The notes beneath the pieces are model-generated. The model was given only the letters and a program-made list of their open reading frames with translations, was not told where the DNA came from and searched no databases. From positions 1 to 64,000 of the forward strand of contig CALVGN010000030.1 of assembly GCA_944327105.1 (NCBI GenBank): a DNA stretch of 64,000 nucleotides. The letters run 5' to 3'. The translations under genes and the position numbers were made by a program. Shown piece after piece: positions 1-64,000 of this stretch. This DNA is from an uncultured Erysipelotrichaceae bacterium. Its GTDB lineage: Bacteria; Bacillota_I; Bacilli_A; Erysipelotrichales; Erysipelotrichaceae. Every line of letters begins with the position of its first letter. Position 1 is the stretch's first letter.

Positions 1-127
1 TTCTGCCCTACGATGGGTGATGGCACACCCGTAGCTCGCACTACGACCTAGCAGAAATGTACTGGTCAGCCACAATATGGTGGCGGGGTAGCGAGAATCC
101 CCTGACTTAAGTCATGGGGAGTGTCAA
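1..127 (+). mobile_element. Right end of an IS200/IS605-family element with omega-RNA-like structure
   Basis: Seen: nested inverted repeats. TTCTGC (1-6) pairs with GCAGAA (51-56) and encloses two small hairpins (GGGTG/CACCC at 15-30 and GTAG/CTAC at 31-44). GCCAC/GTGGC follows near 69-84. A last hairpin at 99-119 has a perfect 12-base TGACTTAAGTCA core between CCCC and GGGG, followed by AGTGTCAA. Known: this CCCC...GGGGAGTGTCAA ending is typical of the right end of TnpB-carrying IS200/IS605 elements, where the transcript is the omega (reRNA) guide scaffold. The tnpB gene itself must lie left of the window. Inference: the guide would be the host sequence just after position 127. No tnpA is visible. 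Confidence 0.72.
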
Positions 128-311
128 GATATAATCCTTGTAGTTTTATATCTAATCGAGTAGACGTTTTGTGGGTGATTTCATCGATGTAGCGGACTTC
201 ATTACGAAAGTTGGTAGCTGAAGATCCAAAGATGCTTGAATCCGATAAATACCGTGTTTCAGTGTGCACTGTGCTAGTGAAATAGAGTTTTTTAAAAGGT
301 AAGGGGGCTTT

Positions 312-863
312 ATGAAATCCATCATTCTATACGGAAGCCGGTACGGAAGCGCCCGCCGTTATGCGCATCAACTATCAAAGCAAACAGGGATCCCTGCTTT
401 CAGTTATCGCGAAGCACCGCCACTTTCCGAACTGAATACGGTTGTGTATATCGGTGCACTGTATGCCGGAGGTGTTCTAGGATTGACAAAGACGCTACGA
501 GGGCGGTCATTCGGAAAGGGTCAAAGGCTGATCATCGTTACAGTTGGTCTTGCAGATCCGGAAATTGTGCAGAATCGGATAACTATTCGGGATTCTCTGC
601 AAAAGCAGATTCCTGCCGAGTTATATGATAGCGCAGTGATTTTCCATCTGCGGGGCGCCATCGATTATCAAGCGCTATCTTTGGGGCATCGAACCGTGAT
701 GACGCTCTTGCATCGCTTTTTGAAAACCAAATCGGCACAAGAATGGAGCGAAGAAGACAGAGCGTTGATGGCGACTTACGGTAAACACGCGGATTTTGTC
801 GATTTTACTTCCCTACAGCCAATTATCGATGAAGTGTTGAGAGATACGGAACAAATCAATTGA
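312..863 (+). CDS. Flavodoxin-domain protein (HemG-like)
   Basis: The 183-residue protein starts with MKSIILYGSRYGSARRYA, a beta strand and phosphate-binding loop typical of the flavodoxin fold. An aromatic FMN-binding stretch (VVYIGALYAGG) and an HLRGAIDY segment follow. Small proteins of this shape are annotated as flavodoxin domain or HemG-like proteins; flavodoxins carry electrons with FMN in the cytoplasm. The start is supported by AAGGGGGC 5-12 nt upstream. It lies alone between an IS605-type end and a small gene, with a tandem TGA TAA stop. No heme pathway neighbour is visible, so a protoporphyrinogen oxidase role is not supported beyond fold similarity. Confidence 0.7.
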   Translation: MKSIILYGSRYGSARRYAHQLSKQTGIPAFSYREAPPLSELNTVVYIGALYAGGVLGLTKTLRGRSFGKGQRLIIVTVGLADPEIVQNRITIRDSLQKQIPAELYDSAVIFHLRGAIDYQALSLGHRTVMTLLHRFLKTKSAQEWSEEDRALMATYGKHADFVDFTSLQPIIDEVLRDTEQIN

Positions 864-1149
864 TAAACGCGTTTTAAATCTTATTTTCGTTATATAGAGA
901 TACCACGATTTTATGTATTGTTGGATCACTTAGTATTCACAAAAATTGAGCGAAGGCTTGATTCGGCTTGTTTATCCTAAAGAGAATGGATGTCTTTGAG
1001 GCGCATTCGAAAAATATCTTTTCCAAGAGACTATGGATTTCCCGTGCCTTTTTTTGGAAGTAGTAACCGGTTATTTGAATTATTTTAAGAAAAGCGACAT
1101 TGTAAACGCTTGGTTTCATATAAATTAAAGTTGGATCGGAGGCGTTAGA

Positions 1150-1350
1150 ATGTATAAAACGATTGTTGTTAAGTATTCACCCAAGGCAAAGGAAATGGCG
1201 GCAAGTATCGAAGGTGCGGCCAATCAAATGGAACAGGAAGGATTTGAACTGATTTCGTGTTCTATCACACCTTCTTCCAAAGGGATTCTGGTTTTTAGAC
1301 GAACAGATGCTATCCAGTCTGCCAACGTTAATGAGGACCAAGAAGGATAA
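1150..1350 (+). CDS. Small DUF4177-like protein
   Basis: This 66-residue protein has the pattern MYKTIVVKYSPKAKEMAA, then a short helix, then EGFELISCSI and GILVFRR. The alternation K-x-V-V ... Q-E-G-F-E-L ... G-x-L-x-F-x-R resembles the DUF4177 family of small cytoplasmic alpha/beta proteins of unknown role; this is pattern similarity only. A good GGAGG lies about 8 nt before the ATG. A TGTAAACGCTTGGT sequence at 1102-1115 weakly resembles a catabolite-response element. No conserved neighbour helps to assign a function. Confidence 0.55.
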   Translation: MYKTIVVKYSPKAKEMAASIEGAANQMEQEGFELISCSITPSSKGILVFRRTDAIQSANVNEDQEG

Positions 1351-1435
1351 ATAGAATTTCCCTCAATTCACGTCGCTTACTTGGGGTTACATCCGAAAGA
1401 AAATCAACACGCAAATTGGCAACATTATTATCATT

Positions 1436-1750
1436 TTGATAAGATTTAAGATTGTTGAAACTAACAAAACTTTCACACTATATCCAGATGTTTTATTACC
1501 CATGATTAAATTTACCATCGACGAAATAGACCGCTTTATTTCGAATTTTCAATATAAGCACATCCGTCGGTTTGATTTAGAAGGATTAGAAAAAATAGCC
1601 AATCGAATCAATTATCAATTTATACATTCGGATATAAGTAGTTCAATTCGCAGCTATCTAATGTTAGTTAAAACTACACTTGTGTATAAAACGGATCTTG
1701 TTCATAAACTGTATCCAAGATACAACTGTGCATTCCACACAACCCAATAG
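1436..1750 (+). pseudogene. Zinc-ribbon-like accessory ORF of the ISL3-type element (probably degenerate)
   Basis: A 104-residue reading frame beginning at a TTG; the frame is open back to 1355. The stretch TFTLYPDVLLPMIKFT looks like the C-terminal half of the DUF6431/zinc-ribbon ORFs often found before ISL3-like transposases (usual pattern C-x2-C-x-K-T-x-x-L-L-P-x-x-L-x-P-Y). The cysteines expected just upstream are missing here, which suggests decay. The stop is 46 nt before the transposase start. There is no convincing Shine-Dalgarno for the TTG. An unrelated small protein is possible. Confidence 0.35.
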
Positions 1751-1796
1751 GAATTCTCAGATCCCCTTGCTAAATTGGTGCTAAGGAGATCAGTTT

Positions 1797-3272
1797 ATGA
1801 CAAAACAAGAGACAAATAATCAAACAGCGGCATCCACAATCATCTGCAGTACTTGGAATCTTCCGGTTGAAAGACTTCAGAGACTAGATGTCCATCTTTC
1901 TGCATCCGGAAATGATGATGTATACGTCATCACATTAACGCCCGATAAGCCAATTTGTAAGTATTGTTGCAGTGGAAACGTTCAAATTATAGGTTATACG
2001 ACCAGAAAAATCGCACACACCGTCATGTTAGGTAGGCAATCGGTCATTAAATATCGAGCCAAAAGATATATGTGTTCCAAGTGTGGTAAAACTTTTTTGG
2101 AGCACAACTATTTTTCTCATGATCGTCAATGCGTTTCGGTTGCGGTAATAGACCGAATAATGAGTGACTTAAAGTTACCTAACGAAACCTTTACTTCAAT
2201 AGCAAATCGATATGGTCTTTCGCCAACCACTGTGCAAGACATATTCGACCGTCACTGTTGTATCGGACGCATCGAATTACCGGAGTATATACTAATCGTC
2301 GAAAATTATGCTTTTCACTCAAAGCGTCTTAAAAGCAAATACATTTGCGTCATGATGGACTTTAAAAAAAGGTCGGTATTTGAGGTGTTGGAATCACGCA
2401 GAAGAACGACACTTTCCGATTATTTCTTCAGGATACCACTTAATGAGCGCAAAAAAGTATGAGCCATTTGTTCAGACATGTTTGACGTCTATAGAGATAC
2501 ATGAAAAATCTATTTTCCTAATGCTGTTCATTGTGTTGATAGATTTCACCTAATACAGGAATTAAACCGTAAGCTGGATGAAGTTCATAAGCAAGTCATG
2601 AGAAAGTTTAATAAAAATGATACTAATGAAGGCTGTTGTAATTACTACCTGTTGAAAAAGTTCAATTGGATGCTGTTTAAAGAAAATGATGATCGATTGT
2701 ACGACCAAAATGCAGAAAGGCGTTTCGTAAAGAAACTCGGTAAATATCTCAATTACGCGCAAATTTATCAAAAACTTAAGGATTTAGATCCAAGGTTAGA
2801 CATTGGAACAACCATTCGATTTTTCCTTACACAGTTTTATGAAAAGGCAATCCAAAAAAAATATAACCGTGATGAAGCGATTTCTGAGCTACACGAGATT
2901 ATATGCTACGCCGCACTGTCAGAAGTACCGGGATATTTTGATTTTTCCCAAACCATGCTTACCTGGGAGGAGTCAATCATCAATTCACTTTATATTATGG
3001 ATAATGGATCAATTAGCAATGGAATCATGGAGAATCGGAACAAGATTATTAAGGATATGAAGGACAACGCTAACGGTTACCGAAATTTTGAGCGATTTAG
3101 AAACCGAATTATCTACTGCTTAAATTCTGAGACGATATATATGGGGGTACCCTATCGACCGATTGTACGATTTCAAAGGGATCGGAATAAGCAGAATGCT
3201 GAACGAAGACAGCGTGGTGAAAGTAGAGTCTACAAAAAAAGACCTGTAAAAAACAAAAGTCTCCCTGGTTAA
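1797..3272 (+). pseudogene. ISL3-family transposase interrupted by two in-frame TGA codons
   Basis: The first open part (1797-2462) has the N-terminal zinc ribbon (CKYCCSGN ... CSKCGKTF) and helix-turn-helix of ISL3 transposases. The last part (from 2598) is the DDE catalytic half, ending in a basic tail. Both are in the same frame. Between them the frame still translates into family sequence (SDMFDVYRDT, then YFPNAVHCVDRFHLIQELN) but is broken by TGA at 2460-2462 and TGA at 2502-2504. A normal start follows AAGGAG. The element is therefore probably inactive unless the stops are read through. Stop-codon use elsewhere (for example dxr) argues against TGA reassignment. Confidence 0.8.
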
Positions 3273-3288
3273 TGCAATCAGGGAGACT
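3259..3288 (+). terminator. Hairpin overlapping the transposase stop codon
   Basis: A perfect 10-bp stem AGTCTCCCTG/CAGGGAGACT with an 11-nt loop that contains the transposase TAA (3270-3272). There is no good T-run after it, so it may be a weak terminator or a structure protecting the 3' end. Confidence 0.5.
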
Positions 3289-3403
3289 ATGCTTATAAAT
3301 TTTAGTTGGGGAGCAATGAATCACAGAAGTTTAAAGCCCATCTATGGCACCCCCACTCAAAAATTTATAGTGCCACAATAAACAACCGCAAACGTATAAT
3401 CAT

Positions 3404-3435
3404 CCAAAAAAGAGCACTCGCGTGCTCTTTTTTGG
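3404..3435. terminator. Bidirectional rho-independent terminator
   Basis: A 14-bp stem (CCAAAAAAGAGCAC and its complement) with a TCGC loop. Both arms end in a run of A or T, so it can stop the leftward glucosaminidase operon and rightward transcription from the ISL3-type element. Confidence 0.85.
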
Positions 3436-3482
3436 AGTGTATTACCAATTTCAATCAAAGTCTGATTCAAATCACTCGTTGA

Positions 3483-6400
3483 TCAATTTGAAGTGGTCGC
3501 TTCGGAACTATCGGATGGATTTTTTGATATTTCCGCCATTCCATTATTCGTTTCATTCGTTTCTTCGGATGGCGAAATTTCCGTTCCATCCGATTCCTTA
3601 TCGACCTGTTCAACACCTTCCGTGCTGACTGGACGCTCATCCTCTTCGTCTTTATCTGCTTCGTCTTTGGTTAAAGTTTCGACCAAATCATTAATGGTCA
3701 GTTTGATCCGATTGCGAATGGACGTCTGTTCAAATGTAAAACTACGTGTCTCATTGGCTTGAGTGATACCTTGGCGAACCGTCGCACTACGGACTTCAAA
3801 CAAATCTGAATATACCGTACCGTCGATATCAATCGTTTCATAAATCATGATTTTGTATTCACCCGGTGGTACATCAGTTAAATCAAAGGATGCTTGATAA
3901 GCTGAATTGGTCACTGTAAACCCATTGGTACCACTGATTGGCAATGCCGTATCCCCTGCGCTCCATTGCACATTGCCTTCATAGAATTGACCATCTTCAC
4001 TGGATACCAGATAAATTTGGCCGCTGGGGATGGTGGAATCATCAATATCCAGAATACGGATATAGGCATTTCCTGAGAATGTCAGTGTTTGTTGATCCAT
4101 ATCAAACGCATAATCATTGACCGTGATGGTCGACGTTTGACGGGAAGGTTTATTGATCACAAAATCCGTTAAATCCACCATACTGGCTTCTTTGTTGATT
4201 TCGACACGATAACCATAATCATAATTTTCTGTCAATTCAAACATCGTACCACCAGTTTCAGTGGATCCAATATATTCATTGATCAATGCGTCTTTATTGT
4301 TCGAATACAAAATCGATGAATTGGTGATACCACTGTTGGTTACCGTGATTTCGACCGTATAGACACTATTGGGGATGGTGGATGTATCGATCGATGCGTG
4401 ATATGCAATATAGTCATATCTGAAATCACCATTGGGGAATCCCTGATCATACATGCCGATACTGGCATCGAGCGGATATCCTTGTCCATCAGGATCATTG
4501 CGATCGATCAAACGGATCGAAATGGAAATATCATCCGCCATATCTTCCGTCGCATTGATATTGGTCAAATAAGCCAATCCATGGATCGACAAAATCGTTC
4601 CATCCATATCCGCACCATTGAGCGTACTCATCAAAATGTGTGGTAACTCATTTTCGTCCGGTGTGTCGGGTTGTTCGGGTTCTTCCGGAACGACCGGGAC
4701 ATTGCCATCCGGCAATTCTTCGCTGTTATCACTGATCAGCATGTAGGTGATCCCATCATCGCGATTTTCAAAATGGATCGTATGATCATCGACTTCGATA
4801 TCTGACGGTAATTCAGCCAAGGAACCAATCAGGTGATCAGTATCATTATATTGATCGTAATAACCATAATTCGTCGAGACAGTGAACTTGTATTCACCGT
4901 TTTCAAGTGTGCTCAAATCGACAGTAGCTTTAAAATGACCAACTTCATCCTTTTCGACAGTTGTTTCACTTTCGATCACGGTACCGGAGTAATACGCATC
5001 GATCATTGTAATCTGATGCGTCAATGTATTGGTGTCATTGACCGTTATGCCTGGTCTGTATGCGGTACCGGAAATCGTTAATATATGATCCTGGATACTC
5101 AATGTCGGTACGAAATTGAAATCTCCAGTCGGTACGGAACCTTCCGGTACCCTATCCGTATTGGACGCATCATTGATGATCATGATGTCACTGCTGCGGG
5201 TATAGACTTGAGAAGCGTTCCAGTCATAGGTGATAAAACCATTGGAAACAATGTTTCCATTTTCGACCTTGTTGTTGCATTGCCATTTGGTCCATTCACC
5301 TTCCGTGGATAAAATCGGAATGATGTATGCTTCCTGATAACCGGATTTATTGGCGGTGGAAAATAACTGATGGCTGCCTGGGTTGAGATCCACTGCAGCA
5401 TTGTAAGTCGTGATCAAACCACGAGATACCGTGTTGTAATCGACCAAATCAGCGCCATGGCTGTAGGCATCCATTTGATAATACAAACTGGCGATTTTTA
5501 AACCCCAGTACGTGTCTGCCGCATATTTGACGTTGGCTCCACTGCCCTTATTACCAAGATGTGCACCAAAGAAACGGGTATCCTTGATATCCGAATAATC
5601 CTTGAGATAATAACCCATCATCTGGTTGATGCATTCCTGAACACTTTGAAAATGCGTCGCACTGTCCGGGTTGGAATCATAGGCACTGATACCAAACAGG
5701 TTATTGCGTTGAATGGCATATTGGCTCGTGCCATAGCCACTTTCCAAAATGGCAATTGCCAGCACGATAGCCGCATTGATCCCATATTTATTCTGGGCGT
5801 CTATAAAATACTGACCTGTTCCTTTTAAAACGCTGGTTCGACCATTGACCCCTTGGTCAATAAATCGATTCAGTTCATCCGCTGTCAGATTCGTTTTACT
5901 GCGAAATGGCAGATATTGATAGTAATTGTAATAGGTAAAACTATGATTTTTGCATGCACGATCCGTATAAAACGTGTAACCATCGTACGAATAATATGTC
6001 CCATTGGCGACATTTTCAGGCACCGGTCCGAGTACATGCGTATATGTCGCCGGATCCCCGTTGGCACTCCAGCCGCTGCTCCACGTAAAACTGAGCAACT
6101 TTTGACCGTTAGATTCGTAGACATTGTAATGACTTTGCTTGATTTTAGTCGCAAAGGGCTGTTCGTTGGCAGCGGTGGTATCATGTCCGCCTAATGTCAC
6201 GGTTTTACCATTATCGACCCACGCCCAAGGGATCAAGTCGACTTCTTTTAATTCGACATAACCATTAAATCCATTGACGGATACGGCGATCTGACCGTCC
6301 TGACCGGTGGCCCAATTGGTCCAACCATATAACATCTCCCGGTGTTTGGTCGCATAGGTCGTTGCACTGTTGCCATTGGACCAATGGCTCAGATCCAATG

Positions 6401-6743
6401 TAGTCTTGCCGGAACGCATCGGATAGGTATAGACCAATCCGCCATGCATCATCACGATTTTGCTGGGAGATAGATTATCTCTGGCACGCACCACATAATT
6501 TGTGCTGGAATTCATGTGATGCTGAGCATCCGCAAGTTCATTTGTACAATAAATATTGCTTAATGTCCCATCGCTGTTGGCTTGATCCACGCTGTATAGC
6601 GTCGAGCATGCATAGGGATAGGAACCAGCAGCCTCGACGGTTTCAGTTTTTTCTAAAATCGCATAGGAAAAAACTGACAAGCCCATACCGAGTGCCAGTA
6701 ATGAATTGGATAGTGATTTCAACCTTTTGAACAGATTAGGCAT
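3483..6743 (-). CDS. Secreted N-acetylglucosaminidase with repeated C-terminal beta domains
   Basis: The 1086-residue protein has a basic and hydrophobic signal peptide (residues 1-39). Residues about 285-430 form a glucosaminidase domain (PF01832 type) with probable catalytic Glu334 in AILESGYGTS; this family cleaves the glycan strand of peptidoglycan. After it come two or three Ig-like beta segments with recurring MIDAYYSG / ISIRLIDRN / IYLVSSEDG strands. The tail is acidic, rich in D, E, S and T, with no LPxTG or membrane anchor, so release or non-covalent wall binding is likely. The ATG overlaps the end of the upstream membrane protein gene by 8 bp, pointing to translational coupling. It is the last gene before a strong terminator. 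Confidence 0.82.
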   Translation of the reverse strand: MPNLFKRLKSLSNSLLALGMGLSVFSYAILEKTETVEAAGSYPYACSTLYSVDQANSDGTLSNIYCTNELADAQHHMNSSTNYVVRARDNLSPSKIVMMHGGLVYTYPMRSGKTTLDLSHWSNGNSATTYATKHREMLYGWTNWATGQDGQIAVSVNGFNGYVELKEVDLIPWAWVDNGKTVTLGGHDTTAANEQPFATKIKQSHYNVYESNGQKLLSFTWSSGWSANGDPATYTHVLGPVPENVANGTYYSYDGYTFYTDRACKNHSFTYYNYYQYLPFRSKTNLTADELNRFIDQGVNGRTSVLKGTGQYFIDAQNKYGINAAIVLAIAILESGYGTSQYAIQRNNLFGISAYDSNPDSATHFQSVQECINQMMGYYLKDYSDIKDTRFFGAHLGNKGSGANVKYAADTYWGLKIASLYYQMDAYSHGADLVDYNTVSRGLITTYNAAVDLNPGSHQLFSTANKSGYQEAYIIPILSTEGEWTKWQCNNKVENGNIVSNGFITYDWNASQVYTRSSDIMIINDASNTDRVPEGSVPTGDFNFVPTLSIQDHILTISGTAYRPGITVNDTNTLTHQITMIDAYYSGTVIESETTVEKDEVGHFKATVDLSTLENGEYKFTVSTNYGYYDQYNDTDHLIGSLAELPSDIEVDDHTIHFENRDDGITYMLISDNSEELPDGNVPVVPEEPEQPDTPDENELPHILMSTLNGADMDGTILSIHGLAYLTNINATEDMADDISISIRLIDRNDPDGQGYPLDASIGMYDQGFPNGDFRYDYIAYHASIDTSTIPNSVYTVEITVTNSGITNSSILYSNNKDALINEYIGSTETGGTMFELTENYDYGYRVEINKEASMVDLTDFVINKPSRQTSTITVNDYAFDMDQQTLTFSGNAYIRILDIDDSTIPSGQIYLVSSEDGQFYEGNVQWSAGDTALPISGTNGFTVTNSAYQASFDLTDVPPGEYKIMIYETIDIDGTVYSDLFEVRSATVRQGITQANETRSFTFEQTSIRNRIKLTINDLVETLTKDEADKDEEDERPVSTEGVEQVDKESDGTEISPSEETNETNNGMAEISKNPSDSSEATTSN

Positions 6744-7731
6744 TCAAATCCACCTTTACACTGATTTCATCCGCATGCGAGGCCAATTTCAAATGCAACT
6801 GGCCGCTGTAAGAAACCGGATTGTTGTAGTTGCTATATGCTTCGAAGAACAGATATCCATACGATTTATCGGTAATGGTCATACCAATGATATTGGGATA
6901 TTGCTCAGCGGTGATATCCTTGCCCAAGGCATCGAATACCTGACCGTCATCCGCAATATATTGCGCACTTTCTATGATCAGCTCATCACCAAATAATGAT
7001 ACGGCATCCAGCCGGAATGCAAAGACGGAAATGGTGCTTGGAACGGCGTAAGTGTATGTTTCATTGCCGATAGTTTGCACTAATTCGTCTCCGGCTAACG
7101 TAAAGGTTTCAGATACCGTCAGTTGATACGTTCGGCCATCAGAGATCACATCGTTGGCACCATAAAACAGATCATGGATATCACTGATGTTATGTGTGGG
7201 ATCCAATTGGATCGAAAGATCGGGCAACAGATCACAACTGAGGGTGATGGGCGAAGAGGTTGTGGTTGGAACAAAAATATTGAATAATGCCGTGTTTTCT
7301 ACCGATACGAGTTGATAAACGACATTGGCTTTACCCAAATAAAATTGGTTGGATTCCAATTGTGTACTATACTGTTGCGTCTTTGCTAAATTGATCCCTT
7401 CACTGGTAGTGAAATGGTCCAGATCGATATTGATCCCATCGGTGGTCGTCACCCGCAGTGTCACCACATAGAAATCAAAATCCACGTTTTCGCCATGATA
7501 ATATCTGGAATCCATGAATTCGATGGTCAAACCATCATTTTCACTGTCCGGAGCATCCAGCGGACCGCTGACCATAGTGGTCTGGGGACTCTGGGATTGG
7601 ACGGGTCGGGGGGAATCAGTGGTTTTAAAACTTTGATTCAGCAAATTCACGACAAACAAAGCAGCGACAATGATCAGCGCCAGTATCACAATCCCAATCC
7701 CAATGATTTTGCCATCCAATTTGCTTTTCAT
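6736..7731 (-). CDS. Membrane-anchored extracellular protein of unknown function
   Basis: I do not recognise a family. With the start at 7731 the 331-residue protein begins MKSKLDGK, followed by one strong transmembrane helix (about residues 8-31), a Ser/Pro/Thr-rich linker, and a beta-rich extracellular region with DGLTIEF, YQLTVSETF and similar strands. The longer frame start at 7761 is unlikely because a TATAAT box lies inside it (7742-7747), 10 nt from the ATG at 7731. No Shine-Dalgarno precedes either start, so the message may be leaderless. It overlaps the secreted glucosaminidase gene by 8 bp, so the two probably act together at the cell wall. Confidence 0.6.
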   Translation of the reverse strand: MKSKLDGKIIGIGIVILALIIVAALFVVNLLNQSFKTTDSPRPVQSQSPQTTMVSGPLDAPDSENDGLTIEFMDSRYYHGENVDFDFYVVTLRVTTTDGINIDLDHFTTSEGINLAKTQQYSTQLESNQFYLGKANVVYQLVSVENTALFNIFVPTTTSSPITLSCDLLPDLSIQLDPTHNISDIHDLFYGANDVISDGRTYQLTVSETFTLAGDELVQTIGNETYTYAVPSTISVFAFRLDAVSLFGDELIIESAQYIADDGQVFDALGKDITAEQYPNIIGMTITDKSYGYLFFEAYSNYNNPVSYSGQLHLKLASHADEISVKVDLNA

Positions 7732-7741
7732 ATCAATACTG

Positions 7742-7750
7742 ATTATATCA
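7742..7750 (-). promoter_or_regulatory. Extended -10 promoter of the membrane protein/glucosaminidase operon
   Basis: On the minus strand TGATATAAT is a full extended -10 element. Only 10 nt separate it from the ATG at 7731, placing the transcription start about 2-4 nt before the start codon. The -35 region (TTATCC at 17 bp) is weak. Confidence 0.55.
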
Positions 7751-7770
7751 CAGGCGTCCATAACGGATAA

Positions 7771-7803
7771 AACGGGTATCGCTATTGCAAGGAGATACCC
7801 GTT
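7771..7803 (-). terminator. Terminator after galE
   Basis: A stem AACGGGTATC/GATACCCGTT with a 13-nt loop, followed on the minus strand by TTTTAT. It separates galE from the next operon. Confidence 0.6.
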
Positions 7804-7819
7804 AAATAATGAATATCGT

Positions 7820-8833
7820 TTACTGATTTTCGTTCAGTTTTTCCATAAAATGCCAGGAATCGGCCACCATCTGGTTCAGATCATATTGCGCACTCCAGCC
7901 AAGCAATGTTTTTGCTTTGGATACATCGGCATAATTTTCGGCAATATCACCACCGCGACGTTCCATGATCTGATAAGGGATCTTGTGGCCGCAAACCTTT
8001 TCGTAAGCATGGATGACATCCAATACACTGTAACCGACACCAGTACCCAGATTGACCGCTTGGACACCATGATGATGCAGTGCATAATCCAACGCATTGA
8101 CATGACCCTTGGCCAGATCCACGACGTGGATGTAATCGCGTACACCGGTCCCATCCGGGGTATCGTAGTCATTGCCCCATACCCGCACAAATTCACGTTG
8201 ACCCAGGGCAACCTGTGCAACATACGGTGTCAAATTGTTGGGAACACCGTTGGGCACTTCACCCAACAAACCGGATGGATGGGCACCGATGGGATTGAAG
8301 TAACGCAACAGCATCACGCTGAAATCCTTTTTGGCCGCACACAGATCCGAAAGGATCTTTTCATTATAGATCTTGGTCGTACCATAGGGATTGGTGGCTT
8401 CCTGGATCGGGGCATCTTCTGCACAGGGAACTTTTTTTGGCTGGCCATAGACGGTGGCACTGCTGGAAAAGACGATGGTATGGACACCATGGCGTTGCAT
8501 GGCCAAATACAGATTGACGGCACCACCAACATTATTGTGGTAGTACTCCAATGGTTTTTCCATGGATTCACCCACAGCCTTCAAGGCTGCGAAATGGATC
8601 ACCGCATCGATCGTATTTTCAGTAAAAATCTGATCCAGGATGGTATCATCCAGGATATCACCTTTGTAAAAACGAACGGATCTTCCGCTGATCTGTTCAA
8701 TGCGCTTGACGACATCTTCCTTAGAATTATACAGATTGTCGAGAATGACGACATCGTGATTGGCGGAAAGTAATTCCACACAGGTATGGGAACCGATGAA
8801 TCCGGTTCCGCCGGTTACAAGAATCGTTGCCAT
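7820..8833 (-). CDS. galE: UDP-glucose 4-epimerase
   Basis: A 337-residue short-chain dehydrogenase-type epimerase interconverting UDP-glucose and UDP-galactose in the cytoplasm, supplying galactose for surface polymers. Seen: NAD-binding TGGTGFIGSH at the N-terminus, FAALKAVGES, the SSSATVYG strand, and the catalytic YGTTK pair (Y-x3-K). GTGVRDYIHVVDLA and NLGTGVGYSVL are standard GalE segments. Length is normal for the family. A GGAG Shine-Dalgarno lies 5 nt before the ATG. It follows rseP by 30 bp with no terminator between, so read-through from the dxr-rseP operon is possible. Confidence 0.95.
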   Translation of the reverse strand: MATILVTGGTGFIGSHTCVELLSANHDVVILDNLYNSKEDVVKRIEQISGRSVRFYKGDILDDTILDQIFTENTIDAVIHFAALKAVGESMEKPLEYYHNNVGGAVNLYLAMQRHGVHTIVFSSSATVYGQPKKVPCAEDAPIQEATNPYGTTKIYNEKILSDLCAAKKDFSVMLLRYFNPIGAHPSGLLGEVPNGVPNNLTPYVAQVALGQREFVRVWGNDYDTPDGTGVRDYIHVVDLAKGHVNALDYALHHHGVQAVNLGTGVGYSVLDVIHAYEKVCGHKIPYQIMERRGGDIAENYADVSKAKTLLGWSAQYDLNQMVADSWHFMEKLNENQ

Positions 8834-8863
8834 AATTGCTCCTTTGTTATTTGAATGATTGGA

Positions 8864-9925
8864 TTAAAACAGATTGAAAATATCTTTGGCGGTTATGATG
8901 ATGGTCAAACCAAAGATGAGAATGAAACTGGCGGTGATCAGATTGCTTTCCATTTTCTTGCTGATTCTTTTACCGAATATCATACCTAAAATCAGCAATA
9001 ATACCCTTCCGCCATCTAAAGCAGGGATCGGGATCGCATTGAAGATGGCCAGATTCAGTGAGAACATGGCGACAAACATCAGCACACTGACGACTCCCAT
9101 GTCAATGACTTGATCAGTCGCCTGATAGGCGGCGACTACACCGGAGACATTGGTTAAACCATCTCCGGTAAAAATTCCGACAAATGCATCCACGATGGCA
9201 ACCGTCATTTCCTTCAACAAGGAATAACTGCCCGGGATCACATTGAACAGGGTGGCTTGTTTCCATACACCACTTGGGGTGGTGATTCCCAATATGTATG
9301 ATTGACTGGTTTGATCATAAACGGGTGTGATGCGCACATCCCGTGTGGTATCGTTATTTTCAACAGTGAGTGTAATGGTCGAACCATCGATATACGGAAC
9401 GACATCATTAAAATCATTGACGACGATGGATGAACCATTTTCATCGGTCAATGCGATGATATGATCATTGGCTTTTAAACCGGCAAGCTGTGCCGGTGAA
9501 TGATCGATCACCAAAGTAATGATGGATGGACGAGTGGATAGATCATTGTATCCGCCATTGACAAAGATCGCACACGCCATCAATCCAAAAGCCACGATCA
9601 CATTCATCGTGACACCCGCCAACATCACGATGATCTGTTTCCATTTTTTGACTTCATACAGACGTCGTCCCTGTGGTACCACCACATCCGGATAAGCTTG
9701 CGCACTGGCTTCATCTTCCCCTGCCATGGCCACATATCCGCCAATAGGGATCAAACGAAGAGAAAACTGCGTTTCTTTGAACTGATGTTTGTATAACAAC
9801 GGCCCCATGCCGATGGAATATTCATAACAATACACATTAGCCCATTTGGCCGCAATCAGATGACCCAGTTCATGAATCGCAATAAGAAAGCCGATAATTA
9901 AAATGAATATGATCAATGTCAGCAT
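8864..9925 (-). CDS. rseP: Site-2 (RIP) zinc metalloprotease RseP/RasP
   Basis: A 353-residue intramembrane protease that cleaves transmembrane segments of anti-sigma factors and signal-peptide remnants. Seen: zinc motif HELGH near residue 19 in the first membrane helix, a PDZ domain around residues 115-200 (HSPAQLAGLKANDHI), and the second zinc-ligand motif NAIPIPALDGGR near the C-terminus. It starts inside the end of dxr (7-bp overlap ATGCTGA), with an AAGGAG Shine-Dalgarno provided by dxr codons. The cdsA-dxr-rseP order is the usual Firmicutes one. Confidence 0.94.
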   Translation of the reverse strand: MLTLIIFILIIGFLIAIHELGHLIAAKWANVYCYEYSIGMGPLLYKHQFKETQFSLRLIPIGGYVAMAGEDEASAQAYPDVVVPQGRRLYEVKKWKQIIVMLAGVTMNVIVAFGLMACAIFVNGGYNDLSTRPSIITLVIDHSPAQLAGLKANDHIIALTDENGSSIVVNDFNDVVPYIDGSTITLTVENNDTTRDVRITPVYDQTSQSYILGITTPSGVWKQATLFNVIPGSYSLLKEMTVAIVDAFVGIFTGDGLTNVSGVVAAYQATDQVIDMGVVSVLMFVAMFSLNLAIFNAIPIPALDGGRVLLLILGMIFGKRISKKMESNLITASFILIFGLTIIITAKDIFNLF

Positions 9926-11085
9926 TCACAACGCTCCTTGTATATCAGATCCGTGGCATAACCAAACGCCCACTGTTGGGCTTGCCACAGTGATTCCAGT
10001 GTAACACAGGGACTCGGTTTTGCTGCAGCACAGGTAGCCAGGATGACATTTTCCAGATCATAATAACCAATATCACCGTTTCGAAACGCTTGATTGGCCA
10101 CTTCATTGGCTGCATTGAGCACACTGGTGAATATATTGCCTTTATTGGCCATATCTAAGCAGCATTTTAATAATGGATAGCGTGTCAACGATAATGGTTC
10201 AAAATGCAGATCCACTGGATTGAACCAGTTCAAATCATGGCTGGGATCAATTTCAAACCGATCCGGATACGTCAATGCATATTGGATGGGCACTCGCATA
10301 TCGGCACTGCCCAGCTGCGCCATGGTTGCACCATCGACACATTCCACCATCGAATGTACGATGGATTGAGGATGATAAAGCGGATGGATCTGATCATACG
10401 GAATATCAAACAGCCAATGCGCTTCGATGATTTCAAATCCCTTATTTACCATCGTTGCAGAATCCACTGTGATCTTAGCACCCATTTTCCAATTGGGGTG
10501 CGCCAATGCATCTTTGACCGTTACATCCGCTAACTCATCATGTTTTTTAGTGCGGAATGCCCCACCGCTGGCGGTGATCCATAGATTACGGATATCGGAT
10601 TTACGGATACTTTGTAAGCATTGGAAAATAGCGGAGTGTTCACTGTCAATCGGGACAATGCTGACTCCATTGGCTTTTGCCAGCTGCATCACGACTTCTC
10701 CGGCAATGACCAGTGTTTCTTTATTGGCCAATGCAATCTGTTTATGTTGGCAAATGGCTTCAACCGTCGGCTTTAAACCCACATAACCCACCAATGCATT
10801 GACGAGCACATCATAGTCATTTAACCGGCATAATTCCAACAACCCTTCGTCAGCACAAACCACTTTGGTATCGGGAAACAGAGTGGCGACTTTGGCCGCG
10901 TCGTCCGCATTTGCCAGACAGACCATTTTAACTGGATGTTGCCGCAAGATCGCAATGGCTTTATCGACTTGGGTGCCAACTGAAAATCCGACCAATTCAA
11001 ACCGGTCGGCATGCCGATCGATCACATCGATCGTCTGGGTACCGATCGAACCGGAAGCCCCCAGCAAAACGATTCGCTTACGCAT
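9919..11085 (-). CDS. dxr: 1-deoxy-D-xylulose 5-phosphate reductoisomerase
   Basis: A 388-residue enzyme of the MEP isoprenoid pathway that converts DXP to MEP with NADPH and a divalent metal. Seen: N-terminal nucleotide loop LLGASGSIGTQT, the ALANKETLVIAG segment, the metal/substrate region VPIDSEHSAIFQ and NKGFEIIEAHWLF. Length is normal. It lies 9 bp after cdsA and overlaps rseP. With uppS upstream, the operon couples making isoprenoid precursor to making undecaprenyl carrier lipid. Confidence 0.95.
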   Translation of the reverse strand: MRKRIVLLGASGSIGTQTIDVIDRHADRFELVGFSVGTQVDKAIAILRQHPVKMVCLANADDAAKVATLFPDTKVVCADEGLLELCRLNDYDVLVNALVGYVGLKPTVEAICQHKQIALANKETLVIAGEVVMQLAKANGVSIVPIDSEHSAIFQCLQSIRKSDIRNLWITASGGAFRTKKHDELADVTVKDALAHPNWKMGAKITVDSATMVNKGFEIIEAHWLFDIPYDQIHPLYHPQSIVHSMVECVDGATMAQLGSADMRVPIQYALTYPDRFEIDPSHDLNWFNPVDLHFEPLSLTRYPLLKCCLDMANKGNIFTSVLNAANEVANQAFRNGDIGYYDLENVILATCAAAKPSPCVTLESLWQAQQWAFGYATDLIYKERCEC

Positions 11086-11094
11086 GCATACCTC

Positions 11095-11892
11095 CTATAA
11101 AAGCAACATGAGATATCCCATGACTAACGGTGCGCTGGCACCTAACGCAAACAACAATCCGTCGATGCGATCCAGCACCCCGCCGTGTCCTGGGAAAATC
11201 GTACCGAAATCTTTGATCCCGACTTCCCGTTTGATGGCGGAAAAGTACAGATCGCCGATCATGGATAACAATGGTAAGACCACCGAAAGCAGGACAAACA
11301 TGTCCCAATTGAAGGCAATCCCATTGATTTGTGAAGCGATATAGCCAAATAAAAGTGAACCACCGCATCCTACAACAAATCCACCAATGGCACCTTCAAT
11401 GGTTTTTTTAGGGGATAATCGTTCGCATAATTTATGTTTGCCGCATAAAATCCCCACAAAATAAGCACCGGTATCGCAAAGCAACGATGCCAAAAAGATG
11501 AAAAAATACATGAATCCGCCCACACCATACATGGTTCCATCACCAAAAAATGTGATCGTACCAATAGCCAGTGTGAAAATGATCCCATTTAACACGGTGA
11601 TCCCGATCTGACTGGGTTTGACATTTGCATCAAAAATCATCACCAATGCCGAAACGATGGCCAATATCATCAATGAAAATTCCAAATATGGCGCAATACA
11701 GGCACCGGCAATGGCCAGTGCCATCACGATCCGGGACGCAATATGCCACTGCCCGTGAAATAAGTGTACCGTTTCATAAATCGCCACCAGCATAAATGCC
11801 AGTACCAGAATATCAAACGCAACTCCCTGCATTGCAACACAAGGGATGGCAATACCGGCAAGAATCAAAGCCGTAATGATCCGCTTAACCAT
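11095..11892 (-). CDS. cdsA: Phosphatidate cytidylyltransferase
   Basis: A 265-residue polytopic membrane protein making CDP-diacylglycerol from phosphatidate and CTP, the branch point of phospholipid synthesis. The family signature S-x2-K-R-x4-K-D-F-G ... PGHGGVLDRIDG is present near the C-terminus (SAIKREVGIKDFG). Several hydrophobic helices precede it. It overlaps the uppS stop by 8 bp and is followed closely by dxr. Confidence 0.93.
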   Translation of the reverse strand: MVKRIITALILAGIAIPCVAMQGVAFDILVLAFMLVAIYETVHLFHGQWHIASRIVMALAIAGACIAPYLEFSLMILAIVSALVMIFDANVKPSQIGITVLNGIIFTLAIGTITFFGDGTMYGVGGFMYFFIFLASLLCDTGAYFVGILCGKHKLCERLSPKKTIEGAIGGFVVGCGGSLLFGYIASQINGIAFNWDMFVLLSVVLPLLSMIGDLYFSAIKREVGIKDFGTIFPGHGGVLDRIDGLLFALGASAPLVMGYLMLLL

Positions 11893-12592
11893 TCTTGATT
11901 CCCCCGAAACGACGATCCCGATGACTCAGTTGTTGCAAAGCAGCTTCAAAAACATCCGGCGTAAATTCCGGCCACGGTACATCCACAAACAAAAGTTCCG
12001 CATAAGCCAGTTGATACAGCAGAAAATTGGAGATGCGCATTTCACCGCTGGTGCGGATCATGCAATCCAATGGCGGATAATCCTTGGTATACAGGTAATT
12101 CTGGAACGTCGTAGTATCCACATGGTCGATCTTTCCGGCCTTGGCATCAACGATCGCACGATTGACTCCGCGGACGATTTCTGCCTGGGCGCCATAGTTC
12201 ATGGCAAAGCAGAGTATCATTCCGGTATTGACACTCGTCTTCTCGATCGCTTTTTTAAATACCCGAGCCGTATCCTCCGGAATGCCGTCCATTTCACCGA
12301 TCATCTGAATGCGTATGTTTTTCTCCATCAATTCTGCCAGATATTTTTCAAAAAAATAAAACGGCAGTTTCATCAAATAATTGACTTCTTCAAGCGGACG
12401 TTTCCAGTTTTCTGTCGAAAAGGCATAAAGGGTCAATACCTGAATGCCCAAATCATTGGCGCGAATGGCGATCTCACGAACGACTTCGACGCCGCGTTTA
12501 TGACCGAACGTACGGCGATGATGGTGACTCTTTGCCCATCTGCCATTGCCGTCCATGATAATGGCGACATGTTTGAATTGATTTTTAATCAT
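11885..12592 (-). CDS. uppS: Undecaprenyl diphosphate synthase (di-trans,poly-cis)
   Basis: A 235-residue cis-prenyltransferase that elongates farnesyl diphosphate to the C55 carrier for wall precursors. Seen: HVAIIMDGNGRWAK (catalytic Asp and phosphate loop), GHKRGVEVVREI, YAFSTENWKRP, and the C-terminal RTSGEMRISNFLLYQ and VPWPEF motifs. Length is slightly short but complete. It sits 18 bp after frr and overlaps cdsA. Confidence 0.95.
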   Translation of the reverse strand: MIKNQFKHVAIIMDGNGRWAKSHHHRRTFGHKRGVEVVREIAIRANDLGIQVLTLYAFSTENWKRPLEEVNYLMKLPFYFFEKYLAELMEKNIRIQMIGEMDGIPEDTARVFKKAIEKTSVNTGMILCFAMNYGAQAEIVRGVNRAIVDAKAGKIDHVDTTTFQNYLYTKDYPPLDCMIRTSGEMRISNFLLYQLAYAELLFVDVPWPEFTPDVFEAALQQLSHRDRRFGGIKNG

Positions 12593-12610
12593 ACAAAAAA
12601 GAAGTAATGA

Positions 12611-13156
12611 CTATACAGTCATTACATCCTTTTCCTTTTCTTTCTGTAGAGTCTCGATTTGTTTGATATAGCCGTCGGTCAGTTTCTGGATATCTTCCAG
12701 CATGCCTTTTTGATCATCTTCGGTCAGTTCTTTGTCCTTTTTGATCATGTCATTGGCTTCTCGGCGTACATTGCGCACCTGCACTTTGCCTTCTTCGGCC
12801 ATCTTGCCGACTTCTTTGCACAACTGCTTGCGGGTGTCTTCCGTCAACAGGGGCATCGTTAAACGGATCACGGATCCATCATTGGTCGGCGCAATGCCCA
12901 AATCCGCCATCTGAATGGCTTTTTCGATATTTTTCAAAGATGTTGGATCGTAGGGTTTGATCACCAACGTGCGACCTTCGGAAACAGAAATGGATGCGAT
13001 CTGTTTGATCGGTGTCGGTGAACCATAGTAATCCACATCCACATGATCCAAAAGATTTGGATTGGCACGACCAGTACGGACGGTGGCAAAATTAGAATTG
13101 ACGTGGAGAATGGTTTTTTCCATCTTTTCCTTGGCAAATGTCATTACATCACTCAT
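12611..13156 (-). CDS. frr: Ribosome recycling factor
   Basis: A 181-residue protein that splits the post-termination ribosome with EF-G. The start at 13156 (MSDVMTFAKEKMEK) gives the normal length; the frame is open further upstream, but that would run into pyrH and lacks support. The Shine-Dalgarno (GAAGGA) lies in the last codons of pyrH, whose TAA is one base before the ATG. The conserved VRTGRANPNLLD and RNVRREAND segments are present. Confidence 0.95.
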   Translation of the reverse strand: MSDVMTFAKEKMEKTILHVNSNFATVRTGRANPNLLDHVDVDYYGSPTPIKQIASISVSEGRTLVIKPYDPTSLKNIEKAIQMADLGIAPTNDGSVIRLTMPLLTEDTRKQLCKEVGKMAEEGKVQVRNVRREANDMIKKDKELTEDDQKGMLEDIQKLTDGYIKQIETLQKEKEKDVMTV

Positions 13157-13157
13157 C

Positions 13158-13871
13158 TTAGTTTTCCTTCTTTCTGACAATAGTGCCGATCGGTTCTTCA
13201 TTGATGGCACGCAGGATATTTCCCTTTTCATTCATGTTGAATACGATCAAATCAATATCGTTGTCATTGCACATGGCCGTAGCCGTCGCATCCATCACCT
13301 GCAGATCCTGTTCCAAAACCTGCTTGTAGGTCAGATGGGTATAGCGTTTGGCATGTGGATTTTTATTGGGATCACTGTCATAGATCCCATCCGTTCCGTT
13401 TTTCGCCATCAAAATGACATCCGCCTTAATCTCACTGGCCCTCAATGCAGCCGTTGTATCAGTGGAGAAAAACGGACTTCCGGTTCCTGCACCAAAGATC
13501 ACGACCCGTCCTTTTTCCAAATGACGAAGGGCACGGCGTAAAATGAACGGTTCAGCAACCTGTTTCATATCAATCGCCGTCTGCACACGGGTTTCCACAC
13601 CTTGCTTTTCCAAAGCGCCTTGAATGGCCAGGGCATTGATCACGGTTCCCAGCATTCCCATATAATCGGCGGTTGTGCGCTCGACTCCGATTTCCTGTGC
13701 GGTTTTACCGCGGATGAAATTACCGCCGCCGCATACGATTGCCAATTGTACGCCCGTGGCCACGATTTCTTTGACCTGACAGGCTAACTCTTCCAATATC
13801 GTCGCACTGAATCCCTGGCCTTTTTCAGCCAGTGCTTCACCGCTACATTTGAGTAATACGCGTTTATACAT
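13158..13871 (-). CDS. pyrH: UMP kinase
   Basis: A 237-residue amino-acid-kinase-fold enzyme phosphorylating UMP to UDP. Seen: [13 protein letters not shown], the glycine-rich [12 protein letters not shown], the uridylate region [12 protein letters not shown], and [17 protein letters not shown]. Length and order (tsf-pyrH-frr) are standard. The Shine-Dalgarno AAAGGAG is rather far (14 nt) from the ATG, but no better start exists. A terminator after tsf and a new promoter make pyrH the head of its own operon. Confidence 0.95.
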
Positions 13872-13907
13872 GATTAAATTGGCGTCTCCTTTATTTCTCT
13901 AGGGGAC

Positions 13908-13916
13908 ATTATAGCA
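13908..13916 (-). promoter_or_regulatory. Promoter of the pyrH-frr-uppS-cdsA-dxr-rseP operon
   Basis: The minus strand reads TGCTATAAT, a perfect extended -10, about 37 nt before the pyrH ATG and just after the tsf terminator. There is no clear -35. Confidence 0.6.
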
Positions 13917-13959
13917 AAAAGCAGGGACCTCTTAGAAGAAGAATCATGACTCTTCGAAC

Positions 13960-13993
13960 AAAAAAAGCACCCATGTCAAGCAGACATGGGCGC
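13960..13993 (-). terminator. Terminator after rpsB-tsf
   Basis: A strong stem formed by GCGCCCATGTC and GACATGGGTGC around TGCTT (one U-G pair), then a seven-T run on the minus strand. Confidence 0.85.
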
Positions 13994-14018
13994 AATATGG
14001 AAATAATGTGGGATTCGA

Positions 14019-14906
14019 TTAGTGAATCTGACTCATGACTTCTTCAGCGAAGTTTTCTTCACGTTTTTCAATACCTTCACCAACAGCATAACGGACAAAT
14101 CCGGTACAGCTGGTGTTCCCGTTTTTCAAAACGGCAGAAACCTTCATGTTGGTATCCTTGAAGTATTCCTGATCGACCAAGCACATATCCTGCAGGGATT
14201 TGGACACTCGGCCTTCGATGATGCCTTTGAGCACTTTTTCCGGCTTGTTGGCCAGTTTCTCATCGTTTTTCAAAATTTCCTGCTGAACTTCGGTCTCATG
14301 CGCAACCACTTCTGCCGGCATATCGTTTCTGGAAACGTAGCTGGGATTCATGGAAGCGATCTGCATGGCAATATCTTTCGCCAAAACGGCATCGCTGCAG
14401 TCTTTGAGCACACAGGCAACGGCAATCTTGCCACCCATATGCAAATAGCAACCGAAGATATCGTTGTCGCCCTTTTCAAGGGTCGAGAAACGACGCAATG
14501 TGATTTTTTCACCGATAGTGGCGGTCGCATCGATCACACAGTCGGCAACGGTCTTACCGTTTAACGGCAATGCGTTCGCACCTTCTAAATCGGCTGCATC
14601 ACCCTGTAACAGGGCATTGGCCACATCATCGATCAATTTCAGGAACGTTTCGTTTTTGGCGACAAAGTCGGTTTCGCTGTTCATTTCAACAACGACCGCT
14701 TTGTTTCCGCTGGACACAACACGGGTCAACCCTTCGGCAGCGACACGGCCACTTTTCTTGGCAGCCTTGGCAATACCTTTTTCGCGCAGCCAGTCAATGG
14801 CTTTGGCCATATCACCTTCGACTTCGACCAGTGCCTTTTTGCAATCCATCATGCCAGCGCCGGTCTTTTCACGCAATTCCTTGACTAATGCAGCTGTAAC
14901 TTGCAT
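14019..14906 (-). CDS. tsf: Translation elongation factor Ts
   Basis: A 295-residue guanine nucleotide exchange factor for EF-Tu. Seen: N-terminal UBA-like LREKTGAGMMDCKKALVE, the MNSETDFVAKNE motif that contacts EF-Tu, and MQIASMNPSYVSRND. Length is typical of the long bacterial form. It lies 2 bp after rpsB and is followed by a terminator. Confidence 0.96.
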   Translation of the reverse strand: MQVTAALVKELREKTGAGMMDCKKALVEVEGDMAKAIDWLREKGIAKAAKKSGRVAAEGLTRVVSSGNKAVVVEMNSETDFVAKNETFLKLIDDVANALLQGDAADLEGANALPLNGKTVADCVIDATATIGEKITLRRFSTLEKGDNDIFGCYLHMGGKIAVACVLKDCSDAVLAKDIAMQIASMNPSYVSRNDMPAEVVAHETEVQQEILKNDEKLANKPEKVLKGIIEGRVSKSLQDMCLVDQEYFKDTNMKVSAVLKNGNTSCTGFVRYAVGEGIEKREENFAEEVMSQIH

Positions 14907-14908
14907 AA

Positions 14909-15874
14909 CTATTCTCCTTCTTTAGCAGGGGCAGCCGGAGCAGCAGTTTCCGTGTTGACTTGCTTGCGCACACGGACACGGCCTTCACCGTCTACCTTCG
15001 TTTCGGTACCGTCGTCTTTTTTGATCACACGGCGTTCACCGTTGAAATTACGACGATTGTCGCGGTTGCGACGTTCTTCGATTTTTTCTCTTCTGCGGCG
15101 TTCCATTTCCTTGGCAACCTGATCCACATTGACCAGCACGTCTGCCATGGTGATGTCTTCCTGTTCAGTGGGCTGATTGGCCGTTAACGGCAAGCCACCC
15201 TTACCTTCGACGACGGCATCGGCCATTACAGCAGCCATCAGTTTGATGGAACGTACGGCATCATCATTACATGGGATCGGATAGTCGACCCAATCCGGGT
15301 TGGCGTTGGTATCGATCAAAGCAAACACCGGAATATGCAGTTTGCGGGCTTCGGCAACGGCATTGTGTTCTTCCGTCGGATCGACAATAAACAATGCATC
15401 CGGCAGACGTTTCATTTCCTTAATACCGCCTAAGAAGTTTTCCAGACGCTGCTGTTCTTTCAGATAACCGGCAATTTCCTTTTTGGTATACAGGTTGATC
15501 TGACCGCTGGTCTGCATCGCTTCGATTTCAAGCAAACGTTTGACACTTTTTTGAATGGTACGGAAGTTGGTCAACGTTCCGCCCAGCCAACGCTGGTTGA
15601 CATAGAAACTGCCGCTGCGCAGGGCTTCATCAGTGATGGCCTGCTGAGCCTGTTTCTTGGTACCAACAAACAATACCTTTCCACCGGCTTCGGTGATTTC
15701 TTTCATTTTGGCATAAGCTGCATCCAGGCATTCCATTGTCTTGGCCAGATCAATGATGTGAACGCTGTTTTTTGCAGTGTAGATGTAGTTCTTCATGGAA
15801 GGATTCCATTTGCGGGTCTGATGACCGTAATGGCATCCGGCTTCCAGAAGCTGACGCATGGTAACAACTGACAT
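14909..15874 (-). CDS. rpsB: 30S ribosomal protein S2 with long charged C-terminal extension
   Basis: Residues 1-230 are a standard S2 (MRQLLEAGCHYGHQTRKWNP, KKQAQQAI, NQRWLGGTLTNF, ALIDTNANPDWVDYPIP). The protein is 321 residues, whereas S2 is usually about 235-260. The extra C-terminal 80 or so residues begin with an acidic stretch, then a very basic Arg/Glu/Asn-rich helix (MERRRREKIEERRNRD), then an Ala/Pro tail. The extension may contact rRNA or S1-like partners, but its role is unknown. AAGGAAGG precedes the ATG. Confidence 0.95.
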   Translation of the reverse strand: MSVVTMRQLLEAGCHYGHQTRKWNPSMKNYIYTAKNSVHIIDLAKTMECLDAAYAKMKEITEAGGKVLFVGTKKQAQQAITDEALRSGSFYVNQRWLGGTLTNFRTIQKSVKRLLEIEAMQTSGQINLYTKKEIAGYLKEQQRLENFLGGIKEMKRLPDALFIVDPTEEHNAVAEARKLHIPVFALIDTNANPDWVDYPIPCNDDAVRSIKLMAAVMADAVVEGKGGLPLTANQPTEQEDITMADVLVNVDQVAKEMERRRREKIEERRNRDNRRNFNGERRVIKKDDGTETKVDGEGRVRVRKQVNTETAAPAAPAKEGE

Positions 15875-16000
15875 TTAATTTTCCTTCCTTTCCGTTGTTC
15901 CTCCACCAGTTCAAACCTTGATAACACCATGTCAATGCATGATGCACGGATCAAGGAATTCCTGATGTGTGTATTACACCGCTTGCGCAGTGCCAAATCA
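15875..16000 (-). promoter_or_regulatory. rpsB 5' leader (possible S2 autoregulatory RNA) with promoter
   Basis: About 125 nt of leader between a TGTTACAAT extended -10-like box (just after the trmFO terminator) and the rpsB ATG. It contains inverted repeats, including TCAAGGAATTCCTGA on the plus strand, and short GC hairpins. Leaders binding S2 are known for rpsB in several phyla. I cannot match a specific motif by eye, so the regulatory role is inference. Confidence 0.4.
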
Positions 16001-16006
16001 TTGTAA

Positions 16007-16041
16007 CAAAAAAGCAAGAAAATAAAAGGAAATTCTTGCTT
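16007..16041 (-). terminator. Terminator after trmFO
   Basis: Stem AAGCAAGAA/TTCTTGCTT, followed on the minus strand by six T residues. Confidence 0.8.
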
Positions 16042-16081
16042 TTCTTCGGCTTAGATGCGTGGTTTTTAACAAATCGGCCAT

Positions 16082-17377
16082 CTAAAGGGAATTCAATACG
16101 GTGATTTGAGCCAATGCTTGGGCCACTGCGGCTTCTTTTCGCTTGTTTTTTGGAATCGTTAAATCCATTTCCAACAGCCCGAAATTCGCATTCATTGGCT
16201 GAAAATAATGTGGATTGGCATGGGTGATGTAATGAGCCATGGCTCCCATCATCGTGCTCGATGGTAAAACCACCGGTTCCATGTTACGGGCAATCAAAGC
16301 AGCATTGATACCAGCCAATGCACCAGAAGCACAGCTTTCCACATAGCCTTCCACTCCACTGATCTGACCGGCAACAAACCAATGCGGATGTGATTTTAAT
16401 GCATAGGTCGCATCAAGCAATACCGCGGAATTGATATATGTATTGCGATGCATCACCCCATAGCGTACGATTTGTGCATTTTCCAGTCCCGGGATCATAT
16501 GGACGATCTGTTTTTGAGCACTCCAGGTCAACCTGGTCTGAAACCCCACGATATTGTAAAGACTGCCTGCCGCATCATCTTGACGCAGTTGCACCACCGC
16601 GTAAGGGCGTTTGCCTGTACGCGGGTCGATCAGACCAACCGGCTTCATCGGTCCAAACAATAACGTCTTGACACCGCGTCGCGCCATTTCCTCAAATGGC
16701 ATGCACCCGTCAAAAAAGATCATTTGATCAATGGATTCATGACCTTCAACCTTTGGGGCCTCCATCAATGCCTGATAAAATGCATCAAATTGATCTTTAT
16801 CAAACGGACAATTGATATAATCCCCATCTCCCTTGTCATAGCGACTTTTTCGATACGCAACATCCATATTGATCGAATCATAGCTAACGATCGGAGCCAC
16901 CGCATCATAAAAATGAAAGGCATCATTGCCGCATAACTGCTGCAACTGGTGAGCCAGTTTTCCTTCCACAAGTGGACCGCATGCGATGACCACGATCCCT
17001 TCGGGAATCGTTTCCACTTCTTGGTCGATAACATGGATCAAGGGATGATTACGGATTTTATCGGTAATATACTGACTGAAATTGGTGCGATCCACCGCCA
17101 ATGCGCTCCCTGCCGGCAGCGCATTGGCATCTGCGGATTCCATGATCAGCGAGCCGATCGAACGCAACTCTTGTTTCAACAATCCAACGGCATTGGTCAG
17201 CACATTGGAACGCAAAGAATTGGAGCATACGAGTTCGGCAAACGTATCCAAATGCTGGATATCATTGCGTTTGATGGATTTCATTTCATACAGATCCACC
17301 ATAATATTGCGCTTTGCAATTTGCCAGGCTGCCTCACAACCGGCCAATCCCGCACCGATGATGGTTACCTTCTCCAT
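16082..17377 (-). CDS. trmFO: tRNA (m5U54) methyltransferase, folate/FAD-dependent
   Basis: A 431-residue flavoprotein that methylates U54 of the tRNA T-loop using methylene-tetrahydrofolate. Seen: N-terminal FAD motif IIGAGLAGCEAAWQIAKR, the LVCSNSLRSN stretch, FFDGCMPFEEMARRG, and LFAGQISGVEGYVES-like sequence near residue 340. It lies 38 bp after topA, as in Bacillus-type genomes, and ends the lepB-to-trmFO run. Confidence 0.95.
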   Translation of the reverse strand: MEKVTIIGAGLAGCEAAWQIAKRNIMVDLYEMKSIKRNDIQHLDTFAELVCSNSLRSNVLTNAVGLLKQELRSIGSLIMESADANALPAGSALAVDRTNFSQYITDKIRNHPLIHVIDQEVETIPEGIVVIACGPLVEGKLAHQLQQLCGNDAFHFYDAVAPIVSYDSINMDVAYRKSRYDKGDGDYINCPFDKDQFDAFYQALMEAPKVEGHESIDQMIFFDGCMPFEEMARRGVKTLLFGPMKPVGLIDPRTGKRPYAVVQLRQDDAAGSLYNIVGFQTRLTWSAQKQIVHMIPGLENAQIVRYGVMHRNTYINSAVLLDATYALKSHPHWFVAGQISGVEGYVESCASGALAGINAALIARNMEPVVLPSSTMMGAMAHYITHANPHYFQPMNANFGLLEMDLTIPKNKRKEAAVAQALAQITVLNSL

Positions 17378-17415
17378 GTCACATGCTCCTTTCTTTTTTA
17401 TTTGATGTGGTTGCT

Positions 17416-19632
17416 TTATGCATTGCTTTCGGCACTGCGTGATTTACGAACACCCATGGCTTTACGTGTTGTCCTTTTTCGTGTCGATTTTCTACCCGTT
17501 GACTTTTGCGTCGCCTTTTTTTTGGTTGCTGCCGTTTTCTTCGCCGACGTTTTTCGTGACGTTGATTTTACTGCAGTGGATTTTTCCTGCGAATCTTTAG
17601 CCCCTTGCTTTGTACTGCTGGTTTTACCACGTCGGCTTTTCGGCACGATCTCTTCGCCGTCTTCCGTTTCCATATAATGACATTTTGGATAATTGGAACA
17701 ACCGAGAAAGAACGTACCGAAACGACTTTTGCGCCGCAGCAGTTCCCCACCGCATTTTGGACAGAATTTACCGGTAGGGGTCGGCACATAGGCATTGGGA
17801 TCTTGAATGCGTTCAACGTAAGTGCATTCCGGATAATTCGAACATGAAATGAATTTGCCATAGCGGCCCACACGATAAACCAGTTCGCCACCGCATGTCG
17901 GACAGGTTCGACCGACTTTTTCCGGTTGCTTTTTTTCCATGGTTTTATAGGCATTGTCCACTAACGGTTCAAACTCATCATAAAAGCGATGCAATGCCGC
18001 TACATTATCCAGTTTGCCTTCGGCGATCTCATCCAGTTCGCTTTCCATATTGGCGGTGTATTTGACATTGATGATCTGGTTGAAATAGGCATCGAGCGCT
18101 TCTGTGGTGATCATACCTTGCTCACTGGGGAAAAACACTTTCGTCTTACCACCCTCACTGGCCGGTTTGAGTTCGACATAGCCGCGCTGCTGGATCGTAT
18201 CGATGATGGTGGCATACGTACTGGGCCGTCCGATCCCTTCTTCTTCTAACTTTTTGATCAAACGGGCTTCCGAATATCTTAATGGTGGTTCAGTAAAATG
18301 CTGGGTCGGGATGACCTGTTGGGCCATGATGCTTTCATTTTGATTCAGCATCGGCAATAATTTGTCATTGACCGTTTCGATTTCAGCGGCCAGTTTAAGA
18401 TAACCATCAAATTTGAGCCGATAGCCACTGGTGGTAAAACCATACCCATTGTTATCCAGCGTGACCGAAACCGTGTCATATACGGCCGGAGCCATCAAGC
18501 TGGCGATAGTCCGGATATAAATGAGCTGATACAGTTTGAATTCATCACTTTGCAGATACGGTTTGACCTTTTGCGGGGTATTGGCGACACTGGTAGGACG
18601 AATGGCTTCATGGGCATCTTGTGCGTTTTTGTCCTTTCGTGCATGATACGCGCCTAAGTATTCCTTACCATATGTGCTTTCGATATACGCATTGGCACTG
18701 GCTACAAATTCCGGTGCCAGCCGGCTGGAGTCAGTACGCATGTAAGTGATCAAACCGGTCACATTGCCGCCTAAATCCACACCTTCGTAAAGCCTCTGGG
18801 CGATCGACATGGTCCGCTTGGCGGAAAAACGCAGTTTATTGGCGGCGTCTTGCTGCAGGGTGGAAGTAATGTATGCCAGACGGGGCGCGCGTTTGCGCTC
18901 GCTGACGTCAACCGATCTTACCTCAAACGTTTCTTTCAATGCATTGAGTACTGTTTCGCAATCTGTTTGACACTTCAGTTCGATCTTGGTGTTTTCGAAT
19001 GTGGACAATTCCGCTTCAAAATCGATTTCGTCTTTGCAAAATTGTGCTTTGATATCCCAATATTCTTCCGGAACAAATGCGTTGATTTCCTTTTCTCGAT
19101 CCACGATCAATTTCAATGCAACCGACTGGACACGTCCGGCCGATTTGCTTTTGATCTTGGTGTTGAGCAATTTGGATAAACGAAACCCGATGATGCGATC
19201 CAAAATCCGTCGAGTTTCCTGACTTTTGACCAGATCCATATCGATGGTGCGGGGATGCTTTAATGCTGCTTTGACGGCATGTTCGGTCACTTCATGGAAT
19301 TCGATGCGGTTTTTATCCTGGATATTCAGTCCCAGTTCATCGGCAAGATGCCAGCTGATGGCCTCACCCTCGCGATCCGGGTCGGTTGCCAGATAGACAT
19401 CGTCACATTGTTTCGCCAATGCTTTCAATTCCTTGACCGTTTCTTTTTTGTCTTTGCTGATTTCATAGGTCGGTTTGAAATCATGTTCCACATCGACGCC
19501 CAGTCCGCCTTTGCCTTTGATGGCTAAATCACGGACGTGTCCTTTGCTGGATACGACGGTATAATCGCTGCCGAGATATTTTTGAATCGTCTTGCTTTTG
19601 CTGGGTGATTCAACAATGACTAAATGTGACAT
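17416..19632 (-). CDS. topA: DNA topoisomerase I
   Basis: A 738-residue type IA topoisomerase relaxing negative supercoils. Seen: Toprim N-terminus (LVIVESPSKSKTIQKYLG, DPDREGEAISWH), the active-site Tyr in GLITYMRTDSSR near residue 295, and EEGIGRPSTYA. Two C4 zinc ribbons (CPTCGGEL ... CSNYPEC and CPKCGGEL ... CSNYPKC) follow near residues 585-660. The last 75 residues are a Lys/Ser/Thr/Arg-rich tail likely to bind DNA non-specifically. The start is supported by AGGAGG. It is 8 bp after dprA. Confidence 0.96.
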   Translation of the reverse strand: MSHLVIVESPSKSKTIQKYLGSDYTVVSSKGHVRDLAIKGKGGLGVDVEHDFKPTYEISKDKKETVKELKALAKQCDDVYLATDPDREGEAISWHLADELGLNIQDKNRIEFHEVTEHAVKAALKHPRTIDMDLVKSQETRRILDRIIGFRLSKLLNTKIKSKSAGRVQSVALKLIVDREKEINAFVPEEYWDIKAQFCKDEIDFEAELSTFENTKIELKCQTDCETVLNALKETFEVRSVDVSERKRAPRLAYITSTLQQDAANKLRFSAKRTMSIAQRLYEGVDLGGNVTGLITYMRTDSSRLAPEFVASANAYIESTYGKEYLGAYHARKDKNAQDAHEAIRPTSVANTPQKVKPYLQSDEFKLYQLIYIRTIASLMAPAVYDTVSVTLDNNGYGFTTSGYRLKFDGYLKLAAEIETVNDKLLPMLNQNESIMAQQVIPTQHFTEPPLRYSEARLIKKLEEEGIGRPSTYATIIDTIQQRGYVELKPASEGGKTKVFFPSEQGMITTEALDAYFNQIINVKYTANMESELDEIAEGKLDNVAALHRFYDEFEPLVDNAYKTMEKKQPEKVGRTCPTCGGELVYRVGRYGKFISCSNYPECTYVERIQDPNAYVPTPTGKFCPKCGGELLRRKSRFGTFFLGCSNYPKCHYMETEDGEEIVPKSRRGKTSSTKQGAKDSQEKSTAVKSTSRKTSAKKTAATKKKATQKSTGRKSTRKRTTRKAMGVRKSRSAESNA

Positions 19633-19640
19633 AATTCCTC

Positions 19641-20369
19641 CTAATGTGGCAGTATGTTCAGATCATAAATGCAATAGGCGCCGCTGTTGATCAGATAATT
19701 GCATCCAATTCCGGTTGCTTGATCGAGTGGATAGGGCAAACAATACACATCTTTGCCCATGTCCAGTGCGGCATTGACAGTGATCATCGTACCGCTTTTC
19801 ATGGCAGCGGAAGTGACGATGACACTTTCAGACAAACCGGCAATGAGGCGATTGCGCATTGGAAAACGATATTTTGCCGGGGATATCGAACCGGGATATT
19901 CACTTAATAGCAGATGATGTTTTGCCAGTTTATGATACAGTGTGGCATTGCATAACGGATATATGGTATCGATACCGCAACCGAGTATAGCAATGGTTGA
20001 ACCATCGCGCAATACGGATTCGGCAGCAAGTGCATCCACACCTTTGGCCATACCGGAAACGATGGTAAAATCCGGCCTAAGGTATTCACAGATGCGTTTG
20101 GTCCATGCCATGCCATATTCATTGACATGACGCGATCCGACCACGGCGATCATGCGCGTTTCGATCAATGAACGATCCCCTTTGTAAAATAAAACAAACG
20201 GTGGCATTCGCAATCCCATCAAAATGCGTGGATAGTCTGCGTCTAAAATGGTGATGGCATCCACATTGGGATGATGATCGACGCGGCGATGCGTATTGAT
20301 CGCATCCCGGATTTGCGTCCATTCCCCGCCACATGCTATGGCATAATCGATCAATTGTTCACGATTCAT
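19641..20369 (-). CDS. dprA: DNA processing protein DprA/Smf
   Basis: A 242-residue Rossmann-fold protein that loads RecA on incoming single-stranded DNA in transformation. Seen: VGSRHVNEYG, SGMAKGVDALA, LGCGIDTIYPLCN, SEYP, and the C-terminal INSGAYCIYD. It is shorter than most DprA (about 280-370 residues) and lacks a clear C-terminal winged helix. The start at ATG 20369 is chosen over GTG 20378 because GAGAGG is spaced for the ATG. The NGSTI/DGSTI codons (19993-20005) carry one copy of the ATGGT-N3-ACCAT palindrome. It lies between rnhB and topA as usual. Confidence 0.93.
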   Translation of the reverse strand: MNREQLIDYAIACGGEWTQIRDAINTHRRVDHHPNVDAITILDADYPRILMGLRMPPFVLFYKGDRSLIETRMIAVVGSRHVNEYGMAWTKRICEYLRPDFTIVSGMAKGVDALAAESVLRDGSTIAILGCGIDTIYPLCNATLYHKLAKHHLLLSEYPGSISPAKYRFPMRNRLIAGLSESVIVTSAAMKSGTMITVNAALDMGKDVYCLPYPLDQATGIGCNYLINSGAYCIYDLNILPH

Positions 20370-20426
20370 ACGATTCACCTCTCGCTTACTTAAGAGACAG
20401 AAAGGCGAACAATTAACAAAATAAGT

Positions 20427-21041
20427 TCAAAATAAAGATGGTTGAACCATCGCTTTGCAGGGTGCAAAGCTTTTGCGATGGATGGGGGAAAGACCATAAT
20501 GCGTTATGGCATTTAAGTGCTGTTTGGTGCCATAACCCTTGTGCTTTGCAAAGCCATATTCAGGATAAAGCACGTCAAATCCAACCATCATATGATCCCG
20601 TACGACCTTGGCAACGATGGATGCCGCGGCCACCGAGACACTTTTCTGATCAGCCTTGACCATGTGAAGATAATCCGTACACATCGGCAACGGCATGGCA
20701 TCGGTGAGTGCAAACGCATCCAAATGGGCATTTCGGATCTGGGCCATGGTGCGTTGTGTGGCATGGTAGATATCCAGAGTATCAATGGTTTCTACCGATA
20801 CGATGCGCACATCCACGCATACAGCATCCGCATAAATCGTGCGAAACAGCTGATTGCGTTTCTTTTCACTCAATGCTTTGGAATCATAGATCTGCATATT
20901 GGTATAATCTTTTGGAAAGATGACACCGGCCACCACCAATGGTCCGGCCAATGGTCCCCTGCCGGCTTCATCCATGCCGATCAACAAACGGGAATGTGTC
21001 CAGCATTGAAGTTCAATGGTGTTATCACAGATGCCCTTCAT
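20427..21041 (-). CDS. rnhB: Ribonuclease HII
   Basis: A 204-residue enzyme that nicks RNA in RNA/DNA hybrids and at single misinserted ribonucleotides. Seen: GMDEAGRGPLAGPLVVAGV (catalytic Asp-Glu), DSKALSEKKR, VKADQKSVSVAAASIVAKV and KHKGYGTKQH. A GTG at 21065 is in frame, but the ATG at 21041 follows GGAAGGATC with good spacing and gives normal length. It overlaps rbgA by 17 bp. Its last codons contain another copy of the iterated palindrome (20438-20450). Confidence 0.95.
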   Translation of the reverse strand: MKGICDNTIELQCWTHSRLLIGMDEAGRGPLAGPLVVAGVIFPKDYTNMQIYDSKALSEKKRNQLFRTIYADAVCVDVRIVSVETIDTLDIYHATQRTMAQIRNAHLDAFALTDAMPLPMCTDYLHMVKADQKSVSVAAASIVAKVVRDHMMVGFDVLYPEYGFAKHKGYGTKQHLNAITHYGLSPIHRKSFAPCKAMVQPSLF

Positions 21042-21852
21042 AACTGATCCTTCCAAGGCGCGCACTGTTTAAATCATTCAATAAGATCTGATAACTGCCT
21101 TCAATGGTCGAACCACTGGCCCGGGCAATCGAACCAAACGGATCATTTGGATCAAAATTGGAATAACGCTGGTGTAACAATGGTAAATACCATTGCTGCA
21201 AGCGTTGCATCGCTTCCATTGCCAACTCGCGTTTATCTACCACATCCTGTTTGATCGCATTGATCAGCGCCAGAGTAATGGCCACTGATTGATCATCAAA
21301 GCGTGGCCACAACAACCCCGGTGTATCACATAGATCGAGTTTGGGATGGGCATGGATCCACGTCAAAGCACGGGTCACACCCGGTCGATTTTCTACCGTC
21401 AATGTCTTTTTTTTGCGCATATGATTGATCAATGTACTTTTACCGACATTGGGGATCCCACAAACCATTGCCCGAATGGCCCGCGGGTTGATCCCACGGG
21501 CTTTTTGACGATCATGTTTGGGTTTCATCAAGCGCATGCAGGCATCCACCAGTGCATTCAGCTTGAATGCATGCAACGAATCCAGTGCCATGACCATGGT
21601 CGTATCATTTTTCAAAGAATCCAATAAAACCATGGTGCACGATGGATCTGCCAGATCCGCTTTGGTCAAAACCACCAGGTGCGGTTTATTCTGAATCAAT
21701 TGCGCCAGTAAAGGATTTTCACACGCCAAAGGTGCCCGTGCATCCCGGCATTCGATGACCATATCCACACTTTTCAGCATGGTTTCCATCATTCGTCTGG
21801 CTTTGGTCATATGACCAGGAAACCATTGAATGGATATATTTTCGTTTGCCAT
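21025..21852 (-). CDS. rbgA: Ribosome biogenesis GTPase RbgA (YlqF)
   Basis: A 275-residue circularly permuted GTPase for late 50S assembly. The N-terminal IQWFPGHMTKARR is diagnostic. The G4 motif TKAD precedes the G1 loop GIPNVGKSTLINHM and G3 DTPGLLWP, the permuted order. The start at 21852 follows GGAAAGGAG; the longer frame start adds a non-conserved charged stretch. It lies between lepB and rnhB, the conserved Firmicutes order. Confidence 0.95.
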   Translation of the reverse strand: MANENISIQWFPGHMTKARRMMETMLKSVDMVIECRDARAPLACENPLLAQLIQNKPHLVVLTKADLADPSCTMVLLDSLKNDTTMVMALDSLHAFKLNALVDACMRLMKPKHDRQKARGINPRAIRAMVCGIPNVGKSTLINHMRKKKTLTVENRPGVTRALTWIHAHPKLDLCDTPGLLWPRFDDQSVAITLALINAIKQDVVDKRELAMEAMQRLQQWYLPLLHQRYSNFDPNDPFGSIARASGSTIEGSYQILLNDLNSARLGRISYEGHL

Positions 21853-21881
21853 ATGGTCCTTCTCCTTTCCTTTTTCGTGGA

Positions 21882-22385
21882 TCAATCATTGTCCCATAAG
21901 ATCCAGATACCATCTCCTTTGATGGATGAGGATTCAAATGGTCCATAGTAGCGCGAATCAGTCGAATGGGCGCGATTGTCTCCCATTACAAAATATTCAT
22001 CGTCGTCAAGTGTGATCGAAAAACTGCCGGTTTCCAGCTTGACGGTATCCGAGATGAAATCTTCTTCGATGGTTTGACCATCGACCATCAATACACCTTG
22101 ATCATACTCTACTGTCTCACCAGGCAATCCGATCACTCGTTTGACCATATAGACACCATGGTCCTGGATCACCACGATATCGAATCGATCGGGATCATCG
22201 AAAAAAAGTGGCAAGATCCAGGAAATGCCAAAGGAGCGATCGTGCAATGTCGGTTCCATTGAATGACCGTCCACCACAACAAAACGCAATACGAAATTCG
22301 TGACCAGAAAGGCCAAAACGAGTGCGGAGATGATGGGTTTGACCACATCATCGATGAAACTGAACTTCTTTTTTTCTTTTTCCAT
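21882..22385 (-). CDS. lepB: Signal peptidase I
   Basis: A 167-residue membrane protease removing signal peptides outside the membrane. Seen: one N-terminal membrane helix (about residues 12-32), catalytic Ser in DGHSMEPTLH, catalytic Lys in MVKRVIGLPGE, and the C-terminal MGDNRAHSTDSRYYG box. Size fits the Gram-positive type. It begins only about 30 nt after the rplS terminator. A TAGAAT box lies 9 nt before the ATG and no Shine-Dalgarno is obvious, so the mRNA may have almost no leader. Confidence 0.95.
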   Translation of the reverse strand: MEKEKKKFSFIDDVVKPIISALVLAFLVTNFVLRFVVVDGHSMEPTLHDRSFGISWILPLFFDDPDRFDIVVIQDHGVYMVKRVIGLPGETVEYDQGVLMVDGQTIEEDFISDTVKLETGSFSITLDDDEYFVMGDNRAHSTDSRYYGPFESSSIKGDGIWILWDND

Positions 22386-22416
22386 GGTGATACCATTCTA
22401 ATCGTTTGTCGGATTC

Positions 22417-22443
22417 AAAAAAAGAGTCATGTTACTGACTCTT
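22417..22443 (-). terminator. Terminator after rplS
   Basis: Stem AAGAGTCA/TGACTCTT with a 6-nt loop and a seven-residue T-run on the minus strand. Confidence 0.85.
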
Positions 22444-22458
22444 CGCTTCAATGGATGA

Positions 22459-22809
22459 CTACCGACGGACTTCCTTAATACGGGCAGCCTTGCCGCTCAA
22501 TCCACGCAGGTAATGCAGTTTTGCACGACGCACTTTACCGACACGCAAGACCGTGATCTTGTCGATGATCGGAGAATGCAGCGGGAACGTACGTTCCACA
22601 CCGACGCCGTTGCTCATCTTGCGAACCGTAAAGGTTTCACCGATGCCGCTGCCCTGACGTTTGATGACAACGCCTTCAAACGCCTGGATACGGGATTTGT
22701 CGCCTTCCTTGATGCGCACATCCACACGCACGGTGCAACCGGCACCGAACTGTGGCAGATCGGTTCTTAACTGTGCTTTACCGATCTCACGAACCAGATT
22801 CAAATTCAT
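22459..22809 (-). CDS. rplS: 50S ribosomal protein L19
   Basis: A 116-residue ribosomal protein at the 30S/50S interface. Seen: [57 protein letters not shown], and the basic C-terminus. The ATG at 22809 is preceded by AAAAAGGAG; the in-frame TTG upstream lies before that Shine-Dalgarno and is rejected. It is separated from trmD by a sortase and a MATE gene, unlike the common trmD-rplS pair, and has its own promoter and terminator. Confidence 0.95.
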
Positions 22810-22934
22810 GATGTTCTCCTTTTTCAATCAATTCCATCTGATATTCTTACAGTCTGATTGGCATTGCTGCAGCGGAATATGTGGGCTTATTAGCTAAGCG
22901 AGATATAGAATACCATAAAATCGACAGATGGCAA
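22810..22934 (-). promoter_or_regulatory. rplS promoter and leader
   Basis: A promoter with -35 TTGCCA (22929-22934), a 16-bp spacer and an extended -10 TGGTATTCT (22907-22915). The leader of about 90 nt contains a GCTTA...TAAGC hairpin and a GCTGCAGC-type repeat. Autoregulatory L19 leaders are known in Firmicutes; whether this is one needs a covariance-model test. Confidence 0.5.
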
Positions 22935-22977
22935 TCCATGAATCGTATGAATTTTAAAGGAATTATTCGGATTTTAG

Positions 22978-24345
22978 TCAATTTGAGGACTCTATTGGTG
23001 CCATACTGGCACGCCATTGCAAAATAGCGTCAAGATTGCGCTTGACAATAATAAACGAAAAGATGGGTGCGATCAGATCACTGATCGGTTCAGCCACAAA
23101 TGCACTTTCTGCGCCGAAAAATAACGGAACAAGCAGCAATGCGGCAAAATAGACACCTTTACGGAAAAACGAAAGCAGAAAGGATATTTTGACTTGACCC
23201 AGTGCCGTCATCCCATCCACCAGTTCATATTGCAGACCCAATGGGATGATCATCCATGTCATGGTCCGTATGGCGGATAAACTTTGGGTTTTCAACAATG
23301 GATCGGATGTAAACAACGATACAAATGCATCGCCCGCCAGCCAGACGAAAGCAAACATGAGTATGGTAAAACCAACACACCACTGGCAGATCTGCCGATA
23401 TGCTTCCTTGACCCGCTGACACTGAAACGCACCATAATTGTACGAAAGGATGCATTGTGTTCCGCTGGATATCCCACCTAAAGGCATGGTGACTAACAGC
23501 ATGAACGATTGAGCGATGGTATTGGCAGAAATGAGCAGATCGGAATCGATCATTGAGGGATAAAATTTTAATACGGTATTCATCGTCATGATCATCACAT
23601 TATCAAAAGCGATGATGGCAAATGGGGTAAAACCGATTTTCAAAATGGAGCGGATCAGTGTTTGATCAAATCCATTGAATTTCAGTTTGACCGGCAATTT
23701 GGCTTTGACCAAAACAGCAAGTACGAACACTGCACTGCACCCTTGGGCAAATACGGTCGCGATGGCAGCTCCGGCAACACCCATGGTAAAACCATAGATC
23801 AATATGGGATCGAGGATGATATTGACGAGTGCCCCGACAAGTACCGAAGTCATGCCGATTTTACTGTAGCCTTGTGCATTGATGAAATAATTCATCCCAC
23901 TGGCTACTAATGCCAATGGGGTGCCGCATAAATAAATCGTAAAATAGGTTAACGCATTATCAATGGTTGCATTGCTGGCACCAAATAAAAGCAGCAATTC
24001 CTTTCGAAACGGAAATAAAAGCAATACCAGAATGATGGAAATGGTCAAAACCATAAAGAAACTGGTTGAAACCAGTTTACTCGCTCGTTTCAACTTCCCT
24101 TCACCCATGGCCATTGAACATAATGGTGCACCACCCACACCGACCAATGCCGCAAAAGCACCGATCAATGTGACCAATGGTCCACATACACCGATGGCAG
24201 CCAAAGCCAATGATCCACCATCAGCCATGTGGCCGATATAAATCCGATCCACTATGGAATATGCCACATTGACACATTGAGCGACCATTGCCGGAATCGC
24301 GATGGTTTTGATCAATTGATGCAATGGTGATTTTCCTAAATCCAT
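22978..24345 (-). CDS. MATE-family multidrug/sodium efflux protein
   Basis: A 455-residue polytopic membrane protein with about 12 hydrophobic helices. The first half has the typical MATE start (LIKTIAIPAMVAQCVNVAYSIVDRIYIGHM) and GVGGAPLCSMAMGEGK. MATE proteins exchange Na+ or H+ for drugs or organic cations; the substrate here is unknown. ATG 24345 is chosen because GGAAGGAAG precedes it. It lies between a sortase and rplS, inside the ribosomal/trmD block, as an apparent insertion. One iterated palindrome falls in its YGFTMG codons. Confidence 0.88.
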   Translation of the reverse strand: MDLGKSPLHQLIKTIAIPAMVAQCVNVAYSIVDRIYIGHMADGGSLALAAIGVCGPLVTLIGAFAALVGVGGAPLCSMAMGEGKLKRASKLVSTSFFMVLTISIILVLLLFPFRKELLLLFGASNATIDNALTYFTIYLCGTPLALVASGMNYFINAQGYSKIGMTSVLVGALVNIILDPILIYGFTMGVAGAAIATVFAQGCSAVFVLAVLVKAKLPVKLKFNGFDQTLIRSILKIGFTPFAIIAFDNVMIMTMNTVLKFYPSMIDSDLLISANTIAQSFMLLVTMPLGGISSGTQCILSYNYGAFQCQRVKEAYRQICQWCVGFTILMFAFVWLAGDAFVSLFTSDPLLKTQSLSAIRTMTWMIIPLGLQYELVDGMTALGQVKISFLLSFFRKGVYFAALLLVPLFFGAESAFVAEPISDLIAPIFSFIIVKRNLDAILQWRASMAPIESSN

Positions 24346-24378
24346 AATGCTTCCTTCCATAAAAAGAAAAGGGTGAGA

Positions 24379-25326
24379 CTAGAAGTCCACCCGATCGATT
24401 TCCTTGCCGATCACGATAAACAGACGGCTCTCATCGTTTTCAACACAGGTCTGCAAGGTGACGAATGAATCGCCGTCATGGATCGGCACATCGGTTTCAA
24501 TGAAGTCGCCATATTCATTTTCGATGCGATCCATATAATCGCTCAATTGTTCGGCCGTGTAATTGGGATTAAACGGGCAATTCAGATAATCGGTCAATGC
24601 ATCACCGGTTGTGTTGTAGCTTGCTTTTTCATAATAGAACGCATGGGCAACCTGATAGGTGCGCTGCTGACCGTTAAACGTCAATGTGAAGGTATCATAT
24701 TGATCATAGACACTGGGATCACACAATGTATCCAATGGGGTAAACTTCAGATTGTCCTGTTCATAACGGTATTCATAGACATAATGACCATAAATGATCA
24801 GATTCTGATCCATCGGTATACCGTTTTCATCCAATGTATTGGCGGCATCCATGAATTCCTGGCCATACGATACGTCCTGATGGTTGATATCCGTGCGCAG
24901 ATATTGCGCATTGCCGGAATTGACCAGTGCGGCAAATTCTGGATTGGACATATCCCGGTTTTCTGTGATCTGATCAGCATAGCTGGAACGCACGATCACA
25001 TGGGGATATTGATCCACGGTATGGGAATCATAGTTGTATAACAGATCGTTTTCCCATTCCAGATAGGCTACATAATCACTGTTTAAATCATGATATTTTT
25101 GATAAATGGGGTCATACACGGAAGCCAGGGATGGATCGGATGAAGCAATAGGAGTGGTTGAAACCACTGGTTGCTCACTCGGTTTTTGCTCACTCGGTTT
25201 TTCTGGATTCAACCATGAATAAATGCCATATCCGATTCCACCGGTCAGTGCAATCGCCACAATGATCCCAACAGTAACAATGATTTTACCAGTTTTCGAT
25301 AAACGACGATGTCTGTGTTTGGCCAT
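24379..25326 (-). CDS. Class B-like sortase
   Basis: A 315-residue protein with a basic N-terminus, one membrane helix (about residues 13-37) and a Pro/Glu/Ser linker. The sortase core has catalytic His in LIIYGHYV, Cys294 in VTLQTCVEN and Arg301, the TLxTC-x6-R spacing of class B. Sortases transpeptidate surface proteins onto peptidoglycan or pilin. It starts one base after the trmD stop, using an AAGGAGG formed by trmD's last codons, so it is co-translated with the rimM-trmD operon. Its substrate is not in the immediate neighbourhood. Confidence 0.85.
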   Translation of the reverse strand: MAKHRHRRLSKTGKIIVTVGIIVAIALTGGIGYGIYSWLNPEKPSEQKPSEQPVVSTTPIASSDPSLASVYDPIYQKYHDLNSDYVAYLEWENDLLYNYDSHTVDQYPHVIVRSSYADQITENRDMSNPEFAALVNSGNAQYLRTDINHQDVSYGQEFMDAANTLDENGIPMDQNLIIYGHYVYEYRYEQDNLKFTPLDTLCDPSVYDQYDTFTLTFNGQQRTYQVAHAFYYEKASYNTTGDALTDYLNCPFNPNYTAEQLSDYMDRIENEYGDFIETDVPIHDGDSFVTLQTCVENDESRLFIVIGKEIDRVDF

Positions 25327-25327
25327 A

Positions 25328-26062
25328 CTAATCCTCCTTGGATTCCATAAAAGATGCCTGATTGTCACATAGTTGATTCAATTCCCTTTCCAATTCCGCA
25401 TTCCACATATCCTTACGGAATTTTTTGGTATTGACCAGACTATTATAGCGTTTCCATTGTTGGATTTTACCATGATTTCCGTTGGTCAAAACATACGGAA
25501 CGCTTTTAGCGTCAAATACAAGCGGACGGGTGAATTGATCATATTCCAGTGTATCGGCTGAAAACGATTCATTGGATAAGGATTGAGCATTGATCACACC
25601 AGGGATCAGACGAGTGATGGAATCCACGATCACCATGGCACCCAGTTCACCACCGGTCAGAATATAATCCCCGATGCAGAAACGATAATCGCAATAATCA
25701 TAGATGCGGGCATCGTAGCCTTCATAATGACCACATAATAAAATCAAATGATCACAAGTTTCGGCAATGTTGCGGGCATCATGTTGGGTATACAGTGGTG
25801 CGACCGGAGTTAAAATGGCGACTTTGCTGTTGGGAGTGGAAACATCATCGATGGCGCGTTTGGCCACATCGACGCGTAAAACCATTCCCGTGGCTTCCGA
25901 ATAAGGCGCACCGTCGACATGACCATAGGTATCGATGGCATAATTGCGCAGATAGACGATTTCGATTTCTACCAGATCCTTATTTTGGGCACGTTTGAGG
26001 ATGGATTCATTGAAGTAGGCTTCCATCATCTGTGGAAACAACGTCAAAACTGTAAACTTCAT
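25328..26062 (-). CDS. trmD: tRNA (guanine-N1)-methyltransferase
   Basis: A 244-residue SPOUT enzyme methylating G37 next to the anticodon. Seen: FTVLTLFPQMMEAYF, YSEATGMVLRVD, the trefoil-knot region LCGHYEGYDARI and GDYILTGGELGAMVIVDSI. It overlaps rimM by ATGA. Length is normal. Confidence 0.96.
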   Translation of the reverse strand: MKFTVLTLFPQMMEAYFNESILKRAQNKDLVEIEIVYLRNYAIDTYGHVDGAPYSEATGMVLRVDVAKRAIDDVSTPNSKVAILTPVAPLYTQHDARNIAETCDHLILLCGHYEGYDARIYDYCDYRFCIGDYILTGGELGAMVIVDSITRLIPGVINAQSLSNESFSADTLEYDQFTRPLVFDAKSVPYVLTNGNHGKIQQWKRYNSLVNTKKFRKDMWNAELERELNQLCDNQASFMESKED

Positions 26063-26538
26063 AACAAGCCGTCCAATCCTTTCATGATGATGGTGGAACC
26101 ATCGTCATCGATGGTTTCAATAAAAGGCGCATTGAATGGGACCAAGAACGCATGATCACCCTGTTGAATGCGTGCATTGAGTTGTGGACCGTATTGTTCA
26201 AAATCGATCAACGTGCCAATGGTCGAACCATTATAAACGACCCGATACCCTTTCAATTGATAGCCGTAATGCCCGTTGATCGGTGGTAATTGACTGGAAT
26301 CAATGGTGATTTCCATGTTGATCAATGGTTCCACCATTTCAATCGTGGTTAGATCCGAAAGTTTGATGATCGGACAGATTCCCTGAAAACGCATCGAAGC
26401 AACCGTATAGTGGATCCCATTAATCGATATGGTTTGTCCAACCGCAAAGCGTTGCGTACTGTTTTGCGTATAGGGATAGATCTTGATCTCTCCTTTTAAT
26501 CCGATGGTTTTGACCACTTTTCCAATGGGTATGACCAT
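26059..26538 (-). CDS. rimM: 16S rRNA processing protein RimM
   Basis: A 159-residue 30S assembly factor that binds S19. Seen: N-terminal IGKVVKTIGLKGEIKI and a C-terminal PRC-barrel-like half with YQLKGYRVVYN and PFNAPFIETID. It carries three exact copies of the palindrome (26090, 26219, 26325) in only 480 bp, in two different reading frames, the highest density of any housekeeping gene here. It overlaps trmD by 4 bp. Confidence 0.93.
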   Translation of the reverse strand: MVIPIGKVVKTIGLKGEIKIYPYTQNSTQRFAVGQTISINGIHYTVASMRFQGICPIIKLSDLTTIEMVEPLINMEITIDSSQLPPINGHYGYQLKGYRVVYNGSTIGTLIDFEQYGPQLNARIQQGDHAFLVPFNAPFIETIDDDGSTIIMKGLDGLL

Positions 26539-26554
26539 AAGTTCTCCCTTCCAT

Positions 26555-26585
26555 CAAAAAATCAATAGAGTTTCCTCTATTGATT
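26555..26585 (-). terminator. Terminator overlapping the khpA stop codon
   Basis: An 11-bp stem AATCAATAGAG/CTCTATTGATT with a GAAA loop on the minus strand, then six T residues. The khpA TAG (26577-26579) is inside the first arm. It separates rpsP-khpA from rimM. Confidence 0.85.
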
Positions 26586-26828
26586 GATTGTATCAAATTT
26601 GATACTCAACCGCTTCTCAGCGAGAATGGAAGCCACCGACATCATTGACCGGATGGATTGTGCCATGGCACCTTTCTTTCCAATCAAATGTCCGATATCG
26701 GAACTGGTGGCTTTGATGGTCAAGACCACTTCCTTCCCATCTTCACTTTCCGCACTTCCCACTTCCAGTGATTCGGGATGGTTGCATAATGGTCGAACCA
26801 ATTCCAACAATACGTTTTCCAACCCCAT
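26577..26828 (-). CDS. khpA: KH-domain RNA-binding protein KhpA (YlqC)
   Basis: An 83-residue single KH domain with the RNA-binding G-x-x-G loop in HLIGKKGAMAQSIRSM. KhpA pairs with KhpB/EloR to bind RNAs affecting division and wall growth. The gene follows rpsP by 2 bp, the usual Firmicutes arrangement. The family start MGLENVLLELVRPL is conserved in length. Confidence 0.92.
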   Translation of the reverse strand: MGLENVLLELVRPLCNHPESLEVGSAESEDGKEVVLTIKATSSDIGHLIGKKGAMAQSIRSMMSVASILAEKRLSIKFDTINQ

Positions 26829-26830
26829 GA

Positions 26831-27112
26831 TCAGTTGCCCTTAGCGGCTTTTTTGCCATCATGGAACTTCTTCATCAGCCCGGCATGACTCAAAATATTC
26901 CGCACGGTATCCGTAGGCTGAGCACCGTTGTTGAGCCATTTGAGCACCGCTTCTTCATCCAGATTGACAGCCGCCGGATTTCTGGTCGGATCATAAGTAC
27001 CGACTTCTTCGATATTGCGACCATCACGCGGACTTCTGCTGTCAGCGGCAACGATACGGTAGAACGGGGCTTTCTTGGCACCCATGCGTTTCAAACGTAA
27101 TTTAACTGCCAT
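26831..27112 (-). CDS. rpsP: 30S ribosomal protein S16
   Basis: A 93-residue protein beginning [30 protein letters not shown], the S16 signature, followed by IEEVGTYDP and [23 protein letters not shown] precedes the ATG. First gene of the rpsP-khpA transcript. Confidence 0.96.
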
Positions 27113-27145
27113 ATGCTTTTTCCTCCTTAACCAGTAACGTCATTA

Positions 27146-27173
27146 AGTATACGGAATTGATATCAGGTGTCAA
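27146..27173 (-). promoter_or_regulatory. Consensus promoter of rpsP-khpA
   Basis: The minus strand has TTGACA (27168-27173), a 16-bp spacer and TATACT (27146-27151), about 34 nt before the rpsP ATG. The -35 is inside one arm of the hairpin that ends the preceding gene. Confidence 0.75.
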
Positions 27174-27195
27174 GTGTTTTTACTTGACACCTGAT
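27162..27195 (-). terminator. Long hairpin after the YgjV/GNAT gene, overlapping the rpsP promoter
   Basis: A perfect 14-bp inverted repeat ATCAGGTGTCAAGT/ACTTGACACCTGAT with a 6-nt A/T loop. There is no strong T-run after it, but position suggests termination of the upstream gene. TTGACA occurs in the hairpin on both strands. Confidence 0.5.
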
Positions 27196-27207
27196 GTGGC
27201 TTAACCA

Positions 27208-27813
27208 TCAAAGCACTTTGACATATCCATCATCACAATGCGTAAACCCCATTCCATTCAGGTAATGGATATGTTTCGCATTATTGCCTTGATAAACCAA
27301 TTCGTGATACCCCTGTTGCTTTAAATAAACGTATAACTGACGTCCAACGGAAGTATCCCGATAAGTCGGTGTAGTGTAATCCACCAATATATCGATGGTC
27401 TTACCATCGATCTTTCCGGCAAAAATTCCCACCAATTCGGTTTTAAGAAAAACGGAGAGGATACAATCCGCCTGTTGCAGATCACTTTGATAATGGGGGA
27501 AATAAGTCGACAAATCCGAACTGGTCTGCTCGAGAAAGTAGTGGATCAATGATTCATCCATCGTGGTTTTAACGACAGCATAAGCACGATTGAGACGCAT
27601 ATACTGGATCAAATAATAAATGTTGATACACACCAATGCCGCATTCATCAATGCTGTGGGATAAGCGGAGATGATCAACGAATAGATGACACTGATCAAT
27701 GATCCAATGGTATTGATGATCCGTAATTTAATGACCGACGCCATTAAAAAACTGATCAAAACCAGTGCTAATCCGATATAACCGATCAATTCAGCCATCA
27801 TATGTCCATCCAT
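27208..27813 (-). CDS. YgjV-like membrane domain fused to a GNAT acetyltransferase-like domain
   Basis: A 201-residue protein. Residues 1-80 contain three hydrophobic helices (IGYIGLALVLISFLMAS ... INTIGSLISVIYSLII ... NAALVCINIYYLIQYMRL), matching the YgjV-type inner-membrane family. Residues 85-201 look like a GNAT fold (LVGIFAGKIDGKTIDILVDY, a DTSVGRQLYVYLKQQG acetyl-CoA-loop-like helix, LNGMGF). The substrate is unknown. The start at 27813 follows AAAGGAG at good spacing. It lies alone between ffh and rpsP. Confidence 0.6.
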   Translation of the reverse strand: MDGHMMAELIGYIGLALVLISFLMASVIKLRIINTIGSLISVIYSLIISAYPTALMNAALVCINIYYLIQYMRLNRAYAVVKTTMDESLIHYFLEQTSSDLSTYFPHYQSDLQQADCILSVFLKTELVGIFAGKIDGKTIDILVDYTTPTYRDTSVGRQLYVYLKQQGYHELVYQGNNAKHIHYLNGMGFTHCDDGYVKVL

Positions 27814-27861
27814 ACAGTAACTCCTTTGCATGATCAAACCATGCGTTTGATTTATTCTACC

Positions 27862-27886
27862 AAAAAGACAGGTCTTTCAACCTGTC
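27862..27886 (-). terminator. Terminator after ffh
   Basis: Stem GACAGGT/ACCTGTC with a 6-nt loop and a TTTTT run on the minus strand. Confidence 0.8.
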
Positions 27887-27897
27887 GATGTGTCTTA

Positions 27898-29229
27898 TTA
27901 TTCACCCATCAGTTTACGGATATCTCCCTTGGACATCCGACCGACCATATTCATCATTTTCTTCATTTTTTCATACGAATTGATCGCTTTGGAAACATCA
28001 TTGACGCTCGTTCCACTGCCGGCTGCGATACGCCGTTTATGGGTGGAACGCAATTTGGATGGATTGGCACGTTCAGATGGTGTCATGGATTGAATGATGG
28101 CTTTGGTTTTTTTCATCGCATCACTGGCTTTCGCATCATCCACCATTTCCGATAACTGGTTCATACCCGGGATCATGCGAATCAAGGATGTCAATGGTCC
28201 CATCTTGGTCACGCTTTCCATCTGGAACAGCATATCATCCATGGTAAAGGTGCCATCCAGCATGCGCATGGCACTTTCTTCTGCTTTTTTCTGATCCATG
28301 GTTTCCTGGGCTTTTTCAACCAGAGAAACGATATCACCAAAGCCAAGGATCCGATCAGCCATGCGTTGGGGATAGAACGCTTCAAAATCATCGATTTTTT
28401 CACCGACACCGACAAATTGGATGGGAACACCAGTCAATGTTTTGACGGATAAGATACCACCACCTCGGGCATCACCATCGAATTTAGTGGCAACTAAACC
28501 GCTGATATGCAGTTTTTCATTGAATGCATTGGCAACGGTGACGATATCCTGACCAGTCATGGCATCGACCGTTAACAAAACGTGATCGGGTTTCAACACG
28601 GTTTCGATGGTCTTGACTTCTTCCATCAACGTTTCATCCACATGCAGACGTCCGGCAGTATCCACTAAGACGCAGTCATACGGATGGGTTTGAATATATG
28701 TCAATGCTTCATTGACGACCGAAACGGCACCAATGGATGGATCTTTGGCAAAAACATCGACACCGATGGTTGAACCAAGGGTCTGCAGCTGCTCAATGGC
28801 GGCAGGCCGTTGTGTATCCGCCGCAACCAGCAAAACAGATTTATTGAGTTTAGTTTTTAAATAGTTGGCGAGTTTGGCCAATGATGTGGTTTTACCCGTA
28901 CCTTGAAGACCGACGATCATGATTCGGGTTTGATCCGGTTTTAATGCAAATTCTTCTTGATCGCCACCCAACAATTCAACCAGACGATCATGGACGATCT
29001 TGACCAGCATTTGGCCGGGTTCAACGCTTTCCAGTACTTTTTGACCGAGGGCTTCGGATTTGACATCATCCAAAAACGTTTTGACGACTTTGTAATTGAC
29101 ATCCGCTTCCAACAAGGCAAGACGTACCTTGCGCAGCATCTCTTCCATATTTTTTTCGGATAAATGACCTTTGCCCTGGATATCACGGACAACTTCATTC
29201 AGTTTATGGGTCAATGAATCAAATGCCAT
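27898..29229 (-). CDS. ffh: Signal recognition particle GTPase Ffh
   Basis: A 443-residue SRP54 protein that binds signal sequences and 4.5S/SRP RNA and targets ribosomes to FtsY. Seen: G1 GLQGTGKTTSLAKLA, AADTQRPAAIEQL, G3 VDTAGRLH, G4 TKFDGDARGG, and a C-terminal Met-rich M domain (MERMDG-like helices, MIPGMNQLSEM, SGTSVNDV). Length is normal. The usual ylxM partner gene is not next to it; an SSB-like gene lies 41 bp upstream. Confidence 0.96.
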   Translation of the reverse strand: MAFDSLTHKLNEVVRDIQGKGHLSEKNMEEMLRKVRLALLEADVNYKVVKTFLDDVKSEALGQKVLESVEPGQMLVKIVHDRLVELLGGDQEEFALKPDQTRIMIVGLQGTGKTTSLAKLANYLKTKLNKSVLLVAADTQRPAAIEQLQTLGSTIGVDVFAKDPSIGAVSVVNEALTYIQTHPYDCVLVDTAGRLHVDETLMEEVKTIETVLKPDHVLLTVDAMTGQDIVTVANAFNEKLHISGLVATKFDGDARGGGILSVKTLTGVPIQFVGVGEKIDDFEAFYPQRMADRILGFGDIVSLVEKAQETMDQKKAEESAMRMLDGTFTMDDMLFQMESVTKMGPLTSLIRMIPGMNQLSEMVDDAKASDAMKKTKAIIQSMTPSERANPSKLRSTHKRRIAAGSGTSVNDVSKAINSYEKMKKMMNMVGRMSKGDIRKLMGE

Positions 29230-29270
29230 GGGAAATCTCCTTTTTGTAGCGGTTGTTATTCTACCATGGT

Positions 29271-29585
29271 CTAACCATTAAATGAACATTTCTCCGCAAC
29301 GACTCGAATCATCGATATGGTTTGACCATCGACAACCATGGGTTTGGTTTCCAATCGTCCGATAATGACGATATCGCTGCCGGCTTTGCCGGCAGCCTGC
29401 AGATCCAAAAATGCACCTTTCCACATCACCACCGTAAAAAGATCATGTTTGAACGCACCATCGACATCTTTGAATGGTCGAAAGACTTTGATCGTTACGG
29501 GAATGTAAAAATCCTCCGTTTTGACTTTGGTGGTCTTGGGATCCTCCATGAGTTTGCCGATCATGATGACCTGTGTCATATCCAT
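29271..29585 (-). CDS. Small single-stranded DNA-binding (OB-fold) protein
   Basis: A 104-residue OB-fold protein: TQVIMIGKLMEDPKTTKV, FYIPVTIKVFRPFKD, FTVVMWKGAFLDLQ, DIVIIGRLETKPMVVDGQ. The strand order resembles SSB, but the acidic C-terminal tail of canonical SSB is absent. A near-perfect AAAGGAGGT sets the ATG at 29585. It lies between yebC and ffh. Two exact copies of the palindrome (29266, 29317) lie in its end, one across the stop codon. A second SSB-like gene is at 51.2 kb. Confidence 0.7.
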   Translation of the reverse strand: MDMTQVIMIGKLMEDPKTTKVKTEDFYIPVTIKVFRPFKDVDGAFKHDLFTVVMWKGAFLDLQAAGKAGSDIVIIGRLETKPMVVDGQTISMIRVVAEKCSFNG

Positions 29586-29617
29586 ATTGATTACCTCCTT
29601 TTTTATCAATGGATATT

Positions 29618-29683
29618 AAAAAAAGCTGGTTTTACCCAGCTGGATAATGGTTAAACCAAAAGAAAAAGCAGGCTATGCCTGCT
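29618..29683 (-). terminator. Tandem terminators after yebC
   Basis: The first hairpin, AGCAGGC/GCCTGCT (29667-29683), uses the yebC TAG in its loop and is followed by TTTTTC. The second, AGCTGG/CCAGCT (29624-29641), is followed by seven T residues. Between them is a near-exact palindrome copy (29647-29659). Confidence 0.85.
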
Positions 29684-30401
29684 CTTCGACAACATTGGTG
29701 TAGATTTTTTGAACATCCTCACACTCATTGAGCAATGTCATCAATCGATTCCACATTTCTTTGTCTTCCGGATTGGTCAATGTCACCGTTTCATTGGGGA
29801 TCATCTGGATCTCGGATACATCAAAAGTACAATCGGGAATCAATGTTTCAATGGCTTCCTGTGCTTTATGGAAATCGGTGGGTTCGGTGTAAACGGTCAT
29901 AATACCGTCTTCCACTTCGATATCTTTGACGTTGACATCGGCATTGATCAACGTATCCAACATGGTTTCCTCATCATCATAACTGAAGGAAAGCACACCA
30001 CTGTTATCGTAGTTAAACGATACGGAACCGCTGACACCGACTTTGCAATGACTTTTGTTGAAGCATGTTTTCACTTCGGAAACTGTACGGTTGGTATTAT
30101 CCGTCAGGCAGTCAACGATCAATGTCGCTGCACCGGGTCCAAACCCTTCATAACGGCATTCGATATAGTTTTCATCACTGCCGCCTGCGGCTTTGGCGAT
30201 GGCACGCTTGATCACATCCATCGGGACCTGGTTGGCTTTGGCTTCCGCGATTTTGCGTTTGAGGATCAGATTCATATCGGGATCAGGAACACCGCTTTTG
30301 GCTGCCATATAGACTTCTTTGCCATAACGTGAATAAACTTTGGTTTTCATTGCCGCGGTTTTGGCCATAGCGGCCGCGCGGACTTCATGCGCTCTTCCCA
30401 T
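29673..30401 (-). CDS. YebC/PmpR-family protein
   Basis: A 242-residue protein beginning GRAHEVRAAAMAKTAAMKTK, then KRAIAKAAGG and YEGFGPGAATLIVDCLTDN, the YebC/TACO1 family in its YeeN-like subtype (GRAHEVR start). Members act as transcription regulators or as ribosome-associated factors easing stalls at proline-rich stretches. It is downstream of a HAD phosphatase gene with its own GGAG Shine-Dalgarno. Confidence 0.88.
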   Translation of the reverse strand: MGRAHEVRAAAMAKTAAMKTKVYSRYGKEVYMAAKSGVPDPDMNLILKRKIAEAKANQVPMDVIKRAIAKAAGGSDENYIECRYEGFGPGAATLIVDCLTDNTNRTVSEVKTCFNKSHCKVGVSGSVSFNYDNSGVLSFSYDDEETMLDTLINADVNVKDIEVEDGIMTVYTEPTDFHKAQEAIETLIPDCTFDVSEIQMIPNETVTLTNPEDKEMWNRLMTLLNECEDVQKIYTNVVEEQA

Positions 30402-30446
30402 ATTTGTTTTCTCCTTGAATTAACGGAACAATTATAATACGTTTGC

Positions 30447-31190
30447 TCATCGCGTCAAATAGCGGATACAGTCGCTGATATTGGTAAAGATATGGGTGGC
30501 AGCGGACTTCGCAGTGGCTGAACCACGCTGGACCGCATAGCCGTGATAGGCCTGGATCATGGGAATGTCATTGGCTCCATCTCCGATAACATGGATATCC
30601 TGTTGCTTGAAATGACGGGCGGCGATCGCAACAGCGTTGGCTTTGGTTACGTGAGCCGCCATGATATCAATGGAAAAACCATTGGGAAACGCAATCAGAG
30701 GGTAGTTATGGATCAAACCATCGATTAATGTGGTCTTTTCACGGTGTTTGATGAAATAAACCACAAATGAAACCACATGTTTCTGCTCTACCATCGCATC
30801 CACCGATAAATCCGACAATCCCATATTCCGCTTGAATGTAAACCGCCCAAATCCATGATACGCATAGGATTTCCCATCGCATACCGCATACCCATAACAG
30901 GCGTGTTTGAGCTTTTGATTGACGGTATCAGCTAAGTTTGCATCAATACCAAAACGGGTGATTTCATGACAACACCCATCGGCAATCACGGCTCCGTTAT
31001 TGCCGATGATCACATCCGCTCGTAGATGATTTTGGTCCAACAAATGGTGGATGGTGGTGACACTTCGGCCCGATGCAATGCCAAACAAATGCCCTTGATT
31101 TTGAAAGGTAAGGATGGCTTGACGCTCGGTTTCGCGGATTCGACCATCAATCTGGGTTAACGTCCGATCATAATCACTGATCAGAATCAC
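30447..31190 (-). CDS. HAD-superfamily (Cof-type) sugar phosphatase
   Basis: A 247-residue hydrolase with motif I SDYDRTLT (nucleophile Asp), motif II ASGRS, and the C-terminal GDGANDIPMI with the metal-binding Asp pair, the Cof/type IIB layout. Substrate unknown, probably a sugar phosphate. It begins with GTG, overlapping the stop of the glycosyltransferase gene upstream as GTGA; AAGGAG is 8 nt before. Co-translation suggests a role with the preceding transferase pair. Confidence 0.82.
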   Translation of the reverse strand: MILISDYDRTLTQIDGRIRETERQAILTFQNQGHLFGIASGRSVTTIHHLLDQNHLRADVIIGNNGAVIADGCCHEITRFGIDANLADTVNQKLKHACYGYAVCDGKSYAYHGFGRFTFKRNMGLSDLSVDAMVEQKHVVSFVVYFIKHREKTTLIDGLIHNYPLIAFPNGFSIDIMAAHVTKANAVAIAARHFKQQDIHVIGDGANDIPMIQAYHGYAVQRGSATAKSAATHIFTNISDCIRYLTR

Positions 31191-31663
31191 AACCCAAGCT
31201 CCTTGGCGATATCATCCAGCAATTGGTACTGATTGCTTTGCCATGGCAATGGTTTGAAATCTTTGGCCTTTTCGATCACTTTTCCAAGATCATTTGGATC
31301 CATGCAAGCGAGAAGATGATGGGCTTTGGCAAACGTATCGATAATCTGCAGCTGGTGGTCATTTTCATGTTCCCCATACGCCACACGACGTGGAACAGCA
31401 ATGATGGTCTTATTCAATTTCAACGCATTCATGATCGTTCCTACACCACCATGCGTGATCAACAGATCACATTGATTCAGATAATCATTAAAGGTGGTCA
31501 TATCCATAAACGGAATAATCGTCATGGTTGGATCGCTAAACGATGTGGTTCCATTTTGAACCACGATTTCTTCCTTGATCTGACCATTGTTTTTCAATGT
31601 CCGCACAGCTTCCAACAACCGGTGAAACGGTTTGTCCTGTGTTCCGATCGTTACAAAAATCAT
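31187..31663 (-). CDS. Alg13/PssE-like glycosyltransferase subunit
   Basis: A 158-residue GT28 C-terminal-type domain: MIFVTIGTQDKPFHRLLEAV, VVQNGTTSF, ITHGGVGTIMNALKLNK (UDP-sugar site), VPRRVAYGEHENDHQ. This is the catalytic half of two-part transferases such as Alg13/Alg14 and bacterial PssE/PssD or Cps14F/G. ATG 31663 is chosen: it overlaps the stop of the partner gene as TAATG and follows GGGAG. Acts at the membrane inner face with its partner. Confidence 0.85.
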   Translation of the reverse strand: MIFVTIGTQDKPFHRLLEAVRTLKNNGQIKEEIVVQNGTTSFSDPTMTIIPFMDMTTFNDYLNQCDLLITHGGVGTIMNALKLNKTIIAVPRRVAYGEHENDHQLQIIDTFAKAHHLLACMDPNDLGKVIEKAKDFKPLPWQSNQYQLLDDIAKELGL

Positions 31664-32139
31664 TAAAATACACTCCCTGCATATCGTGCATTGGGATACA
31701 CTTCCAGCATGGTTGGCCATTGCACATAAAACACATCCGCAATTTTATAGACGATTTTCCCCGCTGCCGTCGCAGTGGTCGCATTGGCAAAAGTTTCGAT
31801 ATAAATCACCTTCCGTTTAAACAGATGTGCAATAAAACATAGCGGAACGGCGGTATGTGTTCCGGTGGTGACCACCGCATCGGGGCGAATCGTTATGAAA
31901 TACCAAAATGAAATCAAAATATTCATAGGAAAAATAAAGATGTATTTGCCCATATGGGCCTTGGTGGCATAAAGCAATGTCTTCACCCGGTTCCCATACG
32001 TCGTTTTCAAAGAATCCAGTGTCGGATTGGTTTCTGTAATGATCGTATAATCACATCGATCAAACAGTGGTTTGAGCTGCAGCAGTTCATTCAAATGCCC
32101 GCCCATACTGGAAATGAATATCACTTTTTTCAATTTCAT
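31663..32139 (-). CDS. Alg14/PssD-like membrane subunit of the glycosyltransferase
   Basis: A 158-residue protein: VIFISSMGGHLNELLQLKPLF, ITETNPTLD, a hydrophobic segment (FIFPMNILISFWYFITIRP), TTGTHTAVPLCFIAHLF and IETFANATTATAAGKIVY. This matches the Alg14 family, which anchors Alg13-type subunits to the membrane and binds the lipid-linked acceptor. The start is uncertain: ATG 32139 fits the family, ATG 32178 lies in the ptsI terminator T-run; neither has a good Shine-Dalgarno. No other polysaccharide genes are nearby. Confidence 0.8.
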   Translation of the reverse strand: MKLKKVIFISSMGGHLNELLQLKPLFDRCDYTIITETNPTLDSLKTTYGNRVKTLLYATKAHMGKYIFIFPMNILISFWYFITIRPDAVVTTGTHTAVPLCFIAHLFKRKVIYIETFANATTATAAGKIVYKIADVFYVQWPTMLEVYPNARYAGSVF

Positions 32140-32179
32140 AGTCGTATTTTTTTGTGTCGTCCCAATCGCAGTAATCATT

Positions 32180-32207
32180 AAAAAAGGAAGAGGCGAACCT
32201 CTTCCTT
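32180..32207 (-). terminator. Terminator after ptsI
   Basis: A 10-bp stem AAGGAAGAGG/CCTCTTCCTT with a 4-nt loop and six T residues on the minus strand. Confidence 0.85.
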
Positions 32208-32217
32208 ATAGTTTACA

Positions 32218-33927
32218 CTATTTGCCCACGACTGACTTGACCAGTTCGGTCACTTCTTCGCAGGTATCCAGTTTCAATGCCTTCTCGGCCATTTCCTTCA
32301 TCTTTTCATAGGAGAGACCGCGAATCATCTTGCGGGCACGTAGAATGGATGTCGCGCTCATGGAGAACTCATCCAGTCCAAGACCCAGCAGAACCGGGGC
32401 CGCCAGTTCATCACCAGCCATTTCACCGCACATGCCGCACCATTTGCCTTGGCTATGAGCACCATCGATGGCCAGTTTGACCAGACGTAAAATGGACGGA
32501 TTAAGCGGCTGATACAGGTAACTGACTTTTTCGCTCATACGGTCAGCGGCCATCGTGTACTGGATCAAATCGTTGGTACCGATGGAGAAGAAGTCGGCTT
32601 CTTTGGCAAACTGATCAGCCAAAACGGCACTTGCCGGAATTTCGACCATCATGCCCACTTCGATATTATCGGCGACAGCCACACCTTCGCTCATCAATTT
32701 TGCTTTTTCTTCTTCGTACACGCCTTTGGCTTCACGGAATTCCTTCAAAGTGGCAATCATCGGGAACATAATGGCCAGTTTGCCGTAAACACTGGCACGC
32801 AACAGGGCACGCAGTTGGACGCGGAATACATCTTTGCGATCCAGACAGAAACGAACGGCACGATAACCAAGGAACGGGTTCATTTCTTCCGGGAAGGTGA
32901 AGTATTTCAACTTCTTATCACCGCCGATATCCAGTGTACGGATGACCACGCGTTTGCCATTCATTTTTTCCAAAACGGTCTTGTAAGCGGCAAATTGCTC
33001 ATCTTCGCTTGGGAAGTCCGTTTCACTGTTCATATACAGGAATTCGGTACGGAACAGACCAACGCCTTCGCCACCGTTGCTCAGCACGGCATCCACATCT
33101 TTCGGAGAACCGATGTTGCCGGCCAAATCGACCACATGGCCATCGGTCGAAATGCTCTTTTCATTGACCAAAACCTTCAATGCAGCGCGTTCTTGAGCAA
33201 ATTCTTCTGCCCGTTTGGCATAAGTTTTCTTCTGTTCTTCGCTTGGATCGAGAATCACTTCACCATTGAGGGCATCCAAAATGATTTCCTGACCCATCGT
33301 AGCGGTTTCCATGATGCCTTTGCAACCAACAACTGCTGGGATTTCCAGAGAGCGGGCCATGATGGCGCTATGACTGGTTCTACCACCGATTTCAGTGGCA
33401 AAACCAAGGGTATATTTCTTGTTGAGCTGAGAAGTATCGGAAGGTGTCAGGTCATTGGCGACAATGACGACCTGCTCATCAATGGTGGTCAGATCCGGAA
33501 TGGTCACACCACACAGATTACATTTCAGACGGAATGTGACATCGCGCACATCCGCTGCTCTTTCCTTAAAGTAAGCATCTTCCATGTTTTCAAACATGGT
33601 CACCATCATGTTGCCGACACTGTCTGCCGCATATTCAGCGTTACAATGTTCATTCTTGATGGTTTCTTTCATCTGGCCTTTCAGTTCCGGGTCATTGGCC
33701 ATCATCAAATGTGCATCAAAAATCGCCAGTTCTTCCGCTGAAAGATTGGCAGCGGCTCTGGATTTGATCAATTCGATGTCGGCTTTTGTCTTTTCAAAAC
33801 CGGCATTCAATTTTTCTAGTTCACAATCGACGTCCGCTTCCTTCTTGACAATGGTTAATTTGGGTTCTTCAAGTTTATAGACCTTTGCGATCGCAATTCC
33901 TGAAGAAGCAGCAATACCTTTAAGCAT
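32218..33927 (-). CDS. ptsI: PTS enzyme I (phosphoenolpyruvate-protein phosphotransferase)
   Basis: A 569-residue cytoplasmic enzyme passing phosphate from PEP to HPr for sugar uptake. Seen: active-site His in [17 protein letters not shown] near residue 190, PEP-site sequences [11 protein letters not shown] and [11 protein letters not shown], and the Cys-bearing [10 protein letters not shown]. The usual ptsH neighbour is absent, so ptsI is a lone gene with its own promoter, a cre-like site and a terminator. Confidence 0.95.
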
Positions 33928-33957
33928 AAGTTTGTTGTTCCTCCAATTTCTATGTAA

Positions 33958-33980
33958 ATTTTAGCATCAAAGCGTTTACA
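33958..33980 (-). promoter_or_regulatory. ptsI promoter with overlapping cre (CcpA) site
   Basis: The minus strand reads TGTAAACGCTTTGA (33967-33980), which fits the cre consensus TGWAARCGYTWNCA at 13 of 14 positions. It is directly followed by the extended -10 TGCTAAAAT (33958-33966). The overlap predicts catabolite repression of ptsI. A GGAGG lies before the ptsI ATG. Confidence 0.65.
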
Positions 33981-34037
33981 TGAATCGATAAATTCAAAAA
34001 GTATTCTGTTCGCGACAAAAGATTTCATGGTGCTCCA

Positions 34038-34046
34038 TGTTAAAAT
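34038..34046 (+). promoter_or_regulatory. Extended -10 promoter immediately before the CPBP-like gene
   Basis: TGTTAAAAT, an extended -10, ends 7 nt before ATG 34054 (and overlaps ATG 34045). There is no Shine-Dalgarno, so the transcript may start at or very near the initiation codon. Confidence 0.45.
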
Positions 34047-34053
34047 GAATGAT

Positions 34054-34701
34054 ATGAAGCGAATGTCCATCACCAACTGTCTGTTGATCGTATTGTTGTT
34101 TCTGGCCTTACGGTTAAGCCAACCATTAGCCACATTACTCAATGTCAACCTGCTTACCGCCAGCACCTGGATGATTTCTTTAGTGGCTTTACTGACTGCT
34201 TTATTGATGGGGCCAGTCATTCAACGTCATATCAAACGATTATTCCATCAACCCGGTACGACAATAATGTTCTATCTGATCGGGGTTGCTGTTTTTTTCA
34301 CATTGCTTTATGGTACGGCCATCGTCAACTTTCCCTCACCATTTAACATTCTTGAACAGATCACAACATTGGATTTGACTGGTAAATTACTGGCTTTGCT
34401 TGCTGTGACCATATTACTGCCGTTTGTTGAAACCACCGTCTACAAAGCATTGACCGATCGCATGCCCATTGCCTATAACGAAATTCCGACTTTATTGCTT
34501 TCGGCGTTATTGTTCGGATTAATCAATTGTTTGGCATTGATGCCATTGGATATCGCTATCTTTCCGATATATTTTCTGGTATGTACCGGATTTGGTTTGA
34601 TCATTGCATATATTTACAATCAAACGACATCACTAGCGGTTGCAGAAATGGCGTTGAGTCTGGCGATACTGATCTTCCATATCGGGATTTTATGGTTATA
34701 A
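34054..34701 (+). CDS. CPBP-like polytopic membrane protein (degenerate active site)
   Basis: A 215-residue protein with six or seven hydrophobic helices. LPFVETTVYKALTDR resembles motif 1 of CPBP (CAAX protease/bacteriocin-processing) membrane proteins, but the diagnostic EE-x3-R is degenerate. SALLFGLINC and a later GLIIAYIYNQT helix match motif 2/3 positions poorly. It may be a non-catalytic relative. It is the only rightward gene between 3.4 and 60 kb. The start is uncertain among ATG 34027, 34045 and 34054; the -10 box favours the later two. Confidence 0.55.
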   Translation: MKRMSITNCLLIVLLFLALRLSQPLATLLNVNLLTASTWMISLVALLTALLMGPVIQRHIKRLFHQPGTTIMFYLIGVAVFFTLLYGTAIVNFPSPFNILEQITTLDLTGKLLALLAVTILLPFVETTVYKALTDRMPIAYNEIPTLLLSALLFGLINCLALMPLDIAIFPIYFLVCTGFGLIIAYIYNQTTSLAVAEMALSLAILIFHIGILWL

Positions 34702-34720
34702 CCAGGCTTATCGAAGGACG

Positions 34721-34755
34721 GATAACGGGGTGAGTTTTCAACTCACCCCGTTATC
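34721..34755. terminator. Bidirectional terminator between CPBP-like gene and hpf
   Basis: A 16-bp stem GATAACGGGGTGAGTT with its complement and a 3-nt loop, serving convergent genes. Confidence 0.85.
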
Positions 34756-34785
34756 GTTTCATCCAAAGGAAAGGAAGGAAAGCAC

Positions 34786-35322
34786 TTATTGCGGATCATC
34801 GACTTCGATTAAGCCATACCCGCCTTCTCGACGCCGATACACAACAGCGACCACATCATCGACCTTATCATGGAACACGAAGAAATCATGATCCAGCATT
34901 TCCATCTGGGTAATGGCTTCTTCCAGATCCATCGGTGTCAGTGTGATGGTTTTGGTTTTAACAGCAACATCGCCTTTGTCGAGCAATTCATCATCTTGTT
35001 CGATGAATGCTTCAACCAATGCATCCCGGTGTTTTCGGGATAAACGGGTCTTTTGGCGACGGATCTGATCTTCGAGTTTGTCGATGGCCAGATCGATGGC
35101 GGCATAAAGATCCTGATGCATGACTTCAGTACGCAATGTGCCGACTTTGGTGGGGATGGTGACTTCGATTTTCTGGGTGGTCGGATAGACACGGACCACT
35201 ACACGGGCAATCGTATCGGGATCGATCAGCAGATATTTGTCCAGGAAAGAAAGCTTTTGCTCAATTTTAGTGCGCATCCCTTCCGTGACTGTGACATTTT
35301 TTCCAACGATTTCAAAACGCAT
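34786..35322 (-). CDS. hpf: Long-form ribosome hibernation promoting factor
   Basis: A 178-residue protein. Residues 1-100 are the RaiA/HPF fold (MRFEIVGKNVTVTEGMRTKIEQKL, RVYPTTQKIEVTI). A linker leads to the C-terminal dimerisation domain (TPMDLEEAITQMEMLDHDFFVFHD, VYRRREGGYGLIEVD). Long HPF dimerises 70S ribosomes into 100S particles in stationary phase. ATG 35322 follows GAGGAGG at good spacing; the upstream extension overlaps the neighbour and is not conserved. Confidence 0.94.
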   Translation of the reverse strand: MRFEIVGKNVTVTEGMRTKIEQKLSFLDKYLLIDPDTIARVVVRVYPTTQKIEVTIPTKVGTLRTEVMHQDLYAAIDLAIDKLEDQIRRQKTRLSRKHRDALVEAFIEQDDELLDKGDVAVKTKTITLTPMDLEEAITQMEMLDHDFFVFHDKVDDVVAVVYRRREGGYGLIEVDDPQ

Positions 35323-35333
35323 ACAATTCCTCC

Positions 35334-36644
35334 TCATTTCATATATGCCTGATGGTGATACCACTTGAGCAACGCAACCATGGACGAAACATCCATGTAA
35401 CAATATTGCTCAAGGGATTTTCGAGCGGATTTATCGTGATGGTGGATATATTGACGGTAAGTCGCGACGGCTTGTAGACCGTCATTGAGATCTAGCGTGG
35501 TATAACCATCGAACCCAATCTCACTTGCTACCTGTTTTAAACCATACGCTCCTTTTCTGTTTTCATGATATATCATGTGGCCCAATAACGGAACATCGAT
35601 TGAAAGCATTCGATCCATTATTTTGCAAACTTTTTCATGGTAAGTGGGATACCATGAGGCAAAGCGACGCAGTTGCATCATTTCGGCACCTTTGGCATTA
35701 AAAGCAAAGATGGTACCTTCATTGCCCAGTCGTTCGATCAATGATACAAACAGGGCTTTATTGCTCGATCCGGTAGTGATATAGGTTTTGGAAGTGGTTG
35801 AACCATCCTCATCCAGCTTGATCAATGCATATTCGAAAACAAAATCATTGATGAAATGTTGCCCCTTGCACCAGGGCATCAATAATTGCGTCCATTCAAA
35901 ATCAATGAAATAATACGGATATCGAGCTTGGTTCAACCATGCCTGCAATCTGCGTTTATCACATTTCCATGCATTGGATAGTGAAGTATCCGCATCAACG
36001 CGACGCTTACTGCTGCAGCGTTCACGAAATGGACAGAAGTGAGCGTGTGAACATTTTATCGGCTCTAGCAACGAAACGTCGATCAATGCCTTCATTCCTT
36101 TTAGTCTGGATTTGGTCCATTTCAGATTCAATATGGATCGAATCGGTGTAAATGCATTCCCTCCCCGATCACTCATATAATCGGCGGTGCGAAACATAAA
36201 GGATGGCTTGAACATTTTGCCGTTATAGATATAGTCTTCATTAAGATAAATGATTTTCAATTCACCGATTATAAAGCCTTGGGTCTTGACCACATAATAC
36301 ATACACTGCAGTTGACTTTGTATTTCAAGACGAGGATAAAACGAATAAACGATCACATAGGCATGGATGGTTTGATCATGACGCATGATACGTGGAAAAC
36401 ATACATTCAATGGTTTAGATCCGATGCATTGATTGCTGTACCACCCATCTTCTTTCAAATCCATCAATGAAAGTGTCTGATCTTCATGGATGGATGTGAT
36501 TGCAAGATATTGATCGATGTAGTCATCCATTTGCTTTGGGATCTGCATGATTGCAAAGTCACTGGCCTGCTTGAATTCCAATTGAAACCGCAAAGGGCAG
36601 CGATTGTAGATACTGACCAAACGATCGTTAAACTGAATCGACAT
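35334..36644 (-). CDS. DUF2779 family nuclease-like protein
   Basis: A 436-residue protein. The N-terminal half has a Cys cluster (CSHAHFCPFRERC around residue 205) like the iron-sulfur/Cas4-like part of this family. The C-terminal half has YYFIDFEWTQLLMPW, FAFNAKGAEMMQL, and EQYCYMDVSSMVAL, the acidic motifs of DUF2779, predicted to have an RNase H-like exonuclease fold. Biological role unknown. ATG 36644 is preferred: TATAAT lies 6 nt upstream with no Shine-Dalgarno, suggesting a leaderless message; the longer frame runs through the rimO terminator. It lies 11 bp before hpf. Confidence 0.7.
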   Translation of the reverse strand: MSIQFNDRLVSIYNRCPLRFQLEFKQASDFAIMQIPKQMDDYIDQYLAITSIHEDQTLSLMDLKEDGWYSNQCIGSKPLNVCFPRIMRHDQTIHAYVIVYSFYPRLEIQSQLQCMYYVVKTQGFIIGELKIIYLNEDYIYNGKMFKPSFMFRTADYMSDRGGNAFTPIRSILNLKWTKSRLKGMKALIDVSLLEPIKCSHAHFCPFRERCSSKRRVDADTSLSNAWKCDKRRLQAWLNQARYPYYFIDFEWTQLLMPWCKGQHFINDFVFEYALIKLDEDGSTTSKTYITTGSSNKALFVSLIERLGNEGTIFAFNAKGAEMMQLRRFASWYPTYHEKVCKIMDRMLSIDVPLLGHMIYHENRKGAYGLKQVASEIGFDGYTTLDLNDGLQAVATYRQYIHHHDKSARKSLEQYCYMDVSSMVALLKWYHHQAYMK

Positions 36645-36650
36645 GGTTCT

Positions 36651-36656
36651 ATTATA
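36651..36656 (-). promoter_or_regulatory. -10 box placed 6 nt before the DUF2779 start codon
   Basis: A perfect TATAAT on the minus strand. Transcription would start at about the A of ATG 36644. It lies just after the rimO terminator. Confidence 0.5.
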
Positions 36657-36670
36657 CTCAACCCCATAGA

Positions 36671-36698
36671 GAAAAACGGGAGGTCTTCTGACTTCCCG
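36671..36698 (-). terminator. Terminator after rimO
   Basis: Stem CGGGAAGTC/GACCTCCCG (one G-U pair) with an AGAA loop, then TTTTTC on the minus strand. Confidence 0.8.
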
Positions 36699-36707
36699 CT
36701 TCATTGC

Positions 36708-38012
36708 TTATTCGATCACTTCACCGATCAAATCGTATCCTTCAAATCCGGTCAGTTTGACATTGACAAACGAACCAAGTGGGATGGTTTGATCACTGGT
36801 AACAATGAAATCACCATCTACACCATCGGGTGCCTGAAATTTCCCTCGGCCATAATATTTACCAGTTAAACCATCCTTACGTTCGATCAATACTTCCATG
36901 GTATTGCCCAGTTGTTTTTCGATATGGTTCGAATAAATTTCATACTGACGTGCCATCAGTCGATCTAATCTTTCCTGCATAACGGATGCTTCCACTTGTG
37001 GTTGCATATCATACGATGCAGTATCTTCTTCACGTGAATAGGTAAATGCACCCAGATGATCCCATTGACACGTATCGATAAATTGCATCATCTCATCAAA
37101 GTCATCATCCGTTTCCGTCGGGAATCCGACAATCAATGTGGTTCTTAATATCGGATGATCAAACTGTTTGCGGATGGTTTGAACCAAATCGACACATTCC
37201 TTTGCACTTCCCCGACGGTTCATCAGTTTCAACATTCGATCATTGCCATGCTGCATCGGGATATCATAATAGGGGATCACCTTGCTGCATGCCTTTATGG
37301 CATCCAGCAGCGGTTGATCGATTTCATCCGGGTACATATACAGGATTCGGATCCAGTGAAGGGATTCGATTTGCTGCAGACGATACAACAGATCTTTAAG
37401 CATTCTCGGTTTTCCAGGATAATCGGTACCATAACGGGTCGTATCCTGTGCAATCAATACCAATTCACGCACACCATCATCCACTAAGTGTTGGGCTTCT
37501 TCTACCAGATCTTCCAATGGATAGGAATGGTATGGACCACGAATCAACGGGATTGCACAATAAGCACAGCGATTGTCACAGCCATCTCCCAGTTTTAAAT
37601 ACGCCATCCATGGATTATTGGAACGTAATCGGGTGGTTTTACCATAGTGTTCCTGGATGTCTAATCCTAGTATCGCCTTCAATGTATCATTCATCGTTTC
37701 GTAATCCTGCAACGGAATAAATGCATCCACTTCCGGAATCTGTGCTTTCAATTCATTTAAATATCGTTGCGCAAGACAACCGCTGACAATCAACTTACAA
37801 TGTGTCTTTTCCTTCACGGAAACCATATCAAAAATCGTATCAATGGCTTCTTTTTTTGCCGATTCAATAAACCCACAGGTATTGATCCAAATCAAATCTG
37901 CCCGACTTGGACGATTGACAAACGTAACGCCGGCTTTATGGAGCAATCCCGCGATTTGTTCGCTGTCTACCAGATTCTTGCAACAGCCAAGAGAAATCAC
38001 ATAACATTTCAT
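36708..38012 (-). CDS. rimO: Ribosomal protein S12 methylthiotransferase
   Basis: A 434-residue radical-SAM enzyme that methylthiolates Asp of S12. Seen: N-terminal ISLGCCKNLVDSEQIAG and NTCGFIESAKKE (first Fe-S cluster), radical-SAM CDNRCAYCAIPLIRG, and a C-terminal TRAM domain. ATG 38012 fits the family; the AAGGAGG upstream is 15 nt away, and a TGATAATAT box is also there, so initiation is not simple. It is followed by a terminator. Confidence 0.94.
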   Translation of the reverse strand: MKCYVISLGCCKNLVDSEQIAGLLHKAGVTFVNRPSRADLIWINTCGFIESAKKEAIDTIFDMVSVKEKTHCKLIVSGCLAQRYLNELKAQIPEVDAFIPLQDYETMNDTLKAILGLDIQEHYGKTTRLRSNNPWMAYLKLGDGCDNRCAYCAIPLIRGPYHSYPLEDLVEEAQHLVDDGVRELVLIAQDTTRYGTDYPGKPRMLKDLLYRLQQIESLHWIRILYMYPDEIDQPLLDAIKACSKVIPYYDIPMQHGNDRMLKLMNRRGSAKECVDLVQTIRKQFDHPILRTTLIVGFPTETDDDFDEMMQFIDTCQWDHLGAFTYSREEDTASYDMQPQVEASVMQERLDRLMARQYEIYSNHIEKQLGNTMEVLIERKDGLTGKYYGRGKFQAPDGVDGDFIVTSDQTIPLGSFVNVKLTGFEGYDLIGEVIE

Positions 38013-38052
38013 GTTGTCTATATTATCACCTCCTTCCATGGACAAAGCGATC

Positions 38053-38077
38053 AAAAAAGCGGAAGCGTTGCTTCCGC
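38053..38077 (-). terminator. Terminator after the ABC transporter operon
   Basis: Stem GCGGAAGC/GCTTCCGC with a 3-nt loop and six T residues on the minus strand. Confidence 0.85.
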
Positions 38078-38091
38078 CTAAGGGATTTGTG

Positions 38092-38802
38092 TTAGATCGT
38101 GGATTCGATCTCTCGATTCAGTGCTTCATCCACATCGTGTAATTTTCCATCCTTTAACAGGATACGGCTGTCCGATAATTGTGATACCGCTACAGAGTGC
38201 GTGACCACGATGACGGTCTTGCCGAAGTTTTCGGTCAGATCACGGAATATTTTGATGATCTCTCGCTCCGTTGCCGTATCCAGGTTACCGGTCGGTTCAT
38301 CTGCCAAGATCAGATCGACATTTTTGGCCAATGCCCGGGCGATGGCAACACGTTGCTGTTCACCACCGGACAGTTGGGTAACCAGACGATTGGCTTTAGT
38401 TGAAACGATACCGAATTGTTCCAACAATTTCCCTGCAACTTTTTTGGAATCTTTGGGCAATTTATTATCGGTTTCAGCCATGGAAACCAATACATTTTCA
38501 AGCGGTGTCAGATAATTGATCAGATTGTACTGCTGGAACACGATACCGACTTTGTTGCGACGGAAATCATGCAGTGCTTTTTGATCAATGACTTTATCCT
38601 CATACATCATGGTTCCGCTATTTGGTGTGTCCAAACCACTCATAATGGAAAGTAATGTGGTTTTACCAGAACCGGAATGGCCAAGGATCGTATAGAATTT
38701 CCCGCTTTCGAATTCATAAGAAAGATGATCCAAGATGGTTCGTTTGGATTGACCATCGATGTAGGAATAGCTGATATCTTTTAACGTTAATATTGTCGAC
38801 AT
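38092..38802 (-). CDS. ABC transporter ATP-binding protein (MacB/LolD type)
   Basis: A 236-residue ATPase: Walker A GHSGSGKTTLL, Q-loop VFQQYNLI, signature LSGGEQQRVAIARAL, Walker B LILADEPTGNLD, and switch His in VVTHSVA. It is of the type VII/MacB-LolD group that drives periplasmic or extracellular mechanical work rather than substrate transport through the membrane. It lies 8 bp after its FtsX-like permease. Confidence 0.93.
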   Translation of the reverse strand: MSTILTLKDISYSYIDGQSKRTILDHLSYEFESGKFYTILGHSGSGKTTLLSIMSGLDTPNSGTMMYEDKVIDQKALHDFRRNKVGIVFQQYNLINYLTPLENVLVSMAETDNKLPKDSKKVAGKLLEQFGIVSTKANRLVTQLSGGEQQRVAIARALAKNVDLILADEPTGNLDTATEREIIKIFRDLTENFGKTVIVVTHSVAVSQLSDSRILLKDGKLHDVDEALNREIESTI

Positions 38803-38810
38803 AACCCCTC

Positions 38811-40418
38811 CTACAGACTTGCCGTCAGGATTCGTTTCGGATTGAATCGAAGAATCATCAATGACGGGACCAAAATGGAAATCAGAACAATACCGATACC
38901 GGCAACATAGATCTCACCGATGATGATCGGAGAAATCGAAACATGGTAGTTCGCCAGCATGTCTTCCTGAGTGATTTCAGTGAAATAGTCGGTTGAACCG
39001 GAAACGTAGTAATAATCATCATCGTCCGATGCATAACTGTCATCAACCGCCACTTGATAATTCAACAATGCTTCTCCGGCTGTGGATGCGATCAATGAAC
39101 CGGACACCACGGATAAGGTGAATCCAACCAGACCTATAATGATCAGTTCAGCAAATAACTGACTGATGACTTTCAATTTACTTGCACCGATCGAAACCAA
39201 GACACCGATTTCATATTCTCTAGTTTTCAAGGTTAAAGCGGTAACCAGAGTAATGATGATAATGGCATTGACCACGACAATCGCAACAATGACATTGGCG
39301 TAAAGGCCAATGGAATCCAATGGACGTGCCATTTGATTGAATGTGTCATTATCCGCATTGAACATACGATAACTGCTGGACAATTTTTCATTATATTCAT
39401 TAATGAATGGTTCAACGTCCAGCGGATCATCGAGCAGGAAAACCACGGAACTGATGTAATCGTAGGTATCCAATGTCGGACGATTTGCCGGATCATTGTA
39501 ATATGAATCATCTGGATTCTGTTGTGCATAATAATCAAACACCGCCTGATTGAGTGGCAATTGCATGCTCATATATGTCAGATTCGGCATCAGAATACGG
39601 TTGTATGGTGATTCATACCGGCTCATCCAATCAAAGTTTTCACTGTTTCGATCAAGCGTTTCACTCGTGGAGTAAATACCGATGATTTCAAGTTCCGGAT
39701 GCAATTGGGATTCACTGAACTCGATTCCCATTTGCCGCACATATTCAAAGTCCTGCGAAAAATTCATCGTGAATGTATCGCCTACTGACAATCCATTCAA
39801 TTCCGCAACCTGTTCTGAGATCAGTGCAACTGGTGCAGCGGATGCAATTTCTTCTTCAGTATAGAAACGTCCTTCGGAAATGGTCCAAGTACCATCCGCA
39901 AGTTCAATCATATTGGCGGTACGATTGGTCATGATTCTGAATTCAGGTTCAACGTAGGGGACTTCGATGGTTTCACCATCCGAACCACTGTAAACACTGA
40001 CACCGCCAGTATCTTGATTTTCTCGTTCGTTGCCGATTGGCTGAGATTCAATGTCTGCTGAACCGATATAGTAATTCGTGGCGTTATACGTAACGACGCG
40101 TGGATCATCAAGGAACTGCTGGAATTCCTCCTCCGTCAGATTGTACATTGCGTTGTAGCGCTCCGTATCCTGATATAATTCTTCAAGTTCTGAATCGGAT
40201 AAGGAAGAGGTATATTCGTTGATTGCATCATAATCAACTGTATACTCCACTACTGCACGCATGCTTTTGCGGGTGATGGTTTTGGCTTGATTAGCTGCCG
40301 TCGAGATACCAATACCGATAATGACAAAGTTACCAATAATAAAGAATGTCAGTAACAATAGAATCGATTTGGTTGGTCGACGTGTAATATTTTTAATTGC
40401 ACGTTGGAAAAAATTCAT
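38811..40418 (-). CDS. FtsX/MacB-like ABC permease
   Basis: A 535-residue membrane protein: one helix near the N-terminus (SILLLLTFFIIGNFVIIGIG), a large extracellular domain (about residues 45-375, Asp/Glu/Tyr-rich), then three helices at the C-terminus (ANVIVAIVVVNAIIIITLV, ELIIIGLVGFTLSVVSGSL, YVAGIGIVLISILVPSLMIL). This is the four-helix FtsX/MacB topology. It is directly coupled to the ATPase gene and follows the PASTA gene by 14 bp. Substrate or partner unknown; the PASTA protein is a candidate. Confidence 0.88.
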   Translation of the reverse strand: MNFFQRAIKNITRRPTKSILLLLTFFIIGNFVIIGIGISTAANQAKTITRKSMRAVVEYTVDYDAINEYTSSLSDSELEELYQDTERYNAMYNLTEEEFQQFLDDPRVVTYNATNYYIGSADIESQPIGNERENQDTGGVSVYSGSDGETIEVPYVEPEFRIMTNRTANMIELADGTWTISEGRFYTEEEIASAAPVALISEQVAELNGLSVGDTFTMNFSQDFEYVRQMGIEFSESQLHPELEIIGIYSTSETLDRNSENFDWMSRYESPYNRILMPNLTYMSMQLPLNQAVFDYYAQQNPDDSYYNDPANRPTLDTYDYISSVVFLLDDPLDVEPFINEYNEKLSSSYRMFNADNDTFNQMARPLDSIGLYANVIVAIVVVNAIIIITLVTALTLKTREYEIGVLVSIGASKLKVISQLFAELIIIGLVGFTLSVVSGSLIASTAGEALLNYQVAVDDSYASDDDDYYYVSGSTDYFTEITQEDMLANYHVSISPIIIGEIYVAGIGIVLISILVPSLMILRFNPKRILTASL

Positions 40419-40432
40419 ATATTTACCTTTCT

Positions 40433-42067
40433 TTATTCTGTCCCGGTTTCTTCCGCAACATATTCAATTACTGTGTAACTTTGATCAGAAACTAGCTGTT
40501 CTTCCGCCGGTTTCGTAGCTTCGCCACGATATTTATATATTGTCTTCCACTCCGAATCTTTCACAACATCATAATCACCAACTTTTATATCAGACTGATC
40601 GTTTACAGGCGCAGTGGCAGTTGTAGATATAATATTACTTATACCATTAGCCTTAGCCCAGGATACAAAATAGGATGCGTTAGATAATTTATCCGACGTT
40701 TTGATTTCAACTGTAATAGGAGCTGGAGTTGGTGTAGGCGTTGCTTCAACTGTACAGGCGCCTGTTGAAACGGTTAATCCAATTCGCGCATTCAATGGTA
40801 ATGGGCGATCACAACCATGAGCCAATTCTGTTCCGTCAATTGCTGCACACCAATAATTAACGATCTGTCCCGGTGTCGGGAATTCATCAGAGCAAGAATA
40901 ATTCAACATGCCCGCATATTCTCCAGTTTGGATATCCGCACCATTTGCGTTGACTTCATCCGCCCAACGCTGAATTGCAACATAATCCTGGCCAAGATAC
41001 TGACGTGAAGTCGTTTCATTCAATATTGGCAAGTACTTACTCACAGTAACGATCAACACATCGCCACTGCCCAGTGTTGTTCCAGCAGAAACATCCTGTG
41101 CAACAACCGTTCCCTCGGCAGCCTCGTTATATACCTCTTTCGGAATAATGGTGACGCCAGAACTACTCGCTTCTGTTTTCCATGCTTCAAACATCACATC
41201 ATCATATCCGACCAAATTCGGAATCGTGATACCTTTACCTTTAGATACGGTCACGGTAAACGTATCGCCATCTTTGAGCAATTCGCCGCTTTCAACCGAT
41301 TGGCTGATCACCATTCCCGCTTCGACACTTGAACTGAAGGATTCCAGTTTTTCCACGGTAATGTCATGCTGCTTGGCCCAGCTTTCCACTTCCGTAAACG
41401 CTTTGCCGACAAAATTGCTGACACTAGTCGTTCCGGCCGGTTCCGGACCACGGGAAACATTGATCGTCAATGAAGAACCACGGGTGAAATAATCCCGATC
41501 CGTTGAACCGAAATCCAATGAGATGACCGCACCTTCTTCAATGCTGCTGGAATATTGACGATTGATCTTAGTACGCTGCAGCTTGTTTTCATCGATCCAC
41601 GCACGGATCTCCGTTTCATTCATATTCTCCAGATCCGGAACACTGATCGATTCATCCGGATCCGCACCCAACGAAACCACAAATGTCAATGCGGTCGAAG
41701 TGGTGATCTTTTTGCCTTCGTCCACGCTTTGGCTGATGACCATGTCTTTGTCATATTCCATGGAATATTCTTCCTGTAAGGCCACCTTGCTGCGTTCAAT
41801 GTCATTTTGACTCAGCCATGTCGTCACATTGGAGACATTTTGCCCGACAAAGTTGGGTACTTCGATCTTCGGTGCAAAGAAAAACCAATATATGGCAAAT
41901 GCGATTGCCGCCAGTAAAACAACCCCCACAACGATCCAGATTTTGCGGATCTTGCGTCGCGGACGAGCAATCGTTTCGACTTTTTCTTCTTTAAAGGACT
42001 CCAATGGTCCGCTGTCTTCTTCCATCAGCGAACTGAGATAATCCTTCTTTTCGTTATTCTCACTCAT
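40433..42067 (-). CDS. Membrane-anchored multi-PASTA-domain protein without kinase domain
   Basis: A 544-residue protein: a cytoplasmic acidic then Arg/Lys-rich N-terminus, one membrane helix (about residues 40-62), then four clear PASTA repeats (EVPNFVGQNVSNVTTWL, SVPDLENMNETEIRAWI, SVSNFVGKAFTEVESWA, TIPNLVGYDDVMFEAW) and one or two divergent ones, split by a TPTPTPAP linker. PASTA domains bind muropeptides or lipid II and normally sit on PknB/StkP kinases or PBP2x; no catalytic domain is here. ATG 42067 chosen. It is the first gene of an operon with an FtsX-like ABC pair. Confidence 0.85.
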   Translation of the reverse strand: MSENNEKKDYLSSLMEEDSGPLESFKEEKVETIARPRRKIRKIWIVVGVVLLAAIAFAIYWFFFAPKIEVPNFVGQNVSNVTTWLSQNDIERSKVALQEEYSMEYDKDMVISQSVDEGKKITTSTALTFVVSLGADPDESISVPDLENMNETEIRAWIDENKLQRTKINRQYSSSIEEGAVISLDFGSTDRDYFTRGSSLTINVSRGPEPAGTTSVSNFVGKAFTEVESWAKQHDITVEKLESFSSSVEAGMVISQSVESGELLKDGDTFTVTVSKGKGITIPNLVGYDDVMFEAWKTEASSSGVTIIPKEVYNEAAEGTVVAQDVSAGTTLGSGDVLIVTVSKYLPILNETTSRQYLGQDYVAIQRWADEVNANGADIQTGEYAGMLNYSCSDEFPTPGQIVNYWCAAIDGTELAHGCDRPLPLNARIGLTVSTGACTVEATPTPTPAPITVEIKTSDKLSNASYFVSWAKANGISNIISTTATAPVNDQSDIKVGDYDVVKDSEWKTIYKYRGEATKPAEEQLVSDQSYTVIEYVAEETGTE

Positions 42068-42174
42068 GAAAAACTCAAAACCTTTCCTTAATGCACCACC
42101 CATTCTATCATGAAAGATCAATCCGTATTTCTGACAATTCCATGATTTTGTTCAACATAAAAACAATTCACACA

Positions 42175-42213
42175 GAAAAAAGGCAATTCCGTGAAACTTT
42201 TGGAATTGCCTTT
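42175..42213 (-). terminator. Terminator after nifJ
   Basis: A 12-bp stem AAAGGCAATTCC/GGAATTGCCTTT with an 11-nt loop and a T-run on the minus strand. Confidence 0.88.
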
Positions 42214-42236
42214 CATCGATTTACAAGGGAGCGGGA

Positions 42237-45200
42237 TTATTCGCCCTGATGTTCGACCATGTGAACCAGGTTGACTCTGCGCTTTTTGGCATCGCTCAAA
42301 GTCTTTTCGAAGGCTTGATGGGCAACTTCGGCACCTTTGAGTTTGACCAACTGTGCATAACGGTTCTCCGCTAACAGGAAGTCTTCGAACTTGCTGTAAT
42401 CCGGTTCCTTGCTGTCAATGGTTAACGGAGCTTCCGGATGACGCGGATCATAGCGGTACAGATCGACATAGCCGCAGGCTACCGCATCCTTTTCAACTTT
42501 CTGCTGATTGACCAAGCCGCCTTTGACGCCATGTTCCTGACATGGTGAGTAAGCAATGATCAAACTCGGTCCGTCATAGCTTTCCGCTTCACGCAATGCT
42601 TTCAACGTCTGGTTGCGATCCGCACCCATACAGATGCTGGCCACATAGACATGACCATAGCTCATGGCCATCATACCCAGATCTTTCTTGGCAGTTGGTT
42701 TACCACCGGCAGCAAATTTAGCGATGGAAGCCGCCTGTGTGGATTTGGATGCCTGACCGCCGGTATTGGAATAAACTTCAGTATCCAAAACCAATACGTT
42801 GACATTGAGGTCATTGGCCAAAACATGATCCAATCCACCATAACCGATATCGTAAGCCCAACCGTCGCCACCGACGATCCACACACTCTTGCCGACCAGA
42901 TCACGCTCGTAATCGAGCAATTCCTTGACGGCGGCATTGCTGCTGGCTTTTACAGCGGCAACGATCTGCGGTTTGAGGGTACGCTGCGTTTCGCGGTCTT
43001 CTTTGGCTGCCAGGTATTTGCCAAACAGTTCTTTCAATTCAGGCTCGACGCCATCCATGTTGTTTTCCATGATGGCAAAGATTCTGGATTGTTTGTAGTT
43101 CTGGGCAATACCCATACCAAAGCCATATTCAGCATTGTCTTCAAACAACGAGTTCGCCCACGTTGGACCATTGCCTTCGGCATCCGTTACAAACGGTGTG
43201 CTTGGCGTTGCGGAAGAATAAATCATGGAGCAACCGGTTGCATTGGCAATCATCATGTCTTTACCAAACAACTGGGAAACCAAACGATAGTACGGTGTTT
43301 CACCGCAACCCGGGCAGGCTCCCGGAACTTCGAAATACGGTTTGAGGAACTGGCTGCCCTTGACGGTTGTCGTTGGGAACAGGCCACTCTTGTATTCGGT
43401 ATGATTGAACAGATAATCGGCCAGCGGTTCTTCTTCCAATGCCACATTGACATCGGTCATGGTCAGCGCTTTATTGCCACCCTTGCCCGGGCATTCAGCA
43501 ACGCACAGTCCACATCCGACGCAGTTTGCCGGAGAAGCCTGAACACGATATTTCAATTCCGCCACATTGGCACCACCCAATGCTTTGGCAGTCGTAAATT
43601 CTGTCGGTGCATTTTTGACTTCGTCATCCGTTAACAGGAATGTACGAATGGTTGCATGCGGGCAGACGAAGGAACAGAAACCACACTGGATACAGTTATC
43701 TGGATTCCATGTCGGAACCATCGTAGCAATGGTCCGTTTTTCACGATATGCCACATTCGGCAGGATGGAACCATCCAGAATGCCGTGTTTGGTGAAATCG
43801 GAAACTGGCAGATCATAGCCGTGCAGATCATTGATGGCCATGACATGATCATGGAAGTAATCATGTTCCGCACCTTCGCGGACGTTTTTGACTTCCAGAT
43901 TTGCCCATGCCGGATCAACGGCAACCTCAACCAAGCCATCGGCACCGCGGTCGATCGCCTTGTAGTTGAGTTGAACGATTTCATCGCCCTTCTTGCCATA
44001 GCTCTTCTTCGCAGCAGCTTTCATCAATTCCAACGCTTTTTCGTAAGGCATGATGGATTCATTCAGTTTAAAGAATGCAGACTGCAAAATGGTATTGGTA
44101 CGACGGCCCATGCCGATTTCGGTGGCAATTTTGTTGGCATCGATGATATAGAACTTGGCATGTTTTTCGGCCATCTGCTTTTTCATGCGATTGGGCAGAC
44201 GGTTGACGATTTCATCGGCACCAAAACTGGTATTCAACAGGAAAGTACCACCATCTTTAAGATCATGCAGCATATCATAAGACAAGACATATTTGTCCAA
44301 CGAGCAGCTGATGAAATCTGCATTGTTGATGTAATAGGTTGAGCGAATCGGACTGGGTCCAAAGCGCAGATGGCTTCTGGTCGTACCACCGGCTTTTTTG
44401 GAATCGTATGCGAAATAGCCCTGTGCATACATATCGGTGTTGTCACCGATGATCTTGATGGAACTCTTATTGGCAGAAACCGTACCGTCACTGCCCAAAC
44501 CATAGAACAGGCAGCTGGTGTAATCTGCATTGACATGGAAGTTTTTATCTTCATCCAGTGACAGATGGGTCACATCATCATGGATACCGACAGTGAATTC
44601 ATCCTTCGGTTCATCCTTGAGCAGTTCATCATAAACACCCTTGATTTGGCCTGGGTTGGTATTGTGGCTTCCCAAACCATAACGACCGCCGACAACAGTA
44701 ATGTCCTTGCGATTTTTCAGTGCGTTGACCACATCCAAATACAGTGGTTCGCGGGCGCCGACTTCCTTGGAACGATCCAATACGGCAATCTTCGTGACGG
44801 TTTTTGGCAAGACGGAAAGCAAATGTTTGACGGAGAATGGACGATACAGATGAACTTTGACGACACCGACTTTTTCACCATGCGCATTCATGGTATCGAC
44901 GGTTTCTTCAATGGTCTGCGTCACGCTACCCATGGCAATGATCACACGAGTCGCATCTTCAGCACCATAGTAGACAAATGGCGCATAATGACGTCCGGTA
45001 TGTTCACTGATGGCGTTCATGTACTTGACAACGATATCCACCACTTTGTCATAATGACTGTTCTGTGCTTCCTTGCCGGCAAAGAAAATATCATCATTTT
45101 CATTACCGCCGCGGGCGACTGGGTTGTCATGCGGGTTCAATGCATTTTCCTTGAAACGCTTGACCGCATCCATGTCGATCAGACTCTTAAGGAAATCATA

Positions 45201-45770
45201 GTCCATGACTTCCACTTTCTGAATCTCATGACTGGTTCTGAAACCGTCAAAGAAATGGATGAACGGTACACTGGCTTCAATAGCCGACAAATGGGCGACA
45301 CCGGCTAAGTCCATGACTTCCTGAACGGAATGGCTGGATAACATCGGCACACCGGTCTGACGGCAGGCATAAACATCCTGGTGATCTCCGAAAATATTCA
45401 ATGAACGGCTCGCCAGAGAACGGGCTGCAACATGCAATACACCCGGCAGCAGTTCACCCTGCATCTTGTACAGGTTCGGAATCATCAGCAACAGACCTTG
45501 AGATGCAGTAAATGTAGTGGCGAGCGCACCACCCTGCAATGCACCGTGAACGGCACCGGCGGCCCCACCTTCGGATTGCATTTCGATGACTTTTACAACG
45601 GAATCGAAGATATTCTTTCGACCGGCCGTTGCCCAGGAATCCACCACTTCAGCCATTGGTGAACTCGGGGTGATCGGGTAAATGGCAGCGACTTCGGTAA
45701 ATGCATACGCGCAATGCGCTGCCGCAGTATTTCCATCCATGGATTGGAATACTTTTTTGGATTCACTCAT
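42237..45770 (-). CDS. nifJ: Pyruvate:ferredoxin (flavodoxin) oxidoreductase
   Basis: A 1177-residue single-chain PFOR that oxidises pyruvate to acetyl-CoA and reduces ferredoxin or flavodoxin, a key enzyme of anaerobes. Seen: N-terminal AYAFTEVAAIYPITPSSPMAE, two 4Fe-4S motifs (CIQCGFCSFVCPH and CVGCGLCVAECPG near residues 690-750), CPGCGETPYY, and the TPP/Mg site GDGWAYDIGYGGLDH. Full length. AAGGAG lies upstream; a TATAAT and an 18-bp inverted repeat are in the promoter region. It is monocistronic. Confidence 0.97.
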   Translation of the reverse strand: MSESKKVFQSMDGNTAAAHCAYAFTEVAAIYPITPSSPMAEVVDSWATAGRKNIFDSVVKVIEMQSEGGAAGAVHGALQGGALATTFTASQGLLLMIPNLYKMQGELLPGVLHVAARSLASRSLNIFGDHQDVYACRQTGVPMLSSHSVQEVMDLAGVAHLSAIEASVPFIHFFDGFRTSHEIQKVEVMDYDFLKSLIDMDAVKRFKENALNPHDNPVARGGNENDDIFFAGKEAQNSHYDKVVDIVVKYMNAISEHTGRHYAPFVYYGAEDATRVIIAMGSVTQTIEETVDTMNAHGEKVGVVKVHLYRPFSVKHLLSVLPKTVTKIAVLDRSKEVGAREPLYLDVVNALKNRKDITVVGGRYGLGSHNTNPGQIKGVYDELLKDEPKDEFTVGIHDDVTHLSLDEDKNFHVNADYTSCLFYGLGSDGTVSANKSSIKIIGDNTDMYAQGYFAYDSKKAGGTTRSHLRFGPSPIRSTYYINNADFISCSLDKYVLSYDMLHDLKDGGTFLLNTSFGADEIVNRLPNRMKKQMAEKHAKFYIIDANKIATEIGMGRRTNTILQSAFFKLNESIMPYEKALELMKAAAKKSYGKKGDEIVQLNYKAIDRGADGLVEVAVDPAWANLEVKNVREGAEHDYFHDHVMAINDLHGYDLPVSDFTKHGILDGSILPNVAYREKRTIATMVPTWNPDNCIQCGFCSFVCPHATIRTFLLTDDEVKNAPTEFTTAKALGGANVAELKYRVQASPANCVGCGLCVAECPGKGGNKALTMTDVNVALEEEPLADYLFNHTEYKSGLFPTTTVKGSQFLKPYFEVPGACPGCGETPYYRLVSQLFGKDMMIANATGCSMIYSSATPSTPFVTDAEGNGPTWANSLFEDNAEYGFGMGIAQNYKQSRIFAIMENNMDGVEPELKELFGKYLAAKEDRETQRTLKPQIVAAVKASSNAAVKELLDYERDLVGKSVWIVGGDGWAYDIGYGGLDHVLANDLNVNVLVLDTEVYSNTGGQASKSTQAASIAKFAAGGKPTAKKDLGMMAMSYGHVYVASICMGADRNQTLKALREAESYDGPSLIIAYSPCQEHGVKGGLVNQQKVEKDAVACGYVDLYRYDPRHPEAPLTIDSKEPDYSKFEDFLLAENRYAQLVKLKGAEVAHQAFEKTLSDAKKRRVNLVHMVEHQGE

Positions 45771-45863
45771 TAGAATTTAATCTCCTTTTCGTCAATGATT
45801 ATATCGCGTCATAGTAAATTTGTTTCACCAATTTACCATCTTGAAAGCACCCTATTTCCTTTT

Positions 45864-45881
45864 TTTCACATAATTGTGAAA
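45864..45881 (-). promoter_or_regulatory. Perfect inverted repeat upstream of nifJ
   Basis: TTTCACA-TAAT-TGTGAAA is an 18-bp interrupted palindrome about 95-110 nt before the nifJ ATG. Its core shares TTTTTCACATAATTG (15 nt) with the repeat before desulfoferrodoxin at 60.16 kb. It is probably an operator for a CRP/FNR- or Rex-like redox regulator, which is inference. A TATAAT box for nifJ lies nearer the gene. Confidence 0.5.
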
Positions 45882-45888
45882 CAAGTAT

Positions 45889-45920
45889 GAAAATGGCAGA
45901 TCACTCCTCGTGATCTGCCA
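45889..45920 (-). terminator. Terminator after pyrR
   Basis: An 11-bp stem TGGCAGATCAC/GTGATCTGCCA with a 5-nt loop and ATTTTC on the minus strand. Confidence 0.7.
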
Positions 45921-45958
45921 ATGGATGATCAATTCAAAAATGGATATAGCCCGATGAC

Positions 45959-46468
45959 TTATGCGTTAAGATACACGCCACAGGCACCATCAACGGATTC
46001 CAGTTTGACATCCACGGATTCATCGGATGATGTGGGGACGTTTTTACCGACCATGTCTGCTCTGATCGGCAATTGCCGGTGGCCACGATCGACTAATACC
46101 GCTAGTCTTACGCAAGCCGGTCGGCCTTGGTCGATCAATGCATCGAGCGCTGCACGGATCGTGCGACCGGTATATAGCACATCATCGACCAGAACCACGA
46201 CTTTATCCTTGATATCCATGGCTCCGATCTTGACATCTCGTTTCTTCTCATCATCGCGATATGCGGAAATATTCAATGCATAACAAGGCACGTTTACGCC
46301 TTCGATGGATGCGATATTGTCACGGATCATTTCCGCAAGATACTTCCCTCGGGTTTCAATGCCAACCAAGACCAGATCATCCGATCCATGGTTGGATTCT
46401 AAAATTTCATGACTCATGCGGATCAATGCACGACGAACACTGATTGCATCCATTATTTCCTTGCTCAT
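45959..46468 (-). CDS. pyrR: PyrR bifunctional regulator / uracil phosphoribosyltransferase
   Basis: A 169-residue PRTase-fold protein: SVRRALIRMSHEILE, LVGIETRGKYLAEMI, and the PRPP loop VVLVDDVLYTGRTIRAALDAL. Family members bind pyr mRNA leaders with UMP and also have UPRTase activity. No pyrimidine biosynthesis genes are adjacent. Instead the ATG overlaps the mtgA stop as ATGA, with GGAGG in the last mtgA codons, so it is translationally coupled to a wall enzyme. Confidence 0.92.
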   Translation of the reverse strand: MSKEIMDAISVRRALIRMSHEILESNHGSDDLVLVGIETRGKYLAEMIRDNIASIEGVNVPCYALNISAYRDDEKKRDVKIGAMDIKDKVVVLVDDVLYTGRTIRAALDALIDQGRPACVRLAVLVDRGHRQLPIRADMVGKNVPTSSDESVDVKLESVDGACGVYLNA

Positions 46469-47205
46469 TTGACACCTCCGGGGACATTGATGCGGCAATA
46501 ATCGTATTGCTGCTGAGTGATATGATCATATTCTACCATGGCAGCCAATACCTGCAGATAGCGGTTGTACGTCGCTTCAGAATGATTGGAAAGCTGATAG
46601 TTGGTCGGAGATTGCGGCAAGCCGGCCAGCAACGCACTTTCACACAGCGTTAACTCTTCAACGGGTTTATTCAGATAACCCAAAGCCGCATCTTTGATGC
46701 CGAAGTAGCCGTCTCCGAAGTTGATGATGGAAACATAAATACTGAAGATGGTTTCCTTATCGAATTTGGATTCCATATCATTCACGAAAAAAATCTCAGC
46801 GGTTTTTCTGGAGAAGACCTGGCTCATATCGAAATAAATATTTTTGGCAACCTGTTGCGTGATGGTGGAACCACCGCGAACAATGGTCCCACTGGTCACA
46901 TTTTCCAGCATTGCTTTGCCGATCGCGATCAAATCGATCCCACGTCGATAAAAGAATCGATGATCTTCCACCGATGTGACGGCATTGACATAATCACTCG
47001 GTAGTTGGTCAAAGCCAACATAATCATCAGAACGCATGATGGTACCAAAGGCCGATTCGATGGGCAATTGCGATACTTTTTCAGAATAAATATCATACCC
47101 TTGCTTGAGCAATACAGATACGCCAAAAACAGTGCAGCCCACAAGGCTGCCGAAGATGATCACGATAAATCGACGAATCGGATGTTTTTTCTTCACAGTA
47201 TTCAT
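46465..47205 (-). CDS. Monofunctional peptidoglycan glycosyltransferase (GT51)
   Basis: A 246-residue membrane protein: one N-terminal helix, then GT51 motifs SVEDHRFFYRRGID (catalytic Glu), GGSTITQQVAKN, and RKTAEIFFVNDME. There is no transpeptidase domain, so it polymerises lipid II only, outside the membrane. ATG 47205 is preferred; no Shine-Dalgarno precedes it and the upstream terminator ends only about 20 nt away. Overlaps pyrR by ATGA. Confidence 0.9.
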   Translation of the reverse strand: MNTVKKKHPIRRFIVIIFGSLVGCTVFGVSVLLKQGYDIYSEKVSQLPIESAFGTIMRSDDYVGFDQLPSDYVNAVTSVEDHRFFYRRGIDLIAIGKAMLENVTSGTIVRGGSTITQQVAKNIYFDMSQVFSRKTAEIFFVNDMESKFDKETIFSIYVSIINFGDGYFGIKDAALGYLNKPVEELTLCESALLAGLPQSPTNYQLSNHSEATYNRYLQVLAAMVEYDHITQQQYDYCRINVPGGVK

Positions 47206-47224
47206 TCTACTTAGCAAATATGTG

Positions 47225-47252
47225 AAAAATAAGGACCATTGTCCTTATTTTT
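47225..47252. terminator. Bidirectional hairpin at the end of the YneF-like gene
   Basis: AAAAATAAGGAC/GTCCTTATTTTT with a 4-nt loop; the gene's stop codon lies in one arm. Confidence 0.8.
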
Positions 47253-47499
47253 TCTTGTTATTGGATTTATCTTTGGCGTGCGGATCCTGACCCATGGATT
47301 TGAGTACGGCGTTGATCTGCGCTTCACTGGGCTTGCGTCCCATCTGCAAAAACATGGCACGGATCATTTTTTCACTGACCGGCGGATTTTCTTTGAGCTG
47401 TTTTTCAAAACTGCGGCGCGTGAAATAGAATCCAAGGAATGCACCGATCAAGCCACCAACGATCAAACTGCCAATGGAAGTCCATAATACTTGGCTCAT
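47245..47499 (-). CDS. YneF-like small membrane protein (UPF0154)
   Basis: An 84-residue protein with one N-terminal membrane helix (SLIVGGLIGAFLGFYFTRR), then KENPPVSEKMIRAMFLQMGRKPSEAQINAVL, the UPF0154/YneF signature. Cytoplasmic C-terminus rich in Lys. Function unknown; widespread in Firmicutes. GGAG precedes the ATG. Confidence 0.9.
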   Translation of the reverse strand: MSQVLWTSIGSLIVGGLIGAFLGFYFTRRSFEKQLKENPPVSEKMIRAMFLQMGRKPSEAQINAVLKSMGQDPHAKDKSNNKKK

Positions 47500-47573
47500 A
47501 GTCTCTCCTATCTAGATTTAACGTAATAAATTGTAGTCACAATTGAAACAAATTGACAATGGTCAAACCAATG

Positions 47574-47728
47574 AAAAAGCCAAGAAGCAATGATATATCC
47601 CCGGGTATATCCAGGTGGGTATTCTTATTTGCAGATCAGGATTCCGACATCAGCCGGCATTCAACACACTGCAACATAATCAGAATTCCCGTATATCAAA
47701 ATGTCGGAAATAGTGCAGCCTCTTGGCA
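47574..47728 (-). ncRNA. ssrS: 6S RNA candidate downstream of aspS
   Basis: The 349-bp gap between aspS and the YneF-like gene has a strong promoter and then a structured transcript of about 155 nt. The ends form a closing stem: GCCAAGAGGC (47718-47727) with GCTTCTTGGC (47579-47588), followed by TTTTT. A second perfect 9-bp stem pairs TTCCGACAT with ATGTCGGAA (47701-47709 and 47642-47650). A hairpin GATATA/TATATC lies in the 3' strand. A rod with central bubble, small 3' hairpin and terminator fits 6S RNA, and Bacillus 6S-1 is also next to aspS (from memory). No ORF of note is here. Length is at the short end for 6S. Confidence 0.65.
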
Positions 47729-47733
47729 CTTTC

Positions 47734-47761
47734 ATTATACGAAAACCAAAAGGTTGCACAA
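47734..47761 (-). promoter_or_regulatory. Promoter of the 6S RNA candidate
   Basis: The minus strand has TTGTGC (47756-47761), a 16-bp spacer and TATAAT (47734-47739). The predicted start falls at the first base of the closing stem. Confidence 0.7.
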
Positions 47762-47848
47762 CTCTTTTTCTTCAAAGAAATTTGTCAATAGGATTATCGA
47801 CATTTACATTTGATTTTCATCAGTGTTTTACATTGGTTTTACCATAAA

Positions 47849-49603
47849 TTAATGACCACTGATTTCAATACCAAGATCTTTCAGTTGTGCCGGATCCACC
47901 ACATCCGGTGCATTGCTCATCAAGCAAGTCGCAGAGGCTGTTTTCGGGAATGCCACCACATCGCGGATATTGTCGGTATGACCAAGAATCATGACCAACC
48001 GTTCCAATCCGATCCCAACACCGCCATGTGGCGGTGTCCCATATTGGAACGCTTCCAGGAAGAAGCCGAAACGTGCTTTAGCCTGTTGCGGCGTCATGCC
48101 GATGGCTTCAAAGACCTTTTCCTGTAATGCTTGATCATGAATACGGATGGAACCGCTGAGCAGCTCATAACCATTGAGCACCAGATCATACGCTCTGGAA
48201 TAACAATTGGCCGGATCGCTCATCAGTTTGTCAACATCTTCCAGATTGGGAGAAGTAAAAGGATGATGAGCAGCGACATAGCGATGCTCCGTTTCATCAT
48301 ATTCAAACATCGGGAAATTCGTGATCCAAGCAAATTCATAGCGATTTGGATCGATCAAGTTGAGATCATGGCCCAATTTAGCGCGCAACGCACCCATGGC
48401 GGTATATGCCACTTTAAAGCGGTCAGCGACAAAGAATACGATATCGCCTTGTTGGATATCCATTGTGGATTTGATCGCATTGATTTCATTTTCAGTGCAT
48501 ACTTTGGCAATCGAGCCGCTGATGGTTTCGTCAAATTTAAGATAAGCCAGCGCCTTGGCACCATACACTTTGACCGTTTCGGTCAAATGATCGATGGCCT
48601 TACGCGAAAACTGAGTGGATCCGTTTTCCACTTTCAACGCCACGACGTGACCTTGATTTTCCAATACGTTTTTAAATACGGTAAATTCGGTATTGGCAAA
48701 CACATCGTCTAACGTATATAAGGGCATGTCAAAGCGAAGATCCGGTTTGTCCGAACCATATTTGTACATTGCTTCGGTCCATTGGATCTGTCTGAAATGC
48801 GTTGGCAATTCGACATCAATCGTGCCTTTGAAGATCTTGGACATCAAACCTTCGACCACTTCAAAGACATCTTCTTCTTCAACGAAACTCATTTCGATAT
48901 CGATCTGATCGAATTCCGGTTGACGGTCGGCACGCAGATCTTCATCTCGGAAACAACGGGCGATCTGGAAATATTTCTCCAACCCGGCAATCATGCACAG
49001 CTGTTTATAAATCTGCGGCGATTGTGGCAAGGCATAGAATTCGCCATGACTGATCCGACTCGGTACCAGATAATCTCGGGCACCTTCTGGTGTCGATTTG
49101 CTTAAAATGGGCGTTTCGATTTCTAAAAATCCCTGATCGCTTAGGTAATCACGGGCAATTTTGCAAACCGTGGCACGCAAGCGTAGCATATTTTGCAGAT
49201 ACGGACGACGCAGATCCAAATAACGATATTTCAAACGGGTATCTTCCAATGCATCGGTATCATCCGCAACGATGATGGGGGTTGTTTTTGCGGTATTGAT
49301 GATTTCAACGTGATCCGCTTTGACTTCAATAGCTCCAGTAGCCAGTTTGGCATTGGGGGTCTCTTTCAAAGCAACTGTACCTTCAACTTTAAGAATGTAT
49401 TCGTTGCGTACATCTTTGATCAGATCAGTCATGGTTTCATCAAAGGTAATCTGGGTGATGCCTTCCCGATCACGCAAATCGATAAAGACCAGACTGCCCA
49501 GATTGCGGCGTTTCGCCACCCAGCCGATCAATGTGACATGTTCACCGACATCGCTTTGACGCAATGCGCCACAGGAGTGTGAACGGTAAAAACGTTTACT
49601 CAT
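47849..49603 (-). CDS. aspS: Aspartyl-tRNA synthetase
   Basis: A 584-residue class II synthetase with an N-terminal OB anticodon-binding domain (GWVAKRRNLGSLVFIDLRDREG), motif 2 RCFRDEDLRADRQPEF, a bacterial GAD insertion, and motif 3 GGVGIGLERLVMILG. Overlaps hisS by 8 bp, the common hisS-aspS operon. Expression is probably controlled by the T-box in front of hisS. Confidence 0.97.
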   Translation of the reverse strand: MSKRFYRSHSCGALRQSDVGEHVTLIGWVAKRRNLGSLVFIDLRDREGITQITFDETMTDLIKDVRNEYILKVEGTVALKETPNAKLATGAIEVKADHVEIINTAKTTPIIVADDTDALEDTRLKYRYLDLRRPYLQNMLRLRATVCKIARDYLSDQGFLEIETPILSKSTPEGARDYLVPSRISHGEFYALPQSPQIYKQLCMIAGLEKYFQIARCFRDEDLRADRQPEFDQIDIEMSFVEEEDVFEVVEGLMSKIFKGTIDVELPTHFRQIQWTEAMYKYGSDKPDLRFDMPLYTLDDVFANTEFTVFKNVLENQGHVVALKVENGSTQFSRKAIDHLTETVKVYGAKALAYLKFDETISGSIAKVCTENEINAIKSTMDIQQGDIVFFVADRFKVAYTAMGALRAKLGHDLNLIDPNRYEFAWITNFPMFEYDETEHRYVAAHHPFTSPNLEDVDKLMSDPANCYSRAYDLVLNGYELLSGSIRIHDQALQEKVFEAIGMTPQQAKARFGFFLEAFQYGTPPHGGVGIGLERLVMILGHTDNIRDVVAFPKTASATCLMSNAPDVVDPAQLKDLGIEISGH

Positions 49604-50891
49604 GATGATGTTCCTCCGTATCCATTAACCATTCATCCATGGTTTCAACCAACTGATCCATGGGGATCGAAACCTGAAGCTGATCCTTCACGCGTTTCAA
49701 TGTCACGGTATTGTTGGCTATTTCATCTTCGCCCACGATCAATACTGTGGAAGCATTGAAGCGTTCCACGCTTTTGAACTGGCTTTTCATACTGCGTTTT
49801 CCAAAATTCATTTCGACGCGATATCCTGCAGCACGCAATTGGGTGGCTAAAACCACACCCATCTGCTGGGTATTGCCAAGGGTCATGATATAGCAATCCA
49901 ACGGAGATTGCATATCCTCAAATACACCTTCGGCATTGGCCAGGATCATCAACCGTTCCATGCCCATGGCAAAACCAATGCCACTTTGTTGCGGGCCACC
50001 AAAATAATCGACCAGATTGTCATACCGGCCTCCGCCGAAAACTGTGGATTGTGCCCCACTGGCTTCATCGGTACTGATCACTTCAAACACCGTATCGGTA
50101 TAGTAATCAAGACCGCGTACCAGTCGATCATCGATTTCATAGGGGATATCCAATGCATCCAAAGTGGCGCATACGGATTCAAAATATGCACGACTTTCTT
50201 CGCTCAGCACATCACGAATGGATGGTACATCGTTCATAAATGGCTGATCATGGTCAATTTTGCAATCCAATAAGCGCAATACATTTTGTTCATACCGGCG
50301 CTGACAATCGCCACACATCTGATCCAAATAGGGTTTGAAGTATTCCCGCAGCGTTGTGCGATACGCTTCGCGGGACGCCGCATCGCCCAATGTATTCAGC
50401 AAAACCTTGATATGGTTTAAGCCCAGTGCCTTCAAAATTGAATAGCCCATGGCGATCACTTCGGCATCCACATATGGCGACTTCTCACACAAATTCTCCA
50501 CACCAAACTGATAAAACTGACGCTGTCTGCCTTTTTGTGGTCTTTCGTAGCGGAACATCGGACCGAAATACCAAAACTTGTTGTGTCCTTCGCCCAAAGC
50601 GAACAATTTATGCTGAACATAACTGCGGATCACTCCAGCTGTTCCTTCCGGTCGTAGCGTCAGCGAATCTTTATTATTGACGGTAAATGTGTACATTTCC
50701 TTATTGACCATGTCACTGGAATCATTTTCACGTTTGAATACGCCAGTATCTTCAAATATCGGTGTACGCATTTCGGAATAATCATACAGGTGCATAAACT
50801 GGCGGAAGACATCTTCGACCTGCTGCCAGCAAGCCAGTTCATCGCCATAAATGTCCACTGTGCCGCGTGGGGCTTGATAGTTGTGTTTCAT
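49596..50891 (-). CDS. hisS: Histidyl-tRNA synthetase
   Basis: A 431-residue class II synthetase: APRGTVDIYGDE, LRPEGTAGVIRSYV, motif 2 FRYERPQKGRQRQFYQFG, histidine A motif LVRGLDYYTDTVFEV, motif 3 GIGFAMGMERL, and a C-terminal anticodon domain. GGAGG precedes the ATG. First gene after the T-box. Confidence 0.97.
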   Translation of the reverse strand: MKHNYQAPRGTVDIYGDELACWQQVEDVFRQFMHLYDYSEMRTPIFEDTGVFKRENDSSDMVNKEMYTFTVNNKDSLTLRPEGTAGVIRSYVQHKLFALGEGHNKFWYFGPMFRYERPQKGRQRQFYQFGVENLCEKSPYVDAEVIAMGYSILKALGLNHIKVLLNTLGDAASREAYRTTLREYFKPYLDQMCGDCQRRYEQNVLRLLDCKIDHDQPFMNDVPSIRDVLSEESRAYFESVCATLDALDIPYEIDDRLVRGLDYYTDTVFEVISTDEASGAQSTVFGGGRYDNLVDYFGGPQQSGIGFAMGMERLMILANAEGVFEDMQSPLDCYIMTLGNTQQMGVVLATQLRAAGYRVEMNFGKRSMKSQFKSVERFNASTVLIVGEDEIANNTVTLKRVKDQLQVSIPMDQLVETMDEWLMDTEEHHHE

Positions 50892-50920
50892 TTTAACCTC
50901 CTATGCATAACGTCAAAAAA

Positions 50921-51165
50921 ACGTCCTTGTTGAAAATCAACAAGGACGTGTAATTTTTTTACCCGCGGTACCACCTTGATTCATGGTTGGATCAACCATG
51001 CACTCATTGGGAAGATAACGGTTCCGACCGGATAGACCTACTGATCGAAGCGTTCGATCTATCGTCCAAGCCGGGTCCACCTGCCGCTATCGGTACATGC
51101 TTTCACCATCCACATGCTCTCTGATACCGTCACCTGCAGGATAATCGGCTTCATTGACTTACGCA
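50921..51165 (-). promoter_or_regulatory. T-box riboswitch controlling hisS-aspS
   Basis: The 310-bp gap before hisS holds a T-box leader. On the minus strand: the T-box sequence AAGGTGGTACCGCG (50964-50977), a Stem I region with AGAGAGC and GGTGAAAGC, and a 13-bp terminator stem ACGTCCTTGTTGA (50921-50949) with seven T residues. Uncharged tRNA stabilises the antiterminator. The specifier codon (His or Asp) could not be fixed by eye. Confidence 0.9.
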
Positions 51166-51169
51166 GTGG

Positions 51170-51197
51170 ATTATACCATCAAAACAATATGGTGCAA
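51170..51197 (-). promoter_or_regulatory. T-box/hisS promoter whose -35 lies in an iterated palindrome
   Basis: TTGCAC (51192-51197), 16-bp spacer, TATAAT (51170-51175) preceded by TGG (extended -10). The -35 is inside the exact palindrome copy 51189-51201. Confidence 0.65.
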
Positions 51198-51201
51198 CCA
51201 T

Positions 51202-51681
51202 TTATGATTTGGATTGTGACTCCGATTTTTCGGGGTATCGTGTTACCCAGAATTCGGAAACATTGATCACTAACAATGCCCGTCGGGCAGATTCATGATC
51301 GGCCTGCCACTGGTTGAGTTGAAAGTATCCGCAGACTAATACCCTGCATCCTGGAACCAACGCTTTCCCCATTCGTTCGGCAACACGGCCAAAGCCACTG
51401 ATTTTGATGGTGGTATAGGTGTTTTCCTTATCCGTATTGGTAAACACGCAATCCAGATCCGCATCCATCGCTTCCAAAACACGATCTATCTGATTGGATT
51501 GATTGATCAGATTCATATAGACACTGCAGATCGGCAATTCCTCCCCTTCATCATTTTTAAATGTGCGGGAAACGATATCCTTGCTTTTGGATACGAATCC
51601 TTCGGCCACAACGTAATGACGGTTGGCTTGACCATTGAACACGTGCAGTTTGGAATAAGTTTTTTTGGTTTGATTTTTCAT
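51202..51681 (-). CDS. SSB-like OB-fold protein, divergent
   Basis: A 159-residue protein: VVAEGFVSKSKDIVSRTF, ICSVYMNLINQ, TIKISGFGRVAERMGKAL, CRVLVCGYFQLNQWQ, LLVINVSEFWVTRYP. The strand spacing fits an SSB-type OB fold with a short basic lead and a Ser/Lys-rich tail, not the DDDIPF tail of replicative SSB. It follows the sortase gene and may belong to that operon or be independent (GAGGAG before ATG). Role unknown; DNA binding is inference. Confidence 0.6.
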   Translation of the reverse strand: MKNQTKKTYSKLHVFNGQANRHYVVAEGFVSKSKDIVSRTFKNDEGEELPICSVYMNLINQSNQIDRVLEAMDADLDCVFTNTDKENTYTTIKISGFGRVAERMGKALVPGCRVLVCGYFQLNQWQADHESARRALLVINVSEFWVTRYPEKSESQSKS

Positions 51682-51720
51682 AATCTCCTCTTTTCTTTAC
51701 AAACCATGGCTGACTTGGTT

Positions 51721-52491
51721 TCATTTTTGATTTTTGCGGGCAATGAGAATATATCGATTGGATTTATCGTCTTGATCACAGGTGACAAAAGATAGATATC
51801 GATCTGCGGACAGATCGATATCTCGTTTATGCAAGATATATGGTTCATCTTGAATCAGATACTGATTCAATGCTGTTGCCTCGATATGTGTATTCAAAAA
51901 CACCGCAGCAGTTTGGATGGATTCGTTCATCGGATAATGTGCGAATGCAATGATCGTATAGGTGCTTGATCCAAGATCATCGAACCATCGGAATGTAGAA
52001 TTGGCATTAAAATAATCCGCAGATCGATAATTGAGCATAAATGTAAACATCCGTTGGTTGGAAAAAGAGGAATGGCCATTGATCAGCAAGTGATTGGAAC
52101 TATCCTGATTTGGTGTATGCTCATCGACGAATGCACTGCCCAATGAACTGGGATTGCCATAAATGTCATGACTCATCCAATAATCGGCATCCGCTGTGGA
52201 GAATGTTTCGACAACAGGAACTCTGTACGTACCGTCCGAATTATCAAAATGAACGATGGCCATTACATACGGATTGATGGCCTGAAACTCATCCAATCCA
52301 TAAGGACGTGATGTCGTTTCCGGTTCTTCGGCCGGATGGTCCAACACAACAGCAGCGTGATCCATATCCGTTTGCACAATGTCATCACTACAAAATGTGG
52401 ATAAAACCATAATCGTAATAAAACAAACGGTCATAACCAGTGTCCATTTGACCCATCGCCGCAAACGGCGTCTATGTTTTCGTTGTTTCAT
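51721..52491 (-). CDS. Class B-like sortase of the adhesin module
   Basis: A 256-residue protein with a very basic start (KQRKHRRRLRRW), one membrane helix, and a sortase core with His in HLLINGHSS, Cys238 in LSFVTCDQDD and Arg246. TC-x7-R spacing fits class B. Its ATG overlaps the stop of a 29-codon membrane ORF (ATGA-type), which overlaps the Cys-rich gene before it, so the four genes form one translationally coupled set with the giant adhesin. This sortase is probably dedicated to that surface protein. Confidence 0.82.
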   Translation of the reverse strand: MKQRKHRRRLRRWVKWTLVMTVCFITIMVLSTFCSDDIVQTDMDHAAVVLDHPAEEPETTSRPYGLDEFQAINPYVMAIVHFDNSDGTYRVPVVETFSTADADYWMSHDIYGNPSSLGSAFVDEHTPNQDSSNHLLINGHSSFSNQRMFTFMLNYRSADYFNANSTFRWFDDLGSSTYTIIAFAHYPMNESIQTAAVFLNTHIEATALNQYLIQDEPYILHKRDIDLSADRYLSFVTCDQDDKSNRYILIARKNQK

Positions 52492-52577
52492 TTTAGATTA
52501 CGATTGATCAGAATCATCCATATCAAAAACAAAGCGGATGCAAACCAGACCACCCAAATCATCCCATCATCGAGCAT
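52488..52577 (-). CDS. 29-residue single-pass membrane peptide
   Basis: ATG 52577 opens a short frame overlapping the previous stop by 11 bp and ending in TGA that overlaps the sortase ATG. The product starts MLDDGMIWVVWFASALFL and ends NRNLK: two acidic residues, one continuous hydrophobic helix of about 20 residues, and a basic end, a clean N-out/C-in single-pass pattern. It fills exactly the gap between two coupled genes. No homologue is known to me; it might assist the sortase or adhesin. Confidence 0.5.
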   Translation of the reverse strand: MLDDGMIWVVWFASALFLIWMILINRNLK

Positions 52578-53112
52578 TACTCAAATACCTCAATAGCAGT
52601 AATATGCCGATGGTCAACTGTACAATGATCATTCCATATAAACCGATTCGAACCGCAGTATTCAACTGCGGTTCGATTAAAGCGTCTGCATGGACGATGA
52701 TGGTCGATTCATCTGATTTGTCCGATTCCAGGATCATATCGTTTCGATTGGTTGCACTGATCACACTGCTTTGCGCTCCAATAACGGTGTTGTCCAAAAT
52801 ACACTCACCATTTCCCCAAATCAATTGATCATTCGCATCAAAGATATTGCCACATTCATCCATGGTATAAACCACTTCCTCACTCGTTTCGATGATCCAT
52901 TGCGGTTCGCAAGATGAGCAAAGCGATGGCGCATATGGCTCACCCAGTTTTGAATCCATCGTAACTTCAGTGAGAAAATAATCATTTTGGGTTGGGATCT
53001 CATTTAAATAGCGGGGCAATGCACACTGATTCAGCTCACACACATACCCTTGTTGACAATCCGAGTCATAACGGCAGAAATCATGATCCATTGTTTCATT
53101 TGTTTCGTCCAT
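52567..53112 (-). CDS. Cys-rich protein with C-terminal membrane helix
   Basis: A 181-residue protein. Residues 8-32 have an EB/EGF-like cysteine pattern (FCRYDSDCQQGYVCELNQC), then CSSCEPQW and further Cys near residues 105-125, an acidic region, and a C-terminal helix (IGLYGMIIVQLTIGILLLL) with a basic end. There is no N-terminal signal peptide, odd for a disulfide-type domain. ATG 53112 follows CAGGAG. The gene overlaps the giant adhesin's end by 17 bp in the +1 frame. It looks like a separate anchor or wall-linking subunit for the adhesin. No family recognised. Confidence 0.6.
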   Translation of the reverse strand: MDETNETMDHDFCRYDSDCQQGYVCELNQCALPRYLNEIPTQNDYFLTEVTMDSKLGEPYAPSLCSSCEPQWIIETSEEVVYTMDECGNIFDANDQLIWGNGECILDNTVIGAQSSVISATNRNDMILESDKSDESTIIVHADALIEPQLNTAVRIGLYGMIIVQLTIGILLLLRYLSNAR

Positions 53113-56100
53113 TTGAAACTCCTGTATACAGATAATCCCAACGATACCAATCCAATGCACAATCACTCAATTCAAAAGTGTCAGCCATCGCACGCAATCG
53201 CAATGTCTGATAACGCACGAAGCGGTACCCGCGTTTTTTACGTCGATAGCGAATGATCCGTTCATTGCGTTTGTAATGGTTTACGGAATCAAATGAAACA
53301 GATGGTTCAAGTATCATGGTCTCACAAACCGGATCATGCAGATAATTGAGTGGGGAGCGGATCTCACACCATTGCAGTGAACTGCCATAATCGATATCAG
53401 AGAGATCCATACGGCCCGGGTTGCATTGAAGCATTTTTGTTTCCCCGACTGCATCGATAACCAATTCGTTTGGATCATGATCACTTAAATCACCCGTAAT
53501 GGTCTCACCATTGGCATCTTTGACGTTTACCTTACGGTAATACCATGTCCCACGACGGTACGCATTTTCACCGTTTTCATTTTCGAATAACGGAATAAAC
53601 AAAATCTCACCGTTTTCGTTGGTTTGAGCGTAATACGGTGATTCAAACTGAGCATCCTGAGCGAATTGATAGGTCACATATTGCATCGGAACATCATCAT
53701 AATTGGTGGCGATCATCAATTCATCCTTGGACCCATTGTATTCATGGGTACCATCCGTGTAGAGAATGTGTTGATTTTCTGTGCCGTTGAACCAAATATC
53801 CGTAATGGTATAGACCACATCATCATTGGTAAACGTATCTCCTTTTTTTGGATCTGAAAGCAATTCCAGTAACGTTGAGTATTCCAATGGATTGATGAAC
53901 CGATACTCTGTTTCATGGATATAGATGCCACCGGAAAGCAACGTAGCGATTTTGGTCCGTGGCTGGACCATTGGTGTCTGTGGATCGTCACAGCTTTGAT
54001 AATCACACATGTTTTCACCTTCATACGTGACATCATAGATCTCAAACAATGCACCATTGAGCAACGTTTTGGCATCATCCGAATCGATTTTGTAGGCTGT
54101 GACATCAATATCCCGTTTTTGATTGGTCAAGGTAACGGATTGATGGTCAATGCCAACGGTATATCCCATGGTTTCATCCACCGTAAATGTATGGCAGATA
54201 TCCTGGGATGGTTCGACCATGTAACCTGTGGGTGGTACAATTTCACAAGCCATATAAGTTTGCCCATATTTCAGATTCTCGATGGTCAAACCACCCGGTT
54301 GATGATTGACTTCAAATTCCTGCAGCATCATCACCCCCGGCATCTTCCAATAATAGGAACCATCCGGTAAATGGGATACATCCACCACACCCATGTTGTC
54401 ACTGCGTAGCGTTTCGATGGGATATAACCCATCCGGATCTTCATAGATCGTCACACTGTAATCGGGTAAGGGACGGTTGTGATCATCGATATCCACCGTT
54501 CGTAAATAAACACCACCGCTGACGCCATGAAATATTGGGTAAAAGTCTTTTTGAATTAAGGAATTTACAGCGTCAGCGGTAGTCAAACAATCAATGACGG
54601 CCTTTACGGTATATGGGGTTTGGGGAGTGGCCTGATCATTGATGAAGCATTCGTTACTGATCACATCACAATAGGTGATGGATGCAATGGTTGAACCATT
54701 TGTCGTTAATGATTCGACCCGATACTCATGATCCATATATTCAAATATCCCCTTGAGTACCAAGGGGATATTTGTGTTGATTTCATTGATCTTTTCCAGA
54801 CTCAATGGTGTCTTTTTCAACGTTGTCCAGGATTGATCCATTTCATCGCTATAGATGATTTTTTCATCATCGATCGAATGGATGATGATGGTTTGACCAT
54901 CCACTTCAATGGGCTCGTTGACTGGTAAGTCCTTCAATTGATCATATGGGATCGCTAATGGCTCAACTGATTCAATCAATTTCAGTTGAAATGCAGATGG
55001 ATAAGTCAGTGTCAGCATCGTCCCATCCAATGTTCCGATCGGCTGACCATTGACTAACGGTGCATCCAATATGATGGTTTGACCATCTTCCATCTCGAAT
55101 AAATCCGATATATCCACTTTTTGATTCAACGGGAAGAATGTCATGGTCTTTAATGCATTGCCCAAAGGCAATGCATCCAACGTAAAGCGTGTTCCCTTTT
55201 CATCAACCAAAACGATATGATCGGCATCATAGGTTTCGATGGTATAACCATATTCTTCATGATTGTGAATCAATATAACACCACCGTTATACCCAAATGG
55301 AATATCCATTTGATCCAACTGAGCTTTGACCATGGTATACGTCAATTCGAATGATTGCTGGGGAATCAATATGTCAAACATATTGGTGGAAAGCTGCAGA
55401 TCATCCATCGTCGTTTGATCATAACGGCTAACCGCATCGATCCAATACATGTATTCATTCCCTGCCGAATCCATCAATGTTCCCAAATAATGTGGATCCA
55501 TGATGGATTGGTTGAACCATGTATAACTCGTTCCATCGATTTCAATGGTCAAACCATCATAAAATCCGGAATAATTCAGATTTGAAATATCCGGTGCATC
55601 ACTGTCTTCCAAAAGGAATGTCGTCGTCACATTGGGATACTGCTGCTGATCCTTTACGTGAGCAAGCCAATGCTGGTTACCATATTCGATTGCAAATGCA
55701 TCATCGACTTCGATCGGACGTGGTTTTGACAAGGTAAACGATTCACCTTCATTGACCGACCATAAACTTTTCAAGTCTTCCCAATTGAATGGATGCGTTT
55801 GGATCAGATCCATGGAGACTCCATGAAAATCGATCATCTGACCATCATTGTTCGTATCCACATTGATATATGTGACGGATTCGTTTTTATCCGGATCATA
55901 ACAAAAGCCGATCAATGCATCCTTTTGATACGGATAAGTAATGAAATACTGATCGTACGCACTATCCAGTCGTGCAATAAATGCCGGTTGTATCACATTG
56001 GTGCATTCCCATTGCACGATATATTCATATTCTGGTCCAATCAAGGGATGCATCGAATCCACCACATGCTGATTACCACTCACATCTTGGACCGTAATGG

Positions 56101-58942
56101 AAATGATATTGTTTGAATCATCGATGGTGGCATCGATCAATTGGTAAACCTGATCTTCAATGGTGTATTCGAGGATGTCTTGCTGATAAAGCGGAAGCAG
56201 TGTTTCAAATCCAACGGGATCATGAACGGTTTTGACATAACTTCGTTCAATGATCGAACCATTACTGATCAGATCGGTTTGCCATGGAAACAGGGATTGT
56301 ACCGTTTCAAAGGATAGCCAGGGATTTGGTGTATCTGCACTGACATTGATGGTTAAACCATTGATATCGGATTGATCCGATATCGCGGTAAATTCATATT
56401 GTGGTTTGATCACCTGATACATGGTATAACCATAGGATTGTTCGATCGTTTCTGGTAAATCTGACTCATTTAATGGTGGATTTTCCACGGTGAAACGGTA
56501 TTCGATCGTATCTTCCAATACGATCGATTCAATGGTTGGATCAGCCACAATATCAACGATCTTTATCGCGTTACCATTCCATGTAATGGTTTGACCAATA
56601 GCGTCATGGCTATCATCCAGTCCCATGGCTTCGATCTGATCCATCAGTGATCGAAAATCATCATCCTTTTCGTCAACATGGATCAATTGTCTGTATTGTG
56701 CATCCACAACCGCTTGAAATGGCGTGATTTCAACCAACGTGTAATTGTCCTGTTCCATCTCATGGACTTCACCCACATTCCAGTTTGATACATCCTCGTA
56801 ACTTAACGGATATTGATCCGCGATATAAAGTAACCCGTTTTCATCTTCAACGATCATTGCATCATCCCTTTTCATGCGCAGAATGTAGGATATGCCATTG
56901 ACCGTGAATGTATCATTCACCGAAATATCCTCTGGGATCATCGTTTCACTCAGATCGATCCTTGCCAGATTGTCCACATTGGTCACACCAATGACCACAC
57001 GGTCGGATAATATCGAATTTACACGATAGAGATGGTTTTGCCAGATGAATAGATCATTCACCTGATAATTTGGCAGAATGGATATCAATGTCGAATAATC
57101 CATACACATGGTTTCACTGATACCTTCCTGTGGTATTCCGTCATTGGATGCATTGGTCAAACCAATAGGCAAACCCTGGTCATAATGAACTTCTCCATCA
57201 TGCGGCACTTCAAAAACCACCCATTCCGCACCATCCAAATACACCTTGTCCATGGTTTGATCCATCTTATAAACGGTTAAATCCACATCTCGATTCAAAT
57301 TCATATACGAGTAATGTGAACTTTCATTTAAATCTATCCGGTATGGTATCGTATTGACCACATATCCCTGATGAGCGTCAATTTCTCGAATCCAATACAC
57401 ACCCGGTTCTGTATTTAAGATCGTCGAATATCCATCCACCGGCAACAATTGATCGATGTGCAATGCACCATCACTGCCTACCGTCCACACCGTACCCGCC
57501 TGCTTGGTCTCAAATTTGCGTGTATCCCGATTGTAAATACTGCAACTGCCCGATACATTCAACGCCAGACTGTCTTCCTCACTAACCAATCCAACATCAC
57601 AATTCGGAACAATCAGATGAGTGAATTTTTCATCATATGCGATCTGAAATGTCGTTCCTGGTAACGCCGTGATCGCATATTCATCCACTTTATCAACGGT
57701 GAGATCTTGCGTATTGGATACGATATTCAATTCCGCATCTTCGATTGGATCGGGCAATCGACCACCCAAAAGATCCTGACTGCCCGGTTTGGTCATCAAC
57801 AACATGGCCTCAACCGCCGCATAATACCCACCGGCATTACTTTTGACCCGCACCGGTTTGACGTTTTCAAACAACGTATCGTATTTGACGTGCAGATTAT
57901 TGTCATCATCGATATACGGATAACCCGGGGCAAAGTTCTTTGAGGTCGCCGTATCATCGATTTCATAATAGGTGCTTAACACACGATTGCCATCAGGGAT
58001 GATGCATTCGGCATTGAACGGACATTTGATGGTCGTACCATGAAATGATGGTTGGGTGCGCAATTCAACGATATCATTGAGGATTTCTGCTTTTTGGGCA
58101 CTGATATCTATGGAAGAACCATCCATCAATGTGATGCCATCGATATAATAGCCCAACACTTCCCAGATCAAGATCTGGGTGGCAATGAAATAATCCACCG
58201 TGTTTTTACCATCGAATCCATAACCAAACGACATGATCTGCGAAATCTTGAGTAGATTATCAAAGCTGATCTTGTCAAACGTGATGGTACTGCCGATATA
58301 CCCTTCCCCATCATGGAATAACGTGGTTGGATCAATGCAATAATAGACAAAACCGGAATCATCGAAATGAAATTGGGTAATGTAGCCAAAATGGGGCGAT
58401 GTATACTGTGCAACACGATCGCCTGTTACGATCGCATTGGTTAAAATACCCTGATCCAACTGTTTTAGCATAGAAAAAACTGCTTCGGATTGCTCGATTC
58501 GTTCCCATTTCATCCCATACTCACTTTCACTGCGTTCGATGATCTGATCAACATGACTGGGTTGTTGAGTATTTGAATCCATCGTTTCTGCCGGGTGATT
58601 GGTTTCGCTTGCTTCCTTTGAAGCGGATGGTTCGACCATGGGTTCAGATGATTCAGTCGGTACGATCGTCTCAGACGGGATTATGGATTCCTCTGGGATC
58701 GGTGAAACCGATGGTGTTGGAATCGTTGATTCTACGGGTATGGGGACGATTGTTTCTGCCACGGACGTTTCAGGTAAATTGGTTGTTACAGGTAAATCCG
58801 TATCTACGGCAGGTTCACTTTGCTTTTGATCCAAAACAGGTGAAAGCATCGGATCAGCGATATCAAAATGGAATGCCGATACCTGATTGAGTTCAAGTAA
58901 CAACACTAGACCCATCAATATCAGACGAATGATTGTTTTCAT
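53096..58942 (-). CDS. Giant thioester-domain surface adhesin (1948 residues)
   Basis: The N-terminal signal peptide (residues 1-23) is followed by a Pro/Ser/Thr/Glu stalk (40-125). Residues about 175-290 form a thioester domain: Cys202 in YYCIDPTT and Gln256 in IATQILIWE are the expected Cys-Gln pair that binds host surfaces covalently. Then come SpaA/CnaB-type segments (LTVDKVDEYAITALPGTTF, LTVYKMDQTMDKVYLDGAEW, VTAYKIDSDDAKTLLNGALF). Between about 600 and 1550 lies a long run of degenerate beta repeats rich in NDTFTVNG or DGQTI motifs. The C-terminus is basic (RYRRKKRGYRFVRYQ) with no LPxTG, membrane helix or other anchor. AAAGGAG precedes the ATG. It carries ten exact palindrome copies. 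Confidence 0.82.
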   Translation of the reverse strand: MKTIIRLILMGLVLLLELNQVSAFHFDIADPMLSPVLDQKQSEPAVDTDLPVTTNLPETSVAETIVPIPVESTIPTPSVSPIPEESIIPSETIVPTESSEPMVEPSASKEASETNHPAETMDSNTQQPSHVDQIIERSESEYGMKWERIEQSEAVFSMLKQLDQGILTNAIVTGDRVAQYTSPHFGYITQFHFDDSGFVYYCIDPTTLFHDGEGYIGSTITFDKISFDNLLKISQIMSFGYGFDGKNTVDYFIATQILIWEVLGYYIDGITLMDGSSIDISAQKAEILNDIVELRTQPSFHGTTIKCPFNAECIIPDGNRVLSTYYEIDDTATSKNFAPGYPYIDDDNNLHVKYDTLFENVKPVRVKSNAGGYYAAVEAMLLMTKPGSQDLLGGRLPDPIEDAELNIVSNTQDLTVDKVDEYAITALPGTTFQIAYDEKFTHLIVPNCDVGLVSEEDSLALNVSGSCSIYNRDTRKFETKQAGTVWTVGSDGALHIDQLLPVDGYSTILNTEPGVYWIREIDAHQGYVVNTIPYRIDLNESSHYSYMNLNRDVDLTVYKMDQTMDKVYLDGAEWVVFEVPHDGEVHYDQGLPIGLTNASNDGIPQEGISETMCMDYSTLISILPNYQVNDLFIWQNHLYRVNSILSDRVVIGVTNVDNLARIDLSETMIPEDISVNDTFTVNGISYILRMKRDDAMIVEDENGLLYIADQYPLSYEDVSNWNVGEVHEMEQDNYTLVEITPFQAVVDAQYRQLIHVDEKDDDFRSLMDQIEAMGLDDSHDAIGQTITWNGNAIKIVDIVADPTIESIVLEDTIEYRFTVENPPLNESDLPETIEQSYGYTMYQVIKPQYEFTAISDQSDINGLTINVSADTPNPWLSFETVQSLFPWQTDLISNGSIIERSYVKTVHDPVGFETLLPLYQQDILEYTIEDQVYQLIDATIDDSNNIISITVQDVSGNQHVVDSMHPLIGPEYEYIVQWECTNVIQPAFIARLDSAYDQYFITYPYQKDALIGFCYDPDKNESVTYINVDTNNDGQMIDFHGVSMDLIQTHPFNWEDLKSLWSVNEGESFTLSKPRPIEVDDAFAIEYGNQHWLAHVKDQQQYPNVTTTFLLEDSDAPDISNLNYSGFYDGLTIEIDGTSYTWFNQSIMDPHYLGTLMDSAGNEYMYWIDAVSRYDQTTMDDLQLSTNMFDILIPQQSFELTYTMVKAQLDQMDIPFGYNGGVILIHNHEEYGYTIETYDADHIVLVDEKGTRFTLDALPLGNALKTMTFFPLNQKVDISDLFEMEDGQTIILDAPLVNGQPIGTLDGTMLTLTYPSAFQLKLIESVEPLAIPYDQLKDLPVNEPIEVDGQTIIIHSIDDEKIIYSDEMDQSWTTLKKTPLSLEKINEINTNIPLVLKGIFEYMDHEYRVESLTTNGSTIASITYCDVISNECFINDQATPQTPYTVKAVIDCLTTADAVNSLIQKDFYPIFHGVSGGVYLRTVDIDDHNRPLPDYSVTIYEDPDGLYPIETLRSDNMGVVDVSHLPDGSYYWKMPGVMMLQEFEVNHQPGGLTIENLKYGQTYMACEIVPPTGYMVEPSQDICHTFTVDETMGYTVGIDHQSVTLTNQKRDIDVTAYKIDSDDAKTLLNGALFEIYDVTYEGENMCDYQSCDDPQTPMVQPRTKIATLLSGGIYIHETEYRFINPLEYSTLLELLSDPKKGDTFTNDDVVYTITDIWFNGTENQHILYTDGTHEYNGSKDELMIATNYDDVPMQYVTYQFAQDAQFESPYYAQTNENGEILFIPLFENENGENAYRRGTWYYRKVNVKDANGETITGDLSDHDPNELVIDAVGETKMLQCNPGRMDLSDIDYGSSLQWCEIRSPLNYLHDPVCETMILEPSVSFDSVNHYKRNERIIRYRRKKRGYRFVRYQTLRLRAMADTFELSDCALDWYRWDYLYTGVSNGRNK

Positions 58943-58959
58943 ATTACTCCTTTACTGCA

Positions 58960-58986
58960 AATAAAAAGGATGGTCGTACCATCCTT
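58960..58986 (-). terminator. Terminator built on a copy of the iterated palindrome
   Basis: AAGGATGGT-CGT-ACCATCCTT forms a 9-bp stem with a 3-nt loop, then TTTTTATTT on the minus strand. It ends the EGF-like gene transcript before the adhesin start. Confidence 0.75.
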
Positions 58987-59006
58987 GATGTGATTGATTC
59001 GATTAT

Positions 59007-60014
59007 CTAAAAACCGGGAATCGTGGCCACTGCATTGCCTTCCTGGTCAAACCATGTCAATGTATACCCGTTTCCTTGTGTCAAACAGGAATAACCGCTG
59101 GCATTGTCAGGTTTTCCCTGATCCGCTTCACCCGCAGCCACACAAGCATCCATGCCCTGGTTGAACGCATCGGTTTCACCCATGTTGATGTTATATCCCC
59201 AATCTGGTTCATCCCATCCACTTGGATCAGTAGTGTCATTCGAGGCAACCGGTGGTGCACTCCATTGCTGCTCAGGTTGAGATTGGGGTTGATTCCACGA
59301 TTCATCCGATGATTGTTCTACCGTGGCTGAAACGGTCGGGGTTGAGTGCGGACGAGGGGTCGGCTGAATCACGATCGCACTGCATCTGCTCCATCCATCC
59401 CCTTCATATCCGTCATTACAGACACATGTCTCTCCATTAAAATACGCATTATCACCACAAACTGGCGCATGTTGAATCACTTCAAAATTCACTGCACTGC
59501 AATTTCCGCTTTCATCGCAGACATTGGCTGAAATGGTTTGATATTGATCGACAATAGATGGATCAAATCCAACGATGATCTCCACCGTCGTCAAACCATT
59601 GGAGTTATCATCAACTTGGATATATTGCGTTGCATCAAACGATTCGCCCCATTCCAATTCGATCTGCTCTAAAGCCAATTCCACTTCCGGAGCTGTCGTA
59701 TCAATAAAGCGTACCGGAACATTAGCATTCAATGTCAACCAATCTGATTTAAATCCAATTTCACATGTGTATGTGATGTTGACCTGCGGTGTGTTGATTC
59801 CTGCTCCAGAGTCATCGAACAATTGAATCGAGATATCATCGCAATTCTCACAATGGATATACGCATCCAATGGGGTGTTGATTTCAACATTATCCATATT
59901 GTCGATGCTGTAACGCGGATAAATCATATACAAGTAAAACAGTCCGCACACTAGAAGCATGCATGCACATAATCCAACGAACAACCATCGGTGTTTGTTA
60001 ATCCATATATCCAT
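59007..60014 (-). CDS. Membrane-anchored extracellular protein with Ig-like and EGF-like domains
   Basis: A 335-residue protein with an N-terminal membrane helix (WLFVGLCACMLLVCGLFYLYM), a beta domain with DTTAPEVELALEQIELEWGE (bacterial Ig/DUF5011-like pattern), an EGF-like module (CGDNAYFNGETCVCNDGYEG), then a Pro/Ser/Gln-rich linker and a short C-terminal domain with two Cys. ATG 60014 gives the membrane helix directly at the N-terminus; the longer frame is not supported. It is the first gene of the surface cluster, ended by its own terminator, so it may be transcribed separately from the adhesin. Role unknown. Confidence 0.62.
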   Translation of the reverse strand: MDIWINKHRWLFVGLCACMLLVCGLFYLYMIYPRYSIDNMDNVEINTPLDAYIHCENCDDISIQLFDDSGAGINTPQVNITYTCEIGFKSDWLTLNANVPVRFIDTTAPEVELALEQIELEWGESFDATQYIQVDDNSNGLTTVEIIVGFDPSIVDQYQTISANVCDESGNCSAVNFEVIQHAPVCGDNAYFNGETCVCNDGYEGDGWSRCSAIVIQPTPRPHSTPTVSATVEQSSDESWNQPQSQPEQQWSAPPVASNDTTDPSGWDEPDWGYNINMGETDAFNQGMDACVAAGEADQGKPDNASGYSCLTQGNGYTLTWFDQEGNAVATIPGF

Positions 60015-60158
60015 ACATGCACCCTCTGCTTTCACTGATTGCACGGCAATTATAACCTTGACACAATGAAAAACACAGAGATGAAACAAAATTGCCGTGA
60101 CACGATTTGACTCGCCGATTTTACCGTACTTATCGTATTCAGAATCGATTTGTACTGC

Positions 60159-60187
60159 CAATTATGTGAGCATTTTTCACATAATTG
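60159..60187 (+). promoter_or_regulatory. Inverted-repeat operator upstream of desulfoferrodoxin
   Basis: CAATTATGTGA-N7-TCACATAATTG, perfect 11-bp arms, about 95 nt before the dfx ATG in the 266-bp divergent gap. It overlaps a TTGACG -35-like sequence. The right arm shares TTTTTCACATAATTG with the nifJ repeat. TGTGA...TCACA halves are CRP/FNR-like. Confidence 0.55.
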
Positions 60188-60280
60188 ACGCTACTTTTGG
60201 CCTTTTTTTAGCTTCTGAGCATTTTACTGTTCAAATTAGAAAAATCAGGATAGAGTTAAATCAGTTAAAGGAGAGAACCC

Positions 60281-60652
60281 ATGAAATTTTACAAATGTGC
60301 GCATTGCGGCAACGTTGCCGTCAAACTGGTTGATTCTAGCGTACCTCTGGTTTGCTGTGGCCAGGCAATGGATGAACTGGTTCCCAACACAACCGATGCT
60401 GCAACCGAAAAACATGTTCCCGTCTTGACCCGTAACGGTGATTCCGTTACCGTCAAGGTTTCCACTGTTGAACACCCCATGACTGAAGCGCATTGGATCA
60501 CCTTCATCGCCATCGAAACCGAAACGGGTTATCAATTGGTCAATTTGGCTCCAACCGATAAACCGGAAGCAACTTTCCATTGCCCATCAAAAGTCGTCAA
60601 AGTGTACGAGTACTGCAATCTGCATGGACTGTGGAGCGCAGAGGGCGAATAA
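60281..60652 (+). CDS. dfx: Desulfoferrodoxin (superoxide reductase)
   Basis: A 123-residue two-domain protein. Residues 1-35 form the desulforedoxin centre I (Cys6, Cys9, Cys25, Cys26). The rest is the superoxide-reductase centre II with ligands His45, His65, His71, Cys112 and His115 (EKHVP, VEHPMTEAHW, YCNLHGLW). It reduces superoxide to peroxide without making oxygen, protecting anaerobic enzymes such as PFOR. AAAGGAG precedes the ATG and a terminator follows. Monocistronic. Confidence 0.97.
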   Translation: MKFYKCAHCGNVAVKLVDSSVPLVCCGQAMDELVPNTTDAATEKHVPVLTRNGDSVTVKVSTVEHPMTEAHWITFIAIETETGYQLVNLAPTDKPEATFHCPSKVVKVYEYCNLHGLWSAEGE

Positions 60653-60666
60653 GGGAATCGAGCAAA

Positions 60667-60700
60667 ATCAAAGGCGGCAAATTGATGCCGCTTTTGATTT
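60667..60700 (+). terminator. Terminator after dfx
   Basis: Stem around GGCGGCA/TGCCGC, extended by A-T pairs, then a T-run ending in GATTTTTT. Confidence 0.8.
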
Positions 60701-60750
60701 TTTAATTAATTCTTGTCAATCTGGAAAAAATACGTAATAATTATTGACGC

Positions 60751-60837
60751 GCCCGGGTGGTGAAATTGGTAGACGCAATGGACTCAAAATCCATCGGTAG
60801 CAATACCGTGTCGGTTCGAGTCCGACCCCGGGCACCA
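60751..60837 (+). tRNA. tRNA-Leu (anticodon CAA)
   Basis: An 87-nt class II tRNA: acceptor arms GCCCGGG/CCCGGGC, D-loop TGGTAGACGC, anticodon arm ATGGA-CTCAAAA-TCCAT (anticodon CAA), a long variable arm (CGGTAGCAATACCG), T-arm GTCGGTTCGAGTCCGAC, and encoded CCA. A GCCC/GGGC hairpin with eight T residues (60876-60898) ends the transcript. Its 3' end is the left boundary of a repeat-flanked island. Confidence 0.97.
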
Positions 60838-60955
60838 TTTGTATATAGAAATACGTGTATACGTGTTGCATTAATGCCCTTAAAATGGGCTTTTTTTTAT
60901 GTGTTTACTGTTTGACGGTTCCATACGTGTTGCATACTATTTTTCCCTATTTTTC
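60818..60955. repeat. tRNA-Leu 3' end and downstream flank (left copy of a degenerate direct repeat)
   Basis: Starts with GAGTCCGACCCCGGGCACCATTTG inside the tRNA and runs through its terminator to TTGCATACTATTTTTCCCTA. A diverged copy lies 1.45 kb to the right at 62270-62398, in the same orientation and with the same order of landmarks. Probably the attL side of an old integration or a duplication. Confidence 0.6.
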
Positions 60956-60979
60956 CCTAAAAAGGAAAAAACAGAGCAC

Positions 60980-61924
60980 CTAGGAGTCAGTTTTGTCGTT
61001 TGCAAAATCATCGTAATTCTTATTTATACACAGGGAAATGCTATTGTTATATTGCTTGACCCACCCCTTATGAAGACCATAATTATCGATTGATATGTTC
61101 ATTTCATTTAATCTTTTCTGTATATTTTTGGTGAAGTATTTCCCTGCATATTCGTTTGGAGAAAGCAAAAGACAAAGATATAGGATATAACCAACTGTAT
61201 TATGATTGATCGGAAACGGAGAAATAGCTTCAACGGTTTTTGGAACGAATAAAACCGATTTTATCTGTGGATTATACCTGTAAAGTCGTTGAAAATGACA
61301 GCATGTGTTCCGTAATGCAGTAATGGCATGAATAGCACTATCTAATTGGTTATGTCCAATATTTGCATATGCATCACGTACAAACGCTTTTTATCTTTGG
61401 TAGTCAACATTGTATAAAGTTTAGAAGTACTTCCAAAGCTTAATAATTCAACCAATGCCCATATAGGAATGTCTCCAGAATAATTTAAATTATGGTGTTT
61501 TATAATGGGATTGTTTTTGTTCTTTGCTTTAAAATCTTCGACACTATTCAAGAATTGAAGTGTGGTCTTTTTCCACTCCAAGTCGAAAATTACCAATATT
61601 CATGTAGCTTAAAGGCCCGTATTTTATGCCAAGAAAATATGCTAATTGTGTCTTAAAATATATCTCTACATCAGTAATGATTTCTATTATTTGGCTTCGC
61701 AAGAACCTATCAAATTTATATATGTCGTAAATATGCTCAAAACACACGTTTTTATCAAACTTGTCATTCTCGTCTAAAAAGAATTTCCAATATCCGCTAA
61801 GACGATAGTAATTCTCACATCTTAATATCTTAATGGCGTTTTTTCGATTTCGAATACGTAGCAGCTTATCATCAATTAAATGATTCAGTTGTTCTTCAAA
61901 TGATAAAGGTTGTTTCATTTCCAT
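60980..61924 (-). pseudogene. Abi_2/AbiD-F-type HEPN phage-defence gene broken by two frameshifts
   Basis: Three overlapping frames together form one Abi_2 protein. Part 1 (from 61924) has PLSFEEQLNHLIDD, ENYYRLSGYWKFF and YKFDRFLRSQIIE. Part 2 (61342-61596) has DIPIWALVELLSFGSTSKLY. Part 3 has ALRNTCCHFQRLYR, whose R-x4-H is the HEPN RNase motif. Frame changes lie near 61590 (+1) and 61375 (-1). Abi_2 members cause abortive infection and are HEPN RNases. The region is clearly AT-richer than the flanks and lies between tRNA-Leu repeats, so it was acquired and then decayed. Confidence 0.75.
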
Positions 61925-62758
61925 ATGTAATAAAAAGAGTCCCTCTGGTTCGCATGCAATCGCAGAGGCGCGGGGACTACTGGCGTACTAATATTTGCAT
62001 ATAAGAAAATAAAAATCAACGTATTCAATCGCTTTCACATAATTCGGGAATTGTTATAATTCACGAGAAAAGCAGACTGCTTTTCAAACGATTAATTTCC
62101 ATACCAATCGGTAGACGCATGAATTACTTTTAGAACGTATCTTTATCAAACACAACAATTTGGAAGTAAAGGATAGCGCTTGAGATATGATTTTGGTGCA
62201 AATATTCCTTAAATTTTTCCCGATTTTTTCAAAATAACATGATAAATGACTACAATTTAAGCGGTTTTTTAGTCCACCCTAGGAACCATTTGAAGATTAA
62301 AATACGTGCACACGTATTGTATAAACACTCTCAAAATGAGCTTTTTATTGTATGCACTAAACCGGAGCATTCTTATTGCATACAAACTTTCCCCATATTA
62401 AACCAAGCCGTGTCACAAAAAAAAGCCACCTTGACACTTGGACCTGTTACCACCAGCCGAATCCATGACATTTCAACATAATGTTTTGAACCAACTCCGC
62501 ACATCTTGTACCACTTATGCGTTCACGCCTCACTTTTTTGACCAAATCATTCAAATTTGTTCTTGAAACTTCACAAAGCGGTTCATACTATGAATTGCCC
62601 GTTACCCATAGGGCCTTTCTTGATCCGTAAAATGATCTGCCATTCCGCAATCGCATGACGAATTCCATACCGTTATAACGGTTCAATCCACAGAGAAAAC
62701 AATAATTTTTCGTCATAAATGTCACTTCCCGACTCTTAATAAAGAGAGGAGCCATTCC
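61925..62758. other. 834-bp non-coding, AT-rich end of the tRNA-Leu island
   Basis: No credible gene. It contains a structured element at 61934-61980 (AGTCCC/GGGACT with an inner TCTG/CAGA), a TATAAT-like box near 62056, a short sequence near 62093-62108 resembling the tRNA-Leu D-arm (CGGTAGACGCATG), and the right repeat copy 62270-62398. A leftward 130-codon frame at 62588-62980 is an antisense shadow. Confidence 0.55.
62270..62398. repeat. Degenerate copy of the tRNA-Leu 3' end and flank (right copy)
   Basis: TAGTCCACCCTAGGAACCATTTG matches the tRNA 3' end with a few changes, followed by AAATACGTG...CGTATTG, a weakened CTC...GAG plus T-run terminator, and TTGCATACAAACTTTCCCCA, in the same order as 60818-60955. 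It marks the right limit of the island. Confidence 0.55.
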
Positions 62759-63004
62759 ATGGTAAGGGAAAATGATATGAACGATCAAACAATGTCGATC
62801 CACATGGCCCGCGGTCTGTACAAATCCGTCAAACGCCGCTATCGCGCCAATCCCAACAAGCAACGTATCCGCATGCAGTATTGCAAGCAATTCAGCATGG
62901 CAGAGCGTTCCTTCTATCGCAAGATCAAGGAAAATTCCTTCAACGCCCGGGAGTTGAAATTTCTGTTTGAGCTGTTGCAAAACAAAAAAGGAGGCAAACG
63001 ATGA
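62759..63004 (+). CDS. Small basic helical protein, unknown
   Basis: An 81-residue Arg/Lys-rich protein, with ARGLYKSVKRRYRANPNKQR and MAERSFYRKIKENSFNARE, which looks like a helix-turn-helix-type DNA-binding segment. No family recognised. GAGAGGAG precedes ATG 62759 (ATG 62777 is an alternative). It overlaps the next gene by ATGA. Composition is like the host, not like the island to its left. Confidence 0.5.
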   Translation: MVRENDMNDQTMSIHMARGLYKSVKRRYRANPNKQRIRMQYCKQFSMAERSFYRKIKENSFNARELKFLFELLQNKKGGKR

Positions 63005-63459
63005 ACTACGACGATATCATTGCCGCCTATAGTGATTATGAACCTTATGAGCTGGATGCCATGCAGTTGCGCCTTTTAAGCAAGTTGAAGGCCGACGATC
63101 CGTTGCCGGCATTCGAGGAAATGATCAGTATTCTCAAAAACGAGTTTTACGGTACGTTTGCATTGATCAACAACCGGCTCTACTACGCACTTTCCATCAA
63201 GATTCGTTCCGTCACACGTTATGAATACGTGGATCATACCGGTGCAAAAAGTCGGTTGGAAGCAGAAAAGATCGATGCGATCCGTTATCGGATCGAACCG
63301 ATCGCTGGTACGGTCAATACTGTTTTGTCCAAGCTGACCCCCAATCAGGCGTTTGTGCTGTATAACGCGTATATCCGCCACATTGACTGTGACGGATATC
63401 AATTAAGGACACTGAAACAGGCGTTGCGTAAGCTATTGAAGCGCATCAACCAACGCTAG
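63001..63459 (+). CDS. Unknown protein coupled to 62759
   Basis: A 152-residue alpha-rich protein: DDIIAAYSDYEPYELDAMQLRLL, an internal beta patch (FALINNRLYYALSIKIRSVTRYEYV), and a basic helical C-terminus (LRTLKQALRKLLKRINQR). No family recognised and no membrane or signal segment. It shares ATGA with the previous gene and is followed by a strong terminator, so the two form a small operon. Confidence 0.5.
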   Translation: MNYDDIIAAYSDYEPYELDAMQLRLLSKLKADDPLPAFEEMISILKNEFYGTFALINNRLYYALSIKIRSVTRYEYVDHTGAKSRLEAEKIDAIRYRIEPIAGTVNTVLSKLTPNQAFVLYNAYIRHIDCDGYQLRTLKQALRKLLKRINQR

Positions 63460-63460
63460 T

Positions 63461-63487
63461 CAAAAGCCGCCAAAACGGCGGCTTTTG
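63461..63487. terminator. Bidirectional terminator
   Basis: Stem CAAAAGCCGCC/GGCGGCTTTTG with a short A-rich loop and T-rich ends on both strands, serving the convergent unknown operon and the aminopeptidase gene. Confidence 0.9.
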
Positions 63488-63504
63488 ATTATGGTTGGAC
63501 CATA

Positions 63505-64000
63505 TTATTTCATGTCTTTCAAAAATGCTTTATACGCCAGATAGCCATCGTATACATCTGCTTTACTGACCACTTCATACGGCGCATGCATGTTCTGAAC
63601 GGCAATACCGGCATCAATGACTTCAATGTCATATTCGGCACAGATGTGGGCAATGGTTCCGCCACCGCCGACATCCACACCACCCAGTTCACTGGTTTGA
63701 TATTGGATACCGTTATCCGCCATCACCTTGCGTACCTTGGCCACATACTCAGCCGATGCATCATTGCTGCCACTTTTGCCACGGGCACCGGTGTATTTGT
63801 TGAATACGATTCCCTGTCCTAAAAAGCAAGTGTTGTGCATGTCATTGACACTGGGATAATTGGGATCAAATCCGGCCGAGACATCGGAGCTGAGCATACG
63901 GGAAGCAGAAAGGCAGCGGCGAGTGGCGAAATGATGGTCAAAACCACACAGGATGTTGATCATGGTCACATGGTTCTCAAATGCCACGCTTTGGGCACCA
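63505..64000 (-). CDS. M18-family aminopeptidase, C-terminal part (cut by window edge)
   Basis: About 164 C-terminal residues are present and the frame is open to position 64000. Seen: SSDVSAGFDPNYPSVND, GARGKSGSNDASAEYVA, GGVDVGGGGTIAHICAEYDIEVIDAGIAVQNMHAPYE, with the C-terminal His (MHAPYEVVSKAD) of the dinuclear zinc site. M18 enzymes are cytoplasmic, dodecameric aminopeptidases. The start lies beyond the window. Confidence 0.88.
   Translation of the reverse strand, partial: GAQSVAFENHVTMINILCGFDHHFATRRCLSASRMLSSDVSAGFDPNYPSVNDMHNTCFLGQGIVFNKYTGARGKSGSNDASAEYVAKVRKVMADNGIQYQTSELGGVDVGGGGTIAHICAEYDIEVIDAGIAVQNMHAPYEVVSKADVYDGYLAYKAFLKDMK

Follow-up and report, generated by a model that had tools for sequence, protein, structure and literature searches.

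A locus on the minus strand of the window (the whole 64,000-nucleotide stretch analysed, from an uncultured gut bacterium of the Erysipelotrichaceae) probably encodes a display system for a sortase substrate that lacks a transmembrane (TM) helix: judged from the sequence, it would combine a Sec-exported adhesin with thioester (TED) and SpaA domains, the class B-like sortase dedicated to it, and a membrane partner with an Ig-like part. This reading is built on gene layout, homology, the pattern of C-terminal motifs in relatives, and the sortase clade, from which we infer cleavage, covalent attachment and the roles of accessory proteins. In relatives, the adhesin stops a few residues past a short motif of T|G or M|G type; there the neighbouring sortase would cut it and link it to a wall amine or to an amine on another subunit, with no hydrophobic domain to hold the substrate. 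In the genome of the window, two small genes, for a Cys-rich tail-anchored protein and a 29-codon ORF, lie in that order between adhesin and sortase.

Gene layout and the thioester adhesin

The features of the locus are listed below by position in the window.

59007..60014, minus strand: Ig-like/EGF-like single-pass membrane protein (tblastn and HMM)
53096..58942, minus strand: TED/SpaA adhesin, 1948 aa, signal peptide, without C-terminal membrane helix (ORF, Pfam, PDB alignment)
58118..58345, minus strand: thioester domain with Cys202 and Gln256 (Pfam TED, PDB 6fx6 alignment)
57305..57706, minus strand: SpaA (prealbumin-like, CnaB-type) domain (domain search)
54158..54301, minus strand: further SpaA domain, closer to the C-terminus (domain search)
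53180..53200, minus strand: RLRAMAD, at the place of the relatives' C-terminal RKMG[DE] motif, degenerate (MAFFT alignments)
53099..53179, minus strand: 27-residue C-terminal extension after RLRAMAD (codon preference, alignment, low-confidence prediction)
53119..53123, minus strand: Shine-Dalgarno AGGAG, 6 nt 5' of ATG 53112 of the Cys-rich gene (sequence)
52567..53112, minus strand: Cys-rich acidic protein, 181 aa, C-terminal membrane helix (ORF, AF2)
53023..53076, minus strand: CRYDSDCQQGYVCELNQC, DX/EB-like Cys motif of the Cys-rich protein (PF01666, E=0.011, below cut-off)
52801..52869, minus strand: YTMDECGNIFDANDQLIWGNGEC, juxtamembrane Cys module of the Cys-rich protein (profile matches)
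52588..52650, minus strand: membrane helix at the C-terminal end of the Cys-rich protein, with RYLSNAR after it (sequence, AF2 helix)
52488..52577, minus strand: 29-codon ORF with a single hydrophobic helix, overlapping the sortase gene through ATGA (ORF)
51721..52491, minus strand: class B-like sortase with His140, Cys238 and Arg246 (profile, alignment, tree)

Four of these ORFs had been described in the initial annotation, and all were recovered at the same positions, in the order adhesin, Cys-rich gene, 29-codon ORF and sortase. The claimed overlaps of the adhesin with the next gene and of the micro-ORF and sortase with their neighbours were confirmed (17, 11 and 4 bp), as were the hydrophobic character of the 29-residue product and the presence of a class B-like sortase.

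The adhesin begins with the signal peptide MKTIIRLILMGLVLLLELNQVSA; among Pfam models, TED matches it with E=1.1e-6 and SpaA with E=3.5e-20. Its thioester residues are Cys202 in YYCIDP and Gln256 in IATQILIWE, and the TED aligns with that of SaTIE (PDB 6fx6, E=6.6e-8) across both of them. Neither an LPxTG motif nor a C-terminal hydrophobic stretch was found in the adhesin sequence, which bears out the earlier picture of an exported thioester protein with CnaB-like modules and no membrane end. The protein has the thioester Cys and Gln and the CnaB/SpaA stalk domains expected of TIE/TED adhesins and lacks their usual, though not universal, LPxTG motif and hydrophobic C-terminus. The ORF is intact over 1948 codons, with a strong coding signal by codon preference.

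The gene for the Ig-like/EGF-like membrane protein, which is absent from the earlier description of the locus, lies 64 bp upstream of the adhesin gene. By tblastn, its product matches proteins beside TED adhesins in five further loci (L031, L032, L089, L098 and L101), and 42 matches to its HMM were obtained, mostly less than 1 kb from a TED adhesin or its sortase. On this basis it is the conserved third gene of TED adhesin loci and part of the present one.

Putative sorting motifs and sortases in the Erysipelotrichaceae

Among TED adhesins of the family without a C-terminal helix, 20 of 34 carry a short sortase-like motif (VPNTGV*, LPEMGEKR*, IRKMGED*) at most a few residues before their end, vs 25 of 1206 ORFs overall. 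A class B-like sortase lies beside or near the adhesin in 21 of 40 cases without a helix vs 11 of 61 with one (Fisher p=4e-4, a value that is indicative only, since the loci are related). In RKMG-type relatives the sortase directly abuts the adhesin with nothing between them, and in Solobacterium and Erysipelotrichaceae MAGs the ..RKMG[DE]* end of the adhesin overlaps the sortase start. The premise that thioester adhesins are normally single LPxTG proteins is not supported: many in the Erysipelotrichaceae lack a helix, TIEpLS20 has been published as such a case (PMC8092201), and AbpA/SrtB provides a published sortase substrate of the TM-less kind (PMC4974636).

In MAFFT alignments, the C-terminus of the window adhesin follows the RKMG group through invariant Cys, SPL, Cys and Asn columns, and its RLRAMAD falls onto RIRKMGD of the relatives. 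In RAMAD, Ala replaces the usual Gly, and the motif stands 27 residues before the end of the adhesin, vs mostly <= ~6 in relatives; this lack of a clean motif speaks against the preferred reading. The extension is coding-like in the adhesin frame to about 53145 by codon preference; the AF2 model of the C-terminus has a mean pLDDT of 50.2. The motif of this genome has drifted to RLRAMAD and is followed by the 27-residue extension. An LPxTG-like signal in the adhesin, recognised by this sortase, had been named as evidence against the split arrangement; this is half borne out, as the adhesin has no LPxTG but retains a degenerate C-terminal motif of the sortase-like kind seen in the family. YLYTG, within the last 12 residues, was considered as a sorting motif and rejected, as it is without support from relatives.

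The sortase has its catalytic His, Cys and Arg in place and matches the class B model TIGR03064 with E=4.4e-19 and 68.7 bits, below the cut-off of 153.75, and its closest solved sequences are 5b23 (a sortase B, E=1.2e-11) and Lmo2181 (5jcv). In the sortase tree, enzymes beside TM-less adhesins separate from those beside TM-anchored adhesins at 99/97, and the window sortase is placed in the TM-less clade at 100/98; its branch is long (1.68), so its exact place within this supported clade is uncertain. The other sortase of the window (24379-25368) groups with the TM-anchored set. No more than two class B-like sortases were detected in this genome; the Pfam Sortase model gave no match there and is uninformative on further sortases, as it missed those of the window too.

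The same genome has at least seven further C-termini with QLVxT, including surface proteins ending in [FY]QLVNTSD. With so few sortases detected and a degenerate adhesin motif, the locus could be decaying, the adhesin being merely secreted while the sortase now serves such other substrates. We consider this very improbable: the long adhesin ORF keeps its strong coding signal, no thioester or catalytic residue has been lost, and in the tree the sortase belongs with those of TED adhesins.

The sortase start has no Shine-Dalgarno sequence and overlaps the micro-ORF through ATGA, which suggests translational coupling. The micro-ORF most likely provides this coupling for the sortase gene, which lacks its own ribosome site. 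Read-through making the N-terminal helix of the sortase the missing adhesin anchor was rejected, as this topology would place the catalytic domain inside.

The Cys-rich protein between adhesin and sortase

Two starts of the Cys-rich gene were considered: ATG 53112, preceded by AGGAG at 6 nt, and GTG 53166, which would add a hydrophobic N-terminus. The latter was rejected, having no ribosome site and no positive charge and lying where codon preference favours the adhesin frame. AGGAG occurs 5-8 nt before 19 of the 3425 ATGs in the window (0.6%), which makes a chance start of the gene unlikely. From ATG 53112 the protein has no signal peptide and ends in a membrane helix, as originally proposed from the sequence; its N-terminal part is strongly acidic (30 D/E vs 5 K/R), and its AF2 model has a mean pLDDT of 48.9, with a helix at residues 149-180 reaching 96. 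The DX/EB identity of its first Cys motif was discarded, the Pfam match being below cut-off.

The juxtamembrane Cys module was the best of 741 frames (E=1.6e-4), with a further match at E=3.1e-4. In a 771-aa surface protein encoded elsewhere in the genome (L212), this DECGN..LIW..C module stands just ahead of a linker and a membrane helix, as it does in proteins from related genomes (L217, L180-L182). The module is thus found in cis in further surface proteins of this genome, and the Cys-rich protein could be a detached anchor.

As a membrane-bound subunit, it might hold the adhesin by disulfides or as the amine acceptor of the sortase; this split anchor, in essence the arrangement first proposed, is unlikely. 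The module, the position of the gene between adhesin and sortase, its good ribosome site, and the loss of a clean sorting motif from the adhesin are in its favour. However, the gene was found at this place in no relative, and its N-terminal domain has no signal peptide for export, although the acidity would suit N-tail translocation. All four genes together were found in no close relative, either in genome contigs or in 273 genomes of the family, and neither the Cys-rich gene nor the micro-ORF was found in any relative; no full homologue of the Cys-rich protein was found among those genomes. Of the original proposal, the missing membrane anchor, the dedicated class B-like sortase and the Cys-rich membrane-anchor module are supported; the arrangement of four genes is not conserved.

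Alternatively, the Cys-rich ORF may be the adhesin's own C-terminal anchor, translated with it as one polypeptide by +1 frameshifting where the genes overlap, or cut off from it merely by a recent mutation or an error of assembly. Fused, the protein would carry the Cys module outside the cell, then a linker, a membrane helix and a basic tail, the normal order seen also in L212. One relative (L109/L254, record JAFWCM010000155.1) does have an adhesin and its sortase in one ORF, although this single fusion more likely reflects a lost stop. A junction of the two frames is possible only within 53096-53166. By codon preference the adhesin frame is coding down to about 53145 and the Cys-rich frame from about 53115, so no frameshift upstream produced the overlap; alignment of the adhesin tail to relatives likewise rejects one. 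The alternative as a whole is quite improbable, given that the Cys-rich ATG owns its ribosome site, that no recognisable +1 slippery site is present, and that RKMG-type adhesins stop here without such a module; no relative with adhesin and Cys-rich protein in one ORF was found. Within the preferred reading of a TM-less sortase substrate, the Cys-rich protein most likely serves as an accessory stub in the membrane close to the sortase, and both small genes appear peculiar to this genome.

Comparison with known systems

A textbook sortase substrate carries a motif, a hydrophobic domain and a charged tail. AbpA/SrtB of Streptococcus parasanguinis and S. gordonii is the closest proven model for the locus: a secreted adhesin without C-terminal helix adjoins a class B sortase, and the TM-less LPKTSAVK* end of AbpA is anchored by this neighbouring SrtB, the C-terminus KAGKALPKTSAVK being required for SrtB-dependent wall anchoring (PMC4974636). 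The window adhesin shares Sec export, the lack of a C-terminal membrane helix, and a class B-like sortase gene in the cluster, and its relatives place their motifs, like AbpA, a few residues from the end. It differs in its degenerate motif, which is not within ~10 residues of the C-terminus, in its extension, and in the two genes that separate it from the sortase. AbpA, in turn, is a helical amylase binder of ~207 residues and not a TED/SpaA protein, and the T of its motif cannot be replaced by A or S (PMC4974636), whereas Met stands there in the present motif.

The TIE adhesins SaTIE, BaTIE and TIEpLS20 share the signal peptide, thioester domain and CnaB-type stalk (PMC6194298, PMC8092201). 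Most TIE proteins, unlike the window adhesin, have LPxTG and a helix (PMC6194298, PMC8092201); TIEpLS20 has neither, and its plasmid carries no sortase gene (PMC8092201). Spy0129 (PMC3019223) and Clostridium difficile SrtB (PMC4155245) resemble the class B-like window sortase in sequence class and catalytic residues, but in descriptions of their substrates a hydrophobic domain follows the motif.

No TM-less sorting signals other than that of AbpA were found in the open-access literature, where abpA-srtB is stated to be confined to oral streptococci (PMC4974636); the locus would extend this little-known method of display beyond them. It is conceivable, if doubtful as a whole, that TM-less mini signals (VPNTGV*, RKMG[DE]*, [FY]QLVNTSD[KRHQ]*) with a matching class B sortase clade are widespread in the Erysipelotrichaceae and that in this lineage a separate membrane stub with the Cys module has come to hold the adhesin close to the membrane before the sortase reaction. 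The results suggest that TM-less sortase substrates are common in a second family, on large thioester adhesins and with a sortase clade of their own. Annotation by LPxTG and helix would overlook such wall proteins and label the adhesins simply as secreted, and the arrangement suggests a testable explanation of the way in which anchorless thioester adhesins remain on the cell.

Gene layout and the Cys-rich protein

The four minus-strand ORFs of the initial annotation were confirmed at their positions, and a gene for an Ig-like membrane protein is located upstream of the adhesin.

Features of the adhesin locus
59007-60014, upstream of the adhesin: Ig-like membrane protein with a membrane helix, an Ig-like part, an EGF-like part and a small C-terminal domain
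53096-58942, minus: adhesin, 1948 aa, with a signal peptide and Pfam thioester (TED) and SpaA domains
52567-53112, minus: Cys-rich gene
52488-52577, minus: 29-codon ORF
51721-52491, minus: sortase (class B model E=4.4e-19, under the cut-off), catalytic residues present

Cys202 and Gln256 of the adhesin TED coincide with those of the thioester adhesin SaTIE (PDB 6fx6, E=6.6e-8), and the adhesin is anchorless, as had been proposed, its final residues being without a hydrophobic stretch. The best start of the Cys-rich gene is ATG 53112 with AGGAG six bases upstream, an element found 5-8 bases upstream of 19 of the 3425 ATGs of the window. Since codon preference supports the adhesin frame as far as ~53145 and that of the Cys-rich gene from ~53115 onwards, a frameshift artefact upstream of the overlap was excluded. 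The sortase gene is without a ribosome site and overlaps the 29-codon ORF by ATGA, an arrangement suggesting that this micro-ORF serves translational coupling to the sortase. Directly downstream of the sortase, an SSB-like OB-fold protein is encoded (51202-51681, minus strand; Pfam SSB E=1.8e-5, just under the cut-off).

A conserved four-gene arrangement, as proposed earlier, was not supported: no full-length homologue of the Cys-rich gene was found in 273 family genomes, and in relatives whose adhesins end in RKMG[DE] (Solobacterium and other Erysipelotrichaceae MAGs, several from sheep gut) the adhesin overlaps or directly abuts the sortase start. That the separate Cys-rich membrane protein is the anchor of a split adhesin is still a live minority reading because this protein carries a Cys module. 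Several large surface proteins of this genome carry a GPFTxxECGxVYDRWGNLIYxxxxC module close to their C-terminus; YTMDECGNIFDANDQLIWGNGEC, the second half of the Cys-rich protein, is a diverged copy of it, and the module profile ranks the Cys-rich ORF first of 741 window frames (E=1.6e-4; E=3.1e-4 in another search). In one of these surface proteins (L212), a linker and a membrane helix come after the module, as they do in the Cys-rich protein, which therefore resembles a membrane-anchor end encoded as a separate gene. From ATG 53112 the Cys-rich protein is without a signal peptide; its N-terminal 150 residues include 30 acidic and 5 basic ones, an excess that would suit N-tail translocation.

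Many loci encode a homologue of the Ig-like protein next to a TED adhesin or its sortase; the gene precedes the adhesin in some of them and follows the sortase in the RKMG group. Therefore, as judged from gene neighbourhoods, the conserved set is the adhesin, the sortase and the Ig-like membrane protein. The latter also accompanies adhesins with a membrane anchor.

C-termini of thioester adhesins

TED was present in 104 of the 273 genomes at the family level. For the host (1.6 Mb, 59 contigs), no same-genus relative was among the genomes listed, and the adhesin scan of the genome contigs collection gave no match. About 115 TED loci from family genomes were classified by C-terminus: a membrane helix was present in 61 complete adhesins and absent from 40 (TM-less), and a class B-like sortase was encoded beside or near 21 of these 40 versus 11 of the 61 (Fisher p=4e-4, indicative given related loci). 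A short motif, [hydrophobic][P/R]x[T/M][G/S/A], is located a few residues from the end in 20 of 34 clear TM-less adhesins (terminal VPNTGV, LPEMGEKR, VPKMGLD, IRKMGED, IPNTSDK) and in 25 of all 1206 ORFs over 150 aa from the same loci, a descriptive contrast, as the regular expression was composed after viewing the sequences. Twelve TED domains are encoded in one 2.8-Mb genome (G143); those read carry an LPxTG-like motif and a helix. In four loci (L023, L027, L090, L092), VPNTGV-ending TED adhesins and a sortase are located near SSB-like, ParA-like and other plasmid- or ICE-type genes, a neighbourhood reminiscent of the conjugation adhesin TIEpLS20, an anchorless TED adhesin that can be functional with an unknown mode of attachment (PMC8092201).

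In two alignments of the last ~100 residues with ten RKMG-type adhesins, RLRAMAD of the window adhesin aligned on RIRKMGD, and Cys, SPL, Cys and Asn columns were invariant. The window adhesin continues for 27 further residues; post-motif extensions also occur in two other loci (L130, L154). In one locus (L109:2252-8611, minus strand; same as L254, JAFWCM010000155.1), a TED adhesin and a class B-like sortase form a single ORF with the junction ..TVKVRKMGE-MPKKTTAAVMIAMGL.., probably by a lost stop.

At least seven C-termini of the host genome end in [FY]QLVxTxD[KRHQ] with no membrane helix.

Surface-type ORFs ending in [FY]QLV[NASL]T[SAIEN]D[KRHQ]
L215 (C10)
L214 (C12)
L216 (C15)
L239 (C24)
L213 (C26), three ORFs

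Where the N-terminus is seen, the bearers are Sec-exported with Ig-like, SpaA or FctA domains. Because it follows different domains, the ending is probably a terminal signal rather than part of one domain, and as a candidate mini sorting signal it resembles the terminal LPKTSAVK of AbpA, a TM-less adhesin of oral streptococci. A 1086-aa glucosaminidase-domain protein (3483-6743, minus strand) has an acidic, Ser/Thr-rich tail without a membrane anchor or QLVNTSD motif.

Sortase phylogeny and the mode of anchoring

In a maximum-likelihood tree of 35 sortases, those beside TM-less and those beside TM-anchored adhesins are separate (99/97), and the TM-less clade includes the window sortase (100/98) as a neighbour of the RKMG group, exact positions being unsure because of long branches. 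The anchor-type labels need 2 changes on the tree versus about 10 on average when shuffled. The tree does not depend on the C-terminal alignment and gives the strongest indication that the adhesin of the window belongs to the TM-less kind of sortase substrate. A second class B-like sortase of the window (24379-25368, minus strand) lacks a neighbouring adhesin and clusters with the sortases that belong to TM-anchored ones.

In experiments on the AbpA/SrtB system, LPKTS and three further residues at a TM-less C-terminus were sufficient for wall anchoring by the neighbouring class B sortase (PMC4974636). Because the window adhesin failed a clean-motif test, it is not placed as a proven member of this type. 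By analogy, the locus would most likely work like AbpA/SrtB, a system held by its authors to be limited to oral streptococci (PMC4974636).
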